A stretch of DNA of 64,000 nt from Ralstonia sp. UNC404CL21Col. Its GTDB lineage: Bacteria > Pseudomonadota > Gammaproteobacteria > Burkholderiales > Burkholderiaceae. This document shows, in pieces, positions 1 through 64,000 of this stretch. Where the stretch lies: NCBI RefSeq assembly GCF_000620465.1, contig NZ_JIBE01000003.1, positions 930,001-994,000 of the forward strand. The letters are read 5' to 3'. Within the stretch, counting starts at the first letter, position 1. Each line of letters begins with the position of its first letter. The position numbers were made by a program, and so were the translations under genes. The notes under the pieces were generated by a model, which was not told the DNA's origin, did no database searches, and worked only from the letters and a program-made list of their open reading frames with translations.

Positions 1-1887
1 CGCCGCACCCGCCAGCGTCACGCGCTGGCCGTCGAGATCGATGCGCTGGGCGATCGTGGCACGCAGGCGTTCGACGCCCGATTCGGCCTCGATAAGACGT
101 GTCGTCACACCTGCCGTCACCTTGTTGTTGTCCGCAATGCGGTCGTAACCGGTGTACGGGTTCTCGGTAAAGATCTGGCCGAGGTTGTAATCGGACTGGC
201 CGGTATCGAACAGCGGAATCTGCGACTGGTCGCGATACGGCGTGTACACGTAGAACACGCGCGGCTCCAGCGTCTGGATGTAGCTCACGCCGAACAATTT
301 GGAGACCAGCGGCGCATCGCGCTCGAAGGTCATGCCTGAATCGAGCGAGAACGTCGGAAGCGTGCGATTGATCTGCGTGTCCTGCGTATCGCCCGCTGGG
401 CGGTCCAGGCGGTATGCGGTGGTGTTCAGGATGAACTTCGGCGTGACGTACCAGCCGGGGCGGACGATCGGGTAGCTGATCGTCGGCTGCATGAACAGGC
501 GCTCGCCCTGCACGGTATTGGCCGTCGGGATCGAGAATCGCGTGTAGTCGGTCAGGAAATTGATGTCAAAGCCACCAACGTCGTACCGGTTATACGTCAG
601 GCTCAACTGCGGCAAACGCTCGTAGGGCGCTGCCAGGGGCGTAGTGGCGGTCGACAGCGTCTGGAACTTCTGCACGCGCGCCAGCGCAACCCAGTCGCCG
701 ATCGAGTACGTGACGCCACCTTCCTGCACATACTGGCGCTGCGTCGCCGTGACGATGCTGCGGCCAAGGTCATCCGGGTAGGTGTTATCGGAAACCTTGT
801 TGTAGTTGATGTAGCCGGTCAGGCCCGGCGCCAGGCGCTGTGTGTGTACTGCCGAAATCGACCAGCGGTTGCGGCCCGCCTCACGATCATCGGGCAGGAA
901 TTCGCCACGCAGAACGCCGCTGTACGACGCATCGAGATAGCGGTATTCGGCGCCGAGCTGCAAGCCGCGCTGGCTCAGCAGACGCGGATACAACGTGAGA
1001 TCGCGGTTCGGCGCGATGTTGAAGTAGTACGGCAGCGTGACATCGGCCCCGCTGCGGCTGTTGTAGCCGAACACCGGCGCCAGGAAACCGCTGCGCCGAT
1101 CGTCATTGAGCGGAAAATCCATGACCGGCGCGGCAAACACCGGCACGCCGAAGAAGTGCAGCACGCCGTTGCGGCCGGTGCCGACCTGGCGGTCGCTGTC
1201 GATGTCGATGCGGCTCGCGCTGAAGTACCAGTCGACGTTGTCGGGCGAGCACGTGGTGTACGTGCCGCGCGTGATGCGGCTGTTGTCCTTGTCGATGAAA
1301 TCGATGCGCTCCGCGGTGCCATGGCCGCCGGTCGAGTGGAACTCGTACGTGGGCGTGCTGATGGTGCCTTCGTTGGCGGTGACCTTCAGCTTGGCGTCCG
1401 GGCCGGTGACGAGCGTGCCGCCCTTGAACAGACGCACGTTGCCGGTGGCGGTGGCAACGTCGGTGTCCTGGTTGTAATCAAGCGTGTCGCCCTTCAGCAC
1501 CGAGCCGTTGCGGCGCAGTTCGCCATTACCGCGCAGGTGGATGTCTTCGTTGGTGCGGCCGTCCATCTTGTCGGCCGCGGTAAATGTAGGGACGGTGTTG
1601 TCCGGGCGCTGGACGGGCTCGGCCATCTTGGGCACCAGCGGGCTGCCGCCGGGCGTGGTCGGGCCGGACGTCGCCAGCGCCGTCACCGACGAGGCCGGGG
1701 TGACAGCAGGCGCCGTCGCTTGTACGGTGCCCGCGCTCTGCGCCGCGGACGTCGCCGTCCAGACACCGGCCACCGCAAATACCAGCGGGCGCAATGCCAG
1801 CGTGCCACGCCGGTTGGCGGGCCGCTGATCGGGCGCGGCAACAGCAGCGCGCTGCCGGTTTTTCCTGGCTCGGTTCGGTTCGGTCAT
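1..1887 (-). CDS. lptD: LPS-assembly protein LptD, C-terminus beyond window
   Basis: LptD is the outer-membrane barrel that, with the lipoprotein LptE, inserts lipopolysaccharide into the outer leaflet. The 629 visible codons start at the ATG at 1887 with a basic N-terminus, a hydrophobic segment (about residues 34-46) and a likely cleavage site after Ala49. An OstA-type periplasmic domain follows (about residues 85-200, including GNVRLFKGG and TTCSPDNVDWY), then repeated amphipathic, aromatic-rich barrel strands. The family is usually about 780-800 residues, so the last 150 or so lie to the left of the window. By known synteny surA and pdxA would be expected there; this is a prediction only. 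The gene diverges from amgK across a 176-bp gap. Confidence 0.93.
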   Translation of the reverse strand, partial: MTEPNRARKNRQRAAVAAPDQRPANRRGTLALRPLVFAVAGVWTATSAAQSAGTVQATAPAVTPASSVTALATSGPTTPGGSPLVPKMAEPVQRPDNTVPTFTAADKMDGRTNEDIHLRGNGELRRNGSVLKGDTLDYNQDTDVATATGNVRLFKGGTLVTGPDAKLKVTANEGTISTPTYEFHSTGGHGTAERIDFIDKDNSRITRGTYTTCSPDNVDWYFSASRIDIDSDRQVGTGRNGVLHFFGVPVFAAPVMDFPLNDDRRSGFLAPVFGYNSRSGADVTLPYYFNIAPNRDLTLYPRLLSQRGLQLGAEYRYLDASYSGVLRGEFLPDDREAGRNRWSISAVHTQRLAPGLTGYINYNKVSDNTYPDDLGRSIVTATQRQYVQEGGVTYSIGDWVALARVQKFQTLSTATTPLAAPYERLPQLSLTYNRYDVGGFDINFLTDYTRFSIPTANTVQGERLFMQPTISYPIVRPGWYVTPKFILNTTAYRLDRPAGDTQDTQINRTLPTFSLDSGMTFERDAPLVSKLFGVSYIQTLEPRVFYVYTPYRDQSQIPLFDTGQSDYNLGQIFTENPYTGYDRIADNNKVTAGVTTRLIEAESGVERLRATIAQRIDLDGQRVTLAGAA

Positions 1888-2017
1888 GCAGATCGGGAAC
1901 AGGGCCGCGCGCGCAACGGCACGCACGGGCACAAAATCAGTCAGTACTGCGGTCAATCCCGCCGCCGGACGCGGCCTGGACAAGGCCGGCGCTCGCTCGC
2001 GGCGAAACTCGGTCGGG

Positions 2018-2024
2018 TATTATA
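2018..2024. promoter_or_regulatory. AT-rich -10-like site between lptD and amgK
   Basis: The only AT-rich block in the 176-bp divergent gap reads TATTATA. It contains TATTAT on the plus strand (2018-2023) and TATAAT on the minus strand (2019-2024), so it could serve either amgK or lptD. No convincing -35 box is visible in either direction. Confidence 0.35.
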
Positions 2025-2063
2025 CGGGGCTTCCTTCCAGCCTCATTCCAGCATTCTCTCAGC

Positions 2064-3125
2064 ATGGCTTCGACCCCTGGCGCCGCAGCAGGCGCAACCG
2101 ACGCACGCCTCAGCCAATTGCGCGACTGGCTCGGCACATTGCCCGCCGCCCACGGCCTGCGCATCGACACGCTGCAACCTGCCTCGGCCGATGCCAGCTT
2201 CCGCCGCTATTTCCGTCTGGACAGCTCCAACGGCACGCTGATCGTCATGGACGCCCCGCCGCCGCAGGAGGACTGCCGCCCGTTCGTCCATGTGGCGGGC
2301 CTGCTCAACGGTGCGGGCGTGCGTGCGCCGCAGGTGCTGGAGCAGGATCTCGCGCAGGGCTTCCTGCTGCTGACCGATCTGGGCCCGCAAACGTATCTGC
2401 AATCGCTGCGCGAGCGCAATTTCGACCTCGCCTACGCCAATACGCTGTTCCGCCCGGCCATCCATACCCTGGTGCGCTGGCAGTCGGCATCGCGCGAAGG
2501 CGAACTGCCGCCGTACGACGAAGCGCTGCTGCGCCGCGAGCTGTCGTTGTTTCCCGACTGGTATGTCGACCGCCACCTGCAACGCCCGTTGGACGCCACG
2601 CAGCGCGAATCGCTCGACAAGGTGTTCAAGCTGCTGGTCGACAGCGCCTTGGCCCAGCCGCGCGTGTATGTCCACCGTGACTACATGCCGCGCAACCTGA
2701 TGATCAACGCGGCCGACCCGTCGCAGCCCGGCGTGCTGGACTTCCAGGACGCCGTCTACGGGCCGATCACCTACGACGCCGCCTCGCTGCTGCGCGACGC
2801 CTTCCTGTCGTGGGACGAAGAGCAGGAGCTGGATTGGGCCGTGCGCTACTGGGAAGCCGCGCGCGCCGCCAAGCTGCCGGTCGACGAAGATTTCGGCGAG
2901 TTCTACCGCGCGCTCGAATGGATGGGGGCGCAACGCCATCTGAAGGTGGCCGGCATCTTCGCGCGCCTGTGCTACCGCGACGGCAAGACCGGCTACGTGG
3001 AAGACACCCCGCGCTTCATCGCCTACCTGCGCCGTGTGTGCAGCCGCTACAACGCGCTGGCGCCGCTGGCCCGCCTGCTCGATCAACTCGAAGATCGCGC
3101 GCAGCAGATCGGCTACACGTTCTGA
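2064..3125 (+). CDS. amgK: N-acetylmuramate/N-acetylglucosamine 1-kinase AmgK
   Basis: A 353-residue APH-fold sugar kinase. The family phosphorylates MurNAc or GlcNAc at C1 with ATP, feeding MurU in cytoplasmic cell-wall recycling. The kinase signature is intact: VHRDYMPRNLM (catalytic Asp and Asn) followed by VLDFQDA (metal-binding Asp). The start chosen is the ATG at 2064 (MASTPGAAAG); the frame is open further upstream, but that sequence is low-complexity. The stop shares its last base with the azlC start codon (TGATG), implying translational coupling. murU, the partner enzyme, lies in the same operon but two genes downstream, which strengthens the assignment over a generic aminoglycoside-type phosphotransferase. 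Confidence 0.85.
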   Translation: MASTPGAAAGATDARLSQLRDWLGTLPAAHGLRIDTLQPASADASFRRYFRLDSSNGTLIVMDAPPPQEDCRPFVHVAGLLNGAGVRAPQVLEQDLAQGFLLLTDLGPQTYLQSLRERNFDLAYANTLFRPAIHTLVRWQSASREGELPPYDEALLRRELSLFPDWYVDRHLQRPLDATQRESLDKVFKLLVDSALAQPRVYVHRDYMPRNLMINAADPSQPGVLDFQDAVYGPITYDAASLLRDAFLSWDEEQELDWAVRYWEAARAAKLPVDEDFGEFYRALEWMGAQRHLKVAGIFARLCYRDGKTGYVEDTPRFIAYLRRVCSRYNALAPLARLLDQLEDRAQQIGYTF

Positions 3126-3853
3126 TGGCCTCCCCCCGCGCCGTTGAGTTTCGCGCCGGCATGCTGGCGCTCGCGCCCATGCTGCTGGGCGTGGTGCCGT
3201 TCGGCATGATCTACGGCGTGCTCGCCACGTCGGCCGGCATGCCCGCGTGGCTTGCCGTGGCGATGAGCGCCATCGTTTTCGGTGGCGCCTCGCAGATGAT
3301 CCTCGTGCAGTTGTGGGCCGGCGGCGCGCCCGCGCTGGTGATTGCGGCGACGGTCTCGATGGTGAATCTGCGGCACGCGCTGTATTCGGCCAGCATTGCG
3401 CCCGCGCTGGCGCACCTGCCGCGCCGCTGGAAATGGCTGATCGCCTATCTGCTGACCGACGAGGCCTTCGCCGCCATGAACCGCCGCGTTGTCACCGCGC
3501 AACCCGGCAGCGCGGAAGCGGCCTACCGCCATTGGTATTTCCTCGGCGCTGGCGTGGCGCTGTGGTCGAGCTGGCAGGCATCGACGATCGTCGGCGTGGT
3601 GCTGGGCGCGCAGGTGCCGACCTCGTGGCCGCTCGATTTCTTCCTGCCGCTGACGTTCATCGCCATCGTGGTGCCGGCGCTGCGCACGCGCGCACAACTC
3701 GCTGCAGCATTGGCCGGCGCCGCGCTGGCCGTGGCGTGGACGGGCTGGCCGCACAAGCTCGGGCTGATGAGCGCGGCGTGCGTGGGCATTGCCGTCGGTG
3801 CGCTGGTTGAGCGCTTGGTTGCCCGACCGTCCGACAAGGGGGCTGCCGCATGA
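3125..3853 (+). CDS. azlC: AzlC family branched-chain amino acid exporter subunit
   Basis: A 242-residue, strongly hydrophobic inner-membrane protein of the AzlC type, with several membrane segments and the family-typical stretches FGGASQMILVQLW and NLRHALYSASIAP. AzlC with AzlD forms a two-component exporter; characterised members handle branched-chain amino acids and analogues, but the substrate here is unknown. The start codon overlaps the amgK stop by one base, and the last four bases (ATGA) contain the azlD start. The position between the two peptidoglycan-recycling enzymes is unexpected and is discussed as a finding. Confidence 0.85.
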   Translation: MASPRAVEFRAGMLALAPMLLGVVPFGMIYGVLATSAGMPAWLAVAMSAIVFGGASQMILVQLWAGGAPALVIAATVSMVNLRHALYSASIAPALAHLPRRWKWLIAYLLTDEAFAAMNRRVVTAQPGSAEAAYRHWYFLGAGVALWSSWQASTIVGVVLGAQVPTSWPLDFFLPLTFIAIVVPALRTRAQLAAALAGAALAVAWTGWPHKLGLMSAACVGIAVGALVERLVARPSDKGAAA

Positions 3854-4176
3854 AAGCCCTGATCCTCTTCGGCGTGCTGCTGATTGCCGGCGCGGCGACC
3901 TACCTGATCCGCCTATCGTTCATCGCGCTGGAAGGGCGCATGAACCTGCCGACGTGGTTCCGCAACGCCCTGCCCTACGTGCCGGCCGCGATGCTGACCG
4001 CGCTCATCGCGCCCGACCTGCTGATGCGCGACGGCGCGCTCGCGGTGTCGATCGACAACCCGCGCCTGCTTGCCGGCATCGTCGCCATCGTCATCGCACG
4101 GGTGACGAAGAGCGCGATGTGGACCATCGTCGGCGGCATGGCTGTGCTGCTGATTCTCATGAAGGTGATGGCTTGA
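3850..4176 (+). CDS. azlD: AzlD family small exporter subunit
   Basis: A 108-residue protein with three or four predicted membrane segments (about residues 5-25, 42-60 and 74-105) and the TYLIRLSFIAL motif typical of AzlD, the small partner of AzlC. The start codon overlaps azlC (ATGA), as is usual for this pair. Its final codons contain a Shine-Dalgarno-like AAGGTG and overlap the proposed TTG start of murU, so the four genes form one tightly coupled unit. Confidence 0.85.
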   Translation: MKALILFGVLLIAGAATYLIRLSFIALEGRMNLPTWFRNALPYVPAAMLTALIAPDLLMRDGALAVSIDNPRLLAGIVAIVIARVTKSAMWTIVGGMAVLLILMKVMA

Positions 4177-4886
4177 ATTCGACCACGCGCGCCATGATTT
4201 TTGCGGCGGGCCGCGGCGACCGCATGCGCCCGCTGACCGATCACACGCCCAAGCCCCTGCTCGCTGTGGGCGGCAAACCGCTGATCGTCTGGCAGATCGA
4301 GCGCCTGGCTGCGGCTGGCGTGCGCGACATCGTCATCAATCACGCATGGCTGGGCGCGCAGATCGAAACCGCGCTGGGAGATGGCAGTGCGTGGGGCGTG
4401 CGCCTCGCGTATTCGCCGGAAGGGCAGGCACTGGAAACGGCAGGCGGGGTCGCGCAGGCCATGTCACTGCTGCATGCCGGCGAGGGCCACAGCGTATTCA
4501 TCGCCGTCAGCGGCGATGTGTTCTGCGATTACGACTACGCCTTGCTGCGCGACCGGGCGCCCGCAATGGCCGCGCAAGCGGCGCCCACCATGCACCTGGT
4601 GATGGTGCCGAACCCGCCTTACCACCTGCGCGGCGATTTCGCACTGGATAACGAAGGCCTGCTCCACGCTGACGGCGCCGAGCGCCTCACGTTCGGCAAC
4701 ATCGGCTTGTACGACACGCGCCTGTTTGCCGGCATCACGCCCGGCACGCGGCTGGCGATGACGCCGCTGTACCACCAGGCCATCGCCGAAGGCCGCGCTA
4801 CGGGCGAGCGCTTCGACGGTCGCTGGGAAAACGTCGGGACGCCGGCCCAGCTGGCCGCACTCGACGCAGAACTCGCGGTGCGCTAG
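4173..4886 (+). CDS. murU: N-acetylmuramate alpha-1-phosphate uridylyltransferase MurU
   Basis: A 237-residue sugar-1-phosphate nucleotidyltransferase. MurU transfers UMP to MurNAc-1-phosphate, made by AmgK, giving UDP-MurNAc and bypassing de novo MurA/MurB synthesis. The nucleotide-binding signature AAGRGDRMRPLTDHTPKPLL is at the N-terminus, and the short length matches MurU rather than longer glucose-1-phosphate enzymes. The start is taken as TTG at 4173 (MNSTTRAMIFAAG), overlapping the azlD stop and preceded by AAGGTG. The alternative ATG at 4194 would leave almost nothing before the glycine-rich loop. The stop is 4 bp from the convergent cyclic-di-GMP gene. Confidence 0.85.
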   Translation: MNSTTRAMIFAAGRGDRMRPLTDHTPKPLLAVGGKPLIVWQIERLAAAGVRDIVINHAWLGAQIETALGDGSAWGVRLAYSPEGQALETAGGVAQAMSLLHAGEGHSVFIAVSGDVFCDYDYALLRDRAPAMAAQAAPTMHLVMVPNPPYHLRGDFALDNEGLLHADGAERLTFGNIGLYDTRLFAGITPGTRLAMTPLYHQAIAEGRATGERFDGRWENVGTPAQLAALDAELAVR

Positions 4887-4890
4887 GCGC

Positions 4891-6948
4891 TTACGCCATC
4901 GCGGCGGACAACGATTCCGCCGTCATTGGGCGGCCCAGCAGGTAGCCCTGCAGCGAGTGACAGCCGAGCCGCGTCAGAAAGGCCTGCTGCTCGGCCGTCT
5001 CCACACCTTCTGCAACGATGCGCAGGTTCAGCGTCTGGCCCAGCGCCACGATGGCCGAGACGATGGCTGCATCTTCCGTGTCGTGCGCCAGGTCGCGCAC
5101 GAAACCGCGGTCGATCTTCAGCTCGCTGGCAGGCAAACGCTTGAGATACAGCAGACTCGAATAGCCGGTCCCGAAATCGTCGATTGAAATCCGCACGCCC
5201 ATCGCGTCGAGCTGCTGCAGGATGTGCAGGCTGGCATCGACGTCGCGCATGGCGGTCGATTCCGTGATCTCCAGCGTCAGGCTGCGCGGGTGCAGCGCGT
5301 GGCGCGCGAGCGTATCGCGCACGGTGTCGATGAGTGCGGCGTGGCTGAATTGCAGCGCGGAGAGATTCACGGCGACGGTCCAGCCGGCGTGCCCCTCGCG
5401 GTGCCATTGCGCCATCTGGCGGCAGGCTTCGTCCAGCACCCAGGCGCCCAGCGGCACGATGAGGCCGGTCTTTTCAGCCAGCGGGATGAATTCATCGGCG
5501 GGCACCAAGCCGCGTTGCGGATGCTGCCAGCGCACCAGCGCCTCGACGCCCATGATCGGCCCGTTGGGCGCGTTGAATTTCGGCTGGTAATGCAGCACGA
5601 GTTCGTGCCGCTCGACCGCGCGGCGCAAGTCCTGCACGAGCTGCAACTGCTGATGTACGTTGGCGTTCATCGAGGGCTCGAAGAAGCTGTAGGCATTCCG
5701 GCCCAGGCCCTTCGCGTGGTACATCGCCGCATCGGCATTGGTCAGCAGATCGTGCTGGTTGCCGCCGTCGCCGGGGTAGACCGCGATGCCGATGCTGGTC
5801 GACACGCGCAGCTCGTGACCGCCGGCCATGAACGGCTCGCGCACGACTTCCAGCAGCGCGTCGGCCAGGGTGCCGGCATCTTCCGGATCGTCCACGTAGG
5901 CGAGCACGACGAATTCGTCGCCGCCGACACGCGCCACGGTGTCTTGCTGCCGCACCCGCGCGCCGATGCGCTGCGCGACATCGATCAGTAGCAGATCGCC
6001 CACGTGGTGGCCATAGACATCGTTGACGGCCTTGAAGCCGTCGAGGTCCATGAACATGAGCGCGAAGCGGCGCTTCTCGCGGTCAGCCGTGCGGATCGCC
6101 TGCGCCAGGCGGTCTTCGAGCAGCACGCGGTTCGAAAGCTTGGTGAGGTTGTCGTGCAGCGCAAGGTAGGCCAGCTCCTTGTTGGCCGCGGCCAGCGAGT
6201 TGGCCAGCAAGGCGGTGCGGGCTTCCATGCGCAGGTCGAGCACCGAGATGATGAGCGCGATAGCCAGCACCGCCAGCGTGACGATGATGATGACCAGCGC
6301 CAGCCATTCGGCGCTCGCGCCGGTGTGCGCAGCGCCACACACGCTGCCAAATGGAAACGCCGCTGCGGCCATCCCCGTGTAGTGCATGCCGACGATGGCC
6401 ACGCCCATCACCACCGCCGAACCGGCACGCAGCGCACGAACGCGTCGCGACTGCCGCCGCAGGCGAAACGCAATCCACAACGCCACGCCCGAGGCCAGCA
6501 CGGCAATCACGATCGACAACGCAAACCTGGCGGGGTCGTATTGAATGCCCGGGTTCATGCGCAAAGCCGCCATGCCGGTGTAGTGCATACCCGCCACGCC
6601 CGCACCCATCAAAAGGGCGCCGCCCACTAGGCGTGGCCAAGGCAATTCGCGCCGACTGACGAGCCACAACGCAAACATCGACGCCCCGATGCCGATGGCG
6701 AGCGAGGTCAGCGTGATTCCGACGTCATATCCGACCGGGATCGGCAGGCTCAGCGCCAGCATGCCGACAAAGTGCATCGACCAGATGCCCAGCCCCATGG
6801 CCGAGGCGCCGCCAATGAGCCACCACAAGGCCGCTCGGCCTTGTGCGGTAACGACACGTCCTGCCATATCCAGCGCCGTATAGGACGCCAGAATGGCCAC
6901 GAACAGGGAAAGCAGGACGAGAAGAGGGTTGTAACTGGTGGCGAGCAT
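4891..6948 (-). CDS. MHYT-GGDEF-EAL cyclic-di-GMP signalling protein
   Basis: A 685-residue membrane protein. An N-terminal MHYT sensor (residues 1-240, about seven membrane helices) carries the motifs SMHFVGM at 57-63, MHYTGM at 121-126 and MHYTGM at 188-193; MHYT domains are proposed to bind copper and sense a diatomic gas or redox state. A diguanylate cyclase domain follows with intact GGDEF at 342-346 and an inhibitory-site RQQD at 333-336. Next is a phosphodiesterase domain with EAL at 469-471 and DDFGTGYSSL. Both catalytic domains look competent, so the net activity cannot be told from sequence. The ATG at 6948 is chosen because CCAGGAGAACCG precedes it; an upstream in-frame start at 7017 lacks a ribosome site. 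Confidence 0.92.
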   Translation of the reverse strand: MLATSYNPLLVLLSLFVAILASYTALDMAGRVVTAQGRAALWWLIGGASAMGLGIWSMHFVGMLALSLPIPVGYDVGITLTSLAIGIGASMFALWLVSRRELPWPRLVGGALLMGAGVAGMHYTGMAALRMNPGIQYDPARFALSIVIAVLASGVALWIAFRLRRQSRRVRALRAGSAVVMGVAIVGMHYTGMAAAAFPFGSVCGAAHTGASAEWLALVIIIVTLAVLAIALIISVLDLRMEARTALLANSLAAANKELAYLALHDNLTKLSNRVLLEDRLAQAIRTADREKRRFALMFMDLDGFKAVNDVYGHHVGDLLLIDVAQRIGARVRQQDTVARVGGDEFVVLAYVDDPEDAGTLADALLEVVREPFMAGGHELRVSTSIGIAVYPGDGGNQHDLLTNADAAMYHAKGLGRNAYSFFEPSMNANVHQQLQLVQDLRRAVERHELVLHYQPKFNAPNGPIMGVEALVRWQHPQRGLVPADEFIPLAEKTGLIVPLGAWVLDEACRQMAQWHREGHAGWTVAVNLSALQFSHAALIDTVRDTLARHALHPRSLTLEITESTAMRDVDASLHILQQLDAMGVRISIDDFGTGYSSLLYLKRLPASELKIDRGFVRDLAHDTEDAAIVSAIVALGQTLNLRIVAEGVETAEQQAFLTRLGCHSLQGYLLGRPMTAESLSAAMA

Positions 6949-7134
6949 CGGTTCTCCTGGGCAGGCCGATCCAATGCGGCCAATCCACTGCAGGCGGAGG
7001 TCGCAACCGGGATGCAAACAGCTCCGTATTAACGGCGGCGGCCGCCCGAGACTTTAGGAGAGGCCGTCCGCACCGCACAAGTCTCCTTTTGGGTGTGGCC
7101 ATGCCCCTCCCCGAATCCCCGTCAGGCGCGGCGT

Positions 7135-7140
7135 TACAAT
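7135..7140 (+). promoter_or_regulatory. Candidate -10 of pepP-ubiH operon
   Basis: TACAAT stands 33 bp before the pepP start in an otherwise GC-rich 225-bp divergent gap. No clear -35 is seen at the expected distance. Confidence 0.35.
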
Positions 7141-7173
7141 CGACGCATCCTTTCTGCTGCTGGAAAACACGCC

Positions 7174-8562
7174 ATGTCCGCCACCGAACTCGCTTTCCTC
7201 CAGACCTATCGCCAGCGCCGTGAGCGCGTCGCGCAGTGGCTGCGCACGGCATCGGGCGGTAGTGGCGGGGTCGCCATCGTGCCGACCGCACCCGAAGCGA
7301 TGCGCAACCGCGACAGCGACTACCCCTACCGGCACGACAGCTACTTCTATTACCTGACCGGCTTTACCGAGCCCGAAGCGGTGCTCGCCATCGTGGTACC
7401 CGCGGGCAACGCGCCGGCGCGCAGCGTGCTGTTCTGCCGCCCCAAGCATGAAGAACGCGAAATCTGGGACGGCTTCCGCTTCGGCCCGGAAGCCGCGAAG
7501 GACGCCTTCGGGCTGGACGAGGGGCACTCCGTGGAAGACATCGACGCGACGCTGCCGAAGCTGCTCGCCAACGCCGGTGCCATGGCGTATCCGCTGGCCG
7601 AGAGCAGCGCCTTCGACCGCCGCATGCGCCGCTGGCTCGATGCGGTGCGCATGCAAGGCCGCGCGGGGGTGTCGTCGCCGCACCAGGCGTTGGACGTGCG
7701 CGCCATCCTTGACGAGATGCGGCTGTTCAAGGACCCGAGCGAACTCGACATCATGCGTCGCGCCGGCCGCATCTCCGCCGGAGCGCACGTGCGCGCCATG
7801 CAGGCCTCGCGTGCCGGCTTGCGTGAATACCATCTCGAAGCCGAACTGCTGTACGAATTCCGCCGCCATGGCGCGCAAAGCGTCGCCTACAACTCCATCG
7901 TCGCCACGGGCCCGAACGCCTGCGTGCTGCACTACCGCGCCGGCAACGCCGAACTGCGCGATGGCGATCTCTGCCTGATCGATGCCGGCTGCGAGCTGGA
8001 CGGCTACGCGTCGGACATCACGCGCACCTTCCCCGTCAATGGCCGCTTTACCGGCCCGCAACGCGAACTGTATGAGCTTGTGGTTGCGGCGCAGGAAGCG
8101 GCCCTTGCCGAAACGCGCCCGGGCGTGCCTTACAACGTACCGCACGATGCTGCCACGCGCGTGCTGGCGCAAGGCATGCTCGACGCCGGCCTGCTCGACG
8201 CCAACAAGGTCGGCACCCTCGATGACGTGATCGCCGGCGGCCAATACCGTCAGTTCTACATGCACCGCACCGGCCACTGGCTCGGCATGGACGTGCACGA
8301 CGTGGGCGAATACCGCACGCCCGGCACCGCCGCCCCGGCCGAAGGCGAACGCCCGTGGCGCCCGCTGGAAGCCGGCATGGTGCTGACCGTCGAACCCGGC
8401 ATCTACGTGCGCCCCGCGCCCGGCGTGCCGGAACAGTATTGGCACATCGGCATCCGCATCGAAGACGACGCCATCGTCACGCCGCAAGGCTGCGAAATCA
8501 TCACGCGCGACGTGCCCGTGGCCCCGGACGAAATCGAACTGGTGATGCGGAGCCAGGCATGA
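7174..8562 (+). CDS. pepP: Xaa-Pro aminopeptidase (aminopeptidase P)
   Basis: A 462-residue cytosolic metallopeptidase of the M24 pita-bread fold that removes N-terminal residues preceding proline. The N-terminal AMP_N domain (about 1-150) includes NRDSDYPYRHDSYFYYLTGF. The catalytic domain carries the dinuclear-metal ligands in IDAGCELDGYASDITRTFP (two Asp), TGHWLGMDVHD (His), LTVEPGIY (Glu) and GIRIEDD (Glu). The start at 7174 (MSATELAFL) aligns with the family. The stop overlaps the ubiH start (ATGA), the same pairing as pepP-ubiH in E. coli. Confidence 0.93.
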   Translation: MSATELAFLQTYRQRRERVAQWLRTASGGSGGVAIVPTAPEAMRNRDSDYPYRHDSYFYYLTGFTEPEAVLAIVVPAGNAPARSVLFCRPKHEEREIWDGFRFGPEAAKDAFGLDEGHSVEDIDATLPKLLANAGAMAYPLAESSAFDRRMRRWLDAVRMQGRAGVSSPHQALDVRAILDEMRLFKDPSELDIMRRAGRISAGAHVRAMQASRAGLREYHLEAELLYEFRRHGAQSVAYNSIVATGPNACVLHYRAGNAELRDGDLCLIDAGCELDGYASDITRTFPVNGRFTGPQRELYELVVAAQEAALAETRPGVPYNVPHDAATRVLAQGMLDAGLLDANKVGTLDDVIAGGQYRQFYMHRTGHWLGMDVHDVGEYRTPGTAAPAEGERPWRPLEAGMVLTVEPGIYVRPAPGVPEQYWHIGIRIEDDAIVTPQGCEIITRDVPVAPDEIELVMRSQA

Positions 8563-9794
8563 CCGACAGCCTCACAGCGAACAGCGCGGCGCCGGACTTC
8601 GACGTCGCCATCGTCGGCGCGGGGCCTGTCGGGCTGGCGCTGGCGAACTGGCTGCTGCGCGACACCGACTGGCGCATCGCCCTGTTCGATGCGCGCGATG
8701 CCGAAGCCGCCGCGCGCGACCCGCGCGCGCTGGCCCTGTCGCACGGCTCGCGCGTGCTGCTGCAGGAGATTGGCGGCTGGCCCACGCGCGCCACGCCCAT
8801 CACGCACATCCACGTCTCGCAGCGCGGCCACTTCGGGCAGGCGCATATCCGCCGCGAAGACTACGACGTCCCCGCGCTCGGCCACGTCGTCCAATACGGC
8901 GACCTGAGCGCCGCGCTCAACGCCGCACTCGCCACGCTGATGGCGCGTTACCCGAACCGCCTCACCCGCTACGACCACACGCCCGTGGAGCGCGTCGAAC
9001 AACTGCCGCGCGCCGACGGTACGGTCGCCCCGGCACGGGTACGCGCGCTACGCGAAGGGCGTCATCCGCTGGCCGTCGAAACCGAAGTCGTCATCCAGGC
9101 CGAAGGCGGGTTGTTCGACGACGCACGCAAGCAGCAACGCAGCATCGCCCAGGCGCGCCGGCGCGATTACGGCCAGACCGCCATCGTCGCGCACGTGCGC
9201 TGCAGCGCCCCGCTGGACGGCTGGGCATGGGAGCGTTTCACGCCCGAAGGCCCGCTCGCCTTGCTGCCGCAGGATGACGCGCAAGGTCCTGGCTACGCGC
9301 TCGTCTGGTGCTGTGCGCCCCACGAAGCGCGCCGACGCGCAGCGTTGCCAGACGACGCCTTCCTCGCCGAACTGGGCGCTGCCTTTGGCGAGCGCATGGG
9401 CCGCTTCACGCACGCCAGCCCGCGCCACACGTTCGCGCTCGGGCTGCACGCACAGCGCATTCCGGTCGACCGCCGCGTCGCTGCCATCGGCAATGCGGCG
9501 CAGACGATCCACCCCGTGGCGGGCCAGGGCTTCAACCTCGGCCTGCGCGATGCGTTCGAAATGGCGCGCGCGCTCCGGGATGGGGCAACGGCGGCCACCC
9601 TCGCCCGTTTCGCCCGCGAACGCGCGTTTGACCGCGCCGTCACCATCGGCCTGACCGATTTGCTGCCACGTGCGTTTGCCGTGCCCGGCCGGCCCTTTGG
9701 CCACCTGCGCGGCGCCGCGCTCACGCTGCTGGAATGCCTGCCGCCGCTCAAGCACGGCCTGGCCCGGCAGATGATGTTCGGGCAGCGAGGCTGA
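8559..9794 (+). CDS. ubiH: UbiH/UbiF/Coq6-family FAD monooxygenase (ubiquinone ring hydroxylase)
   Basis: A 411-residue flavoprotein hydroxylase of the ubiquinone pathway. It has an N-terminal FAD-binding GAGPVGLALANWLL, the family-typical DPRALALSHGS, the substrate-side RFTPEGPLALLPQ, and the second FAD motif with IGNAAQTIHPVAGQGFNLG. Members hydroxylate C1, C5 or C6 of the ring; the position used here cannot be set from sequence, and in betaproteobacteria one enzyme may do several steps. Coupling to pepP (4-bp overlap) supports the UbiH name. The other ubi genes of the window (ubiB, ubiJ, ubiE) lie 50 kb away. Confidence 0.85.
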   Translation: MTDSLTANSAAPDFDVAIVGAGPVGLALANWLLRDTDWRIALFDARDAEAAARDPRALALSHGSRVLLQEIGGWPTRATPITHIHVSQRGHFGQAHIRREDYDVPALGHVVQYGDLSAALNAALATLMARYPNRLTRYDHTPVERVEQLPRADGTVAPARVRALREGRHPLAVETEVVIQAEGGLFDDARKQQRSIAQARRRDYGQTAIVAHVRCSAPLDGWAWERFTPEGPLALLPQDDAQGPGYALVWCCAPHEARRRAALPDDAFLAELGAAFGERMGRFTHASPRHTFALGLHAQRIPVDRRVAAIGNAAQTIHPVAGQGFNLGLRDAFEMARALRDGATAATLARFARERAFDRAVTIGLTDLLPRAFAVPGRPFGHLRGAALTLLECLPPLKHGLARQMMFGQRG

Positions 9795-9797
9795 CGG

Positions 9798-11081
9798 ATG
9801 GCGCTTGCCGAAGTCAGCGCTGCAGGCGATCGCCAGCAGATCACCGTGGTGGGCGCCGGCATTGTCGGCACGGCCTGTGCGCTGCAGTTGCAGCGGGAGG
9901 GCCACCACGTCACGCTGCTCGATCAGGCGGGCATTGGCGAAGGCTGCTCGTTCGGCAACGCCGGCTGCCTGAGCGTGGCGTCGGTCGTGCCGATGGCGCT
10001 GCCGGGCATGCTGAAGCAGGTGCCCAAATGGCTGGCCGATCCGATGGGCCCGCTGACGGTCCGCTGGCCCTATCTGCCGCGCGCGCTGCCGTGGCTGCTG
10101 CAATGGGTGCTTGCGGGCAACGAAGCGCAGGCCCGTGCGACGGCGCAGCCGCTGGCGAGTCTCTTCAGCGCGACCTTCCCCGGCTATCGCAACCTGCTCG
10201 ACGCCGCGCAATATGACGACCTGATCCGCCAGACGGGCCACTTGTATGTGTGGCGCACGCTGGCGCGTTCGTCGGGCGATGTGCTGGCGCAATCCATTCG
10301 CGATGCGACGGGCGTGCGCTCGCAAGCCCTGAGCGGCGGTGAAGCACGCGAACTGGAGCCTGCACTGGCCGCCGACATCCAGTCCGGTCTGCTGCTGCCC
10401 GACAACGGCTTCACGATCAACCCGGAACGGCTCGTCAAAACGCTGGCAGCCAACTTCATGGCCGCGGGTGGCACCTTCCTGCGCCGCAAGGTGCTGGACG
10501 TGGAGTTCGGCCGCAGCGACTACGGCGGCCCGACGCGGCTGCACAGCGATTGCGGCACGCTGCCGGTGTCGAAACTGGTGCTGTGCGCCGGCGCGTGGTC
10601 GATGCGGCTGGGCGCGAAACTCACCAGCATCCGCATTCCGCTAGACACCGAACGCGGCTATCACGCCACGCTGCGCGCCCCTACCATCCAGCCCTCCCGG
10701 CCGATCATGGATTGCGAGCGCAAGTTCATCGCCACGCCCATGGAAGGCGGCTTGCGCATTGCCGGCACCGTGGAGATCGGCGGGTTGGACGCGCCGCCCG
10801 ACTACCGCCGCGCCCGCATCCTCATGCAACAGGGCCAGCAGCTCTTCCCGGCCCTCAGATTCTCGGATGACAGCCAATGGATGGGCCATCGCCCCTCGTT
10901 GCCCGACAGCCTGCCCGTCATCGACCGCTCGGAGCGCTACCGCAACGTGTTCTTCGCGTTCGGGCACGGCCATCTGGGCATGACGGGCGCGCCCGGCACC
11001 GCCCGACTCATGGCCGATCTGCTCAGCGAGCGCACGCCTTTCATCGACGCCCGCCCTTACGGCCTGCAACGGTTCCGCTAG
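9798..11081 (+). CDS. DadA-like FAD-dependent D-amino acid dehydrogenase family oxidoreductase
   Basis: A 427-residue DAO-family flavoprotein. It has a Rossmann FAD loop VVGAGIVGTACALQLQREG near residue 18, then SFGNAGCLSVASVVPMALPG, which resembles the DadA small subunit, and a C-terminal GHGHLGMTGAPGTARLMADL flavin motif. DadA relatives oxidise D-amino acids or D-hydroxyproline and pass electrons to the respiratory chain. The substrate here is not clear, and there is no alr/dadX racemase beside it, so I leave the symbol empty. It starts 3 bp after ubiH and probably shares its transcript. Confidence 0.75.
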   Translation: MALAEVSAAGDRQQITVVGAGIVGTACALQLQREGHHVTLLDQAGIGEGCSFGNAGCLSVASVVPMALPGMLKQVPKWLADPMGPLTVRWPYLPRALPWLLQWVLAGNEAQARATAQPLASLFSATFPGYRNLLDAAQYDDLIRQTGHLYVWRTLARSSGDVLAQSIRDATGVRSQALSGGEARELEPALAADIQSGLLLPDNGFTINPERLVKTLAANFMAAGGTFLRRKVLDVEFGRSDYGGPTRLHSDCGTLPVSKLVLCAGAWSMRLGAKLTSIRIPLDTERGYHATLRAPTIQPSRPIMDCERKFIATPMEGGLRIAGTVEIGGLDAPPDYRRARILMQQGQQLFPALRFSDDSQWMGHRPSLPDSLPVIDRSERYRNVFFAFGHGHLGMTGAPGTARLMADLLSERTPFIDARPYGLQRFR

Positions 11082-11165
11082 CGCCAGCCAAGGCAAGAAC
11101 CTGGCCGCCGATCGCACTGCCGCATAGTTTGTGCACAACATTTAGGCAATCCGGCGGTTTGGCGG

Positions 11166-11171
11166 TAAAAT
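11166..11171 (+). promoter_or_regulatory. Candidate -10 of dusB-fis operon
   Basis: TAAAAT lies about 105 bp before the dusB start, at the right place for a promoter of dusB-fis with a leader that contains the hairpin at 11189-11238. No strong -35 is evident. Confidence 0.35.
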
Positions 11172-11188
11172 CCCGTCCTCGCATTTTT

Positions 11189-11244
11189 CACTCCCGTCGC
11201 TCCGCCCGATCGTCATCCGACGCTGGGCGGAAGGGGTGATTTTT
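11189..11244 (+). terminator. Terminator-like leader hairpin ahead of dusB
   Basis: Nested arms CACTCC (11189-11194) with GGGGTG (11233-11238), and TCCGCCC (11201-11207) with GGGCGGA (11225-11231), enclose a small CGTC/GACG stem. A run of five T begins at 11240. It could end the upstream pepP-ubiH-dadA-like transcript, or, as it lies downstream of the proposed dusB promoter, act as an attenuator. Confidence 0.5.
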
Positions 11245-11276
11245 CGTTTCTTTCAGCCGCTTCTTCCTCGCCAGCC

Positions 11277-12344
11277 TTGCAGATCGGACCGCATACCCTT
11301 CGCAACAACCTGTTCGTCGCCCCCATGGCGGGTGTGACGGACCGCCCGTTCCGCCAGCTCTGCAAGCGGCTGGGCGCGGGCTATGCGGTGTCCGAGATGG
11401 TCGCGTCCAACGCGCAGCTCTGGAAGAGCGAGAAGACCATGCGGCGCGCCAACCACACGGGCGAGGTCGAACCGATTGCGGTGCAGATTGCCGGCGCCGA
11501 GCCGATGATGATGGCCGAAGCCGCACGCTACAACGTCGATCGCGGCGCGCAGATCATCGACATCAACATGGGCTGCCCGGCCAAGAAGGTGTGCAACGTG
11601 GCTGCCGGTTCTGCCCTGCTGCAGAACGAGCCGCTGGTCCAGCGCATTGTCGAGGCCGTGGTCGGCGCAGTTGGCGATCGCGTGCCGGTGACGCTGAAAA
11701 TCCGCACCGGTTGGGACCGCGAACACCGCAACGCATTAAGCGTGGCGCGCATTGCACAGGACGCGGGCATCAGCATGCTGACCGTGCACGGCCGTACGCG
11801 CGCCGACCTGTATCACGGTGAAGCGGAATACGACACCATCGCCGCGGTCAAGGCGTCGGTGCGCATTCCGGTGGTGGCCAACGGCGATATCACCACGCCG
11901 GCCAAGGCCAAGCACGTGCTGGCCGTGACCGGCGCCGACGCCATCATGATCGGCCGCGCGGCGCAGGGGCGCCCGTGGCTGTTCCGCGAGATTTCCCACT
12001 TCCTGCAGACCGGCACGCTGCTGCCCGCGCCGGAAGTGGAAGAGATTCGCGGCATCATGAACGCGCATCTGGAAGAGCACTACGCGTTCTATGGCGAATA
12101 CACCGGCGTGCGCACCGCGCGCAAGCACATCGCCTGGTACACGCGCGGGTTGGCGGGGGCCAACCTGTTCCGCCACCGCATGAACACCATCGAGGACACC
12201 GCGGCCCAGCTGGCCGCTGTCAATGCGTTCTTCGACGAGCAGCGTGCGCTGTCCGACCGTCTGGTCTACGAAGACCAGGCGACCGGTGGCGACCACCCCA
12301 CGACGGGCAACAACGACAACAACAAGGAACTGCTTGCCGCATGA
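11277..12344 (+). CDS. dusB: tRNA-dihydrouridine synthase DusB
   Basis: A 355-residue FMN-dependent TIM-barrel enzyme that reduces uridine in the tRNA D-loop (U17 in E. coli). The start region QIGPHTLRNNLFVAPMAGVTDRPFR and the active-site Cys in NMGCPAKKVCN are typical, as are the phosphate-binding NGDITTP and IGRAAQGRPWLF. The predicted initiator is TTG at 11277: no ATG or GTG is in frame nearby, and the family sequence begins at exactly this point. It is coupled by ATGA overlap to fis, the classic dusB-fis operon that gives growth-phase control of Fis in enterobacteria. Confidence 0.93.
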   Translation: MQIGPHTLRNNLFVAPMAGVTDRPFRQLCKRLGAGYAVSEMVASNAQLWKSEKTMRRANHTGEVEPIAVQIAGAEPMMMAEAARYNVDRGAQIIDINMGCPAKKVCNVAAGSALLQNEPLVQRIVEAVVGAVGDRVPVTLKIRTGWDREHRNALSVARIAQDAGISMLTVHGRTRADLYHGEAEYDTIAAVKASVRIPVVANGDITTPAKAKHVLAVTGADAIMIGRAAQGRPWLFREISHFLQTGTLLPAPEVEEIRGIMNAHLEEHYAFYGEYTGVRTARKHIAWYTRGLAGANLFRHRMNTIEDTAAQLAAVNAFFDEQRALSDRLVYEDQATGGDHPTTGNNDNNKELLAA

Positions 12345-12574
12345 GCCGCAACCCGATCGAACGTTGCATCCGCGACAGCCTGGATGCGTATTACCGTGAC
12401 CTGGACGGCGAGAACCCGTCCAACGTCTACGACATGGTGCTGCAGGCCATTGAACGGCCGCTGCTGGAAACCGTGATGGAATGGGCTTCCAACAACCAGT
12501 CGCAGGCGGCCGACTACCTCGGCATCAACCGCAACACGCTGCGCAAGAAGTTGCAGCAGCACGGCCTCATCTGA
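12341..12574 (+). CDS. fis: Fis family nucleoid-associated DNA-binding protein
   Basis: A 77-residue protein consisting of a helical dimerisation region and a C-terminal helix-turn-helix (AADYLGINRNTLRKKLQQHGL). It is shorter than the 98-residue E. coli Fis, lacking the N-terminal beta-hairpin that contacts Hin/Gin recombinases, as is usual in betaproteobacteria. Fis bends DNA and adjusts rRNA and many other promoters with growth rate. The start overlaps the dusB stop. Confidence 0.93.
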   Translation: MSRNPIERCIRDSLDAYYRDLDGENPSNVYDMVLQAIERPLLETVMEWASNNQSQAADYLGINRNTLRKKLQQHGLI

Positions 12575-12670
12575 GGTTGCGGGCCGGCCTTTGAACCGAT
12601 TTCCTTTCTGACGGCGCCTCCTGCCAGTTCGGCAAACCCAGCGCCACACCCGCCCACCGGCGTTTCCACC

Positions 12671-14245
12671 ATGATCCAGCAAGCCCTGCTTTCCGTTTCC
12701 GACAAGACCGGCATCGTCGACTTTGCCCGTGCCCTGCACGAGCGCGGCGTCAAGCTCCTCTCCACCGGCGGCACCGCCAAGCTGCTCGCCGAGTCCGGCC
12801 TGCCCGTGACGGAAGTGGCGGACTACACCGGCTTTCCGGAAATGCTCGACGGCCGCGTCAAGACGCTGCACCCCAAGGTGCACGGCGGCATCCTGGCCCG
12901 CCGCGACCTGCCTGAGCACATGGCCGCGCTGTCCGAACACAGCATCCCGACCATCGACCTGCTGGTGGTGAACCTGTACCCGTTCCAGCAGACGGTGGCC
13001 AAGGACGAATGCACACTGGCCGACGCCATCGAGAACATCGACATCGGCGGCCCGACCATGCTGCGCTCGGCGGCCAAGAACCATCGCGACGTGACGGTCA
13101 TCGTTGACCCGGCCGACTACGCCACCGTGCTGGCCGAAATGCAGGCCAACAACAACACGGTCGGCTACGAAACCAACTTCATGCTGGCCAAGAAGGTGTT
13201 CGCGCACACCGCGCAGTACGACGGCGCCATCACGAATTACCTGACGAGCCTCGGCGCCGACAAGTCGCACAGCACGCGCAGCGCCTATCCGCAAACGCTG
13301 AACCTGGCCTTCGACAAGGTGCAGGAGATGCGTTACGGCGAGAACCCGCACCAGTCCGCCGCGTTCTACCGCGACCTGAAGGCCGTCGACGGCGCGCTCG
13401 CCAACTACACGCAACTGCAAGGCAAGGAGCTGTCGTACAACAACATCGCCGACGCTGATGCCGCGTGGGAATGCGTGAAGTCGTTCGACCCGGCCAAGGG
13501 CGCCGCGTGCGTCATCATCAAGCACGCCAACCCCTGCGGCGTGGCCATTGGCGGCACCGCGCAGGAAGCGTATGAGAAGGCCTTCAAGACCGACTCGACC
13601 TCGGCCTTCGGCGGCATCATCGCCTTCAACGTGCCGCTGGATGAAGCGGCTGCACAGGTGGTGGCCAAGCAGTTCGTGGAAGTGCTGATCGCCCCGGGCT
13701 TCTCGGAAGGCGCACGGGCGGTGTTCGCCGCCAAGCAGAACGTGCGCGTGCTGGAGATTCCGCTAGGCAAGGGCGTAAATGCGTACGACTTCAAGCGCGT
13801 GGGCGGCGGCCTGCTGGTGCAAAGTCCGGACGCCAAGAACGTGCAGCCGAGCGAGCTGCGCGTGGTGACCAAGCGCCACCCGACCCCGAAGGAAATGGAC
13901 GACCTGATGTTCGCCTGGCGCGTCGCCAAGTTCGTCAAGTCGAACGCCATCGTGTTCTGCGGCAGCGGCATGACGCTAGGCGTGGGCGCCGGCCAGATGA
14001 GCCGTGTGGACTCGGCCCGGATCGCGAGCATCAAGGCGCAGAACGCCGGCCTGACGCTGGCCGGTTCGGCTGTGGCGTCGGATGCGTTCTTCCCGTTCCG
14101 CGATGGCCTGGATGTGGTGGTCGACGCTGGCGCCTCGTGCGTGATCCAGCCGGGCGGCTCGGTGCGCGACGATGAAGTGATCGCCGCCGCCGACGAGCGC
14201 AACGTGGCGATGATCTTCACCGGCACCCGCCACTTCCGCCACTAA
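12671..14245 (+). CDS. purH: Bifunctional AICAR formyltransferase/IMP cyclohydrolase PurH
   Basis: A 524-residue enzyme for the last two steps of purine synthesis (AICAR to FAICAR to IMP). The N-terminal cyclohydrolase MGS-like domain begins [18 protein letters not shown] and contains STGGTAKLL and [13 protein letters not shown]. The C-terminal formyltransferase domain includes the catalytic KHANPCG and ends [15 protein letters not shown]. Length and both domains are normal. It follows fis after 96 bp and ends before a strong terminator. Confidence 0.97.
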
Positions 14246-14271
14246 TCGGCACGGTCGTTCGACCGATCAGC

Positions 14272-14306
14272 GGGGCAAGGCGTAGACTGGCGCCTGCCCC
14301 GTTTTT
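14272..14306 (+). terminator. Intrinsic terminator after purH
   Basis: GGGGCAAGGCG (14272-14282) pairs with CGCCTGCCCC (14291-14300), leaving one bulged A, and is followed by GTTTTTC. The spacing 27 bp after the purH stop fits a Rho-independent terminator. Confidence 0.8.
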
Positions 14307-14328
14307 CTTTTCTGCTCCGCTCCATTTC

Positions 14329-14874
14329 ATGCGCATCCTCGGCATCGATCCCGGCCTTCGCACCACGGGCTTCGGCGTGCTCGAACGGCACGGCCACAAG
14401 CTCGTCTACGTGGCCTCGGGCACGATCAAGAGCAACGGCAATGCCGACCTGCCCAGCCGTCTGAAGACGCTATATGACGGCGTCTCCGAACTGGTGAGCA
14501 CCTACCGGCCGGACTGCGCTTCCATCGAAAAGGTGTTCGTCAACGTCAACCCGCAGTCGACGCTGCTGCTCGGCCAGGCCCGCGGCGCGGTGATCTGCGG
14601 CCTGATGAGCGGCAACCTGCCCGTGTTCGAATACACCGCGCTGCAACTGAAGCAGGCGGTGGTCGGCTACGGCCGCGCCAACAAGGACCAGGTGCAGGAG
14701 ATGGTCGTACGCCTGCTCAACCTCGAAGGCAAGCCGGGCGCCGATGCGTCCGACGCGCTGGGCGTGGCGATCTGCCATGCGCACGGCGGCGAAACGCTGG
14801 CCGCCATGGCCGGGCTGGCGCCGCAGCTTACGCAAAAGGGCCTACGCGTGCGACGCGGGCGCCTCGTCGGCTGA
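14329..14874 (+). CDS. ruvC: Crossover junction endodeoxyribonuclease RuvC
   Basis: A 181-residue Holliday-junction resolvase of the RNase H fold, acting as a dimer with RuvAB in recombinational repair. Acidic catalytic residues are visible in [12 protein letters not shown] (Asp7), SIEKVF (Glu) and [14 protein letters not shown] (Asp). It starts 83 bp after purH. It is separated from ruvA and ruvB by the unrelated phosphodiesterase gene. Confidence 0.96.
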
Positions 14875-14953
14875 CAGGATTCTTAAAGACGGCCGGTAGC
14901 TGCTTGAACACACGGCGACTACCATGCGGGATATCCGTCTTCAGGAGCCTCCG

Positions 14954-16096
14954 ATGCTGTGCCGTCTCATCCTGCTGAGCCCGTTCGTTTTGAGTGCCTC
15001 CCTGGCCTTGTCGGCCTGCCGGCTGGAATACCACCACGGTGGCGGCAACGGCGGTGGCAACACGACGCCTATCGCCACGGTGCAGGTGATCGGCCATCGC
15101 GGTGCCTCCGCATTGCGGCCGGAGCACACGCTGGCCTCTTACCAGAAAGCCATCGACGACGGCGCCGACATCATCGAGCCGGATCTAGTCTCCACCAAAG
15201 ACGGCGTGCTGGTTGCGCGCCACGAGAACGAAATCTCCGGCACGACGAACGTGGCCGACGTGGCAGCATTTGCCGGCCGCAAGACCACCAAGACGATCGA
15301 CGGCCAGAGCGTCACCGGCTGGTTCACCGAGGACTTCACGCTTGGTGAATTGAAAACGCTGCGCGCACGCGAGCGCATCCCCAGCATCCGCCCCGACAAC
15401 GTCGCCTACAACGACCAGTTCGACATCCCAACGCTCGACGAGATCATCGCGCTGGCCCGGGACCAATCCGCCAGGCTCGGCCGCAACATCGGCATCTATC
15501 CCGAGACGAAACATCCGACGTACTTCCAGTCGATCGGTCTGCCGCTCGAAGACAGGCTGATCGACGGCCTGCGCCGCGACGCCTTCACGGCCAGCCGGAC
15601 GACGGTCTACATCCAGTCGTTCGAGGTGGCCAATCTCAAGGCGATCCGCAACAAGATCGGCAACAGCCAGCCGAACTGGAAGCTCGTGCAGCTGATGGGC
15701 ACATCCGCACGACAGCCCTACGACTTTGTGGTTGCCAAAGACCGCCGCACCTTCGGCGACATGATGACGAGCCAGGGCATGCGCGACATCGCCGCGTACG
15801 CCAACGGCGTCGGCCCGGACAAGAGCAGCATCATGGGCCTCGACGCGAACGGCAAGCTGACCGATCCGACCGACTTGATCCGCAACGCGCACAACGCTGG
15901 GCTGGTCGTTCATCCGTACACCTTCCGCCCGGAGAACACCTTCCTGCCGCCGTCGCTGCGCAGCGGTGCCGATAACACGCGCAACGTCAACGGCTCGATC
16001 GCGGAGATCCAGACATTCCTGCGCGCGGGCGTCGATGGCTTCTTTACCGATGATCCGGCGGTGGGACGGCAAGCCGTGTCAACCTTCAAGCGCTAG
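14954..16096 (+). CDS. Glycerophosphodiester phosphodiesterase lipoprotein (GlpQ-like)
   Basis: A 380-residue enzyme with a lipoprotein signal peptide ending in the lipobox LSAC (Cys22), a Gly/His-rich linker, and a GDPD TIM-barrel. The barrel carries the catalytic HRGASALRPEHTL (both His) and EPDLVSTKDGVLVARHE (metal-binding Glu and Asp). The enzyme would hydrolyse glycerophosphodiesters to glycerol-3-phosphate and an alcohol at the cell envelope. The start at 14954 has AGGAG upstream (CAGGAGCCTCCG). The gene is placed between ruvC and ruvA, which is unusual for the ruv cluster. Confidence 0.85.
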   Translation: MLCRLILLSPFVLSASLALSACRLEYHHGGGNGGGNTTPIATVQVIGHRGASALRPEHTLASYQKAIDDGADIIEPDLVSTKDGVLVARHENEISGTTNVADVAAFAGRKTTKTIDGQSVTGWFTEDFTLGELKTLRARERIPSIRPDNVAYNDQFDIPTLDEIIALARDQSARLGRNIGIYPETKHPTYFQSIGLPLEDRLIDGLRRDAFTASRTTVYIQSFEVANLKAIRNKIGNSQPNWKLVQLMGTSARQPYDFVVAKDRRTFGDMMTSQGMRDIAAYANGVGPDKSSIMGLDANGKLTDPTDLIRNAHNAGLVVHPYTFRPENTFLPPSLRSGADNTRNVNGSIAEIQTFLRAGVDGFFTDDPAVGRQAVSTFKR

Positions 16097-16195
16097 TTGT
16101 TGCGCATCGGAACCGTAGCGCGCGGCTGCCCCTGGATCGGCCGCGCGGTAGGTTTCGGCTACACTGCGTCCCGTTTTGGAGGAGGAACCCCACCC

Positions 16196-16777
16196 ATGAT
16201 CGGACGCATCGCCGGGACGCTGATCGAAAAGAACCCGCCGCACCTGCTGGTCGATTGCCACGGCGTCGGCTACGAGATCGACGTGCCGATGAGCACGTTC
16301 TACAACCTGCCCGCCACCGGCGAAAAGGTCGTGCTGCTGACCCAGCAGATCGTGCGTGAGGACGCCCATCTGCTCTACGGATTCGGCACCGCCGCCGAGC
16401 GTGAAACCTTCCGCCAGCTCATCAAGATTTCCGGCATCGGCGCGCGCATTGCGCTGGCGGTGCTGTCGGGTATGTCGGTAGCCGAACTCGCGCAGGCCGT
16501 CACGCTGCAGGAAGCCGGGCGGCTGACGCGCATCCCGGGGATCGGCAAGAAGACGGCCGAGCGCCTGCTGCTCGAACTCAAGGGCAAGCTGGGCGCCGAC
16601 CTCGGTGCCGTGCCGGGCGGCCCGGCCGTCTCGGACGACGCGGTCGACGTGCTCAACGCCTTGCTGGCGCTGGGGTATTCCGACAAGGAAGCGGCGTTCG
16701 CCATCAAGCAGGTGCCGGCCGGCACGGGCGTATCCGAGGGGATCAAGCTGGCGCTCAAGGCGCTGTCCAAGGGCTGA
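16196..16777 (+). CDS. ruvA: Holliday junction branch migration protein RuvA
   Basis: A 193-residue junction-binding protein that targets RuvB to four-way DNA. An N-terminal OB-fold ([25 protein letters not shown]) is followed by two helix-hairpin-helix motifs, [13 protein letters not shown] and [13 protein letters not shown], and a small C-terminal RuvB-binding domain. GGAGGAA precedes the ATG. A candidate -10 (TACACT, 16160-16165) lies 30 bp upstream. Confidence 0.96.
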
Positions 16778-16840
16778 CGCCTCGGCGCGGCAAGACGGTA
16801 GAATGGCCTGCTCGCGCCTTCCCGGCGCCGTCTGCCCGTC

Positions 16841-17917
16841 ATGATCGAAACCGACAAGCTCGCCGCCAAGGCTGTCTCTGCTGAGCGCATCATCTCAGCC
16901 TCCCCCGCCTCCCCCAACGAGGAGGCGTTCGAGCGCGCGCTGCGCCCCAAGCTGCTCGACGAATATGTCGGCCAGGAAAAGGTGCGCGGCCAGCTCGACA
17001 TCTTCATGACCGCGGCCAAGAACCGCAGCGAAGCGCTGGACCATGTGCTGCTGTTCGGCCCGCCGGGTCTCGGCAAGACGACGCTGGCGCACATCATCGC
17101 GCGCGAAATGGGCGTCAACCTGCGCCAGACTTCCGGCCCCGTGCTGGAGCGCCCGGGCGACCTGGCCGCGCTGCTGACGAATCTCGAAGCCAACGACGTC
17201 CTCTTCATCGACGAGATTCATCGGCTCTCGCCCGTGGTGGAAGAAATCCTGTACCCGGCGCTGGAGGACTACCAGATCGACATCATGATCGGCGAGGGCC
17301 CGGCGGCGCGCTCGGTCAAGCTCGATCTGCAGCCGTTCACACTGGTGGGGGCCACCACGCGGGCCGGCATGCTGACCAACCCGTTGCGCGACCGCTTCGG
17401 GATCGTCGCGCGGCTGGAGTTCTATACGCCGGCCGAACTGGCGAAGATCGTCACGCGCTCGTCGGGCCTGCTGAACGCCCATATCGTCGACGAAGGTGCG
17501 CTGGAAATCGCCAAGCGCTCGCGCGGCACGCCGCGTATCGCCAACCGCCTGCTGCGCCGCGTGCGCGACTACGCCGAGGTCAAGGCCGACGGCGTCATCA
17601 CGCGCGAAGTCGCCGATGCCGCGCTGGCGATGCTCGATGTGGATGCCGTCGGCTTCGACCTGATGGATCGCAAGCTGCTCGAAGCGATCCTGCACAAGTT
17701 CAACGGCGGGCCGGTCGGTATCGACAACCTGGCGGCAGCCATCGGCGAAGAGCGCGACACGATTGAAGACGTGCTTGAGCCCTACCTGATCCAGCAGGGC
17801 TACCTGCAGCGCACGCCGCGCGGGCGGGTGGCCACGGCTTCTGCGTACCAGCACTTCGGGCTGGGCGCACCCAAGAGCGGCCCGGTCCCGGACCTCTGGG
17901 ACGACAACAACAACTGA
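16841..17917 (+). CDS. ruvB: Holliday junction branch migration helicase RuvB
   Basis: A 358-residue AAA+ motor that forms hexamers on both sides of RuvA and drives branch migration. It has Walker [12 protein letters not shown], Walker [10 protein letters not shown], sensor 1 GATTRAG and an arginine-finger region (RDRFGI), with a C-terminal winged-helix domain. It lies 63 bp after ruvA and is presumably co-transcribed with it. Confidence 0.97.
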
Positions 17918-17929
17918 CGAGCCGCCGCC

Positions 17930-18640
17930 ATGACCGTCCAAAGTCCGCCGCGCAACTTCCGCTACTACGACTTCGTCATGGCCGCCTTCGTCACGGTGCT
18001 GCTGTGCTCGAACCTGATCGGTGCGGCCAAGGCGGCGCAGGTCACGCTGCCGATCATTGGGCCGGTGACGTTTGGCGCGGGCGTGCTGTTCTTCCCGATC
18101 TCGTACATCTTTGGCGACATCCTCACCGAGGTGTACGGCTACGGACGCGACCGGCGCGTGGTGTGGGCGGGTTTTGCTGCGCTCATCTTCGCGTCCTTCA
18201 TGTCGCTGGTGGTGCTAGCGCTACCGGTGGCGCCGTTCATGGCCGGTTATCAGAAGAGCCTGAACGACGTGTTCGGCAACACGCCGCGCATCGTGGCGGG
18301 GTCGCTCATCGCATTCTGGTGCGGCAGCTTTGCCAACAGCTACACGCTGGCGAAGATGAAGATCGCGACGGAAGGGAAATGGCTGTGGACGCGCATCGTC
18401 GGGTCCACGGTGGTGGGCGAGGCAGTCGATTCGTCGCTGTTCTACGTGATCGCCTTCTACGGCATCTGGCCGCACGAACAGGTGCTGCGCGTGGCCATCG
18501 CGCAGTACATCCTCAAGACCGGCTGGGAAATCGTCGCAACGCCACTCACCTACCGCGTCGTCGCGTTCCTGAAGCGCGCCGAGAACGAGGATTACTACGA
18601 CCGCGATACCGACTTCACGCCGTTCCGGCTGAAGGTGTAG
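17930..18640 (+). CDS. Queuosine precursor transporter, YhhQ/VUT family
   Basis: A 236-residue integral membrane protein with about six segments and the family landmarks LTEVYGYGRDRRVVWAGF and GEAVDSSLFYVIAFYG. YhhQ proteins import preQ0/preQ1, precursors of the tRNA nucleoside queuosine; that role is known for E. coli and inferred here. It starts 12 bp after ruvB and ends 5 bp from the convergent phosphatase gene. No queuosine synthesis genes are in the window. Confidence 0.85.
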   Translation: MTVQSPPRNFRYYDFVMAAFVTVLLCSNLIGAAKAAQVTLPIIGPVTFGAGVLFFPISYIFGDILTEVYGYGRDRRVVWAGFAALIFASFMSLVVLALPVAPFMAGYQKSLNDVFGNTPRIVAGSLIAFWCGSFANSYTLAKMKIATEGKWLWTRIVGSTVVGEAVDSSLFYVIAFYGIWPHEQVLRVAIAQYILKTGWEIVATPLTYRVVAFLKRAENEDYYDRDTDFTPFRLKV

Positions 18641-18645
18641 CGCGT

Positions 18646-19326
18646 TCAGGGAACGCGGCGGTCCACCTCGTCGAGCACCAGCAAATCGAGGTGCGCGACA
18701 TCGCCCCACTGCAGCACGGTCAACTGATGACCGTCGGATGAAAGCCGGTTGATGCTCGCGTTGCGCAGCTCATGCCGGCGTGGCTCCGTGAGCGTCATGG
18801 CGTTGGCGTGGCGATACAGGCAATCCAGCACGCCGCCGTGGCTGACCAGCGCGATGCGCTCACCGGGGTGACGGCGAATCAGGCGCAACGCAGTCTCGAC
18901 AGCGCGTTCATGGAATGCAGTGAGCGTCTCGCCGCCGGGCGGCGCAAATTCCGGCACGCGGTTTTGCCAGGCATCAAACTCCGCCGGATGCTGGGCGGCA
19001 ACTTCAGCGTACGTCAGGCCTTCGAATTCGCCGTAGCAGCGCTCGCGCAAGCCCGCGTCATCCCGCACCGTCACACCCACTTCATCTGCAAGCGCCTGCG
19101 CCGTCTGCCTGGCGCGCGACAGATCGCTCGCATAGACCGCATCGAACTGCTCGCGCGCGAGTGCCTTGCCCAACTGCGCAGCCTGCTCCAGCCCCTGTGT
19201 GTTCAGCGGCACGTCGAGCTGGCCTTGCAGCCGGCGCTCACGGTTCCAGTCGGTCTCGCCGTGGCGGATGAGCACGATGTGCGTGATCTGCGGCATCGGC
19301 AGGGGGATGGCGGCGGCGCGTGGCAT
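18646..19326 (-). CDS. Histidine phosphatase family protein (GpmB/CobC-like)
   Basis: A 226-residue phosphoglycerate mutase-superfamily phosphatase. The phosphohistidine loop LIRHGETDWNRERRLQG lies near residue 17, with the second catalytic His in VSHGGVLD. The exact substrate is not evident; such proteins are annotated as phosphoglycerate mutase, alpha-ribazole phosphatase or general sugar-phosphate phosphatase. The start is taken at 19326 (MPRAAAIPLP), preceded by CCAGGAACCC. Upstream in-frame codons would overlap the end of dtd. It follows tyrS and dtd on the same strand. Confidence 0.85.
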   Translation of the reverse strand: MPRAAAIPLPMPQITHIVLIRHGETDWNRERRLQGQLDVPLNTQGLEQAAQLGKALAREQFDAVYASDLSRARQTAQALADEVGVTVRDDAGLRERCYGEFEGLTYAEVAAQHPAEFDAWQNRVPEFAPPGGETLTAFHERAVETALRLIRRHPGERIALVSHGGVLDCLYRHANAMTLTEPRRHELRNASINRLSSDGHQLTVLQWGDVAHLDLLVLDEVDRRVP

Positions 19327-19345
19327 CTCAGGGTTCCTGGACGGA

Positions 19346-19858
19346 TCAGACAGATTTGGCCGCTTCCGGCGTGGCAGTTTTGGCAACAGCTGCAGCGGCT
19401 TGCGGCGCAATCTGCAGCCAGAACGTGACCGGACCATCGTTGACGAGCGACACCTTCATGTCGGCGCCAAACTCGCCCGTCGCCACGATGGGATGCTGGG
19501 CACGCGCGCGCGCCACGAAGTGTTCGTACAGGCGGCGGCCATCTTCCGGCGCGGCGGCAGGCGTAAAACTCGGCCGCGTGCCGGACTTGGTATCGGCCGC
19601 CAGCGTGAACTGCGATACGACCAGCAATCCGCCCGCCTGCCCGTTGCCGTCGATGTTGCGCACGGGCAGGTTCATCTTGCCTTGCGCGTCGGAGAACACG
19701 CGATAGTTCAGCAGCTTCTCGAGCAGACGATCGGCCTCGGCGGCGGTGTCCCCGCGTTCGGCACAGACCAGTGCGAGCAAACCCGGGCCGATCTCGCCGA
19801 CGACGCGGCCGTCCACACGGACCGCCGCCTCGGACACACGCTGGATCAGCCCGATCAC
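19346..19858 (-). CDS. dtd: D-aminoacyl-tRNA deacylase
   Basis: A 170-residue chirality-checking enzyme that hydrolyses D-Tyr-tRNA and other D-aminoacyl-tRNAs. The two defining motifs are SQFTLAADT and NDGPVTFWL (Gly-cisPro). The start is GTG at 19858, overlapping the tyrS stop (GTGA). This coupling of tyrosyl-tRNA synthetase to the proofreading enzyme makes functional sense, because TyrS can charge D-tyrosine. An Ala-rich tail (about residues 148-170) extends beyond the core fold. Confidence 0.95.
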
Positions 19859-21120
19859 TTCAGCACCACGCGCGCAAAGCGACGCTTGCCGACCTGCATC
19901 ACGAACGTGCCGGCGTCGATCTTCAGGGCCTTATCGCTGATGACAGTGCCGTCGATCTTCACGCCGCCCTGCTCGATGTTGCGGTTGGCGTCCGACGTGG
20001 ACGGGCAGAGCCCAGCCTGCTTCAGCAGTTGTGCAATACCCAGTGGTGCGCCCGACAGCTCGATCTGCGGAATGTCGTCCGGCACACCGCCGCGTGCGCG
20101 GTGGTTGAAATCTTCCAATGCGCGCTCGGCATCGGCCTGGCTGTGGAAGCGGGCAACGATCTCCTGCGCCAGCATCACCTTGCAATCGCGCGGGTTGCGG
20201 CCCAGGGCGATCTCTTGCTTCATCAGATCGATCTCGGCCAGCGGGCGGAATGACAGCAGCGTGTAGTACGTCCACATCAGGTCGTCGGAAATGCTCATCA
20301 GCTTGCCGAACATTTCGTTCGGCGCCTCGCTGATGCCGACGTAGTTGCCCTTGGACTTGGACATCTTCTCGACGCCGTCTATGCCCACCAGCAGCGGCAT
20401 CGTCAGGATGCACTGCGGCTCCTGGCCGTATTCCTTCTGCAGTTCGCGGCCGACCAGCAAGTTGAACTTCTGGTCGGTGCCGCCCAGCTCCAGATCCGAT
20501 TTGAGCGCGACCGAGTCGTAGCCCTGCATCAGCGGGTAGAGAAATTCGTGCACCGAGATCGGCACGCCGGCCTTGTAGCGCTTGGTGAAATCGTCGCGCT
20601 CCATCATGCGGGCGACGGTGTACTTGGCGGCGAGCTGGATAATGCCGCGCGCGCCCAGCGGGTCGCACCATTCGCTGTTGTAGCGGATCTCGGTCTTGCT
20701 CGGGTCCAGCACCATGCTGGCCTGGCGGTAGTACGTCTGCGCGTTGGCCTCGATCTGCTCGCGCGTCAGCGGCGGGCGCGTGGCGTTGCGGCCGGACGGG
20801 TCGCCAATCGTCGAGGTGAAATCGCCGATCAGGAAAATCACCTGATGCCCCAGATCCTGCAGCTGGCGCATCTTGTTGAGCACCACGGTGTGGCCGATGT
20901 GGATATCGGGCGCCGTCGGGTCCAGGCCCAGCTTGATGCGCAGCGGTACGCCGGTGGCAGCGCTCTTGGCCAGCTTCTGCTCCCACTCGGCCGCGATCAG
21001 CAGTTCGTCGCAGCCGCGCAGCGACACTTCCATCGCGTGCGCCACCTCCGGGGTGACCGGATACTTGGGTTTGCCCGGCGTGGCGTTGTCGGAAGCGGCG
21101 GAAGTGGCAGATGCAGTCAT
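19855..21120 (-). CDS. tyrS: Tyrosyl-tRNA synthetase
   Basis: A 421-residue class I synthetase. The HIGH-type signature is DIHIGHT, the KMSKS loop is [11 protein letters not shown], and a C-terminal S4 RNA-binding domain ([18 protein letters not shown]) ends the protein. The sequence resembles the TyrZ-like bacterial branch. The start is taken as the ATG at 21120 ([11 protein letters not shown]); the in-frame ATG at 21150 cannot be excluded because neither has a clear ribosome site. The gene diverges from anmK. Confidence 0.95.
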
Positions 21121-21295
21121 GGCAAAAGGAAAGGTCACCGCGCCGCACATGGAAAACGGCGCGAACGGATCAACAATCAGGGAAACGGTGCGTGCGCGAT
21201 GACCGACATCGATTCAGGCGTGCCGGCCGCGCAATCCCGCGATTTTACCGTGATGTGTCCATTTGGCCCGGCATTGCGCTGGTAAGCTGTCGCGC

Positions 21296-22450
21296 ATGAG
21301 CCATCCCAACCACACCGCACTCCCCGCCGATCGCTACATCGGCCTGATGTCGGGCACCAGTCTGGACGGCGTCGACGGCGTGCTGGCGGACTTTTCCGGC
21401 GAACACCCGGTCGTCCTCGCCGACGCCTACGTGCCTTTCTCGCCCGAACTCCGCCAGCGCTTTCTGGACCTGCAACACGCCGGCCACGACGAAATCCATC
21501 GCGAAGCGCTGGCCGCCAACGCGCTGGCCGACGTCTATGCCGAATGCGTTGCCAAGCTGCTTGTCGCCGCCGGCCTGGTCGCGCGCGACGTGCAGGCCAT
21601 CGGCGCGCACGGACAGACGATCCGTCATCAGCCCGGCGCGCATGACGGCATCGGCTACACCCGCCAGAGCCAGCACCCTGCGGTGTTGGCCGAACGCACC
21701 GGCATCGACGTCGTTGCCGATTTCCGCAGCCGCGACATCGCCGCCGGGGGCCAAGGGGCGCCGCTCGTACCGGCGGTGCATCGCGCGCTGTTCGGTCTGC
21801 CGGATGCATGGCGCGTGGTGTGCAACATTGGCGGCATCGCCAATCTCACCGTCTTGCCGCCGCAGGCTTTGGACACGCGCGACGCCGTGCTCGGCTTCGA
21901 TTGCGGCCCGGGTAACGCGCTGATGGACTATTGGGTCCATACGCACCGCGACACCCGCTACGACGCCGACGGCGCCTGGGCCCGCACCGGACGCATCGAC
22001 GAAACCCTGCTCACGCGTCTGAAGGCCGAGCCGTTTTTTGCGGCGCCACCGCCCAAAAGCACCGGCCGCGACCTGTTCAACCCGGCGTGGCTGCAACAAA
22101 CCCTCGGCGATGCGTTGAGCGCCGCCCGCCCCGAAGATGTTCAAGCCACGCTGCTCGCACTCACCGCTGACACCATCACCGATGCCGTACGTGCCCATGC
22201 GCCACAGGCGGAATCGCTGTTGATCTGCGGCGGCGGTGCTCGCAATGGCGCTCTGATGGCACGTATCGCGCAGCAATTGCCACGCGTGCGGGTCGCGCCG
22301 ACCGATGACTTCGGCGTGCCCGCGCATCAGGTCGAGGCATTGGCCTTCGCTTGGCTCGCGCGACAGTGCGTGCTACGCGCCCACGGCAACCTGCACACCG
22401 CGACCGGCGCATCGGGTGGCCGCATCCTCGGCGCGATCTACGCGGCCTGA
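21296..22450 (+). CDS. anmK: Anhydro-N-acetylmuramic acid kinase AnmK
   Basis: A 384-residue kinase that opens the 1,6-anhydro ring of anhydro-MurNAc and phosphorylates it to MurNAc-6-phosphate during cell-wall recycling. ASKHA-fold signatures are present: IGLMSGTSLDGVDGVL at the N-terminus, AIGAHGQTIRH, NIGGIANLT, GFDCGPGNALMDYW and ICGGGARNGALM. With AmgK and MurU in the same window it points to the route MurNAc-6P, MurNAc, MurNAc-1P, UDP-MurNAc; the needed MurNAc-6-phosphatase MupP is not in the window. Confidence 0.95.
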   Translation: MSHPNHTALPADRYIGLMSGTSLDGVDGVLADFSGEHPVVLADAYVPFSPELRQRFLDLQHAGHDEIHREALAANALADVYAECVAKLLVAAGLVARDVQAIGAHGQTIRHQPGAHDGIGYTRQSQHPAVLAERTGIDVVADFRSRDIAAGGQGAPLVPAVHRALFGLPDAWRVVCNIGGIANLTVLPPQALDTRDAVLGFDCGPGNALMDYWVHTHRDTRYDADGAWARTGRIDETLLTRLKAEPFFAAPPPKSTGRDLFNPAWLQQTLGDALSAARPEDVQATLLALTADTITDAVRAHAPQAESLLICGGGARNGALMARIAQQLPRVRVAPTDDFGVPAHQVEALAFAWLARQCVLRAHGNLHTATGASGGRILGAIYAA

Positions 22451-22467
22451 GCACCCCTGCAGGCAAC

Positions 22468-22497
22468 AAAAAAGCGCACCGAAGTGCGCTTTTTCTT
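22468..22497. terminator. Bidirectional terminator between anmK and erpA
   Basis: AAAGCGCAC (22471-22479) and GTGCGCTTT (22484-22492) form a perfect stem with a CGAA loop. A-runs on the left and T-runs on the right make it a terminator for both anmK (plus) and erpA (minus). Confidence 0.9.
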
Positions 22498-22513
22498 TTA
22501 CAGCGATGCGGCG

Positions 22514-22888
22514 TCAGACCGAGAACGACGAGCCGCAACCACACGTGGTCGACGCATTCGGGTTCTTGATGACGAACTGTGCGCCGTTGATGTCTTCCTT
22601 GTAGTCGATCTCGGCACCCACCAAGTACTGGTAGCTCATCGAGTCGATCAAGAGCGACACGCCATTCTTGGTCATGGTCGTATCGTCTTCGTTGGTCTCT
22701 TCGTCAAAGGTGAAGCCGTACTGGAAGCCCGAGCACCCGCCGCCTTGCACGAACACGCGCAGCTTCAACTCCGGGTTGCCTTCTTCTTCAATCAGTTGCT
22801 TGACCTTGTCCGCAGCGCTGTCGGTAAAGACCAGCGGAGCCGGAACCTCGTTCACATCGGGCGTGGCTGCCTGCGCGACTGCGTTCAT
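22514..22888 (-). CDS. erpA: A-type iron-sulfur cluster insertion protein ErpA
   Basis: A 124-residue A-type carrier that delivers Fe-S clusters to apo-enzymes. The three ligand cysteines are intact: Cys52 in GGGCSGFQ and Cys116 and Cys118 in TTCGCGSSF. It ends the rplM-rpsI side of the cluster, downstream of bactofilin by 126 bp. A TTAAAATAC stretch about 35 bp upstream (minus strand, near 22922-22930) could be its own -10. Confidence 0.95.
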
Positions 22889-23014
22889 GAAAATCTCCTG
22901 TGGGAACGTCTGAAACTTGCCTGTATTTTAAGCGCAAGCTGCAAATCGTGCCGAAGCCCCGCGTTTCAAGTGGGCATTGTGCGGTGCGCCAGCAACGGCC
23001 AGCGCGGGATGTGA

Positions 23015-23419
23015 TCAATCCTGATTGGATGCCAGCTTGAGGTTGGGCAGCAACTTCACATCGCCGGGCGCTGCGTGCGTCAGCGTGCCCATGACGACGG
23101 CACCCTGGTGCATTTCCAGCGCCGCATATTGGACGTTGCCCTCGATGCGCGCCTTCGGCTGCAACTCGAGCAACTCCGCAACATGCACGGGGCCGACCAC
23201 CGTGCCGTTCAAGATCAGGTGCCCGACGTGGACTTCACCTTCCACGCGTGCGCTGTCGGTAATCACCAACATGCTCGGCTTGTCCGGATCGCCGTAGATG
23301 TTGCCTTTGATCTCGCCGTCGATCCGCAGACCGCCCGAGAAGCGCAAATCCCCCTCCAGCTTGGTGCGGGCGCCAAGTAGCGTTTCAATCGCCAGCCCTT
23401 TCTTTTTGCCAAACAGCAT
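23015..23419 (-). CDS. Bactofilin (polymer-forming cytoskeletal protein)
   Basis: A 134-residue protein that is almost wholly one bactofilin beta-helix domain (about residues 15-115: EGDLRFSGGLRIDGEIKGNI, then VEGEVHVGHLILNGTVVG and similar turns). Such domains assemble without nucleotide into filaments that position cell-wall or polar machinery. The N-terminal MLFGKKKG resembles the short membrane-associating tails of other bactofilins. GAGGAGT precedes the start. A membrane-anchored coiled-coil gene lies 43 bp upstream, and no M23 peptidase, a common partner, is adjacent. Confidence 0.92.
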   Translation of the reverse strand: MLFGKKKGLAIETLLGARTKLEGDLRFSGGLRIDGEIKGNIYGDPDKPSMLVITDSARVEGEVHVGHLILNGTVVGPVHVAELLELQPKARIEGNVQYAALEMHQGAVVMGTLTHAAPGDVKLLPNLKLASNQD

Positions 23420-23462
23420 CGTCGACTCCTCTGTGTACGGATCCTCGACAGGACAGCGCCCG

Positions 23463-24218
23463 TCAGATGGAAAAACTCTGGCTCGCTTTGATCTTGCCGT
23501 TCTGCAGCACCTTCACCATCACCGATTGCACCGTGGTACCGGGAGGCACGTCCACCCAGCCTTCGAGGCGCTGGTAGTGCGTGAGTTTGACGCGGGCACT
23601 GGCGGCGGGTGATCCGCTGGCCGCTGAACCCGGGAAATCGATCGTAGCAGGTTTGCCACCTTGCACCACGTTCAGCGTGAGCGCCAATTGCCCCTCGAAT
23701 TCTGAGACCGGTGCGAAGGCCTTGCCGCCGCCCTGCATCAGCAGAACCCGGAAGCGCATGCGCGTCGGTTGCGCCTCGTCCGGTGCGATGCGGAAGCTGC
23801 GCACGTAAATCCCGGCGGAATTGGTGGGCGCAGGCAAGAGACTGTCAAAGAAGGCCAGATCCTCCTTCAACTGTGCGTTTTCAGTCTCCAGCGCCTTGAG
23901 TTGCTCGGCCATCTGCGCCTGGGCGCCTTCGGCGATACCCAGACGGGCATCCACCGTGCCGGCAGATGCAGCGAGCTTGTCTCGCTCGGCCTGCACGGCG
24001 GCCAACTTGGCGGTCAGCTCGCGGTTCATGGCGCGCAAATCGGCATCGTGCGGACCAGTCAGGCGGCGCCCTTCTTCAAAGGCCCACAGCGCGGCAGCCG
24101 CCGCGAGCCCAAATACCACCGCAATCAGCAACACCGTGACGGGCCAAGGCAGGCGCGAACGTACAGTGACGTTCGGGGCAAGCACGGAAGCGCGACGCAA
24201 CAAGCGACGCGCCTTCAT
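23463..24218 (-). CDS. Membrane-anchored coiled-coil protein, DUF6776-like, next to bactofilin
   Basis: A 251-residue protein of unknown function. A basic N-terminus is followed by one membrane helix (about 27-47), a long heptad-rich coiled coil (about 60-125, DADLRAMNRELTAKL to ETENAQLKEDLAFF) and a beta-rich C-terminal domain with many alternating hydrophobics (about 135-251). Topology suggests a periplasmic coiled coil and head. It resembles the family often labelled DUF6776, from memory. AGGAGG precedes the ATG. It lies 43 bp upstream of bactofilin on the same strand, so a bactofilin-linked envelope role is a reasonable but untested inference. Confidence 0.8.
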   Translation of the reverse strand: MKARRLLRRASVLAPNVTVRSRLPWPVTVLLIAVVFGLAAAAALWAFEEGRRLTGPHDADLRAMNRELTAKLAAVQAERDKLAASAGTVDARLGIAEGAQAQMAEQLKALETENAQLKEDLAFFDSLLPAPTNSAGIYVRSFRIAPDEAQPTRMRFRVLLMQGGGKAFAPVSEFEGQLALTLNVVQGGKPATIDFPGSAASGSPAASARVKLTHYQRLEGWVDVPPGTTVQSVMVKVLQNGKIKASQSFSI

Positions 24219-24309
24219 GCGCCCGCCTCCTGACTCGCGTTGCGAATCAGAATCGGATTAGGAGAAACAGCGGATTGCATCATACGGACTGAACGCTAAC
24301 GAAATGTGA

Positions 24310-24333
24310 ATTGTAGTCCCGCCGACATGTCGG
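24310..24333 (-). promoter_or_regulatory. Candidate promoter and palindrome upstream of coiled-coil/bactofilin genes
   Basis: On the minus strand TACAAT (24310-24315) could be a -10 for the DUF6776-like, bactofilin and erpA genes, about 95 bp before the first start. A perfect 12-bp palindrome CCGACATGTCGG lies at 24322-24333, between the -10 and -35 positions, where a repressor could act. Confidence 0.35.
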
Positions 24334-24397
24334 AGCTGTTGCAAAGGGTAAGCAAGGCGCTGAAAACATCACACCGTTTGGTTCGAACGCTCCAAAA

Positions 24398-24428
24398 CAA
24401 AAAACCACACCCGAGGGTGTGGTTCTTT
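24398..24428 (-). terminator. Intrinsic terminator after rpsI
   Basis: Complementary arms AACCACACCC (24403-24412) and GGGTGTGGTT (24415-24424) lie 22 bp past the rpsI stop. The minus-strand product is followed by a T-rich tail (complement of the A-run at 24395-24404). Confidence 0.85.
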
Positions 24429-24449
24429 GCTGAAGCAGCAGGAAGCAGA

Positions 24450-24842
24450 TTAACGCTTCGAGAACTGCTTGGCGCGGCGGGCCTTGCGCAGACCAACCTT
24501 CTTACGCTCGACTTCCCGTGCATCGCGCGTCACCAGACCGGCCTTCGACAGGGCGGGCTTGAGCGTTGCATCGTAGTCGATCAGGGCGCGGGTGATACCG
24601 TGACGCACGGCACCGGCTTGGCCGGTTTCACCGCCGCCAACCACGTTCACCTTGATGTCGAACGTAGCTGCGTGGTTGGTCAGTTCCAGCGGCTGACGCA
24701 CGATCATCAGCGAGGTTTCACGAGCAAAGTACTCGTTGATGGCCTTGCCGTTGACGATGATGTCGCCCTTGCCGGACTTGATGAAGACACGTGCCACAGC
24801 GCTCTTGCGGCGGCCTGTGCCATAGTTCCAGTTTCCGATCAT
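24450..24842 (-). CDS. rpsI: 30S ribosomal protein S9 (uS9)
   Basis: A 130-residue small-subunit protein whose C-terminal tail reaches the P-site tRNA. The sequence [17 protein letters not shown] and the basic tail ending [12 protein letters not shown] are diagnostic; the terminal Lys-Arg that contacts tRNA is present. It is 12 bp downstream of rplM, the conserved L13-S9 operon. Confidence 0.98.
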
Positions 24843-24854
24843 GGATTAGGCCCC

Positions 24855-25283
24855 TTAGATTTCCAGCGCTTTCGGCTGCTGAGCTTCGTGCGGATGCGAG
24901 CCTTCGGCGTAAACCTTCAGCTTCTTGATCATCGCGTAGCCCAGCGGACCCTTCGGCAGCATGCCCTTCACAGCCTTCTCCAGGGCGCGGCCCGGGAAAC
25001 GCTGCTGCATCTTGCCAAACGTCGTTTCGTAGATACCGCCCGGGTAACCCGAGTGGCGATAGTACTTCTTGTCGGTCGTCTTGGCGCCCGTCACACGCAG
25101 CTTGGCTGCGTTGATAACGATGATGAAATCGCCGGTATCGACGTGCGGAGTGAATTCGGGCTTGTGCTTGCCGCGCAGTCGGTGTGCCACTTCGCTGGCG
25201 ACACGCCCGAGGACCTTGTCCGTCGCGTCAATCACGTACCAATCGCGCTTCACCTCATGGGGCTTTGCGGAAAAGGTCTTCAT
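24855..25283 (-). CDS. rplM: 50S ribosomal protein L13 (uL13)
   Basis: A 142-residue large-subunit protein, first gene of the rplM-rpsI operon. Typical signatures are [27 protein letters not shown] and [19 protein letters not shown]. It is preceded by an unusually long leader of about 190 nt with several hairpins. In E. coli L13 represses its own operon by binding its mRNA; whether this leader does the same job is unknown. Confidence 0.98.
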
Positions 25284-25385
25284 GATTTTTCCAAATATTG
25301 AGTCAGTGCCCGAGTGGACCCGTATCGTGCTGAGAACTTGCGTTCAGACTGCTCACGAACGGATCGTCTTGCGGACGCCTGCGCA

Positions 25386-25471
25386 ACCTCATGCGAGGTC
25401 ATCGCCGGCCCGCCTTCCCGCTTGTTGGTGCGGGCTCTCTGGATTTCTTTTCCGCGGGCAATCCGGAAAAG
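25386..25471 (-). ncRNA. Structured 5' leader of rplM-rpsI mRNA
   Basis: Between the proposed start point (about 25471) and the rplM start, three inverted repeats can be drawn. CTTTTCCG/CGGAAAAG (25447-25454 with 25464-25471) is right at the 5' end. GCCCGC/GCGGGC is at 25408-25413 with 25430-25435. ACCTC/GAGGT is at 25386-25390 with 25395-25399. This is consistent with a ribosomal-protein autoregulatory leader, but no known L13-leader motif was recognised. Confidence 0.45.
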
Positions 25472-25477
25472 ATTTCG

Positions 25478-25507
25478 ATTGTACCCCGCAGAGACCCCTT
25501 GACACAA
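25478..25507 (-). promoter_or_regulatory. rplM-rpsI promoter
   Basis: Minus-strand -35 TTGTGT (25502-25507) and -10 TACAAT (25478-25483) are separated by 18 bp, about 200 bp upstream of rplM. It sits just downstream of the small-RNA terminator, as expected for an independent transcription unit. Confidence 0.6.
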
Positions 25508-25535
25508 GAAAAATGGCGCGCCTGAGGCCACGGGG

Positions 25536-25649
25536 CGAAAAAAAACCCAAGCCATCAAGCTTGGGTTTGAATCCACCAAAGGAGGAGGGTGGAGGAGACA
25601 CCTGCTGATCGTTGACTTGGTGGGTTGCACCGCATCAGCCGATCCAATG
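25536..25649 (-). ncRNA. Candidate small RNA with 16S-like anti-Shine-Dalgarno loop
   Basis: An orphan transcription unit of about 115 nt between the rplM promoter and the osmC-family gene, with its own -35/-10 and Rho-independent terminator. In the RNA a 7-bp stem CCACCAA/UUGGUGG (complement of 25617-25623 and 25573-25579) encloses a 37-nt loop. The loop holds CUCCUCC (25591-25597) and a second CCUCCUCC (25581-25588); the latter runs into CCUCCUUU (25578-25585), identical to the anti-Shine-Dalgarno tail of 16S rRNA. No open reading frame with a ribosome site fits inside. Such a loop would be expected to pair with purine-rich ribosome sites of mRNAs, as CU-rich bacterial sRNAs do. No named family was recognised. 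Confidence 0.6.
25543..25568 (-). terminator. Intrinsic terminator of the candidate small RNA
   Basis: AAACCCAAGC (25543-25552) and GCTTGGGTTT (25559-25568) form a 10-bp perfect stem with a 6-nt loop. On the minus strand it is followed by a run of eight T (complement of 25538-25545). It is oriented away from any annotated upstream gene, so it belongs to the small RNA. Confidence 0.85.
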
Positions 25650-25655
25650 GTGCAA

Positions 25656-25683
25656 ATTATACCCAGTTCTGGGGCACGCGCAA
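25656..25683 (-). promoter_or_regulatory. Promoter of the candidate small RNA
   Basis: On the minus strand TTGCGC (25678-25683) and a consensus TATAAT (25656-25661) are 16 bp apart. An inverted repeat TTGCACC/GGTGCAA (25649-25655 with 25625-25631) overlaps the start point and might be an operator. A 19-bp palindrome lies just upstream at 25696-25714. Confidence 0.6.
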
Positions 25684-25695
25684 GGGAATTTGCAC

Positions 25696-25714
25696 TACGA
25701 AATCGCATTTCGTA
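25696..25714. promoter_or_regulatory. 19-bp palindrome upstream of small-RNA promoter
   Basis: TACGAAAT, CGC, ATTTCGTA is a perfect 8+3+8 inverted repeat, 12 bp upstream of the small-RNA -35 box and about 270 bp before the osmC-family gene. It has no T-run, so an operator for an activator or repressor is more likely than a terminator. The rest of 25715-25930 is AT-rich with no gene; CAGATC/GATCTG (25784-25799) is the only other repeat seen. Confidence 0.4.
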
Positions 25715-25931
25715 ATGCGGAATATGAATCGCATGACCGATAAGCGGATATTTTCATTTAAAATCAATACCTTGCGAAAAATTCAGATCCACCGATCTGG
25801 TGCGCGCTAGAGACATCCCTCGAATTCTCGCGCGATTTGGGTGCAGAAAAGGCGGGTTGCACCTTTTCACGCGGGTATCACTGTCAAGCCGCGTTCACCC
25901 TAGGATGGCAACGCGGGCGCGGGCCGGTGGC

Positions 25932-25964
25932 TACAATGTGGCTTTTCGTCGGCGCTGGCCGACG
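25932..25964 (+). promoter_or_regulatory. Candidate promoter and leader hairpin of osmC-family gene
   Basis: TACAAT (25932-25937) is a plausible -10. Just past the expected start point, CGTCGGC (25947-25953) pairs with GCCGACG (25958-25964) across a 4-nt loop, 20 bp before the start codon. Confidence 0.4.
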
Positions 25965-25983
25965 TTCTGCACAAGGATTGGAC

Positions 25984-26430
25984 ATGGACTGCACAGTGAG
26001 CTGGACCGGCCCGGACGGCATGGCGTTTTTGGCGGAAACCGGCAGCGGCCATCTCGTCACGATGGATGGCGCGCCAGACGGCGGCGGCCGCAATCTGGCA
26101 CCGCGCCCGATGGAAATGGTCTTGCTGGGCACCGGCGGCTGCACCGCTTATGACGTGGTGCTGATCCTCAAACGCGGTCGCCAGGACGTACAGGGCTGCA
26201 GCGTCAAGCTGCACGCCGACCGCGCCGACACCGACCCGAAGGTCTTCACGCGCATCCACTTCACCTTCACGGTGACGGGGCGCAACCTGAAGCGGGAAAC
26301 GGTGGAGCGCGCCGTGCAGCTCTCGCACGAGAAGTATTGCTCGGCGTCGATCATGCTGGCCAAGACGGCCGAGATCACACACTCATTGGAACTGGTGGAC
26401 CTGGCCAACCAGCCGACGGCATCGGAATAA
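25984..26430 (+). CDS. OsmC family protein (YhfA-like)
   Basis: A 148-residue OsmC/Ohr-fold protein. The two family cysteines are present, one in GTGGCTAYDVV and one in HEKYCSASIML, with PMEMVLLGTGG typical of the YhfA branch. OsmC/Ohr members reduce organic hydroperoxides; YhfA-type members are less well characterised, so peroxidase activity is inferred. The start at 25984 is preceded by AAGGATTGGAC. Its stop is only a few bases from the 3' end of rnpB on the opposite strand, so the two units converge without visible spacer. Confidence 0.88.
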   Translation: MDCTVSWTGPDGMAFLAETGSGHLVTMDGAPDGGGRNLAPRPMEMVLLGTGGCTAYDVVLILKRGRQDVQGCSVKLHADRADTDPKVFTRIHFTFTVTGRNLKRETVERAVQLSHEKYCSASIMLAKTAEITHSLELVDLANQPTASE

Positions 26431-26433
26431 GAA

Positions 26434-26775
26434 GCGAAGCGGACCGATAAGCCGGATTCTGTGCGCCGCGTGGCCGAAACCAGCGGCGTGACAACCATTC
26501 CTCTAGACCGGCTGTTGCCAGCCGGCTCAAGCTCCCTACCCGCAGACTCAGCGAGCCGCTTCATCGCCTGCTTACTTGGGATTGCTCCGGGTGGAGGTTA
26601 CCGCGTTTCACCCTTCGCCCTGGCCGAAGCCTGGGCGAAGACTCGTCTCTGTGGCCCTATTCCGCACGTCACCGTGGATGGTCGTTAGCCATCACCCTGC
26701 TCTATGGAGTCCGGACTTTCCTCCCCTTCCGCTCGCACGAGGCGGCGGAAGCAGCGGTTGTCTGGTCCGCTTCGC
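26434..26775 (-). ncRNA. rnpB: RNase P RNA, class A
   Basis: The catalytic RNA of RNase P, which trims tRNA 5' leaders. The P1 helix is formed by GAAGCGGACC at the 5' end (near 26773) and GGTCCGCTTC at the 3' end (near 26436). Universally conserved blocks read on the minus strand as GGGGAGGAAAGTCCGGACTCC, GGGTGATGGCTAACG, AACCTCCACCCGGAGCAA and GAATCCGGCTTATCGG. Length about 340 nt is normal. The promoter must lie within the 3' end of the DUF3025 gene: TAGACT at about 26785-26790 is at -10 position. Confidence 0.95.
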
Positions 26776-26786
26776 GAGGCGCGAGT

Positions 26787-27590
26787 CTAGCACTGTTCAG
26801 GTACGACGCGCCGCCGGCCCGGGCGAAAGACTGTCGTGTCCAGATAGAAGCCGGCGTCTTCGTTGGCATCGCACCAACCCGGGATGCCCATGACCGGCAA
26901 CGGGCGGAAATGGTGCGGCGCGAGATCGGCGTGCAGCAGCGTCTCGGCCAGCAGAGCGTCGAGCGAAGAGTGGTCCGCCGGCAACGCGGCCACCTGCACC
27001 GGCCACGCATGCGCAGTGATCGACTTGTAAGGCGCGACCAGCTTCTCCAAGACTGCATGGCCGAACGGCAGAACCGCGCACGTGGCGCCCCACGCTGCCC
27101 TGCCCTCAACGAACAGGCCGCGCCAGTCGAACGCGGTCAGGCAGCGCTCCGGCGCGTCTTCGGTGTGCACGAAGATCAGGGCGTTTTCGTCGAACAGCGT
27201 GGCGGCATCGCGAACGGTGCCGCGTGCCGCGCCAATCCCGTCCTGCGTAATCGCCCGCGCTTGGCGCGCGTTGAGCGCTGCCTTCGCACGCGGCCAATGC
27301 AGCCAGATCAGGGCGTTGAAAAAGTCGTGGAGATTGTCCCGCGTCGGCACCCCGCCGGTGGCGGCGATGTGTGCTTCGTAAGCGGCGCCGGCCGGCAGTG
27401 CATCTTGCGGGACGAAGCGCAGCGCATGACCGCTGCACGTGCAGATGGCTTGTGCCGCCGGCTGCGCGTTCAGCGCGTCGCGAAGATCGGCGCCCCGTGA
27501 GATTGCGTCTGCAAGCGGCGCGCCGATTGCAGCGAGCGGTGCGAACGCCGGATGGCCCCAGTCGATCGCACCGAGATCAGCGGCCAGCAA
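26787..27590 (-). CDS. DUF3025 domain-containing protein
   Basis: A 267-residue protein of unknown function covered by one DUF3025 domain. Conserved-looking stretches are RDNLHDFFNALIWLHWPRAKAALN, near the middle, and PVMGIPGWCDANEDAGFYLDTTVFRPGRR at the C-terminus. The motif NALIWLHWPRAK is typical of this family. The start is taken as TTG at 27590, 1 bp after the pyrC stop; no ATG or GTG is in frame nearby. It is probably translated from the pyrC transcript. Its last codons overlap the likely rnpB promoter. Confidence 0.8.
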   Translation of the reverse strand: MLAADLGAIDWGHPAFAPLAAIGAPLADAISRGADLRDALNAQPAAQAICTCSGHALRFVPQDALPAGAAYEAHIAATGGVPTRDNLHDFFNALIWLHWPRAKAALNARQARAITQDGIGAARGTVRDAATLFDENALIFVHTEDAPERCLTAFDWRGLFVEGRAAWGATCAVLPFGHAVLEKLVAPYKSITAHAWPVQVAALPADHSSLDALLAETLLHADLAPHHFRPLPVMGIPGWCDANEDAGFYLDTTVFRPGRRRVVPEQC

Positions 27591-27591
27591 C

Positions 27592-28626
27592 TCAGACAGA
27601 CTTCCAGCGCAGCATCTCGCCGCCGCGCAACGGCACCAGCGTCTGCTCGCCGAACGGGACTTCGGCGGGAAGCTGCCATTGCGAGCGCGTGAGCGTCAGC
27701 GTGCCAGCATTGCGCGGCAGGCCATAGAAATCCGGCCCGTGGAGGCTCGCGAAACCTTCGAGCTTGTCGAGTGCGTTGGCGTCTTCAAAGGCCTCGGCGT
27801 ACAGCTCCATGGCGTGCAGCGCGGTGTAGCAGCCGGCGCAACCGCAGGCGTGTTCCTTGACGCCCTTGGCGTGCGGCGCGCTGTCGGTACCGAGGAAGAA
27901 GCGCGGGTGGCCCGAGGTGGCCGCGGCCACCAGCGCCAAGCGGTGTGTTTCGCGCTTGAGCACCGGCAGGCAGTAGTAATGCGGGCGGATGCCGCCGACA
28001 AACAGGGCGTTGCGGTTGTACAGCAGATGATGCGCGGTGATGGTCGCACCGACCGGGCCTTCCGCATCGCGCACGTATTCGGCCGCGTGCTTGGTGGTGA
28101 TGTGCTCGAACACGACCTTCAGCGCAGGGAAGTCGCGGCGCAGCGGCAGCATCACGGTGTCGATGAAGACGGCCTCGCGATCGAAGATGTCGACGGTCGG
28201 GTCGGTCACCTCGCCGTGCACGAGCAGCGGCATGCCGACTTCCTGCATGGCTTCGAGCGTCTTGGCGCAGCGGCGCAGGTCCGTCACGCCGGCATCGCTG
28301 TTGGTGGTGGCGCCGGCCGGATACAGCTTCACGCCATGAATGAAACCGCTGGCGCGGGCCTCGCGGATGACTTCCGGCGACGTGTTGTCGGTCAGGTACA
28401 GCGTCATCAGCGGCTCAAACTGCGTGCCGGCCGGCAGCGCGGCGAGAATGCGCTCGCGGTAGGCGCGTGCCTGGGCGGTGGTCGTCACCGGCGGCTTGAG
28501 GTTGGGCATGATGATCGCCCGGCCGAACTGGCGCGCGGTGTCGCCCACCACATCGGCAAGCGCATCGCCGTCGCGCAGGTGCAGGTGCCAGTCATCGGGG
28601 CGGACGATCGTAAGAGTGTCGGTCAT
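27592..28626 (-). CDS. pyrC: Dihydroorotase, class II
   Basis: A 344-residue zinc enzyme of pyrimidine synthesis that closes carbamoyl-aspartate to dihydroorotate. Metal ligands are visible as [10 protein letters not shown] (His-x-His), the carbamylated Lys in [17 protein letters not shown] and FEHITT, with SAPH containing the catalytic Asp region ([10 protein letters not shown]). The length and sequence match the E. coli PyrC type rather than the longer PyrC/PyrX type. The start at 28626 ([10 protein letters not shown]) fits the family. Confidence 0.96.
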
Positions 28627-28659
28627 GGTGCGTGCGGAAGCGGTCAGCAAAAACGTGAA

Positions 28660-29958
28660 TCAGAGAATGAGGATGACGCGGTAGTCGTTGACATTGGTGC
28701 GCGTCGGGCCGGTGACGATCAGGTCATCGGCGGCGGCAAAGAAACCGTAGGCGTCGTGTGCGTCGAGCGCGGCGCGGGCGCCGACACCCTTGACCGCAGC
28801 CCGGGCGATGGATTCGGGGTCGAGCAGCGCACCCGCATTGTCCTCCGATCCGTCGATGCCGTCTGTATCGGCGGCGAGCGCATAGACGTTGCCCATGTCT
28901 TCGAGCGTGACGCCGAGCGAGAGCAGGAACTCAGCGCAGCGCCCGCCACGGCCACCGGTCCAGCCTGGCGGAATCGTCACTGTGCATTCGCCGCCGGAGA
29001 TGAGCGCCACCGGCGCCACAAACGGCGTGCCGTGCTGGCGGACCTGCCGCGCCAGCGCGCCGTATACCTGGGCGACCTCGCGCGCCTCGCCGGTCACCGT
29101 ATCGCCGAGGATGGCCGTTCGGATGCCGCGCGTCGCAAATACCTGCGCGCCGGCTTGGAGGCTTTGTTGCGCAGTGGCGATAACGTGATTGGCCACGCGT
29201 GTAAAGCAGGCGTCGCCGGGCTTGGGTGTTTCGGCAATCTCGCCGCGTGCGCCGCGTTCGAGATGCGCGCGCACGGTATCGGGTATCTGGGCGCCCCAGC
29301 GCTTGAGGATGGCCAGTGCATCTGCGTAGGTGCTCGCATCCGGCACGGTCGGGCCGCTGGCAATGGCGCTCGGGTCGTCGCCCGCCACGTCCGAGACGAT
29401 GAGCGTCGTGACCGGCGCGCGCGATGCGGCGGCAAGCCGCCCGCCCTGAATGCGCGACAGATGCTTGCGCACGATATTCATGTCGGTGATCGGCGCACCG
29501 CAGCGCAGCAACTCGCGCGTCACGGCTTTCAGGTCGGCCATCGGGATGCCCTCGGCGGGCAGGGACAGCAGGCTCGAGCCGCCACCTGAAACGAGCACGA
29601 TCAGGCGGTCACTCTCGGTCAGCGCACAGACGCGATCCAGGATTTCCTGCGCGGCCTGCTCACCCGCCTCGTCTGGCACCGGATGTCCGGCTTCGATAAC
29701 CCGGATGTGCTCGGTCGGCAGGCCATGCGCATAACGCGTGACGACCAGGCCTTCGATCTGTGCGCGGCCGGCATAGGCCTGTTCGACCGCCAGCGCCATC
29801 GACGCAGCCGCCTTGCCGGTGCCGACCACGAGCGTCTTGCCCCCGGCATGCGGCGGGGGGAGGAAGTCAGCGACGATCTTCAGCGGGTCGGCCGCGCCCA
29901 CGGCGGCGGCGTAGCTCTCCAGCAGGAGGGCACGGGCGGCGGTGCGATCAAGCTTCAT
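28660..29958 (-). CDS. Glycerate 2-kinase (GckA/TtuD, MOFRL family)
   Basis: A 432-residue kinase that phosphorylates D-glycerate, usually to 2-phosphoglycerate, in the tartrate, glyoxylate or serine routes. The N-terminal DUF4147 domain includes VVGTGKAAASMALA and VSGGGSSLLSLPAEG. The C-terminal MOFRL domain includes GRGGRCAEFLLSLG and the ATP-side DTDGIDGSEDNAGA. It lies 33 bp upstream of pyrC on the same strand and diverges from the amidotransferase gene. No partner hydroxypyruvate or tartronate genes are nearby. Confidence 0.9.
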   Translation of the reverse strand: MKLDRTAARALLLESYAAAVGAADPLKIVADFLPPPHAGGKTLVVGTGKAAASMALAVEQAYAGRAQIEGLVVTRYAHGLPTEHIRVIEAGHPVPDEAGEQAAQEILDRVCALTESDRLIVLVSGGGSSLLSLPAEGIPMADLKAVTRELLRCGAPITDMNIVRKHLSRIQGGRLAAASRAPVTTLIVSDVAGDDPSAIASGPTVPDASTYADALAILKRWGAQIPDTVRAHLERGARGEIAETPKPGDACFTRVANHVIATAQQSLQAGAQVFATRGIRTAILGDTVTGEAREVAQVYGALARQVRQHGTPFVAPVALISGGECTVTIPPGWTGGRGGRCAEFLLSLGVTLEDMGNVYALAADTDGIDGSEDNAGALLDPESIARAAVKGVGARAALDAHDAYGFFAAADDLIVTGPTRTNVNDYRVILIL

Positions 29959-30125
29959 GGGAAGGGCTTCCGGTTAAGGCAGTTGGGACGCACCGCGACG
30001 GGCGGCGTGCAGCGTGTGCGCAACGGCTTGCAGGCGAGTGCGGCGCCGTGAAGACGAAGGCGCTTGGCACCCCCGGCGGCCGGCTGGATAATGTCTATTT
30101 TATTGCATCCGACTTTTCCCCCACC

Positions 30126-30956
30126 ATGTGCCAGCTGCTGGGCATGAACTGCGCCGAACCGACCGATGTGACGTTCTCGTTCACCGGGTTCGCCGCGCGC
30201 GGTGGCGTAACCGACCACCATGCCGACGGCTTCGGTGTCGCCTTCTTCGAAGACAAGGCGTGCCGCCTGTTCATCGACAATCAGTCGGCCGGCACCTCGC
30301 CGGTGGCGGAGCTGGTCAAGCGCTACCCGATCAAGTCCAAGAACGTCATCTCGCACATCCGCAAGGCGACGCAAGGCACGGTGCGGCTGGAAAACTGCCA
30401 CCCCTTCATGCGCGAGCTGTGGGGCCGGCACTGGATCTTTGCCCACAACGGCGATCTGAAGAACTTCTCGCCGTTCCTTTCGGGCGTCTACCAGCCCGTG
30501 GGCGATACCGACAGCGAACTCGCCTTCTGCTTCATCATGCAGGCACTCCGCAAGCGCTTTCCGGGTTCGCAGCCGCCGCTCAATGAGCTGTTCTACGCGC
30601 TGTCCGATATCACCAAGGAAATCACCCGCTACGGCGTGTTCAATTTCCTGCTGTGCAACGGGCAGGCGCAGTTCGCCCATTGCTCCACGCGGCTGTATTA
30701 CATCGTGCGGCAATGGCCGTTCTCGACGGCGCATTTGATCGACGCCGACATGACGATCGACTTCGCCAAATACACCACGCCGGCCGATCGCGTAGCCGTC
30801 ATCGCCACCGCGCCGCTCACCGACAACGAAGTCTGGACGCAATTCGTGCCGGGCGAACTGCTGATGTTCGAATCGGGCCAGGCGACGATGGCGACCAAGG
30901 TGCCGATTCCGGAAGCCGTGCAGATCGCGAACGCAGCGAACACCGCCTGCACCTGA
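30126..30956 (+). CDS. Class II glutamine amidotransferase (YafJ-like)
   Basis: A 276-residue Ntn-type glutamine amidotransferase (GATase_4). Cys2 of MCQLLGMNC is the expected nucleophile after Met removal, followed by HADGFGVAFFEDK, SHIRKATQG and FAHNGDLKNF, which form the glutaminase pocket. The acceptor is unknown; YafJ proteins lack a synthase domain. The start at 30126 is fixed by the catalytic cysteine. A bidirectional terminator follows. Confidence 0.9.
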   Translation: MCQLLGMNCAEPTDVTFSFTGFAARGGVTDHHADGFGVAFFEDKACRLFIDNQSAGTSPVAELVKRYPIKSKNVISHIRKATQGTVRLENCHPFMRELWGRHWIFAHNGDLKNFSPFLSGVYQPVGDTDSELAFCFIMQALRKRFPGSQPPLNELFYALSDITKEITRYGVFNFLLCNGQAQFAHCSTRLYYIVRQWPFSTAHLIDADMTIDFAKYTTPADRVAVIATAPLTDNEVWTQFVPGELLMFESGQATMATKVPIPEAVQIANAANTACT

Positions 30957-30975
30957 GGCCGCATCGCCCATAAAA

Positions 30976-31012
30976 AAAGCCGCTCCGAGTGGACTACACC
31001 CGGAGCGGCTTT
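30976..31012. terminator. Bidirectional terminator between amidotransferase gene and gltL
   Basis: AAAGCCGCTCCG (30976-30987) and CGGAGCGGCTTT (31001-31012) form a 12-bp perfect stem with a 13-nt loop, flanked by A-runs and T-runs. It ends both the plus-strand amidotransferase gene and the minus-strand gltIJKL operon. Confidence 0.92.
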
Positions 31013-31032
31013 TTATTGCCGGGAAACGTCGC

Positions 31033-31767
31033 TTAGTGCGACAGGATCTTCGACAGGAACTGCTTGGCGCGATCGGAACGAGCGTCGATGTTGCCGAAGA
31101 ACTCTTCCTTCTCGCAGTCTTCAACGATGCGGCCTTGGTCCATGAAGATGACGCGGTTGGCGACCTTCCGGGCGAAGCCCATTTCGTGGGTCACGCACAT
31201 CATGGTCATGCCTTCCTTGGCCAGTTCCACCATCACGTCGAGCACTTCGTTGACCATTTCCGGATCCAGCGCGGAGGTCGGCTCGTCGAACAGCATGCAG
31301 ATCGGGTCCATCGACAGCGCGCGGGCAATTGCCACACGCTGCTGCTGACCACCCGACAGCTGGCCCGGGTATTTGGCGGCGTGCGCCTTCAGGCCCACAC
31401 GCTCCAGGTACTTCAAGCCCTTGGCAGTTGCCTCTTCCTTGGACCGGCCCAGCACCTTTTGCTGTGCGATCGTCAGGTTCTCGGTGATCGACAGGTGCGG
31501 GAACAGCTCGAAGTTCTGGAACACCATGCCCACGCGCGAACGCAGCTTCGGCAGGTTGGTGCCCTTGCCGCCCACCGAGGTGCCGTCGACGAGGATCTCG
31601 CCCTTCTGGAACGGCTCGAGCGCGTTCACGGTCTTGATGAGCGTGGATTTGCCCGAACCCGACGGGCCGCACACCACCACCACCTCGCTCTTCTTCACGC
31701 TGGTGGTGCAGTCGGTCAGCACCTGGAAGCTGCCGTACCACTTGGAAACGTTCTTGATCTCGATCAT
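31033..31767 (-). CDS. gltL: Glutamate/aspartate ABC transporter ATP-binding protein
   Basis: A 244-residue polar amino-acid uptake ATPase. Walker [12 protein letters not shown]-loop [10 protein letters not shown], signature [15 protein letters not shown], Walker [14 protein letters not shown] and the switch His in [10 protein letters not shown] are all intact. The start at 31767 ([12 protein letters not shown]) follows AGAAGGTGACCC and overlaps the gltK stop by 4 bp. It is the last gene of gltIJKL before the shared terminator. Confidence 0.93.
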
Positions 31768-32447
31768 TGGGTCACCTTCTTCTGAAGTCGCTTCACCAGC
31801 ACGGAGGCGCCGAAGCAGATCACGAAATAGCACAGGCCGGCAAACAGCAGCAGCTCGACGATACGGCCGTCGCGCTCACCAATGTTGTATGCCTGCGTAA
31901 AGAAGTCCGACAGCGCGCTCACATACACCAGCGACGTATCCTGGAACAGGACGATGGCCTGCGTGAGCAGCAGCGGAATCATGTTGCGGAATGCCTGCGG
32001 CAGGATCACCAGGCGCATGGCCTGGCCGTACGTCATACCCATCGCATAGGCCGCGAACATCTGCCCGCGCGACACGCTCTGGATACCGGCGCGGATGATC
32101 TCGGAGTAATACGCCGCTTCAAACAGCGCAAAGGCGACAAGCGCGGACGTCATGCGCATGTCGGTGGCCGGCGACAGGTTGAAGATTCTCTGCAGCACCT
32201 GCGGCACGATCAGGAAGAACCACAACAGCACCATCACCAGCGGGATGGAACGGAAGAGGTTCACGTACCCCTGCCCAAACCACTGCAGCGGTTTGATGCC
32301 CGACAGGCGCATCATCGCCAGCAGGGTGCCCCAGACGATGCCGACCAGAATGGCCGTGCCGGTGATCTCGAGCGAAAGGAGCATGCCCTCGCCGAGCACG
32401 CGCATGTTGTCGGCGTTGATGGACGAGAAATCGAAGTGATAAGCCAT
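31764..32447 (-). CDS. gltK: Glutamate/aspartate ABC transporter permease GltK
   Basis: A 227-residue HisM-type inner-membrane permease with about five helices and an EAA-like loop ([20 protein letters not shown]) that docks to GltL. It lies 18 bp downstream of gltJ and overlaps gltL. The pair of different permeases, GltJ and GltK, is typical of the glutamate/aspartate system. Confidence 0.92.
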
Positions 32448-32465
32448 GAAGAGTCCTCGCCTCGA

Positions 32466-33194
32466 TTACTTGCCGCCGATGAAGCCAGGCAGCCGGGAAC
32501 GTGCTTCCACCCAGCGCATCAGGCCCATAACGGTCAGGTTGATCAGCATGTACATCAGCGTCACGGCGATGAACGATTCGTACGGCTGAGCGGTGTAGTC
32601 CACCAGTTGGCGGCCTTGTGCGGCCAGCTCCAGCAAACCGATCGTCGACGCCACGGCCGAGTTCTTGAAGATGTTCAGAAACTCCGACGTGAGCGGCGGC
32701 ACGATGATGCGGAACGACATCGGCAGCATCACATAGCGATACGTCTGCGCCAACGTGAAGCCCATCGCCAGGCCCGCATTGCGTTGACCGCGGGGCAGCG
32801 AGTTGATACCCGAACGCACCTGTTCGCACACACGCGCCGCGGTAAAGGTACCGAGACACAGCATGGCGCACAGGAACATCGACGTATTGGGGTTCATCTG
32901 CTTGATGTAGTCGCCGCCCGGCACGAGTTCAGGCACGACGAAATACCAGATGAACAGCTGCACGATCAGCGGAATGTTGCGGAACAGTTCCACATACGCT
33001 GCGGCAAGGCCCGACAGCCACTTGTTCGGCACCGTTCGCAGCACGCCGAGCACGGAGCCGATGACGAGCGCGATGATCCAGGACGACAGGCCGAGCACGA
33101 CAGTGGTCTTCAACCCCGCGAGCAGCCAGTCCAGGTAGGTCTGATTCTGGGCGGCTTCCGTGAAGAAGACGCCCCAGTTCCAGTGGTAATTCAT
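32466..33194 (-). CDS. gltJ: Glutamate/aspartate ABC transporter permease GltJ
   Basis: A 242-residue HisM-type permease beginning MNYHWNWGVFF, a recognisable GltJ start, with about five membrane helices and the docking loop ARVCEQVRSGINSLPRGQ. It is 99 bp downstream of gltI; the gap holds no clear terminator, so the operon is probably continuous. Confidence 0.92.
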   Translation of the reverse strand: MNYHWNWGVFFTEAAQNQTYLDWLLAGLKTTVVLGLSSWIIALVIGSVLGVLRTVPNKWLSGLAAAYVELFRNIPLIVQLFIWYFVVPELVPGGDYIKQMNPNTSMFLCAMLCLGTFTAARVCEQVRSGINSLPRGQRNAGLAMGFTLAQTYRYVMLPMSFRIIVPPLTSEFLNIFKNSAVASTIGLLELAAQGRQLVDYTAQPYESFIAVTLMYMLINLTVMGLMRWVEARSRLPGFIGGK

Positions 33195-33293
33195 GATGGT
33201 TCCCTCAAAAAGAAACGGAAGGGAGAAGACCTGTTAACCGGCCTTTGCCTTCCGTTTCGGTGACGCTTGTATCAGGCCCGTTGAGGGAGCCGA

Positions 33294-34202
33294 TCAGTCA
33301 AGAGCCTTGTCGTTCGGGTTCTTGATCAGCGCCTTCATGTCGTCCGACAGCGGGAACTCCATGTTCACGCCCTTGGGCGGAACCGGCTGCTCGAACCACT
33401 TCTTGTATTCGGCGTTGATCGTGCCGTCCTTCATCATGCCGGCAATGGTCTTGTCAGCCAGTGCCTTGAACGGAGCATCATCCTTGCGGACCATGCAGCC
33501 GTAGGATTCACGCGATTGCGGCTTGGCAACGACCACCCAGTCGGCCGGGTTCTTGGCCTTGGCGCGCTCGCCGTACAGCAGGGCGTCGTCCATCATGAAC
33601 GCGACAGCGCGGCCCGATTCCAGCGTCAGGAACGACTGGCCGTGGTCTTTCGTGCTGATGATGTTCATGCCGAGCTGCTTCTCGTCGTTCATCTTGCGCA
33701 GCAGGCGTTCCGACGTCGTACCGGCGGTGGTCACGACGTTCTTGCCCTTCAGGTCAGCCCAGTCCTTGATGCCCGAATCCTTCTTCACCATGATGCGGGT
33801 GCCGATGATGAAGATGGTGTTCGTGAACGATGCCTGCTTCTGGCGCTCGAGGTTGTTCGTGGTCGAGCCGCACTCGAGATCGATGGTGCCGTTCTGCAGC
33901 AGCGTGATGCGGTTCTGCGACGTGACCGGAATCTCGTTGATCTTCAGATCCTTCAGGCCGAGTTGCTTCTTCACGTCCTCGGCAATCTTGGTGGCGACGT
34001 CGTACGAATAGCCGATCGTGCGGACACCGCCGACGTTGTAGCTGAACGGAATCGACGAATCGCGCACGCCCAGCGTGATGGTGCCGGTGTCTTTGATCTT
34101 CTTGAGCGTACCAGTCAGCTCTTCTGCGTGGGCAGCGCTGCCGAACGTACCAACGGCGACACCAACGGCTGCAACCACGGTTGCCAGCTTGGCGAGGTTC
34201 AT
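33294..34202 (-). CDS. gltI: Glutamate/aspartate periplasmic binding protein GltI
   Basis: A 302-residue solute-binding protein (SBP family 3). The signal peptide runs to about residue 26 (AAHA, then EELTG). The mature protein carries ITLGVRDSSIPFSY, the ligand-pocket region IDLECGSTTNNLERQKQ and FMMDDALLYGERA, all characteristic of GltI/DEBP. The start at 34202 is preceded by AAGGAG. It is the first gene of gltIJKL, with a 523-bp gap upstream to gdhA. Confidence 0.93.
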   Translation of the reverse strand: MNLAKLATVVAAVGVAVGTFGSAAHAEELTGTLKKIKDTGTITLGVRDSSIPFSYNVGGVRTIGYSYDVATKIAEDVKKQLGLKDLKINEIPVTSQNRITLLQNGTIDLECGSTTNNLERQKQASFTNTIFIIGTRIMVKKDSGIKDWADLKGKNVVTTAGTTSERLLRKMNDEKQLGMNIISTKDHGQSFLTLESGRAVAFMMDDALLYGERAKAKNPADWVVVAKPQSRESYGCMVRKDDAPFKALADKTIAGMMKDGTINAEYKKWFEQPVPPKGVNMEFPLSDDMKALIKNPNDKALD

Positions 34203-34725
34203 GAAAGTCTCCTTTTGACCATGAAAGAGAAAGACGGGACTGTACCAAAAAACGTTTGGTGACAGTATTGGTGTTGCCACTAAATCGTTGAATCCAACGG
34301 AGTTTTTCCTCTGGCGCGGACCCTGCCGCAATCGCATTTTCCGAGCAACCGGATACCTTACGTTGTGCTTTTCCGGAAAACCGGAAAAGACGCGCAGGGC
34401 CAGACATGGCAACGCTCTGCAACATCGGCACGCAGGCACGGTTGCTTGAGCGGAATGACCGCCAATTGCTAAGGAAAAACCAGGGGAAATAAAGCCCGCC
34501 CGATGTGCGCTCTCTGTCGCTTAACGAACCCGACTTGAGGATGGGAAGGACGACGATGCTGCCATCGCCCTTCTCATGGTGCGACGCTCCGGAACGTTAT
34601 GGTTCGTCCCATGAGCACCGGCTTTCTTCAACCGTCGCGCATGGCCGCCTGATCGGCAGCAACGCGATAGACCGGTGCGGCACCCTGTTGGAGCACCGCG
34701 CCGGTATTGACCAGCGCGTTGCCGA
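34203..34725. other. 523-bp noncoding region between gltI and gdhA
   Basis: No gene is supported here. Three inverted repeats stand out. ACTGTACCAAA (34239-34249) with TTTGGTGACAGT (34255-34266) overlaps a possible gltI -10 (TACAGT, minus strand, 34239-34244). CTTTTCCGG, AAAA, CCGGAAAAG (34368-34389) is a perfect 9+4+9 palindrome. CTCATGG (34573-34579) with CCATGAG (34609-34615) encloses a further short stem, about 110 bp past the gdhA stop. None has a T-run typical of a terminator. Confidence 0.5.
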
Positions 34726-36027
34726 TCAGGGGTACAGACCGCGCTCTTGGCGGGCCTGCAGAATCCGCGTACAGGCGATGATGAACGCCGCCGTACGCAG
34801 AGTAACCTTGTTGTCCTGCGCCACTTGCCAGACGCCACGGAAGGCATCTTGCATGATCCGTACCAGGCGCTGGTTGATCTCGTCTTCGGTCCAGAAGAAG
34901 CTCGAGAAATCCTGCACCCACTCGAAGTAGCTGACCGTCACGCCGCCGGCGTTGGCGATCACGTCCGGGCAGACCAGGATGCCTCGGTCGCGCAGGATGT
35001 CGTCTGCCTCGGGCGTCGTGGGGCCGTTTGCACCTTCCACGACAATCTTTGCCTTGATATGGGGCGCGTTCTTGACGGTGATCTGGCCTTCCAGCGCGGC
35101 CGGGATCAGGAATTCGCAGTCCAGCGCCCAGAAATCGTCTTGCGAGACGGTCTCTGCCGCAAAACCGGCCACGCTGCCGTTGTGGTCGACGTGCTGGATC
35201 AGCGCGTCGACATCCAGGCCGTTGCCGTTGAACACGATGCCCTTGTGGTCTTGCACGGCAATGACCTTGGCGCCGGCGTCGTGGAACAGCTTGGCGGCCA
35301 CGCTGCCGACGTTGCCGAAGCCCTGCACCACCACGCGCGCGCCCTTGACGTCGATGCCAAGGTTGCGCGCAGCTTCGCTGCCGACCACGAACACGCCGCG
35401 GCCCGTGGCTTCGCGACGGCCCAGGCTGCCGCCCAGCGCGATCGGCTTGCCGGTCACCACGCCGGTGGCGGTGGAGCCTTCGTTCATGGAGTACGTGTCC
35501 ATCATCCACGCCATGATCTGCGCGTTGGTGTTCACGTCCGGAGCCGGAATGTCCTTGTTCGGCCCGATGATGATGCCGATCTCGCTGGTGTAGCGGCGGG
35601 TCAGGCGTTCGAGTTCACCGGAAGACAGCTTGCGCGGATCGACACGGATACCGCCCTTGGCACCGCCGTACGGCACGTTCACGGCCGCGTTCTTCACCGA
35701 CATCCACGCCGACAGCGCCATCACTTCCGACAGCGTCACGTCCTGGTGGAAACGCACGCCGCCCTTGCCCGGACCGCGCGACGTGTTGTGCTGCACGCGA
35801 TAGCCCTCAAAGTGGGCGATGCGGCCGTCGTCCATCTGGATGGGCACGTCGACGATCAGCGCGCGCTTGGGGCGCTTGAGCGTTTCAACCCAACGTGCGA
35901 GCGAGCCGAGGTAGGGGGTGACCCGGTCGACCTGCTGCAGATAGATGCCCCACGGGCCGAGGTTGTCGGCCGGCAGATAGGACGGGATGGCGTGCTGGAG
36001 TGTCGACGGAGATGCGACATTGGACAT
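34726..36027 (-). CDS. gdhA: NAD(P)-dependent glutamate dehydrogenase
   Basis: A 433-residue hexameric-type Glu/Leu/Phe/Val dehydrogenase that interconverts glutamate with 2-oxoglutarate and ammonia. The catalytic Lys region is in [10 protein letters not shown] and [14 protein letters not shown]. The dinucleotide-binding fold starts at [15 protein letters not shown]. The residue after the second beta strand appears to be acidic or neutral rather than Arg, so NAD use is plausible but not settled. The start at 36027 follows AGGAAGACAGCC. It lies between a LysR gene and glutamate transport, suggesting a catabolic role in glutamate use. Confidence 0.93.
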
Positions 36028-36130
36028 GGCTGTCTTCCTTTTTTGGACCTCGGTAAGGTCCTTCAAGTCCCACAAAATGCCCGCCAGCTTAGGGACCGGC
36101 CAGAACGAAATCCAATGCCGTTTTTACATC

Positions 36131-36155
36131 GGGTTATGCATCTGGCGCATAACCC
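36131..36155. promoter_or_regulatory. LysR-type operator upstream of gdhA
   Basis: GGGTTATGC (36131-36139) and GCATAACCC (36147-36155) form a perfect 9+7+9 interrupted palindrome containing T-N11-A spacing, the usual form of a LysR-family recognition site. It is centred about 116 bp before the gdhA start and just past the stop of the LysR gene. Confidence 0.6.
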
Positions 36156-36178
36156 TCTACTCGAATACGGTAGTCCGT

Positions 36179-37123
36179 TCAGTCCGCCAGCGCGCTCCAT
36201 AACGTGTCGATCAGCTCGCGTTTGCGCTTGGACTGGGGGTGCCGACGGTCATGGGCGCCGCTCTGCGGGTGCTCGCGGTAAAGCCGGATTTCCATCTCGA
36301 TCGACAACGTGCCGCCGCCCTTGCCTTCCGCGCGCACGAGGCGCCCGGCTGCGACGTCCTCGCGCACCGCACTCTCGGGCAGGAAGGCCACGCCATGGCC
36401 CGCCAGCGCCATCACCTTGAGCGCCTCCGCCATGTCGGTTTCGTAGCACTTGTCGAGCAGCGGCGCCACCGGCGAGTTTTCCAGCAGCACATCGACCATG
36501 CGCCCGAGAAAGGCGTTGGGCGTATAGCTCAGGTAGGCGATGGGCTTGCGTGCGGTCGGAACGAGCCGATAAATCGGCCGCCCGCTCGCGTCGGGCTTGG
36601 AAAACGGCGAGAGCCGCTCGGTGCCCAGCACCAGCATGTCGTAGCGCGTGGGGTCGAGCTGGATCATCTGCCGCGCGTGGTGATACACCATCACGAGATC
36701 GCAGCCGCCCTCCACCAGCGTCATCACAGCATCGTGCACGTTGAGCGCGCGCAGCCGGCATTGCAGCTTGCCGATCTTTTCTTCCACCTGCGCGAGCCAC
36801 CCCGGGAAGAACGTCAGCGACAGCGTATGGGGCACCGCAAAGTCGATCGTCGATGCGCTGGCAGGACGCTGGCCGCGCATCAGCGCGCGCGTCTCACTCA
36901 CTTGGGCGAGCATCGCCAACGCCTGTTCGTAGAACACTTCGCCGGCGGGCGTGAGGCGTGTGGGGTAGCTTGATCGGTCGATCAGTTCGTTGCCGAGCCA
37001 CGCCTCAAGGGATTGAATGCGCCTCGAAAACGCCGGCTGCGTCACGTGCCGCAATTCGGCCGAGCGCGAAAAGCTGCGCGTTTCGGCCAGGCTGATGAAG
37101 TCTTCCAGCCATTTCAGTTCCAT
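36179..37123 (-). CDS. LysR family transcriptional regulator, probable gdhA/glt regulator
   Basis: A 314-residue LysR-type regulator. An N-terminal winged helix-turn-helix (MELKWLEDFISLAETRSFSRSAELRHVTQPAFSRRI begins the protein; positions 1-65) is followed by an effector-binding domain. The C-terminus carries a Lys/Arg-rich extension. It is encoded in the same direction as gdhA and 151 bp upstream, and the gap contains the palindrome at 36131-36155. Control of gdhA, perhaps with gltIJKL, is inferred from this position. GGGGAGAC precedes the start. Only 15 bp separates it from the upstream ABC exporter gene. Confidence 0.85.
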   Translation of the reverse strand: MELKWLEDFISLAETRSFSRSAELRHVTQPAFSRRIQSLEAWLGNELIDRSSYPTRLTPAGEVFYEQALAMLAQVSETRALMRGQRPASASTIDFAVPHTLSLTFFPGWLAQVEEKIGKLQCRLRALNVHDAVMTLVEGGCDLVMVYHHARQMIQLDPTRYDMLVLGTERLSPFSKPDASGRPIYRLVPTARKPIAYLSYTPNAFLGRMVDVLLENSPVAPLLDKCYETDMAEALKVMALAGHGVAFLPESAVREDVAAGRLVRAEGKGGGTLSIEMEIRLYREHPQSGAHDRRHPQSKRKRELIDTLWSALAD

Positions 37124-37138
37124 CGTGTTGTCTCCCCC

Positions 37139-38980
37139 TCAACCTGCCCGGGCGTCTTCTTCTGTTTCTTCGGCCACGCGCTCCGGCTCGCGCGCCTGCA
37201 TGCGCCACATTTGCGCGTAGCGGCCTTCCGCGCGCAACAGCGATTCATGCGTGCCGCGCTCGATGATGCGACCGTGCTCCATCACCAGAATCTGGTGCGC
37301 ACGCACGATGGTCGACAAGCGGTGTGCGATGACCAGCGTGGTGTGGTTCTGCGCCAGGCGCATCAGTTCTTCCTGGATGGCGTGCTCGGTGCGCGAGTCC
37401 AGCGCCGATGTCGCTTCATCGAAGACGAGAATCGGCGGACGCTTGAGCAGCGTGCGCGCAATTGCCACGCGCTGCTTTTCGCCGCCCGAGAGTTTGAGGC
37501 CGCGCTCGCCGACTTGCGTCTCGTAGCCGTCCGGCAGCGACTCGACAAAATGGTGGATCTGCGCCGCGCGGGCGGCTTCGATCACCTCTTCGCGGCTTGC
37601 ATCGGGGCGGCCGTAGGCAATGTTGTAATAGATGCTGTCGTTGAAGAGCACCGTGTCCTGCGGAACGATGCCGATCGCGGCGCGCACGCTGGATTGCGTG
37701 ACATCGCGCAAGTCCTGTCCGTCGATCTGGATGGCGCCGGACTTCACGTCATAGAAGCGGAACAGCAGGCGCGCCAGCGTCGACTTGCCCGAGCCGCTCT
37801 GTCCCACCACCGCCGTGGTCGTGCCAGCCGGAATCGTGAAATCCACATCGAACAGGATCTGGCGATTGGCCTCGTAGCCGAAGTCGACATGCGCGAAGCG
37901 CACTTCGCCCGCGTGCACCGCCAGCGGTTTGGCGTCGGGCTTGTCGGCCACTTCGCGGTTGGTCTGCAGCAGGTTGAACATGCGGTCCATGTCGGTCACC
38001 GCCTGCTTCAGCTCGCGGTAGATCACGCCCAGGAAATTGAGCGGAATGTAGATCTGCAGCATCAGCGTGTTGACGAGCACGAGGTCGCCCAGCGTCATGT
38101 GCCCCGCCGCGACACCCTGCGTGGCGCGATACAGAATCAGGATGAGCGCCGTAGCGACGATGAACTGCTGGCCGAAGTTCAGCACCGACAACGAGTTCTG
38201 CGAGCGGATGGCCGCGGCGCGGTAGTGCTTCAGGTTCTCGTCGTAGCGACGCGCTTCGTAGTCTTCGTTGCCGAAGTACTTGACCGTTTCGAAGTTGAGC
38301 AGCGAATCGATCGCCTTCTGGTTCGCGCGCGAATCCAGCTCGTTCATCTTGCGACGGAAGTGCGTGCGCCAGTTCGTCACGGTCACCGTAAAGACGATGT
38401 AGCTGACCAGCGCGCAGAACGTGATGAGCGCGAACCACACGTCGTACTTCACGAAGAAATACGTGATGACAAGGCCGACTTCCACCAGCGTCGGCAGGAT
38501 GCTGTACAGCGAATAGGAGATGAGCGACTGGATGCCGCGCGTGCCGCGTTCGATATCGCGGCTCATGCCGCCGGTCTGGCGCTCAAGGTGAAAACGCAGT
38601 GACAGCGCATGCAGATGGCGGAACACCTGCAGTGCGAGCGTGCGCACCGAACTCTCCGTGACCTTCGCGAACAGGATTTCGCGCAGCTCCGAAAACAGCG
38701 ACGTCGACAGCCGCAGCAGCCCGTAGCCGATGATGATGCCCACCGGCACAACCAGCAGCGCGCGGGGGTCGGACGGCGACACGTTCATGGAATCGATCAG
38801 CCGTTTCATGACCATCGGCACCCCAAGGTTTGCCACCTTGGCTGCGATCAGGAACGACAGCGCCAGCGCCACACGCCACTTGTAGGCCATCAGATACGGC
38901 AGCAGGCTCTTGATGGTGCGCCAGTCGCCGCGGGCAGCCCCCGGCGGAGGCGGTTCGGAAGAGGCGGGAAAGCGACGCAT
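37139..38980 (-). CDS. ATM1/HMT1-type ABC exporter, fused permease and ATPase
   Basis: A 613-residue half-transporter that would work as a homodimer. Six membrane helices occupy about 30-330 and an ATPase domain about 350-590, with Walker [20 protein letters not shown], signature LSGGEKQRVAIARTL, Walker B ILVFDEATSALDSRTE and H-loop VIAHRLST. The pattern NFETVKYFGNEDYEARRYD in the membrane domain is the hallmark of Atm1/HMT1 proteins, which export glutathione-linked sulfur or metal species, so this name is preferred to MsbA. The ATG at 38980 is chosen; a GTG at 39019 would place the start within a possible promoter. Confidence 0.88.
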   Translation of the reverse strand: MRRFPASSEPPPPGAARGDWRTIKSLLPYLMAYKWRVALALSFLIAAKVANLGVPMVMKRLIDSMNVSPSDPRALLVVPVGIIIGYGLLRLSTSLFSELREILFAKVTESSVRTLALQVFRHLHALSLRFHLERQTGGMSRDIERGTRGIQSLISYSLYSILPTLVEVGLVITYFFVKYDVWFALITFCALVSYIVFTVTVTNWRTHFRRKMNELDSRANQKAIDSLLNFETVKYFGNEDYEARRYDENLKHYRAAAIRSQNSLSVLNFGQQFIVATALILILYRATQGVAAGHMTLGDLVLVNTLMLQIYIPLNFLGVIYRELKQAVTDMDRMFNLLQTNREVADKPDAKPLAVHAGEVRFAHVDFGYEANRQILFDVDFTIPAGTTTAVVGQSGSGKSTLARLLFRFYDVKSGAIQIDGQDLRDVTQSSVRAAIGIVPQDTVLFNDSIYYNIAYGRPDASREEVIEAARAAQIHHFVESLPDGYETQVGERGLKLSGGEKQRVAIARTLLKRPPILVFDEATSALDSRTEHAIQEELMRLAQNHTTLVIAHRLSTIVRAHQILVMEHGRIIERGTHESLLRAEGRYAQMWRMQAREPERVAEETEEDARAG

Positions 38981-39088
38981 GTGCGGTGCAATAAAATGGC
39001 GGATTGTGTATTCTCCCACCGATCACCTGCGCGCGCCCTGGCCCCGCTGGTGGGCCCTCCCTCCGCTTCAATGCTGCCCTGCATCATC

Positions 39089-39508
39089 ATGTCCGATACC
39101 CAAGCCACCACTGAAACCGTCACGCTGCCCGCCGACAAGCAGCCCGCCGTGCGTGTGATGCCGATGCCGTCCGACGCCAACGTCCACGGCGATGTGTTTG
39201 GCGGCTGGATCATGTCGCAGGTGGACATCGCCGGGTCGATCCCTGCAGTGGTGCGTGCCAACGGCCGCGTGGCCACGATCGCCGTCAACTCGTTCGTCTT
39301 CAAGCAACCGGTGTACGTGGGCGATCTGGTGAGCTTCTACGCCAACGTGGTCAAGACGGGCCGTACGTCGATCACCGTGGACGTGGAGGTCTATGCGCAA
39401 CGCATGCACGCCAACGGCCGGCACGCCACCGTCAAGGTGACGGAAGCCACCCTCACCTACGTGGCGACCGACGAGACCCGCAAGCCGCGCGTGCTGCCGC
39501 CGCTCTGA
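39089..39508 (+). CDS. Acyl-CoA thioesterase, hotdog fold (YciA-like)
   Basis: A 139-residue thioesterase with one hotdog domain. The catalytic region NVHGDVFGGWIMSQVDIAG has the Asn, Gly and Asp pattern of YciA/BACH enzymes, and NSFVFKQPVYVGDLVSFYA follows. YciA hydrolyses a broad range of acyl-CoAs in the cytosol. The start is taken at 39089 (MSDTQATTE); a start 18 bp upstream adds only MLPCII. It diverges from the ABC exporter and is followed by a terminator. Confidence 0.9.
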   Translation: MSDTQATTETVTLPADKQPAVRVMPMPSDANVHGDVFGGWIMSQVDIAGSIPAVVRANGRVATIAVNSFVFKQPVYVGDLVSFYANVVKTGRTSITVDVEVYAQRMHANGRHATVKVTEATLTYVATDETRKPRVLPPL

Positions 39509-39523
39509 ACGGCCACGCCCAAC

Positions 39524-39548
39524 AAAACCCGGCTTCGCGCCGGGTTTT
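39524..39548. terminator. Bidirectional terminator after thioesterase gene
   Basis: AAAACCCGGC (39524-39533) and GCCGGGTTTT (39539-39548) form a 10-bp stem with a 5-nt loop and a T-rich right side. It separates the thioesterase gene (plus) from the enoyl-CoA hydratase gene (minus). Confidence 0.9.
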
Positions 39549-39570
39549 CTTTTGCAGGGGAACGATTGGC

Positions 39571-40335
39571 TCAGTTGAACTTGGAGAAATCCGGGCGGCG
39601 CTTTTCGAAGAACGCCGTGAACGCTTCGCGCGCTTCCGGAGCACGCAGCATTTCGCCGAATTGCTTGCCTTCCACCGACATGCGCTCGGCGATCTGCGGC
39701 GTAGCGCCCTCCTTCATCAGGCGCTTGGTGGCGCGCAGCGACGCGGGCGGCAGCAGCGTCAGCTTGCGCGCCTGCGTCCGCACGAAAGCCTCCAGCTCCC
39801 CGGCGGGCAGCACGCGATTGACCAGGCCCAGCTCGCGCGCTTCGTTCGCGTCGAACGGCTCGCCGAAGAGCAACTTGTCCGCCGCGCGGTGATAGCCGGC
39901 CAGCTGCGGCAGCAACAGGCTCGATGCGGCTTCCGGACAGAGCCCCAGCTGCGCGAACGGCATCGACAGCTTGGCGGTGTCGGACGCATAGACGAGGTCG
40001 CAATGCAGCAGCATCGTCGTGCCTACACCCACCGCCGCGCCGCTCACCGAAGCGATCAGCGGCTTGGTCGCCGAGCTGATCGCCTTCAGGAACTGGTGCA
40101 CGGGGGCGCTTTCGTCCTTGGGCGGATTCTTCATGAAGTCTTCGAGATCGTTGCCCGCCGTGAATACGCTCTCGTGGCCGGCCAGCACGATCACGCGGAT
40201 GGCGGGATCGGTCTCGGCGGCCACCAGGGCATCGGCCAACGTTTGATACATCGCGGCCGTGATGGCGTTCTTGCGGTCCAGGCGGTCAAACGTGAGCGTC
40301 AGGACGCCGTCTGCGGTCTCGGTACGAATCGACAT
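39571..40335 (-). CDS. Enoyl-CoA hydratase/isomerase family protein
   Basis: A 254-residue crotonase-fold enzyme. The oxyanion-hole segments are visible as ESVFTAGNDLEDF and SGAAVGVGTTMLLHCDLVYAS, followed by FAQLGLCPEAASS, where the second acidic residue of classic hydratases (Glu164 type) is Glu in PEAAS. The substrate may be a short or medium enoyl-CoA; isomerase activity is possible. The 26-bp gap to degV and the shared strand suggest one transcript with it. Confidence 0.88.
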   Translation of the reverse strand: MSIRTETADGVLTLTFDRLDRKNAITAAMYQTLADALVAAETDPAIRVIVLAGHESVFTAGNDLEDFMKNPPKDESAPVHQFLKAISSATKPLIASVSGAAVGVGTTMLLHCDLVYASDTAKLSMPFAQLGLCPEAASSLLLPQLAGYHRAADKLLFGEPFDANEARELGLVNRVLPAGELEAFVRTQARKLTLLPPASLRATKRLMKEGATPQIAERMSVEGKQFGEMLRAPEAREAFTAFFEKRRPDFSKFN

Positions 40336-40361
40336 GAAAACTCCAGGTGAAATCTGCGCCG

Positions 40362-41327
40362 CTAAATCGGCACAGGCGAGTCAGATAGATAACCGACGGA
40401 GAACGCGTTGGCGCCCACGTTCAACGCCACGGTCAGGCTCATCGGCGCGAGCAGCACTTCCACGCCGTGGTCCTGTGCGGTTCGCATCAACGCCTGCACA
40501 GGCTCCATGCGCCGCACGGTGTCGAGCGCACCGGAATACGTGATCGCCACCACGGGCGTGGCCAGACGCTCCTCGGCGATCATGGTTTCGGTATGCGCAA
40601 GCAGGCGGCGAATGCCTTCCTCGGAGCCCCGCACCTTGGCGATGGCTTCCGTCTCGCCACGATGCATATGGATGAGCGGACGCACGTTGAACGCCGTGCC
40701 CATCATGTAGCGGCTCCATGTGATGCTCTTCTCGCCCTTCTGCTTGGCGCGCGTGTACATGTACAGCAACTCGTCGGGGACGAGGTAGACGTGCGAGGCA
40801 TCGCGCAGGCGGTTTTCGATCACGTGCACCACGTCGCGCACCTCCGCGCCTTCGCGCAGCATGCGGGCGGCCTCGTGCACCATCAGCGCCTGGCCGGGGC
40901 CAATGGCGCCGGTGTCCACCACCGTCAACTCAAACAGGCCTGAGCGGCCGGCATCCTTGCGTGGCTTGAAGCTCTTGGCCGTGGTGCCCACCACCGCGCC
41001 GGTGGCGTGGCTGTAGAAATGGCTGCGCGAGCTGGCAATCGTCAGGAGCAAGGCGCGGTCGTGCTGCGTGACCACGTGCTTGAGCAGGAAGTCTTCGATC
41101 TCGCGTTCGAGCAGCGGAATCGATTCGGCATAGTGATCCTGCTTGTCGACGAGGTACTTGCGATAGAGCTGCGGCAGCGCCGCCTCGTCGCGGCGGTCTT
41201 CAACAAACAATTCGCCCGCACGAATGCGGAACGGCACCACGCCCAACCCCAGCTGATCGATCATCGAGCGTGGCATGTCGCATGCCGCGTCGGTCAATAC
41301 GATTGTGTCGCCGATAGTGTTGCCCAT
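40362..41327 (-). CDS. DegV family fatty acid-binding protein
   Basis: A 321-residue DegV-fold protein. The N-terminal IVLTDAACDMPRSMIDQLGLGVVPFRI is diagnostic, and ASSRSHFYSHATGA and TVVDTGAIGPGQALMVHEA line the lipid pocket in the family. DegV proteins bind fatty acids; in Gram-positive bacteria the FakB members present them to a kinase, but no FakA partner is here. Its position within fatty-acid genes suits a fatty-acid-binding role. The 218-bp upstream region contains several short hairpins (for example GCGGAA/TTCCGC near 41382-41399). Confidence 0.88.
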   Translation of the reverse strand: MGNTIGDTIVLTDAACDMPRSMIDQLGLGVVPFRIRAGELFVEDRRDEAALPQLYRKYLVDKQDHYAESIPLLEREIEDFLLKHVVTQHDRALLLTIASSRSHFYSHATGAVVGTTAKSFKPRKDAGRSGLFELTVVDTGAIGPGQALMVHEAARMLREGAEVRDVVHVIENRLRDASHVYLVPDELLYMYTRAKQKGEKSITWSRYMMGTAFNVRPLIHMHRGETEAIAKVRGSEEGIRRLLAHTETMIAEERLATPVVAITYSGALDTVRRMEPVQALMRTAQDHGVEVLLAPMSLTVALNVGANAFSVGYLSDSPVPI

Positions 41328-41509
41328 CGCGCGCCCTCCTCTTGGTGCACCGCCGGTGACCCGGTGGTGTGTCTCCTCTGTCGCGGAATCATGGTTCCGC
41401 TTCTGTCGCGATGCCGGCCAGGTGCCGGCTGCGTTCTTCGGCGCGCTTGTTGATGTAGTACTGCGCGCGCCTGCGCAATCATGCGTGCTGAGACGGGCGA
41501 TTTACAAGC

Positions 41510-41536
41510 AGGGGGAAGAACTTAATCCTTCCCCCT
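41510..41536 (-). terminator. Hairpin after fadA
   Basis: AGGGGGAAG (41510-41518) and CTTCCCCCT (41528-41536) form a 9-bp stem 10 bp past the fadA stop. It lacks a long T-run, so it may stabilise the 3' end or end transcription weakly. Confidence 0.5.
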
Positions 41537-41545
41537 GACGTGGGG

Positions 41546-42745
41546 TCACATGCGTTCGAAAATGCCCGCGGCGCCCATGCCGGTGCCGACGCACATCGTC
41601 ACCATGCCGTACTTCTGGTTGCGACGGCGCAGGCCGTGCACCACCGTGGCCGCACGAATGGCACCCGTGGCGCCCAGCGGGTGGCCCAGCGCGATCGCGC
41701 CGCCCAGCGGGTTGATCTTGCTGGTGTCCAGGCCCAGGTCCTGGATCACGGCGAGCGACTGCGCGGCAAACGCCTCGTTCAGTTCGATCCAGTCGATCTG
41801 ATCCTGCGTCAGGCCACCGGCCTTCAGCGCGGCAGGAATCGCTTCCTTCGGACCGATCCCCATGATTTCCGGCGGCACACCGCGCACCGCAAACGACACA
41901 AAGCGCGCCAGCGGCACCAGGTTGAACTGCTTGAGGATCTTTTCCGACACCAGGATCAACGCGCCCGAACCGTCCGACGTCTGCGAGCTGTTGCCGGCCG
42001 TCACGCTGCCCTTGTTGGCGAATACGGCGCGCAGCTTGCCCAGGCCTTCGACCGACGTATCGGCACGCGGGCCTTCATCCAGCGACATCGTGCGGGTCTT
42101 GATGTCGATGGCCCCGGTGCCCAGGTTCGGGAACTTCTCGATGATCTCGATCGGGGTGATCTCGTCCTTGAATTCGCCGGCTTGCTGCGCAGCGAGCGCC
42201 TTCTGATGCGACGCGAGCGAGAAAGCATCCTGCGCCTCGCGCGAAATCTTCCACTGCTGGGCGACCTTCTCGGCGGTCAGGCCCATGCCGTAGGCGATGC
42301 CGACATTCTCGTCACGCGTGAAGATGTCCGGCGACATCGACGGCGAGTTGCCCATCATCGGCACCATGCTCATCGATTCGACACCGGCGGCGATCATCAC
42401 GTCGGATTCGCCCACGCGGATGCGGTCAGCAGCCATTGCCACGGCGGTCAGGCCCGAGGCGCAGAAGCGGTTGACGGTGACGCCGCCCACGGTGTTGGGC
42501 AGGCCGGCCAGCAGCGCACCGATACGCGCCACGTTCAGGCCCTGCTGCGCTTCGGGAATCGCGCAGCCGACGATGGCGTCTTCGATCAGCGCCGGATCCA
42601 GGTTGGGCACCTGGGCGACAGCGCTCTTGAGGATGGTCGCCAGCAGGTCGTCCGGGCGCAGGTTCTTGAGCGTGCCCTTCGGCGCCTTGCCGATCGGGGA
42701 ACGCGTCGCGGCGACGATGTAGGCGTCTTGCAGTTGCTTGGTCAT
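41546..42745 (-). CDS. fadA: Acetyl-CoA C-acyltransferase (3-ketoacyl-CoA thiolase)
   Basis: A 399-residue thiolase, the last step of beta-oxidation. The acylated Cys is in NRFCASGLTAVAMA (about residue 95). The C-terminal catalytic residues are in GGAIALGHPLGATGAIR (His) and MCVGTGMGAAGIFE (Cys). The start at 42745 (MTKQLQDAYIVAATRSPIGK) is typical. It is 33 bp downstream of the FadN-type gene. Confidence 0.94.
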   Translation of the reverse strand: MTKQLQDAYIVAATRSPIGKAPKGTLKNLRPDDLLATILKSAVAQVPNLDPALIEDAIVGCAIPEAQQGLNVARIGALLAGLPNTVGGVTVNRFCASGLTAVAMAADRIRVGESDVMIAAGVESMSMVPMMGNSPSMSPDIFTRDENVGIAYGMGLTAEKVAQQWKISREAQDAFSLASHQKALAAQQAGEFKDEITPIEIIEKFPNLGTGAIDIKTRTMSLDEGPRADTSVEGLGKLRAVFANKGSVTAGNSSQTSDGSGALILVSEKILKQFNLVPLARFVSFAVRGVPPEIMGIGPKEAIPAALKAGGLTQDQIDWIELNEAFAAQSLAVIQDLGLDTSKINPLGGAIALGHPLGATGAIRAATVVHGLRRRNQKYGMVTMCVGTGMGAAGIFERM

Positions 42746-42778
42746 GATGAAACTCCTGTCTCTCTGTCGTCGCAGCAA

Positions 42779-45259
42779 TTAGTTGCGCACCGGCTTGCCG
42801 GTCTGCAGCATGCCCATGATGCGTTCCTGGGTCTTGGAGCTGCCGAGCAGATCCACGAAGGCCTTGCGCTCCAGCGCCAGCAGCCATTCTTCGTCCACCA
42901 GCGCACCCGCTTCGACATCACCGCCGCACACGGTTTCTGCAATGCGCGAGGCGATCGTGAAGTCGTGCTGCGAGATGAACCCGCCGTCACGCATGTTCAC
43001 CAGCGACGCCTTGATCGTGGCGATGCCCGAACGGCCCGCCACCGGAATGCCCACCGGGCGCAGCGGCGCGCGATAGCCCGAATCGGACAGCGCACGCACT
43101 TCGTTGCGTGCAACGTGCAGCAGCTCATGCACGTTGAAGACAATGGTGTCGGTCGGTTGCAGGTAGCCGATCTTCTGCGCGTCCAGCGCGGAAGAGGACA
43201 CCTTGGCCATGGCCGCCGCCTGGAAACGGTTGGTCAGGAACTGCAGGATGTTCGTGCTGCCGGCTGCCTGCGCAGCCTTGGCTGCCGCCAGAGCCGCCTC
43301 CTTCAGGCCACCACCTGCCGGCACGAGGCCCACGCCCACTTCCACCAGGCCGATGTACGTTTCCAGCGCAGCCACACGCTTGGCCGAGTGCAGCAGCAGC
43401 TCGCAGCCGCCGCCCAGTGCGATGCCCGATGCGGCGGACACAACCGGCACGCCGGCGTACTTCACGCGCATCATGCCGTCCTGGAACTTCTTGACGAACG
43501 GCTCGATGCCCTTGGCGCCCCCCATCATGAAGGCCGGCATGGCTTCTTCCAGGTTTGCACCGGCCGAGAACGGACCACCCGGTGCGCCCAGCTTGAGCGA
43601 CGTCGGCTGCCACACCACCAGACCCTTGTAGCCGGCTTCCGCCAGATCAACCGCGCGCGTCAGACCGTCGATGACGCTCGGTCCGATCGTGTTCATCTTG
43701 CTCTTGAACGAGACGATCAGCACGTCGTCCTGGCCGGCCGCGTCGTCCACCCAGATGCGCACAGCGTCGGTCTCTTCGATCGTCTTGCCATACGTGAGCG
43801 GGTTCACCGCGGTCGCACCCTTGATCGGTGCACGGAACACCTGGCGGCCGTACACCGGCAGCGTGCTGCGTTGCAGGAACGTGCCCTGCTTGGCCGACCA
43901 CGAACCCTGTGCCGAATGCACACCGCCGTTGTCTGCGACCGGACCGGAGAACACCCACTGCGGCAGGGCTGTGTTCGACAGCGCCTTGCCGGCTTCGATG
44001 TCCTCCTTCACCCACTCGGCCACCTGCTTCCAACCGGCCTCTTGCCAGTCTTCGAACGGGCCGCTGTTCCAGCCGAAGCCCCAGCGGATCGCCAGATCGA
44101 CTTCCGCAGCCGAATCGGCAATCTGCTCCAGGTACACCGCGATGTAATGGAACACATCGCGGAACACAGCCCACAGGAATTGCGCCTGCGGGTTGGTCGA
44201 TTCGCGCAGCAGCTTCAGACGCTCGGCCGGCTCCTTCTTCAGGATGCGCACAACGATGTCGTCGGCCTTCTTGCCGCTCGGGCCGTACTGGCCGCTTTGC
44301 GGATCCAGCACCTTGATTTCCTTGCCTTCCTTCTTGTAGAAACCGGCGCCAGTCTTCTGGCCCAGGGCGCCCGCCTCCACCAGCTTGGCCAGCACGGGCG
44401 GCGTGGCGTAGACCGGCGCGAACGGATCGTCCTTCAGGTTGTCCTGCATCGTCTTGATGACGTGCGCCATCGTGTCCAGGCCCACCACGTCCGCCGTGCG
44501 GAACGTCGCCGACTTGGCGCGGCCCAGCTTCGAGCCCGTCAGATCATCCACCACGTCAAACGGAATGCCGTACTTGGCCGACTCCGCAAACACCGCCAGG
44601 ATCGAGAAGATGCCGACGCGGTTGGCGATGAAGTTGGGCGTGTCCTTCGCGCGCACGACGCCCTTGCCGAGTGCGGAGGTGAGGAACGTTTCCAGCTTGT
44701 CGAGAATGTCGCCGCGTGTGTGGGCAGTCGGGATCAGCTCGACCAGGTGCATGTAGCGCGGCGGGTTGAAGAAGTGCACGCCGCAGAAGCGCGACTTCAG
44801 CTCGGCGTCAAAACCGTCCGACAGTTCGGTGATCGACAGACCCGACGTGTTCGACGCGAAGATCGCGTGCGCAGCAATGTGCGGCGCGACCTTCTTGTAC
44901 AGATCGTGCTTCCAGTCCATGCGCTCGGCAATCGCTTCGATGACGAGATCGCAGTCGCGCAGCTTCTCGATGTCGTCTTCGTAGTTCGCAGCCTGGATGA
45001 GGTTCGCGTCATCCTTGATGCCGAGCGGTGCCGGCGACAGCTTCTTCAGGTTTTCGATGGCCTTGAGCGCGATGCCGCTCTTCGGGCCTTCCTTGGCAGG
45101 CAGGTCGAATAGCGTGACAGGAACCTTGGCGTTGATCAGGTGCGCGGCAATCTGCGCACCCATCACGCCGGCGCCCAGCACTGCAACGCGCCGGACGAGG
45201 AAGTTGGAACGCTGGCCGGCCTGCGGCTGCGCGCTGGTGGGGAGTTCAGTGCGGGTCAT
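42779..45259 (-). CDS. fadN: FadN-type bifunctional 3-hydroxyacyl-CoA dehydrogenase/enoyl-CoA hydratase
   Basis: An 826-residue beta-oxidation enzyme. The NAD-binding domain comes first (AVLGAGVMGAQIAAHLINA, about 26-44; IFASNTSGLSITEL; catalytic FCGVHFFNPPRYMHLVELI). The crotonase domain is at the C-terminal side (FSAGANLEEAMPAF and SGIALGGGCELLLHSAKR, about 560-640). This order is the reverse of E. coli FadB and matches Bacillus FadN (YusL). The gene sits between fadE-like and fadA genes, the same set as Bacillus fadNAE. The start at 45259 (MTRTELPTSA) is used; an upstream codon at 45301 lies in the intergenic hairpins. Confidence 0.9.
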   Translation of the reverse strand: MTRTELPTSAQPQAGQRSNFLVRRVAVLGAGVMGAQIAAHLINAKVPVTLFDLPAKEGPKSGIALKAIENLKKLSPAPLGIKDDANLIQAANYEDDIEKLRDCDLVIEAIAERMDWKHDLYKKVAPHIAAHAIFASNTSGLSITELSDGFDAELKSRFCGVHFFNPPRYMHLVELIPTAHTRGDILDKLETFLTSALGKGVVRAKDTPNFIANRVGIFSILAVFAESAKYGIPFDVVDDLTGSKLGRAKSATFRTADVVGLDTMAHVIKTMQDNLKDDPFAPVYATPPVLAKLVEAGALGQKTGAGFYKKEGKEIKVLDPQSGQYGPSGKKADDIVVRILKKEPAERLKLLRESTNPQAQFLWAVFRDVFHYIAVYLEQIADSAAEVDLAIRWGFGWNSGPFEDWQEAGWKQVAEWVKEDIEAGKALSNTALPQWVFSGPVADNGGVHSAQGSWSAKQGTFLQRSTLPVYGRQVFRAPIKGATAVNPLTYGKTIEETDAVRIWVDDAAGQDDVLIVSFKSKMNTIGPSVIDGLTRAVDLAEAGYKGLVVWQPTSLKLGAPGGPFSAGANLEEAMPAFMMGGAKGIEPFVKKFQDGMMRVKYAGVPVVSAASGIALGGGCELLLHSAKRVAALETYIGLVEVGVGLVPAGGGLKEAALAAAKAAQAAGSTNILQFLTNRFQAAAMAKVSSSALDAQKIGYLQPTDTIVFNVHELLHVARNEVRALSDSGYRAPLRPVGIPVAGRSGIATIKASLVNMRDGGFISQHDFTIASRIAETVCGGDVEAGALVDEEWLLALERKAFVDLLGSSKTQERIMGMLQTGKPVRN

Positions 45260-45325
45260 GGTGTCCTCGCGGAAAGAAGAGGAGTCGTCACCCCCGCACA
45301 AGCGGGAGCAACAAAAAGAGGCGTT

Positions 45326-45448
45326 GAAACCTGCTCGCGATCCGTAGCGAGCGGTTCGAGGTTGGCGGGAGAAGCGCAGCCGTACATGGGTACGGCGAGC
45401 ATCGCAGTGCCAAGATCGGACCGCGCAGTAGGATCGTGGGCAGGTTTC
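45326..45448. repeat. 123-bp structured element bounded by 9-bp inverted repeats
   Basis: GAAACCTGC (45326-45334) and GCAGGTTTC (45440-45448) are perfect terminal inverted repeats. Between them are GCTCGC/GCGAGC (near 45333-45352) and CCGTAC/GTACGG (near 45380-45395), each a 6-bp stem. The element begins one base after the acyl-CoA dehydrogenase stop codon and lies within the fad operon. A small CCCGC/GCGGG hairpin lies beside it (near 45293-45306). It looks like a miniature repeat or structured RNA; no second copy was found in this window. Confidence 0.5.
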
Positions 45449-45449
45449 C

Positions 45450-47237
45450 TTAGAACAGGTCGGCTTCGAGTGCCATCAGCGTCGCGCCGCCGGCACGTGC
45501 CATGCGGATCTGCGAAGCCGTCTCAGGCAGCAGCTTGGCAAAGTAGAAGCGCGCCGTTGCGAGCTTGACCTTGTAGAAGGAGTCGCCGCTGTCTTGCTTT
45601 TCCAGGGCGATCTTGGCCATGCGGGCCCAGAAGTACGAAAACACCAGGTGGCCGACCACGCGCAGGTACGGCACAGCGGCGGCGCCGACTTCGTCCGGGT
45701 TGGCCATGGCCTTCATGCCGATTTCCATGGTCAGCTTCTGGACCTTGTCGCCAATGTCGGCCAGCGGGTTGATGAATTCCTGCATGGCTTCGTTGGTGCC
45801 TTCGGCTTCCACAAAGTCCTGGACCAGCTTGCCGAACTTCTTCATCTTGGCGCCCATGTCGCCCAGGATCTTGCGGCCCAACAGGTCCAGCGACTGCACG
45901 GTGTTCGTGCCTTCGTAGATCATGTTGATGCGGGCGTCGCGCACGTATTGCTCCATGCCCCACTCGGCGATGTAGCCGTGGCCACCGAACACCTGCATGC
46001 CTTCGTTGGTGGCGATGAATGCGTTGTCGCTCAGGAAGGCCTTGGCGATCGGGGTGAGCAACGCGACCAGATCCGCCGCGTCCTTGCGCACGGACTCGTC
46101 TTCGTGCGACAGCTCGCGGTCAATCTGGAGGGCGATCCAATAGCTGAATGCGCGGCCACCTTCGGCAAAGGCACGCTGGGTCAGCAGCATGCGACGTACG
46201 TCCGGGTGCACGATGATCGGGTCAGCCGGCTTGTCCGGTGCCTTCGGGCCCGAGAGGCTGCGCATCTGCAGGCGTTCCTTGGCGTAGGCAGCGGAGTTTT
46301 GGTAAGCGACTTCGGTCAGGCCCAGGCTCTGCATGCCGACGCCCAGACGCGCCGCGTTCATCATCACGAACATGGCGTTCAGGCCCTTGTTGGGCTCGCC
46401 GACCATCCAGCCCTTTGCGCCATCCAGGTTGATCACGCAGGTGGCGTTACCGTGGATGCCCATCTTGTGTTCGATGGAGCCGCACTTCACGCCGTTGCGC
46501 TCGCCCGGGTTGCCGTTGGCATCGGGGATGAACTTCGGCACCACGAACAGCGAGATGCCCTTCGTGCCGCCCGGCGCGTCCGGCAGACGTGCCAGCACCA
46601 GGTGAATGATGTTCTCGGCCAGGTCGTGTTCGCCTGCCGAGATGAAGATCTTCGTGCCGGTGATGGCATACGAGCCATCCGCCAGCGGCTCAGCCTTGGT
46701 GCGCAGGATGCCCAGGTCGGTGCCGCAATGCGGCTCGGTCAGACACATCGTGCCGGTCCACACGCCCGACACCAGCTTCGGCAGGTAACGCTGCTTGAGC
46801 TCGTCGGTGCCGTGTGCGTGCAGGGCTTCGTATGCGCCGTGCGACAGGCCCGGATACATCGTCCAGGCTTGGTTGGCCGAGTTCAGCATCTCGTACAGCG
46901 CGTTGTTGATCAGGATGGGCAGGCCCTGACCGCCGTACTCCGGATCGCAGCCCAGCGAAGGCCAGCCGGCCTCGACATACTGTCGATACGCTTCCTTGAA
47001 GCCCTTCGGAGCGGTCACCACGCCGTCGCCGTGGTACGTGCAGCCTTCGCGATCGCCAGACTGGTTGAGCGGGAAGATGACTTCGGAGCAGAACTTGCCG
47101 GCTTCCTCGATCACCTGGTTGATGGTGTCGGCATCGATCTCCGCGTGCTGCGGCATCTCCTTCAGGTGGTTCTCCACGCCGAGAAGCTCGTGGAGAACAA
47201 ACTGCATGTCACGCAGCGGTGCGGTGTATTGACCCAT
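45450..47237 (-). CDS. Acyl-CoA dehydrogenase (FadE-like, long form)
   Basis: A 595-residue FAD enzyme for the first oxidation of beta-oxidation. The N-terminal domain includes PLNQSGDREG. The middle domain contains TMCLTEPHCGTDLG and GTKIFISAGEHDL, which bind FAD and substrate. The catalytic Glu is probably in NMIYEGTNTVQSLDLLGRK. A C-terminal extension ending FYFAKLLPETASQIRMARAGG is typical of the 590-residue branch that includes Bacillus FadE. It is 51 bp downstream of the TetR gene and starts the fadE-fadN-fadA series. Confidence 0.93.
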   Translation of the reverse strand: MGQYTAPLRDMQFVLHELLGVENHLKEMPQHAEIDADTINQVIEEAGKFCSEVIFPLNQSGDREGCTYHGDGVVTAPKGFKEAYRQYVEAGWPSLGCDPEYGGQGLPILINNALYEMLNSANQAWTMYPGLSHGAYEALHAHGTDELKQRYLPKLVSGVWTGTMCLTEPHCGTDLGILRTKAEPLADGSYAITGTKIFISAGEHDLAENIIHLVLARLPDAPGGTKGISLFVVPKFIPDANGNPGERNGVKCGSIEHKMGIHGNATCVINLDGAKGWMVGEPNKGLNAMFVMMNAARLGVGMQSLGLTEVAYQNSAAYAKERLQMRSLSGPKAPDKPADPIIVHPDVRRMLLTQRAFAEGGRAFSYWIALQIDRELSHEDESVRKDAADLVALLTPIAKAFLSDNAFIATNEGMQVFGGHGYIAEWGMEQYVRDARINMIYEGTNTVQSLDLLGRKILGDMGAKMKKFGKLVQDFVEAEGTNEAMQEFINPLADIGDKVQKLTMEIGMKAMANPDEVGAAAVPYLRVVGHLVFSYFWARMAKIALEKQDSGDSFYKVKLATARFYFAKLLPETASQIRMARAGGATLMALEADLF

Positions 47238-47288
47238 CTTGCAACTCCTTGGTGTGTACTGCGCGACCGCTAGGTGTGCGATGCCGCG

Positions 47289-47930
47289 TCAGGTTCGGTA
47301 AGACTGAATGAGTTTGTTGAGCGCCACCATGGCCAGTTCGGCACTGTTCGGCAACCGCAGGAAACGCGCATCGTGATGCAGACCCAGCTCCAGGCTGTAC
47401 ATCTCGAAGAGCATCAATTGCGGGTCCGCTTCTGCACGCAGATGGCCTTCTTCCTTCGCCTGTGCGATCGCGCGGGCCAAAGCTGCACGCCAGATCGTCA
47501 CGCTCTTGACGAGTTCGTCGCGCACCGGGCTTTCGGCACGATCGTCGTACTCCACCGCGCCGCTGATATAGATGCAGCCCGTGGTCACCTCTTGAATGCG
47601 GCGCTCCATCCAGCGTCGCACCATGCTCCACAGGCGCGGCAGACCGCGCGGTTCCGTCAAGCTCGGGTAGAAGACTTCCTGCTCGAACCGTTTGTGATAC
47701 TCGCGAACCACTTCCACCTGCAGATCCTCACGCGAGCCGAAGTGTGCAAACACCCCGCTCTTGCTCATCTGCATGCGCTCCGCGAGCACACCGATCGTCA
47801 ATCCTTCCAGTCCGTCGCGCGAGGCCAGTTCCAGCGCGGCATCGAGAATCGCTGCACGTGTCAGCTCGCCCTTGCGCATCGGCGTAGCTGCTGCGTGATT
47901 CGATTCGAGACGAGCGGTCGGGTGACGCAT
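47289..47930 (-). CDS. TetR family regulator, probable repressor of the fad operon
   Basis: A 213-residue TetR-type regulator. The helix-turn-helix (about 23-68) reads AAILDAALELASRDGLEG, then AERMQMSKSGVFAHFGSREDL. The C-terminal ligand domain is of the TetR_C type with TTGCIYISGAVEYDD. It precedes fadE by 51 bp on the same strand, and a palindrome overlapping its own promoter suggests autoregulation along with control of the operon, with an acyl-CoA as likely inducer. The role is inferred by position, in parallel with Bacillus FadR. The ATG at 47930 has GGAGAG upstream. Confidence 0.88.
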   Translation of the reverse strand: MRHPTARLESNHAAATPMRKGELTRAAILDAALELASRDGLEGLTIGVLAERMQMSKSGVFAHFGSREDLQVEVVREYHKRFEQEVFYPSLTEPRGLPRLWSMVRRWMERRIQEVTTGCIYISGAVEYDDRAESPVRDELVKSVTIWRAALARAIAQAKEEGHLRAEADPQLMLFEMYSLELGLHHDARFLRLPNSAELAMVALNKLIQSYRT

Positions 47931-48284
47931 GATGATTTCTCTCCGTTCTTTTCTGGGGCGTGACACGCGAGAAAATTGGCTTGCTGCAGGGCGCCTTTTG
48001 CGTGCCGGGCAGGACTGTAAACCAGCCTGCGCAAACACTCTAGCCCAAAATCGAACGGTCGTTCAATTATTTACAGGGGGCCTTTGAGCGGCAAGTGTTT
48101 TATTAGAAAGCGCCATCTAAATGGCGACATTGAATCGTCACCTTGCGCGGCGCAGCGCGAATCCCGTAAACCCTTTAGAGCAAAGGCTTTGCGGGGTGTG
48201 CGCCGCACCCATAAGACGGGCCTGGCGCAGCATATCCGACGGATTTTCTAGTGCTACCCATCAGTAAATAAACAGACGGAAAAA
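47931..48284. other. 354-bp noncoding region between TetR gene and CoA-transferase
   Basis: No gene is supported. It holds the TetR-gene promoter and operator (48037-48068), a perfect hairpin CGCCAT/ATGGCG (48111-48116 with 48121-48126), and a GGGTG/CACCC repeat near 48195-48210. The part from about 48061 to 48284 is the 3' trailer of the CoA-transferase gene read on the minus strand; no strong terminator is obvious. Confidence 0.5.
48037..48068 (-). promoter_or_regulatory. TetR-gene promoter with overlapping operator palindrome
   Basis: On the minus strand TTGAAC (48061-48066) and TAGAGT (48037-48042) are 18 bp apart. The palindrome GAACG, GT, CGTTC (48053-48064) overlaps the -35 box and spacer, the usual arrangement for an autoregulated TetR repressor. 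Confidence 0.6.
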
Positions 48285-49949
48285 TTAGGCCGGCGTGATG
48301 CCGGCATACATGGCGCCGCGGCGAAAGATGCGCGCGTCCATTTCACGCAGGTCGGCTGCCACGGCAACGTCCGCGGCGCATTGATCCAATACGTCCCGCT
48401 GCAGATCGATGCCGGGCGCGATTTCCGTGAGCGTGAGGCGCCGGCCGCCGCGGCCATCGTCGCGCATCTCAAAAACGGCGCGCTCGGTCACATAGCGCAC
48501 GGGAATGCCTGATCGCGCCGCATATTCACCGTTGAACGTGAGGTGCGACACAGCCGGCACGATCTTCTTGAGCCGTCCTTCGCGCACGATGCGCAGCTTG
48601 CCGCCTTCGGCTTCGACCTGCAGGCCGCCGGCGGTGAGCGTGCCCATGAACACGACCGAACGCGCGCTCTGCGTGATGTTGATGAAGCCGCCGACGCCCG
48701 CGACGATGGTGTCGCCGCCCTCGCCGAACAGGCTGACGTTGACGTTGCCGGCCCCATCCAGTTCTGCCAGGCCGAGGATGGCGAGATCGATGCCGCCACC
48801 TTCGTAGAAGTCAAACTGCGCGGGTTGATCGACGACTGCTTCGGGATAGGCCGACGCGCCAAAGCTGAGGCCATCTGCCGGGGTGCCGCCAATCGGCCCT
48901 GCCTCCACGGTAAGAGTGAAGCCGCGCGCGCCCTCCTGTTCAGCGAGGGCGCCGACGGCCGCGGGCATGCCCACGCCGAGGTTCACGACGCGTGGTTGCT
49001 GCGCGATCAGTTCCAGCACGGCGCGGCGTTGCACCAGCGTGCGAGCGTCGAGCGCGCCGTGCTGATTCGCCTCCAGCGGCTCGCTCGCTTCGATGACGTC
49101 TTGCTTGAGCTGGATCGCCTCGCCTTGCCAGGGGCGAATGTAGGTCGGGTTGAACGCTTCCCCGAAGGTCATCTGGTGTTCGGCTTCATCGTCGGCAACG
49201 ACCACGTAATCGACGAGGATGCCCGGCACGTGGATCGCCTGCAGGTTGTCATGCCGATCAACGAGCCGGCGCACCTGCGCGATGACGATGCCGCCCGAGT
49301 TGCGGGCGGCCTGCGCCATGGCCAGCAGCTCGTGATGAAAGGCTTCTTCGTGCGTGCTGATGTTGCCGCGCGGGTCGGCAGCGGTGCCGCGCAGGAAGAC
49401 GCAGTGCAGCGGGAAGCTCGGGTAAAAGAGATAGTCTTCGCCGCGAAAGCGCTCGTACTCAACCCACGACGCCTGACCGGCCGCACGCGCTGCCTTGGCG
49501 CGCTGATTGATCGCGCCACCGTGGTAGCGCGGGTCAAGCTCCGTGCGTGGGTCGACGAAGGTGTGCAGACCCATCTTCGTCAGCACACCGGGCTTGCCGC
49601 CTGCGATGGCGCGGTACAGATGCGTGAGCACGCCCTGCGGCAAATTGAATGCATCGCACTGCTCGGCGAGCGCCATGTCCGCGAGCCGCGTGGCGGAGCG
49701 CCAATGCCCACCGACAACACAGCGCGTCATCCCGGGATTGCCGAAGTGGTTGACGCCGCGCGTGGCGCGATCGCCCTGTCCGGCCGAGTAGACAAGCGTC
49801 AGATCGCGCGGCTCGCCCGTGGTCAGAAACCGGCGCTCCAGCGCGTGCGTGACGGCCTCTGCATGGCCTGCGCCGACAAACCCTGCGCATGCCACCGTCC
49901 ACCGTGGCTGCACCAAGCGCGCGGCCGCATCCGCTGTGATGACTTGCAT
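48285..49949 (-). CDS. Acyl-CoA:acetate/3-ketoacid CoA-transferase (YdiF/PCT type)
   Basis: A 554-residue fused alpha-beta CoA-transferase of family I. The first half carries GFVGAGHAEAVTHALERRF and the second half VVNLGVGMPAAVG and VEAGPIGGTPADGLSFG, where the Glu of VEAGPIGG is the likely CoA-binding catalytic residue. Family members move CoA between short-chain acids (propionate, acetoacetate and others); the substrate is not clear. A GGAGGAG ribosome site directly precedes the ATG at 49949, and three phased 10-bp repeats lie just upstream of it. It is 54 bp after clsB. Confidence 0.88.
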   Translation of the reverse strand: MQVITADAAARLVQPRWTVACAGFVGAGHAEAVTHALERRFLTTGEPRDLTLVYSAGQGDRATRGVNHFGNPGMTRCVVGGHWRSATRLADMALAEQCDAFNLPQGVLTHLYRAIAGGKPGVLTKMGLHTFVDPRTELDPRYHGGAINQRAKAARAAGQASWVEYERFRGEDYLFYPSFPLHCVFLRGTAADPRGNISTHEEAFHHELLAMAQAARNSGGIVIAQVRRLVDRHDNLQAIHVPGILVDYVVVADDEAEHQMTFGEAFNPTYIRPWQGEAIQLKQDVIEASEPLEANQHGALDARTLVQRRAVLELIAQQPRVVNLGVGMPAAVGALAEQEGARGFTLTVEAGPIGGTPADGLSFGASAYPEAVVDQPAQFDFYEGGGIDLAILGLAELDGAGNVNVSLFGEGGDTIVAGVGGFINITQSARSVVFMGTLTAGGLQVEAEGGKLRIVREGRLKKIVPAVSHLTFNGEYAARSGIPVRYVTERAVFEMRDDGRGGRRLTLTEIAPGIDLQRDVLDQCAADVAVAADLREMDARIFRRGAMYAGITPA

Positions 49950-49958
49950 GTCTCCTCC

Positions 49959-49985
49959 GTCTTGTTGTGTCTTGTTTTGTCTTGT
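49959..49985 (-). repeat. Three tandem 10-bp repeats before CoA-transferase ribosome site
   Basis: GTCTTGT occurs at 49959-49965, 49969-49975 and 49979-49985, exactly 10 bp apart. In the mRNA this reads as three ACAAGAC units directly followed by GGAGGAG and the start codon. A 10-bp palindrome GTAGCGCTAC lies next to it (49992-50001). Confidence 0.7.
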
Positions 49986-50003
49986 AGGTCTGTAGCGCTA
50001 CCG

Positions 50004-51272
50004 CTAGTACTGTGCTGCGCGCCCGCTGATGACCACGCCAAGGCGCACGAGGCGATAGGCGCACCAATCCGCCAAGCGCGACCACCAGCGGCGTGCGGCG
50101 TGCGCGTCGGCCAGCACGCGGCGTGCGTGATGGGCGATGGCATCTTCCAACGCGCCACGCAGTTCGTTGGCCACGGTCGCGTCCCACACCACCACGTTCG
50201 CTTCACGTGCGAGCAACAGGCTGAATGGGTCGATGTTGCTGGAGCCGACCGTCGCCCAGCGGTCATCCACCACGGCCACCTTGGCGTGCAGGAAGCTGGC
50301 GGTGTATTCGTGGATCTCGACGTTGTCGCGCAGCAGCATGTGATACAGCGAACGTGTCGCGTAGTGCTGCAGCCGGTATTCGACCTGCCCTTGCAGCAAC
50401 AGGCGCACGCGCACACCGCGCCGTCTGCATGCGGCCAGTGCGCGCATGAAACGCACGCCCGGCAAGAAGTACGCATTGGCGATGATCACCTCTTGTCGTG
50501 CTGCGCCCAGCGCGCGCAGATATTCGCGTTCGATCGCACGCCGGTTGCGGACGTTGTCGCGCAGCACCAGCGAGGCCAACACGGTGCCCGGCGCACGCTC
50601 ACTTTCTCGTCCCGACGCTCCGCGATGTCGGGGCCGCGGCGTATCCGTCATCACCGGAAACTCGGCGGCGACGCCCGTGACGCCCACCTCGCGCATGCCG
50701 GCACGTACGCCCATCTGCCACCAGAGCCGGTCGACCGTCAGCGCAATCTGCGCGACCAGGGGCCCGCGCACTCGCACGGCAAAGTCGTAGCGCGGCCCCA
50801 GCGCGGTGTCGTTAAACGGCGCGTGGTTCATGTCGTCGATGATGTTGATGCCGCCCACGAACGCCACATCGTCATCAATGACGGCGATCTTGCGATGCAG
50901 CCGTCGCAAATGGCGGCGTTGCAGGCGGAAACCCCGCAACGGACGATAGATGCGCAGACGCACACCCGCCGCTTCCAGCATCGCGGCGATGTTGGCTGGC
51001 AGCAGGCCCGTGCCAAAACCGTCAATGGTCAGGTGGACATCCACGCCGCGCTGTGCCGCGCGGGCAAGCGCTTCCGTCACGCTGTGGGCGGTGACGTCGT
51101 CGGTGTAGATGTAGGTTTCGAGTGCGACGCGGCGTTGCGCGGCGTCGATGGCTTCGATCAATGCGGGGAAGAACTCGGCGCCACCGCACAGCAGGTCGAC
51201 GTCGTTGCCCGGCAGGGGCTTACCCCGCCGCCATTCGGAGCGCAGCGGGCCCGCATCGCGCGCGACCTTCAT
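50004..51272 (-). CDS. clsB: Cardiolipin synthase B
   Basis: A 422-residue phospholipase-D-family enzyme that joins two phosphatidylglycerol molecules, or PG and PE, into cardiolipin at the inner membrane. Both catalytic HKD motifs are intact: RLHRKIAVIDDDVAFVGGIN (first half) and SFLHAKVAVVDDRWATVGSSN (second half). No N-terminal transmembrane anchor is seen, as in E. coli ClsB. A basic C-terminus (RRWWSRLADWCAYRLVRLG) may associate with membrane. The start overlaps the upstream nuclease-family gene, the same pairing as ybhP-clsB in E. coli. Confidence 0.92.
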   Translation of the reverse strand: MKVARDAGPLRSEWRRGKPLPGNDVDLLCGGAEFFPALIEAIDAAQRRVALETYIYTDDVTAHSVTEALARAAQRGVDVHLTIDGFGTGLLPANIAAMLEAAGVRLRIYRPLRGFRLQRRHLRRLHRKIAVIDDDVAFVGGINIIDDMNHAPFNDTALGPRYDFAVRVRGPLVAQIALTVDRLWWQMGVRAGMREVGVTGVAAEFPVMTDTPRPRHRGASGRESERAPGTVLASLVLRDNVRNRRAIEREYLRALGAARQEVIIANAYFLPGVRFMRALAACRRRGVRVRLLLQGQVEYRLQHYATRSLYHMLLRDNVEIHEYTASFLHAKVAVVDDRWATVGSSNIDPFSLLLAREANVVVWDATVANELRGALEDAIAHHARRVLADAHAARRWWSRLADWCAYRLVRLGVVISGRAAQY

Positions 51273-52015
51273 GGATGCGCCAGTTCAGCCAGCAAGGGCA
51301 CGTGGTCGGAGCGCTGTGCCCACTCGCGGCCGGTCAGCGCGTGCGCACGTTCGATATCGAAACCGCGCACATAGATGCGATCCAGCCGCAGCCACGGCAT
51401 ATGGCTGGGGAACGTGCGGACCGGGCGCGCATCGGCAGCCTTGTCGGCCACTTCGGTCGCACCCAGCGCCTGGCAAATCATGCGATCGAGGCGGTTGTTC
51501 CAATCGTTGAAGTCGCCCGCCACCACGAGCGGCGCATCGGGTGGCACGACGGAACGCACGCGATCGACGAGCGCCTCCGCTTGGCGCTGCCGGCTGCGTG
51601 CAAACAAGCCGAAGTGCGCGCACAGCAAATGCACCTCGCCAAAACCAAGATCGGTCACGGCGTGCAGCAGGCCCCGCTGCTCGAAACGGTGGTCGGAGAT
51701 ATCGAGATTTTCCGACAGCAGGATCGGAAACCGCGACAGGATGGCATTGCCGTGATGGCCGTGCTCGTAGACGGCGTTGCGGCCATAGACCGTGTGCGGA
51801 TAGACGTCCGTCGCGAGATAGCGCAGCTGCGTGTAATTCGGGTCGAACAGTTCTGCGGCGACGAGGCGGTCGTTGCGGTCCTGCACCTCCTGCAGGAAGA
51901 CGATGTCGGCGTCCATGGTGTGCAGACCCTGCCGCACATCATGCACGCGCACGCGCCGCGCAATGCCGGTCACGCCCTTGTGGATGTTGTAGGTGGCAAC
52001 GCGCAAACGGAGCAT
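51269..52015 (-). CDS. Endonuclease/exonuclease/phosphatase family protein (YbhP-like)
   Basis: A 248-residue EEP-fold metal-dependent hydrolase. Active-site segments are ATYNIHKG (Asn), VFLQEVQDR (Glu), CAHFGLFARSRQRQ (His), VAGDFNDWNN (Asp, Asn) and the terminal RSDHVPLLAEL (Asp-His). The fold includes DNases, lipid phosphatases and sphingomyelinases. Coupling to clsB (4-bp overlap) suggests a membrane-lipid role, but the substrate is unknown. Confidence 0.88.
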   Translation of the reverse strand: MLRLRVATYNIHKGVTGIARRVRVHDVRQGLHTMDADIVFLQEVQDRNDRLVAAELFDPNYTQLRYLATDVYPHTVYGRNAVYEHGHHGNAILSRFPILLSENLDISDHRFEQRGLLHAVTDLGFGEVHLLCAHFGLFARSRQRQAEALVDRVRSVVPPDAPLVVAGDFNDWNNRLDRMICQALGATEVADKAADARPVRTFPSHMPWLRLDRIYVRGFDIERAHALTGREWAQRSDHVPLLAELAHP

Positions 52016-52016
52016 G

Positions 52017-52502
52017 TCAGGCCTGGTCCTTTGTCAGTGCCGCTTGACGCGCGTGATAGGCAGCAAGGCGTTCGGGCAACTGCAGAATGGCCTCGGCGTT
52101 GCTGCGCGAGAAGCACCGCGCGGCGGCCTCTTGGTAGGGCAGCCATTCGGCCTGCACATGCTCGCGCGGGGACATCCGCACCGGCACCTTGCCGCTGACC
52201 AGCAGGCCGAACCAATGCTCCGTGTTGCGCGTGACACCCGGCGCGTAGCGATGGCGCCAGCGCGGGTAGATTTCGTATTCGATGTGGTGGCCCCAGTCGA
52301 TCAGATGATGCTGGGCCGCGTCGATACCGGTTTCTTCCAGCGCCTCGCGGCGGGCCGTATCGGCCAGGGGCTCGTCGAGTGTGTCGCAGCTGCCGGTCAC
52401 GGATTGCCAAAAGCCCGGATGATCGGCCCGCTCCATCACCAACACATGCAAATCGGGCGTGTGAATGACGACGAGAACGGAGACGGGAATCTTGTGCGGC
52501 AT
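52017..52502 (-). CDS. nudB: Dihydroneopterin triphosphate diphosphatase NudB
   Basis: A 161-residue Nudix hydrolase that removes pyrophosphate from dihydroneopterin triphosphate in folate synthesis. FWQSVTGSCDT, the Nudix core REALEETGI and RHRYAPGVTRNTEHWF closely match E. coli NudB. The Nudix box has one extra residue between the first Gly and the REUxEExGU core relative to the strict consensus. The start at 52502 (MPHKIPVSVLVVI) fits. It ends 1 bp before the YbhP-like start. Confidence 0.9.
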   Translation of the reverse strand: MPHKIPVSVLVVIHTPDLHVLVMERADHPGFWQSVTGSCDTLDEPLADTARREALEETGIDAAQHHLIDWGHHIEYEIYPRWRHRYAPGVTRNTEHWFGLLVSGKVPVRMSPREHVQAEWLPYQEAAARCFSRSNAEAILQLPERLAAYHARQAALTKDQA

Positions 52503-52604
52503 GGGTGCGTGCTTCAATGGGCGGCGCGATCGCGCTGCAAGGCAATAGCTTACCGCAGCCAGAAGCGTGCCACCGTGACGCTCGCTGCGCTGCCGCGACA
52601 GCAA

Positions 52605-53465
52605 TCAGGCCGCGCGCAACGGCCCTTGTCCGGCGCGGGTGCGGGCGAGCCACAGTGCCGTCTCGTCGGTCGCCGTTTCGTGACCCAGCTCTCGGCGAGC
52701 CACCGCCAGCAGCGGATCAAGCATCGCAGCATAGTCGTCGGCCGCGCGTTGCGATTGCGCCCACAACGCTTCCGTACGCTCGGCGAGTTGTTGGCGCAGC
52801 GCAGCGAGTTGCGCGGTCAACTCGCGTTCGCGATTGCCAAGCGTGTTGAATTTCTGGATGAGAAAGCGCTGCACATCGGTCTGCTCGGATTGCGCGTTGG
52901 CCTGGTCGAAGCGCTCGACAATGGCCGAGGTCTCACGCTCGATGCGATGCAATTCGCTGGTGCCCTCACGCTCGGCAGTTTCCAGCGCTTGGAGGGCGCG
53001 GCGTTCCGCCTGCAGAACGCGCGCGTGATCGGCAAAACGGCGTTCTGCCGCCAAGTGGGCTTCGGCCAACGGACGCGGCGTGTCGTAGACGAGCGGATGC
53101 ACCGGCACGCCCGGTGCGGCTGGCGGGAGTGCCGCGTCGGGCAAACGCAGGTTGGCGACCGCATGCAGCCATTGCATCCGCTCCGCCGCGAGGTGGCCCA
53201 GTGCGCGCATCGCCTCCGCCAAACCGGCAGACGCCGCCGATACGGGTGCGGCGGGATGTGCGCTCTGCGCCGCCGCGGCAATTTCGGGCACGCACGCTGC
53301 CACCGTGGTGGCCACGGCCTCCGTCATCGCCATGGCGGCGCGCCGGGTGGCGCGGCGGATTTCGATCCACGCCAGCACTATCACCACCAGCGCGGCGATC
53401 AACCACGTCAGCAGAAACTCCGCGTGGGCGACGACCCATGTGCGCGCAAAGTCGATGTAGTCCAT
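52605..53465 (-). CDS. Unrecognised membrane-anchored coiled-coil protein
   Basis: A 286-residue protein I do not recognise. One membrane helix is near the N-terminus (about 17-36, FLLTWLIAALVVIVLAWIEI), followed by an Ala-rich low-complexity stretch (about 42-85). A central region contains ALPPAAPGVPVHPLVYDTPR. A long Ala/Glu/Arg-rich helical segment with heptad character (about 135-240) follows. Topology suggests a short N-terminal tail outside and a cytoplasmic or periplasmic rod. The ribosome site AAGGAGGAG is excellent, and a 6+5+6 inverted repeat lies just upstream. It is downstream of the aspS terminator and 102 bp upstream of nudB. Confidence 0.75.
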   Translation of the reverse strand: MDYIDFARTWVVAHAEFLLTWLIAALVVIVLAWIEIRRATRRAAMAMTEAVATTVAACVPEIAAAAQSAHPAAPVSAASAGLAEAMRALGHLAAERMQWLHAVANLRLPDAALPPAAPGVPVHPLVYDTPRPLAEAHLAAERRFADHARVLQAERRALQALETAEREGTSELHRIERETSAIVERFDQANAQSEQTDVQRFLIQKFNTLGNRERELTAQLAALRQQLAERTEALWAQSQRAADDYAAMLDPLLAVARRELGHETATDETALWLARTRAGQGPLRAA

Positions 53466-53481
53466 CTAAACACTCCTCCTT

Positions 53482-53508
53482 CGTTGTCACACGACGTGAC
53501 AGAAACGA
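53482..53508. promoter_or_regulatory. Inverted repeat before the unrecognised gene
   Basis: TGTCAC, ACGAC, GTGACA (53485-53501) is a perfect inverted repeat extended by TTCGT/ACGAA at the edges with a 3-nt bulge. It ends a few bases upstream of the AAGGAGGAG site, so it could be an operator or an mRNA hairpin affecting translation. Confidence 0.45.
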
Positions 53509-53550
53509 AAGATCCGGTTTAGCACGCAATGTTCCCAATGGAAGGCGCTC

Positions 53551-53585
53551 AAAAAAAAACGCGCCGCCCTAAATCAGGCGGCGCG
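53551..53585 (-). terminator. Intrinsic terminator after aspS
   Basis: CGCGCCGCC (53560-53568) and GGCGGCGCG (53577-53585) form a 9-bp GC stem with an 8-nt loop. On the minus strand it is followed by nine T (complement of 53551-53559). It ends the fmdB-DUF502-aspS transcript 28 bp after the stop. Confidence 0.92.
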
Positions 53586-53613
53586 GTTTGTTGCGGAGCG
53601 TCAGCGCGGGCGC

Positions 53614-55440
53614 TCAGGCGGTAGTGGCAGCCGTCGGTGCGGCAACCTTTGCCTCGGCAGCGCGCAGGCGGATGTGCAGCTCGCGCAATTGCTTTTCGTC
53701 GACCGGGCTCGGTGCCTGCGTCAGCAGATCCTGCGCACGCTGCGTCTTCGGGAAGGCGATCACGTCGCGGATCGAATCGGCACCGGCCATCATCGTGACA
53801 ACGCGGTCCAGGCCGAACGCGATACCGCCGTGCGGGGGCGCGCCGTACTGCAGTGCGTCGAGCAGGAAGCCGAACTTGGCACGCGCTTCCTCATCGTTGA
53901 TCTTCAGCGCGCGGAACACCTTGCTCTGTACTTCTTCGCGGTAGATCCGCACCGAGCCGCCGCCGATTTCCCAGCCGTTGAGCACCATGTCGTAAGCCTT
54001 GGCGATGCACTTGCCTGGGTCGGTTTCCAGGTATTCCAGGTGCTCGTCCTTCGGGCTCGTGAACGGGTGGTGCATGGCCACCCAGCGCGCGTCTTCCTCG
54101 TCGTACTCGAACATCGGGAAGTCGATCACCCACAGCGGCTTCCAGGCGTCTTCGAACAGACCGGTGCTCTTGGCGAAGTCCGAATGGCCGACCTTCAGGC
54201 GCAGCGCGCCCATCGCGTCGTTAACCACCTTGGCACGGTCGGCACCGAAGAACAGGATGTCACCATCCTGTGCGCCGCTGCGCTTGAGGATCTCGGCGAT
54301 GGCCGCGTCGTGCAGGTTCTTCACGATCGGCGATTGCAGGCCGTCGCGGCCCTTGGCGACTTCGTTGACCTTGATCCAGGCCAGGCCCTTGGCGCCGTAG
54401 ATTTCGACGAACTTCGTGTACGCGTCGATATCGCCGCGCGACAGCGAAGCACCGCCCGGCACACGCAGTGCAACCACGCGGCCGCCTTCAGCGTTGGCCG
54501 GGCCCGAGAACACCTTGAAGTCGACGTCCTTCATGGCGTCGGTCAGCTCGGTGAATTCCAGCTTGACGCGCAGGTCCGGCTTGTCCGAGCCGAAACGGGC
54601 CATCGCTTCGCGGAACTCCATCACCGGGAACTTGGCATCCAGCTCGACCGACATGGTGTTCTTGAACACCGTGCGGATCATTTCTTCAAACAGGTCGCGG
54701 ATTTCCTGCTCGCTCAGGAACGACGTTTCGCAGTCGATCTGGGTGAATTCGGGCTGGCGGTCAGCACGCAGGTCTTCGTCGCGGAAGCACTTGGTGATCT
54801 GGTAGTAACGGTCGAAGCCCGACACCATCAGCATCTGCTTGAAGAGCTGCGGCGACTGCGGCAGCGCGAAGAACTGGCCGGCGTTCACGCGCGACGGCAC
54901 CAGGTAGTCGCGTGCACCTTCCGGTGTGCTCTTGGTGAGCATCGGCGTTTCGATGTCGATGAAGCCCTTGTCGTCCAGGTACTTGCGCACTTCCATCGCG
55001 ACCTTGTAGCGCAGGCGCAGGTTGTACTGCATCTGCGGGCGGCGCAGGTCGAGCACGCGGTGCGTCAGACGCGTGGTTTCCGACAGGTTGTCGTCGTCCA
55101 GCTGGAACGGCGGCGTGACGGAGGCGTTGAGCACGGTCAGTTCATGGCACAGCACTTCGACCTTGCCGCTGGTCAGGTTGGCGTTGGTAGTGCCTTCCGG
55201 ACGGGCGCGCACAACGCCCTTCACCTGCAGGCAGAACTCGTTGCGCACGCCTTCGGCCACCTTGAACATCTCCGGGCGGTCCGGGTCGCAGACGACCTGC
55301 ACCAGGCCTTCACGGTCGCGCAGGTCGATGAAGATCACGCCACCGTGGTCACGACGACGATGGGCCCAGCCCGACAGCGTAACGCTCTGGCCGAGCAGTT
55401 GTTCGGTGACCTGACCGCAGTATTGAGTACGCATTTGCAT
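53614..55440 (-). CDS. aspS: Aspartyl-tRNA synthetase
   Basis: A 608-residue class II synthetase of the bacterial type. An N-terminal OB-fold anticodon-binding domain ([22 protein letters not shown]) is followed by class II motifs: motif 2 [18 protein letters not shown] and motif 3 [15 protein letters not shown], with a GAD insertion domain between. The start is set at 55440 ([11 protein letters not shown]); an ATG 6 bp later is also possible. It is the third gene after fmdB and the DUF502 gene. Confidence 0.96.
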
Positions 55441-55526
55441 GTTGTGGTTTTCCGCGAAGCGCGCCGCCAACAGGGCGTCGCGCAAGAAAGTTGAGTGAGG
55501 GCCGGAGGGTGGTTCGCGCTACCGGC

Positions 55527-56264
55527 TCAAGGGGCTGATACGGCGCCGCCAGCGTCGGGCAGCGCGGTCGGATTCGAGGGGTCGCGCGGCGATACTGCCG
55601 GCGACCGGTCCTCCATCTCTGGCGATGCATCAGGCGGGTCCATGCGGCGCGGCAGCGCTTCAGGCGCCACCACACCCATCGACACGATGTACTTGAGCGC
55701 CGCGTCCACCGTCATGTCCAGCTCGATGGTGTCGGCCTTGGGCATCATCAGGAAGAAACCCGACGTCGGGTTGGGCGTGGTCGGCACGTACACACTGACG
55801 TACTCGCCTTGCAGGTGGTTCTCGACATCACCGCCAGGGCGGCCGGTCAGGAAGGCGATCGTCCAGGAGCCTTCACGCGGATACTGCACCAGCAGCGCCT
55901 TGCGGAATGCATTGCCGTTGGACGACAGCAGCGTGTCCGACACCTGCTTCACGCTCGAATAGATCGGGCCGACCACGGGAATGCGGCCCACGAGCGCTTC
56001 CCACCACAGCACCAGCTTCTGGCCGATGAAGTTGTGCGCCAGAACGCCGACGATCAGGATGAACGCCAGCGTGAGAATCGCGCCCACGCCAGGAATGCGC
56101 CGGCCAAACAGCTGATCCGGCTGCCACGCGGAGGGCAGCAGCGCCAGACTCTGGTCCATCGTGCCGATGATGAGCGACAGCACCCACAGCGTGATCGCGA
56201 GTGGGACAAGCACCAGAAGACCGGTCAGGAACCATGTCTTGAGTGCGCTGGTTTTCTGTTTCAT
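55527..56264 (-). CDS. DUF502 family membrane protein
   Basis: A 245-residue inner-membrane protein of the DUF502 (COG2928) family. Two helices at the N-terminus (TWFLTGLLVLVPLAITLWVLS and AILTLAFILIVGVLAHNFIG) are followed by a conserved soluble domain containing GRIPVVGPIYSSVKQVSDT and VPTTPNPTSGFFLMMPK. A disordered Pro/Asp-rich tail covers about 205-245. Function is unknown. It is usually found with fmdB and aspS in betaproteobacteria, as here. Confidence 0.9.
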   Translation of the reverse strand: MKQKTSALKTWFLTGLLVLVPLAITLWVLSLIIGTMDQSLALLPSAWQPDQLFGRRIPGVGAILTLAFILIVGVLAHNFIGQKLVLWWEALVGRIPVVGPIYSSVKQVSDTLLSSNGNAFRKALLVQYPREGSWTIAFLTGRPGGDVENHLQGEYVSVYVPTTPNPTSGFFLMMPKADTIELDMTVDAALKYIVSMGVVAPEALPRRMDPPDASPEMEDRSPAVSPRDPSNPTALPDAGGAVSAP

Positions 56265-56295
56265 GAGGCGATGGGCCGAAAGGTGAGCGATGCGA

Positions 56296-56643
56296 TCAGT
56301 GGCAAGCGCACGACGTGCCGCAACCACCGGACGCCGCCGGGGTGCTGGCGCTGGACGACGCACTATCCGACGACGCGGCCGGTGCAGCAGCGGCCGGTGC
56401 TGCGGCATCTGCCTTGGCCGCCGTACCGGTTCCGGCCCCGGCAACCGATGCGCCACCCGAGCCGCCACGGAAGTCCGTCACGTACCAGCCCGAACCCTTG
56501 AGCTGGAAGCCGGCAGCAGTGAGCTGCTTCTTGAACGCCGGCGCGCCGCATGCGGGGCAATCCGTCAGCGGGGCGTCGCTCATCTTCTGCAGCACATCTT
56601 TGGCGTGGCCGCAGGCGTCGCATCGATAAGCATAGATCGGCAT
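56296..56643 (-). CDS. FmdB family zinc ribbon protein
   Basis: A 115-residue protein with an N-terminal zinc ribbon, MPIYAYRCDACGHAKDVLQK and CPACGAPAFKKQL (two CxxC pairs). A linker with GSGWYVTDFRGG follows, then a long Ala/Ser-rich low-complexity tail, and GGCGTSCACH, which could bind another metal, at the end. FmdB-type proteins are named from a putative regulator of formamidase genes, but their role is not known. GTGAGGAC precedes the ATG. It is the first gene of fmdB-DUF502-aspS. Confidence 0.9.
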   Translation of the reverse strand: MPIYAYRCDACGHAKDVLQKMSDAPLTDCPACGAPAFKKQLTAAGFQLKGSGWYVTDFRGGSGGASVAGAGTGTAAKADAAAPAAAAPAASSDSASSSASTPAASGGCGTSCACH

Positions 56644-56791
56644 GGTGTCCTCACCCTGGAACAAACAAATGACAAGAAAGCGATGGATTGCCCGCGCAGG
56701 CCGCGAACGCGGTGCGAGAAACGCGCACGACAGGCTCACGAAAGATTGGGGCAACTGCGCGCCGTACAAGTGCTGGCGCGCAAAGCCTTGA

Positions 56792-56797
56792 ATTATA
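56792..56797 (-). promoter_or_regulatory. Candidate -10 of fmdB-DUF502-aspS
   Basis: A consensus TATAAT on the minus strand lies about 150 bp before the fmdB start, in a gap of 246 bp. The -35 region is not clear. Confidence 0.4.
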
Positions 56798-56889
56798 AAC
56801 CCTTTTGAGGGAATTCCCGACCGCAGATTCGGGGCGACCGATGGTGATGCGCGACAAAGTGGCACACCGCGCACGCCCTCACAAGACGC

Positions 56890-58329
56890 TCAGGCTTGCG
56901 TAGCCGCCTTCGTGGTCGGCGCGCGGTTCTCGATCCACTGCGGGCCGAGCGAGCCCAGGACCATGGCGCCAAAGCTGGCCAGGAGACCAACCAATTGTGG
57001 CGGAAGCATCGCACCCGACAGGAAGACCTCGCACCAGATCCACGCCGCCAGACCGAAGATGATGGCCAGCAGACCGCCCTGCTTCGTCGCGCGCTTCCAG
57101 AACAGGCCGAAGGCCAGCGGCACAAACGCCGCCACCAGCGTCACCTTGTAGGCGCTTTCGACCATGTGGAAGATCGACAGATGCGAGTTCAGCGCAAACA
57201 GCGTCACCAAGACCGTGAACGTCAGCACCACGGCCTGCATCACGCGCAGGAAACGCTTGTCGTCCATGTTGGGCAGCAACGGACGCAGCACGTTTTCAGC
57301 AAACGTCACGGAGGGCGCCAGCAGCGTTGCGCTCGCGCAGCTCTTGATGGCGGAAAGCAGCGCACCGAAGAACATCACCTGCGCGAAGATCGGCGCATGC
57401 TGCAGCACCAGGTTCGGCAGAATCATCTGCGAATCTGTATCGATGTACTTTGCCACCATCTGCGGGTCGATGAGCGTGGCGGAATACGCCAGGAACATCG
57501 GCACGAACGCGAACATGAAGTACAGCACGCCGCCCAGCACCGAAGCCGTGCCGGCGATGCGCTCGGTGCGCGACGACGTCACCCGCTGGAACACGTCCTG
57601 CTGCGGGATCGAGCCGAGCATCATGGTGATCCAGGCCGTCACGAAGCCAATGATTTCGATCGGATTGAACGCCGGCCAAAACGAGAACTTGCCCGAAGCC
57701 GCCGCGTGCGCCACCACCGTGCCGACGCCGCCGGCCTGCCCCGACACTTCCCAGCCGATGTAGAGCATGCCGATCACGATGATGATCATCTGGATGAAGT
57801 CCGTCACCGCCACCGACCACATGCCGCCGAACAGCGTGTAGACGAGCACGCTGCCCGCGCCGATCATCATCCCGAGATCCTGAGAAACCGCGCCGTCAGA
57901 CACGGTGTAGAACACCAGCCCCAGCGCCTTGATCTGCGCGGCCACCCAGCCCAGGTAGGACACGACGATGCACAGGGTGGTGAGCGTTTCGGCCACGCGG
58001 CCAAAGCGGTTGCGATAGAAGTCACCAATGGTGAGCAGGTTCATCCGGTACAGCGGCTTGGCGAAGAACAGACCCACCAACACCAGGCACAGCGACGAAC
58101 CGAACGGATCGGCCACCACACCGTGCAGGCCATCCTTGAGAAATTCCGCGGGAATCCCGAGCACCGCCTCGGAACCGAACCAGGTGGCGAACACCGTGGC
58201 GGTCACGACGTAGAACGGCAGGCTGCGGCCAGCCACGGCGAAATCGGCGGTATTGCGCACGCGCAGTGCCGCCCACAGGCCGATCCCGACCGAAATCACC
58301 CAGTAAACAATGACAAACCAGATCAGCAT
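56890..58329 (-). CDS. Sodium/solute symporter family protein
   Basis: A 479-residue SSS/LeuT-fold transporter with about 13 membrane helices. The N-terminal GRSLPFYVVTATVFATWFGSEAVLG and the region DFIQMIIIVIGMLYIGW are typical of solute:sodium symporters, and ATLLAPSVTFAEN may form part of the second sodium site. The substrate cannot be told; no catabolic gene adjoins. The start at 58329 (MLIWFVIVYW) is chosen. A minus-strand TATAAT at 58405-58410 is a plausible -10 about 75 bp upstream. Confidence 0.88.
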   Translation of the reverse strand: MLIWFVIVYWVISVGIGLWAALRVRNTADFAVAGRSLPFYVVTATVFATWFGSEAVLGIPAEFLKDGLHGVVADPFGSSLCLVLVGLFFAKPLYRMNLLTIGDFYRNRFGRVAETLTTLCIVVSYLGWVAAQIKALGLVFYTVSDGAVSQDLGMMIGAGSVLVYTLFGGMWSVAVTDFIQMIIIVIGMLYIGWEVSGQAGGVGTVVAHAAASGKFSFWPAFNPIEIIGFVTAWITMMLGSIPQQDVFQRVTSSRTERIAGTASVLGGVLYFMFAFVPMFLAYSATLIDPQMVAKYIDTDSQMILPNLVLQHAPIFAQVMFFGALLSAIKSCASATLLAPSVTFAENVLRPLLPNMDDKRFLRVMQAVVLTFTVLVTLFALNSHLSIFHMVESAYKVTLVAAFVPLAFGLFWKRATKQGGLLAIIFGLAAWIWCEVFLSGAMLPPQLVGLLASFGAMVLGSLGPQWIENRAPTTKAATQA

Positions 58330-58404
58330 GGCAGCGCGGAAAGAAGCTGGAAAACCCCATGTCGACCCGACGTCGGGCCCAGGGGCGCCGGGCAAAGTGG
58401 CCGG

Positions 58405-58410
58405 ATTATA
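58405..58410 (-). promoter_or_regulatory. Candidate -10 of symporter gene
   Basis: Consensus TATAAT on the minus strand in an otherwise GC-rich 230-bp gap, about 75 bp before the symporter start; the -35 region is GC-rich and not recognisable. Confidence 0.4.
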
Positions 58411-58559
58411 GCGATGGGACCGGGCGCCGGGGCATCGGTGCCACCACGAATCCCGCCCTGTTTGCCAGATTTTTGCGCAGCGGCCCGCAACGGGCGTCGG
58501 CAGGCTTTTCGTTGACCATGACCCATGTTGCTTCGCACCAACACTGGCCCGGACGACGA

Positions 58560-59189
58560 TCAGTCGGCGCGGCGGCGCCAGACTTGCCAGCGTTCGCGCC
58601 CGGCGAACACCGGAATGGAATCCGCCTCGGCAATGGGGATATCGGCGAGGCGCTCGAACGCCGGCAACAGCAGTGCATCCAGCTCGGGCTGCGTGGTCTC
58701 GAACGGCGGCCCCTTGGGCACCGCCTCGCGGCCTTCCACCACGGCAAAGAAGCCGGCCAGCAACCCGCCCGGCGGGAGCAGCCTCCCCACTTGCGCGGCG
58801 TAGTCAGGCCAAAGGCGGGGCGGCATTGCGCAAAGGAATGCGCGTTCGTAGACCCATTGCACCGGCCGAGGGGGCGAAAAGCGGAAAAAATCCGCCAGTT
58901 GCACCACATCGCCGTGCGCGCCCAGCACGGCCTTGGCCGACGCCACGGCACTCGGCGCAAAGTCGATGGCCGTGACAGGCCAGCCGCGCTCGGCAAGCCA
59001 GCCGGCTTCGTAAGCGTTTCCGCAACCGGGGATCAGCGTGGAAAGCGGCGCAGGCTGCGCTTCGCAAAATTGCCGGAAGGCAACGGGCACACCGGCCGCG
59101 TCCCACGGGGTGTGCTCGCGGGTGAAGCGCTCGTCCCAGAAGGCGGGATCGGCGGCGTCGCGGGATTGGAAGACGGGCGGTTCGGCCAT
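58560..59189 (-). CDS. TPMT-family SAM-dependent methyltransferase
   Basis: A 209-residue methyltransferase. Opening WDERFTREHTPWDAAGVP and motif I LIPGCGNAYEAGWLAERGW, followed by VTAIDFAPSAV, are characteristic of the thiopurine S-methyltransferase family. Bacterial members methylate thiols, thiopurines, selenium or tellurium species; the true substrate is unknown. The start at 59189 (MAEPPVFQSR) is supported by length. It lies 23 bp downstream of ubiB and probably shares its transcript. Confidence 0.88.
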   Translation of the reverse strand: MAEPPVFQSRDAADPAFWDERFTREHTPWDAAGVPVAFRQFCEAQPAPLSTLIPGCGNAYEAGWLAERGWPVTAIDFAPSAVASAKAVLGAHGDVVQLADFFRFSPPRPVQWVYERAFLCAMPPRLWPDYAAQVGRLLPPGGLLAGFFAVVEGREAVPKGPPFETTQPELDALLLPAFERLADIPIAEADSIPVFAGRERWQVWRRRAD

Positions 59190-59212
59190 GGCGCTCAGCA
59201 GGTCAATACGGA

Positions 59213-60790
59213 TCAGTAGCGGGACATCCAGGCCAGCACATGCGTCGCGATGATGCCGACAGCGAAGCCGCCGACGAACAGCAAAGCGGCAGAGAGCAGC
59301 CGGTTCGTGCGCTTCTGCTCGGCAAGCAGCGCGGTGAGTGCCGCGGTCTGCGCATTGCCGTCCTCGCGGGAGTGGCGATCCAGAATCTGGTGCATCAGGC
59401 GCGGGAAGTCCGGCAGCTTGTTGGCCCATTGCGGCGCCTCGACCTTCAGGCGCTCGACAAAACCGCGCCAGCCGATCTGCTCGTGCATCCAGCGTTCGAG
59501 GAACGGCTTGGCCGTCTTCCACAAGTCCAGATCCGGATCGAGCTGCCGGCCAAGACCTTCCACGTTGAGCAACGTCTTCTGCAGCAGCACCAGCTGCGGC
59601 TGCACTTCCACGTTGAAGCGGCGCGAGGTCTGGAACAGCCGCATCAGCACGAGGCCGAGCGAGATTTCACCCAGCGGCCGATCGAAATAAGGCTCGCAGC
59701 ACGCGCGGATGGCGCCTTCCAGCTCTTCGACGCGCGTCTCTTCGGGCGCCCAGCCGGACTCGATATGCAGCACCGCCACACGGTGGTAGTCGCGCTGGAA
59801 GAACGCCAGGAAGTTTTGCGCGAGGTAATTCTTGTCGAACTCCGACAGCGCCCCGACGATGCCGAAATCCAGCGCGATATAACGGCCCAGCGTCTCGGGC
59901 GCCACGCTCACGAGAATGTTGCCCGGGTGCATGTCGGCATGGAAAAAGCCGTCGCGAAAGACCTGCGTGAAGAAGATCTCCACACCGTCGCGCGCGAGTT
60001 TGTGCATGTCGACGCCGGCAGCGCGCAACTCTTCGGTGTGCGAGATCCGCATGCCGTGCATGCGCTCCATCACGAACACTTCAGACGTGCACCAATCCCA
60101 GAACACTTCGGGCACCAGCAGCAGGTCGGACTTGGCAAAATTGCGGCGCAGCTGGCTGGCATTGGCCGCCTCGCGCATCAGGTCCAGCTCGTCGTGCAGG
60201 TACTTATCGAACTCGGCGACGACCTCCCGCGGCTTCAGGCGCTTGGCGTCCGCCCACAGCTTTTCCATCCACGTCGCGAGGTCCCGCATGAGCGCGAGGT
60301 CGCTGTCGATCACGGGCAGCATGCCCGGGCGCAAGACCTTGACGGCCACCTCGCGACCATCGTAGGGGCCGCCGCGCAACGTGGCGAAATGCACCTGGGC
60401 AATCGACGCGCTCGCCACGGGGTGATGATCGAAACGATGGAACAGCGCCGAGAGCGGCTTGCCGAGCGACTTCTCCACGATGGCCGCCGCCACCTTCGGA
60501 TCGAACGGCGGCACGCGGTCCTGCAGCTTGGCGAGTTCGTCGGCCACATCGGGCGGCAGCAGATCGCGGCGCGTCGACAGCACCTGCCCGAACTTCACGA
60601 AGATGGGCCCAAGCTGCTCCAGGGCCAGGCGCAGGCGCACCCCGCGGGGCAGCTTCGGCTTGCGGCCCAGCGTCAGCAGCCAGACCAGCGCGCGAATGCG
60701 GCGGCTCTTGAAGCCCGACAAGGCGAGCTGATCCAGCCCGTAATAGAGGATGACGAAAACGATCTTGCCCAGCCGGAAGAAGCGCGTCAT
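59213..60790 (-). CDS. ubiB: Ubiquinone biosynthesis regulatory kinase-like UbiB
   Basis: A 525-residue ABC1/ADCK-family atypical kinase that supports ubiquinone synthesis, probably by lipid handling within the Ubi complex. The family-specific KxGQ region is [16 protein letters not shown]. An Ala-rich nucleotide loop [13 protein letters not shown] replaces the Gly-rich loop, [12 protein letters not shown] holds the catalytic Asp and Asn, and ALDFGIVG the metal Asp. Two membrane helices end the protein. It overlaps the ubiJ stop by 4 bp. Confidence 0.95.
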
Positions 60791-61443
60791 GCCGATTCAC
60801 CCTGACGTGCGCTCCGGATCGCCGGCTGCGGGCGTTTTTCGAGCCGCTCCAGCCGCTTGACCAGACGCGCTTCGGCATCTCGCAGCGCCGCCACGTCGGC
60901 GGCGAACTGCGCAAGGCGCGCGTGGCGCACAAGCGTCGGTTGCTCATCGGTCAGGTAAGACGCCACCGATTCCGCCAGCAAACGGCCCACGCGCGTGGCT
61001 TCGGTGCGAGCAGCCTGCGCACCGCTCACCATGCGCTGCGCGATCACATCGCCAAACACGCGCGAGAGGTCTTCCGCGGCATCCCAGCGCAGGTTGCGCA
61101 GCAGCGTCGACAGCACGTTGGCAAACTCGGCCTCGCCCTCGATGCGCACGTGCTTCAGCACGGCGGCCTGCCCGCCTGCGGCGTAATCGGCAGCGGCGGC
61201 CGCAAGCGGCACGACAACGGTCACGGCCGGTTCCACGTCAGGGTCGGGAGCGGTCACCAGGCCGGCGGCGTCCACCTGCAACGTCATCGACATGGGCGCC
61301 AGGTCAAAGCGCGCCACGCGGCCCGCAAACGGGCGCAGCGTCTCCTGCGCCCAGGGCTCCTGGCGCAGCAGATGGTTGAGCGCGAGCAGCAGCGGCTGCA
61401 TCAGCACAAGCGGAAATGGAGACGAAGTGGCTGTCGAAGACAT
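60787..61443 (-). CDS. ubiJ: Ubiquinone biosynthesis accessory protein UbiJ
   Basis: A 218-residue protein with an N-terminal SCP2 lipid-binding domain (about 15-120: [24 protein letters not shown], then [21 protein letters not shown]) and a C-terminal helical, partly coiled-coil segment ([17 protein letters not shown]). UbiJ carries ubiquinone intermediates in the soluble Ubi metabolon. It is coupled to ubiB by a 4-bp overlap, the usual ubiE-ubiJ-ubiB order apart from the inserted Tim44 gene. Confidence 0.92.
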
Positions 61444-61503
61444 GCGGTGATGGTGCGCAAAAACAGCAGGAAAGCAGCAAGAAGCGGGCTAGCCGCGGGC
61501 AAC

Positions 61504-61533
61504 AAAAAGGGCCCGCACCAGACGGTCGGGCCC
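61504..61533 (-). terminator. Intrinsic terminator after Tim44-domain gene
   Basis: GGGCCCG (61509-61515) and CGGGCCC (61527-61533) form a 7-bp GC stem. The minus-strand product runs into TTTTT (complement of 61504-61508). It lies between the Tim44-domain gene and ubiJ, so ubiJ-ubiB needs another promoter or read-through. Confidence 0.8.
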
Positions 61534-61589
61534 TATTTTACGGGGAATGTTGAAACGGCCGTTCTGCGCCGCTTCAAGTTGTTACGACA

Positions 61590-62639
61590 TCACTGCAACT
61601 GCTGAATACCCGCCAACACCCAGCCGCCGGCCCCCTGCGTCGGCTTGGTCAGGTTCCAAACCTCGGCAAACGGCTGGGCGGGCGCGTTGGCTTCTTCGCG
61701 GATCATGCCCGAGAAGCGCACGCTGGCAAGGTACTCGGCGGCCTGCGTTTCGATACCCAGCATTTCGGCTTCGACCGAGACCACGTCGGTCTTGTTGGGC
61801 GAAGTGCCACGGTCAGCCAGGTCCATCTTGATCTCGGCGAACATCTCGGGCGTGGTGAACTCGCGGATGTCGTTGAGATTGCCGGCATCCCAGGCGGCCT
61901 GCAGGCGGATGAAGTAGACCTTGGCGTTGCGCAGGAACGCTTGCGTGTCGAAATCTGCCGGCACGCCCCACGGTTGCTGCGGCGCGGCCGCGGCCGGTTG
62001 AGCGTTGACAGCCTGCGCGGTCGAGGCGGCCGGACCACCCAGGTTCCACGACTGTGCAGCGGTTGCGGCGCCTGCACCCAGCCCCGACGTGTTGCCGGTG
62101 TTGAGCGATGCGGCCGCCGGCGCAGAAGCCTGCGGAGCCGGTGCGGCAGGTTGCGGCACGTATGGCTCGCGGTCGCCGCCCAGCGACGGACCACCCGTGG
62201 CGTAGGCCGGACCTTGCGGACGGCTGCCGCGCACCTTGCGGATGATCCACATCACCACGAAGGCGACGAGCGCGATCAGGATCAGGTTGGACAGCAACGA
62301 GGCCAGGCCCGCGCCAAGACCGAATTTCGACAGCAGATAACCGATGCCCAGACCGGCAGCGAGGCCGCCGAGCATGCCACCCCAGTTACGGCCTGGCTTT
62401 GCGGCAGGCGCGGCAGGCGCCGGAGCAGCCGGCGAAGGTTGTGCGGCAGGCGCGGCCTGCTGCGTCGGCGACGGCGTCGTGGCCGGTGGCGTCTGTTGGC
62501 GTTGCGTCACGGTGGACGACTGCTTGCCGATGCTGCGGCTGCCACCCATGCGCTTGGCGTTGGCGTCGATTGCCGTGCCCAGTGCGAGCGTCGCGACCAG
62601 CGCGCCCGCCATCAATTTTCCACCCCAATGCAAACTCAT
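61590..62639 (-). CDS. Tim44-like domain membrane protein
   Basis: A 349-residue protein. A signal or anchor segment (about 7-25) precedes a Ser/Thr/Pro/Ala-rich linker (about 30-85), then a Gly/Leu-rich membrane region with two helices (about 85-140, GGMLGGLAAGLGIGYLLSKFG and LILIALVAFVVMWII), then a second low-complexity linker. The C-terminal domain (about 220-349, DFDTQAFLRNAKVYFIRLQAAWDAGNLNDIREFTTPEMFAEI) has the Tim44 fold. The bacterial role is not established. It sits between ubiE and ubiJ. Confidence 0.88.
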   Translation of the reverse strand: MSLHWGGKLMAGALVATLALGTAIDANAKRMGGSRSIGKQSSTVTQRQQTPPATTPSPTQQAAPAAQPSPAAPAPAAPAAKPGRNWGGMLGGLAAGLGIGYLLSKFGLGAGLASLLSNLILIALVAFVVMWIIRKVRGSRPQGPAYATGGPSLGGDREPYVPQPAAPAPQASAPAAASLNTGNTSGLGAGAATAAQSWNLGGPAASTAQAVNAQPAAAAPQQPWGVPADFDTQAFLRNAKVYFIRLQAAWDAGNLNDIREFTTPEMFAEIKMDLADRGTSPNKTDVVSVEAEMLGIETQAAEYLASVRFSGMIREEANAPAQPFAEVWNLTKPTQGAGGWVLAGIQQLQ

Positions 62640-62767
62640 CGCTGTCTTCTCTCCAGTGGCAGGTGACGCCATTAGATGAAGACGTCAATGCCGAAATTCA
62701 ATGTGAAGGATCGTGGCATATCGCCGCAGCGCGCTACATCGCCCATCCGGCGGAACGACGGAAACAC

Positions 62768-63499
62768 TTAAAGGCGACGGCCGACGTGCAGAGCCACGAC
62801 ACCCGCTGTCAGATTGAAGTATTCGACCGAGTCCAATCCGGCCTGTTCCATCATCTGCTTGAGCGTTTCCTGATCCGGGTGCATGCGGATGGACTCGGCC
62901 AGGTAGCGGTAGCTCTCGGGGTCGCCCGCCACTTTGCTGCCCAACCACGGCAGCACCTTGAACGAGTACAGGTCGTAGGCCTTCTCCAGCGGCTGCCACA
63001 CCTTGGAGAACTCCAGCACCATGACCTTCCCGCCTGGCTTCACCACGCGACGCATTTCAGCAAGCGCGCGATCCTTGTGCGTCATGTTGCGCAAGCCGAA
63101 TGCCACTGTCACCACGTCGAAGTAAGCATTCGGAAAGGGAATGTGCTCGGCGTCGCACAGTGCGGTGGGGGTCAGCACGCCGGCATCGAGCAGGCGATCA
63201 CGGCCGACGCGCAGCATCGACTCGTTGATGTCGGTCAGCCACACCTCGCCGGTGGGGCCGGCCTGGCGCGCGAAGGCCTTGGCCAGGTCACCCGTGCCGC
63301 CGGCGATGTCGAGCACCTTGTAGCCAGGGCGCACCGCTGCCTGGGCGATGGTGAACATCTTCCACACGCGGTGCAGGCCGCCGGACATCAGGTCGTTCAT
63401 CACGTCGTACTTGCTCGCGACGGAATGGAAAACGCCGGCGACCTTGCCGGCCTTCTCCTGCTCATCAACCTGCTGGAATCCGAAGTGGGTTTGGCTCAT
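62768..63499 (-). CDS. ubiE: Ubiquinone/menaquinone C-methyltransferase UbiE
   Basis: A 243-residue SAM-dependent enzyme that methylates the C2 position of the demethoxy-ubiquinol ring. The N-terminal [21 protein letters not shown], motif [17 protein letters not shown] and the family signatures [17 protein letters not shown] and [20 protein letters not shown] are all present. The start at 63499 is chosen by family alignment. It is downstream of DUF971 by 52 bp. Confidence 0.96.
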
Positions 63500-63551
63500 G
63501 ACAGAAAAGGATGCGGATGCAGCGCACAGGCGCCGCAAAGTGAATCGGGAA

Positions 63552-63968
63552 TCAGTGGCTGTGGCCGCAGGCGTGGCCAGCGTTCTCTGCCATCGGGGCG
63601 TCGCGGTCGACGCCAGCAGCGGCCAGGCGATCGAGATACGCCTGCCAGAGCGTGGCCTGCTCAACGCCGAGGCGGTACAGGTAGGCCCAGTCGAAGATGC
63701 CGGAATCGTGGCCGTCGGAGAACAGCGGCCGGATCGCGTAATTGCCCACCGGCTCGACGCCGATGATGCCGACCTCGCGCTTGCCGGTCTGCAGCACTTC
63801 CTGGCCGGGCCCGTGCCCCTGCACTTCAGCCGACGGCGACAGCACGCGCAGATATTCGAACGGCAGGCTGAACTGTTTGCCATCGGCAAAGGCGATCTCC
63901 AGCACGCGCGATTGCGTGTGGACGGTGATGCCGGTCGGGTGCGGAGTGTCGGCGGAAAGTCCGGCCAT
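63552..63968 (-). CDS. DUF971 (GBBH-like N-terminal) domain protein
   Basis: A 138-residue protein that is essentially one DUF971 domain, related to the N-terminal zinc-binding domain of gamma-butyrobetaine hydroxylase. It includes [54 protein letters not shown] and ends in a His-rich GHACGHSH. In other bacteria the domain is found with Fe-S or molybdenum factors; the role here, next to ubiE, is unknown. The ATG at 63968 is 32 bp from the right edge. Confidence 0.9.
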
Positions 63969-64000
63969 GAAAACGTCTCGTCGAGTCAGAAAAACGGTGT

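Follow-up and report, generated by a model that had tools for sequence, protein, structure and literature searches.

An operator-like PhaR core upstream of RF02278 small RNAs points to a possible link between PHB storage and silencing of catabolic and uptake genes

Four RNAs of B. cenocepacia (ncS03, ncS05, ncS27, and ncS62) have been described as the "double-hairpin RNAs" of Rfam family RF02278 (PMC5688073, PMC4603805). Overexpression of ncS27 is reported to slow growth whereas its silencing speeds growth, and 55–80% of the predicted interactions of the B. cenocepacia RF02278 RNAs fall near gene starts (PMC5688073). According to the same paper glucose medium induces ncS03 8.0-fold, ncS05 6.9-fold, and ncS27 4.3-fold, and the three RNAs are also induced in biofilms (2.9- to 9.7-fold) and upon starvation (2.6- to 3.9-fold). 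According to a review, ncS27 also has effects on carbohydrate transport and on the catabolism of phenylalanine and tyrosine (PMC10987360). An upstream motif shared by three of the B. cenocepacia copies was reported (Fig. S3 of PMC5688073), and Sass 2017 stated that the regulator of accumulation of these RNAs was unknown (PMC5688073).

Three further systems are close to the locus analyzed here. As described in PMC11722255, S17 of Bordetella pertussis resembles RF02278 in having a 5' Site 1 plus a Site 2 that are conserved across Betaproteobacteria, and counts many transporters and metabolic genes among its candidate targets, most of the contacts being at the ribosome-binding site (RBS). Unlike the sRNA studied here, S17 is cut from a longer RNA and lies beside coq7 rather than rplM, and it is reported as non-toxic to exponentially growing E. 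coli. The NmsRA and NmsRB RNAs of Neisseria likewise carry two anti-Shine-Dalgarno (anti-SD) stretches and down-regulate TCA-cycle genes; they form a tandem pair and are described as RelA-dependent (PMC5362039, PMC9973317). MmgR of Sinorhizobium (RF00519) is a PHB-linked trans-acting sRNA of the Alphaproteobacteria reported to act on phasins, and gel shift assays showed binding of its promoter by PhaR/AniA, which represses MmgR (PMC8401924, PMC12542648).

The window (the whole stretch of 64,000 nucleotides of Ralstonia sp. UNC404CL21Col DNA analyzed here) encodes an RNA that is a member of RF02278 ("Betaproteobacteria toxic sRNA", curated cut-off 50 bits), a family already known. The match covers the full model and the copy has all three family elements, the 5' UGUCUCCUCC, the hairpin with a CU-rich loop, and the terminator hairpin (Table 1). 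The preliminary description had implied that the sRNA was new, and this part is withdrawn given its family membership and the four copies described in B. cenocepacia. The window RNA and the B. cenocepacia RNAs are alike in having two hairpins and CU-rich unpaired stretches, although the predicted length is about 114 nt here versus 92 nt for the B. cenocepacia double-hairpin RNA. Moreover, ncS27 can be processed to a short form like the RF02278 core of the window (PMC5688073). By published description ncS27 adjoins BCAL3348a and BCAL3349 (PMC5688073, PMC4603805), and BCAL3348 is listed with the ribosomal-protein genes (PMC5688073); on that description of genomic position, the window copy is probably the counterpart of ncS27 by virtue of its place upstream of rplM. 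In the Rfam comparisons the window RNA also gave a full-length match to NmsRb (RF02877) of 30.4 bits, below the cut-off of 52, and matches to RF02877 of 41.3 and 39.6 bits were obtained at two other rplM-linked loci. These weak full-length matches, together with the report that mutation of relA raises NmsR levels (PMC5362039), would fit a true orthologue of the Neisseria NmsRs that answers to the stringent response rather than to carbon storage. We consider this orthology unlikely: all RF02877 matches lie below the curated cut-off, and structural similarity to the NmsRs had already been noted by Sass 2017 (PMC5688073). RF00519 (MmgR) gave no match within positions 25400-25800 at E values up to 1.

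Table 1 Coordinates of the features of the RF02278 unit of the window and of the RF02278-like phasin tails in other loci.
Feature	Position	Strand	Basis or remark
rplM (L13), downstream neighbor	24855..25283	-	PF00572 match, ORF
Promoter-like site for rplM	25478..25505	-	9/12 consensus matches; past sRNA terminator
sRNA, about 114 nt	25537..25650	-	predicted from promoter and terminator sequence
RF02278 core	25537..25600	-	full-model match, 71.3 bits, E 2.2e-12 for window
Intrinsic terminator stem-loop, 11 pairs	25543..25568	-	T-run runs on to 25537
Hairpin 1, UCCACC / loop CUCCUCCUUU / GGUGGA	25572..25593	-	MFE and centroid fold
Exposed 5' site UGUCUCCUCC	25591..25600	-	unpaired in predicted fold
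5' hairpin domain	25598..25653	-	predicted fold; genus only
PhaR core TGCACCGCATCA	25626..25637	+	just past predicted sRNA start
-10 hexamer TATAAT	25656..25661	-	16 bp from -35
-35 hexamer TTGCGC	25678..25683	-	read in sequence
Dyad ACGAAAT-N3-ATTTCGT	25697..25713	.	upstream of -35
RF02278-like phasin tail	L130:1152-1216	-	GTCTCCTC
RF02278-like phasin tail	L133:1065-1141	-	GTCTCCTC
RF02278-like phasin tail	L135:2050-2130	+	GTCTCCTC
RF02278-like phasin tail	L158:1905-1983	+	GTCTCCTC
RF02278-like phasin tails	L375 and L376		downstream of phasin

The family is widespread. A covariance search across the order gave RF02278 matches at E ≤0.001 in 188 of 300 order genomes (114 above the cut-off), and the corresponding figure for the taxonomic family was 137 of 150 (133 above the cut-off); none of the 14 controls gave a match at that E value. 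Many genomes have multiple copies (up to nine matches per genome), and a second copy is found on the same contig as that of the window; its 3-kb locus shares 91.6% identity with a Ralstonia pickettii H2Cu5 record, which agrees with the window being from Ralstonia. Among 30 rplM loci sampled across the order, nine have RF02278 directly upstream and on the strand of rplM, and three of the nine (L037, L061, and L054) score below the cut-off at 35.8 to 41.0 bits. An RF02278 match is present somewhere in 16 of these 30 genomes, and seven of the 16 have no match beside rplM; in two of the seven (G154 and G169) the matches elsewhere are all weak. The rplM neighborhood of RF02278 recurs across many families, and the place beside a ribosomal-protein operon noted at the outset is therefore not peculiar to the window.

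By sequence the window sRNA is a free-standing unit with its own promoter and terminator, as first described. The TTGCGC and TATAAT hexamers, 16 bp apart in the window, are conserved in the genus; the -10 is identical in all nine same-genus loci and the -35 is TTGCGC in eight and TTGCGT in one. Note that this promoter was missed by a promoter scan, whose sole match was the site on the rplM side. The start was inferred about 6 nt past the -10 box and the end was taken as the T-run, giving a predicted length that agrees with the earlier figure of about 115 nt, and the terminator with its T-run is likewise present. The 120 nt fold has a predicted energy of -47 kcal/mol with a z-score of -4.3, and none of 200 shuffles was equally stable. 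The RF02278 E value, the fold z-score, and the promoter conservation together put the unit beyond chance. It sits between rplM and a divergent ORF (ATG at about 25984). An ordinary class A RNase P RNA (250.7 bits) lies at 26432-26773 on the minus strand. Upstream of the -35 box is a dyad, ACGAAAT-N3-ATTTCGT, whose arms are conserved and whose center varies in the nine same-genus loci, which suggests an additional regulator at the window copy.

The location invites the reading that the sRNA serves the rplM-rpsI operon as leader or attenuator and exerts cis control by premature termination. Its same-strand position upstream of rplM in the nine loci above and in a set of 43 loci selected as linked would fit such a role, but a separate promoter-like site for rplM lies past the sRNA terminator, and the spacing between the TCTCC start and the inferred L13 start ranges from 133 to 491 nt. 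Moreover, seven of the 16 family-bearing genomes lack a match at that place and a genome can have up to nine RF02278 matches. Given chiefly the separate rplM promoter-like site and the seven genomes, attenuation has only a slim chance of being correct, and we treat the RNA as an independent sRNA.

Read 5' to 3', the predicted fold opens with a long 5' hairpin, which is followed by an unpaired CU-rich stretch, hairpin 1, and the terminator. The 5' hairpin domain is confined to the genus, its sequence not being kept in the other loci of the 43-locus rplM-linked set. Hairpin 1 has a 6-bp stem and in the predicted fold its 10-nt loop, CUCCUCCUUU, displays a second anti-SD site. Its pairing holds in 96.9% of alignment cells, and the fold, this pairing, and the Rfam model together argue for the structure. 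Evidence from compensatory changes is thin. Four of the six pairs are invariant across the aligned sequences and only a single pair changes on both sides (C-G in 21 sequences, U-G in 18, and U-A in 9). The paired cells and both-side-change cells were exceeded by just 5 of 500 shuffles, whereas the number of both-side-change pairs (111/500) and the covariation score (218/500) were not above shuffles, and a slide of +3 gave a higher covariation score. The preliminary description had instead drawn a 37-nt loop on a CCACCAA/UUGGUGG stem. That structure can be drawn, but its energy of -36.1 kcal/mol falls 4.7 kcal/mol short of the best fold (-40.8 kcal/mol), and its CCACCAA 5' arm occurs in only 8 of the 43 rplM-linked relatives, all eight in the genus of the window; it was rejected.

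The CU-rich anti-SD motifs reported earlier (CUCCUCC, CCUCCUCC, and CCUCCUUU) are all present in the window sRNA. The 16S rRNA tail ends CACCUCCUUU..., and the preliminary description had read the RNA chiefly as a mimic of that tail, with the CCUCCUUU loop able to act on ribosomes generally by competing for Shine-Dalgarno sequences or for 30S factors. CCUCCUUU is found in all nine same-genus copies and in 28 of the 43 rplM-linked copies, and the family name "toxic" derives from growth inhibition in E. coli as cited in PMC4603805 and PMC5688073. However, CCUCCUUU is missing from the other 15 of the 43 copies, and the best-conserved stretch is GUCUCCUCCA, which all 55 aligned relatives share unchanged (the alignment comprised 55 of 157 core sequences, the 157 including shortened duplicates). 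When compared with the tail given above, GUCUCCUCCA extends away from it, and its predicted pairing with GGAGGAGACA is -19.4 kcal/mol versus -9.2 kcal/mol with AAGGAGGU. Mimicry also sits poorly with the effect of ncS27 on growth of B. cenocepacia with some substrates and not others (review PMC10987360) and with the report that S17 left exponential growth of E. coli unimpaired and had no more than a modest effect on entry into stationary phase (PMC11722255). We set aside 16S mimicry as very unlikely because the best-kept stretch runs away from the tail. The likeliest reading is that the RNA pairs with mRNAs for catabolism and transport at their Shine-Dalgarno regions. Hence, the earlier idea of SD-directed regulation by exposed CU-rich stretches complementary to RBSs was right in kind, whereas its structure and its emphasis on 16S rRNA were wrong.

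Putative targets were sought among gene starts of the genome. The genome has 16 instances of GAGGAGACA before ATG, a pattern complementary to the 5' site, versus one of the reversed pattern and six of a permuted pattern. Twelve of the 16 genes were classed by us from Pfam matches as catabolic or transport versus 7 of 20 random strong-SD genes drawn from 400 kb (Fisher p 0.02), a small and post-hoc comparison in which classes were assigned after the matches had been seen and the E-value limits were 1e-5 for targets and 1e-8 for controls. The enzymes are two AMP-binding enzymes, an acyl-CoA dehydrogenase, an enoyl-CoA hydratase, a catechol dioxygenase, a PQQ dehydrogenase, a 2Fe-2S subunit, an SDR dehydrogenase, and a zinc dehydrogenase, and the transport genes are those of two periplasmic binding proteins and a Xan_ur permease. 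These predicted target classes agree with the published targets of the relatives. The loop-type site AAGGAGGAG precedes ATG eight times in the genome, and Pfam scans of the five of these genes having long ORFs gave a TctC receptor and a branched-chain permease as transport genes. In 464 kb of the same genome (135 starts), GGAG followed by ACA before the start codon was 4.4-fold enriched and GGAG followed by ACC was 4.2-fold enriched; as the two triplets behaved alike, this comparison was not counted toward the targets.

The promoter regions of the family share a motif that overlaps the -35 box in many RF02278 copies. TGCRNYGCANCA occurs upstream of RF02278 in 53 of 100 distinct loci versus 0.1 expected from shuffles, and a looser form occurs in 75 of 100 versus 0.9 expected. 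PhaR is a PHB-granule-sensing repressor that is released by granules, and its published palindrome in Ralstonia eutropha is YTKNTGCRNYGCANMAR (PMC12849132), the core of which is the same as the RF02278 promoter motif. PhaR presence was scored by a PF07879 search and 116 of 142 genomes were positive. The core TGCRNYGCANMA was found within 200 nt upstream of RF02278 in 94 of 112 PhaR-positive genomes (shuffled rate 0.25%) and in none of 25 PhaR-negative genomes. Five genomes lacking a recognized sRNA were left out (L116, L126, L165, L166, and L199; four PhaR-positive and one PhaR-negative), although L116 nonetheless shows a core upstream, and a two-locus genome was scored positive when either locus had the core. 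Within the four taxonomic families that contain both PhaR states the counts were 57 of 68 PhaR-positive versus 0 of 8 PhaR-negative genomes. The Fisher p value of the association is 4e-16, a figure that ignores relatedness and comes from a sample consisting largely of high-scoring RF02278 loci. In 16 of the 25 PhaR-negative promoters TTGCA is kept in the 100 nt upstream, and thus what is absent is the palindrome and not the -35-like part. Counted in the PhaR-negative promoters alone, TATTAGNNNAT stands at the -10 position in 20 of 25 and a TTAG-N6-CTAA dyad in 12 of 25 (L121, L129, L160-L163, L195, and others have such promoters); these elements are perhaps another operator.

The classical targets of PhaR are phasin genes. 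Of 48 complete phasin loci, 45 have the core upstream, and TGCRNYGCANCA was found upstream of phasin in 25 of 27 loci versus 16 of 1555 background stretches. The motif could belong to some other regulator that shares the PhaR core by chance, given that its support is computational and that 18 of the 112 PhaR-positive genomes lack a perfect core. We regard such a coincidence as quite unlikely in view of the identity of the core with the published PhaR site, its occurrence at the phasin loci, and its absence in 25 of 25 PhaR-negative genomes. Its presence in the promoter region and absence where PhaR is absent suggest that RF02278, as a family, probably belongs to the PhaR regulon, and we infer binding of PhaR to the core. 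No report of a link between PhaR and RF02278 was found in the open-licence papers searched. PhaR is unmentioned in the main text of PMC5688073, PMC7377471, PMC10987360, PMC11722255, and PMC7011215, and in PMC4603805 "PhaR" matches 'Pharmaceutical' alone.

The genome of the window encodes PhaR plus two phasins. Its sister RF02278 copy has the TGCAACGCAGCA core over the -35 box, and PhaR control of that copy is likely. The core at the window copy, TGCACCGCATCA, is one letter off the MmgR site core, TGCACCGCAGCA, and is one of two core sites within the 64 kb. A perfect core is kept in seven of the nine same-genus loci. The window site differs from the 17-mer at two positions and appears to be a weak site; sites of this quality number 19 in the 64 kb. 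Operation of the PhaR-gated mechanism at the window's own copy would thus be extrapolated from the family. The second perfect core of the window, TGCAACGCAGCA at 43864-43875 on the minus strand, lies inside an 840-aa ORF that by eye resembles 3-hydroxyacyl-CoA dehydrogenase, and may be a chance occurrence.

Phasin genes also showed RF02278-like sequences at their 3' sides. GTCTCCTC was found within 160 nt past the phasin stop codon in 6 of 48 complete loci versus 96 of 20000 background stretches. Two of these six tails are from one genus. A hairpin comes after GTCTCCTC in each tail, and five of the six also have a T-run inside the 160 nt. When 20 phasin loci were scanned with Rfam, four of the GTCTCCTC tails gave weak RF02278 matches, all below the cut-off, and a sequence directly past the phasin gene at L131:2025-2101 on the plus strand gave a weak RF00519 (MmgR) match of 33.1 bits (cut-off 41). 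The GTCTCCTC loci possibly encode phasin 3'UTR sRNAs, and it looks as if the same output has been wired into phasin mRNAs, which we offer as a lead rather than a result.

We consider it likely that RF02278 sRNAs are, at the family level, gated by PhaR and act on RBSs to silence genes for catabolism and uptake. In the absence of PHB, PhaR would occupy the RF02278 promoter. Upon carbon surplus, PHB granules would titrate PhaR and the sRNA would be made. Its UGUCUCCUCC (the 5' end of the core) and CUCCUCCUUU (the hairpin loop) would then pair with the RBSs of mRNAs encoding catabolic enzymes and uptake proteins and block their translation, turning down uptake and breakdown of further carbon sources. 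The growth attenuation, RBS targeting, glucose induction, and granule release of PhaR drawn upon here come from published accounts of the relatives and would apply by analogy. Two reports run against the scheme. A pure carbon-surplus model does not predict that the B. cenocepacia copies also rise in starvation (PMC5688073), and S17, which has much the same sites, left exponential growth of E. coli unimpaired (PMC11722255). For the Betaproteobacteria as a whole we propose, with moderate confidence, that PHB-titrated PhaR frees RF02278 (and in some lineages phasin tails) to silence catabolic and uptake RBSs, and that loss of PhaR drops the operator and not the sRNA. Such a circuit would parallel the PhaR-MmgR circuit of Alphaproteobacteria.

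Taken alone the window RNA is ordinary, being one more copy of a known family at a place where that family recurs. RF02278 is found widely, often in several copies per genome, and slowed growth is the phenotype known for it. It is the PhaR-type operator rather than the identity of the sRNA that goes beyond the known family. A 2021 review describes riboregulation in PHB synthesis of Cupriavidus necator as undeciphered (PMC8401924). If true, a PhaR operator on RF02278 promoters would join the question of what regulates these sRNAs with that of the riboregulation of PHB.
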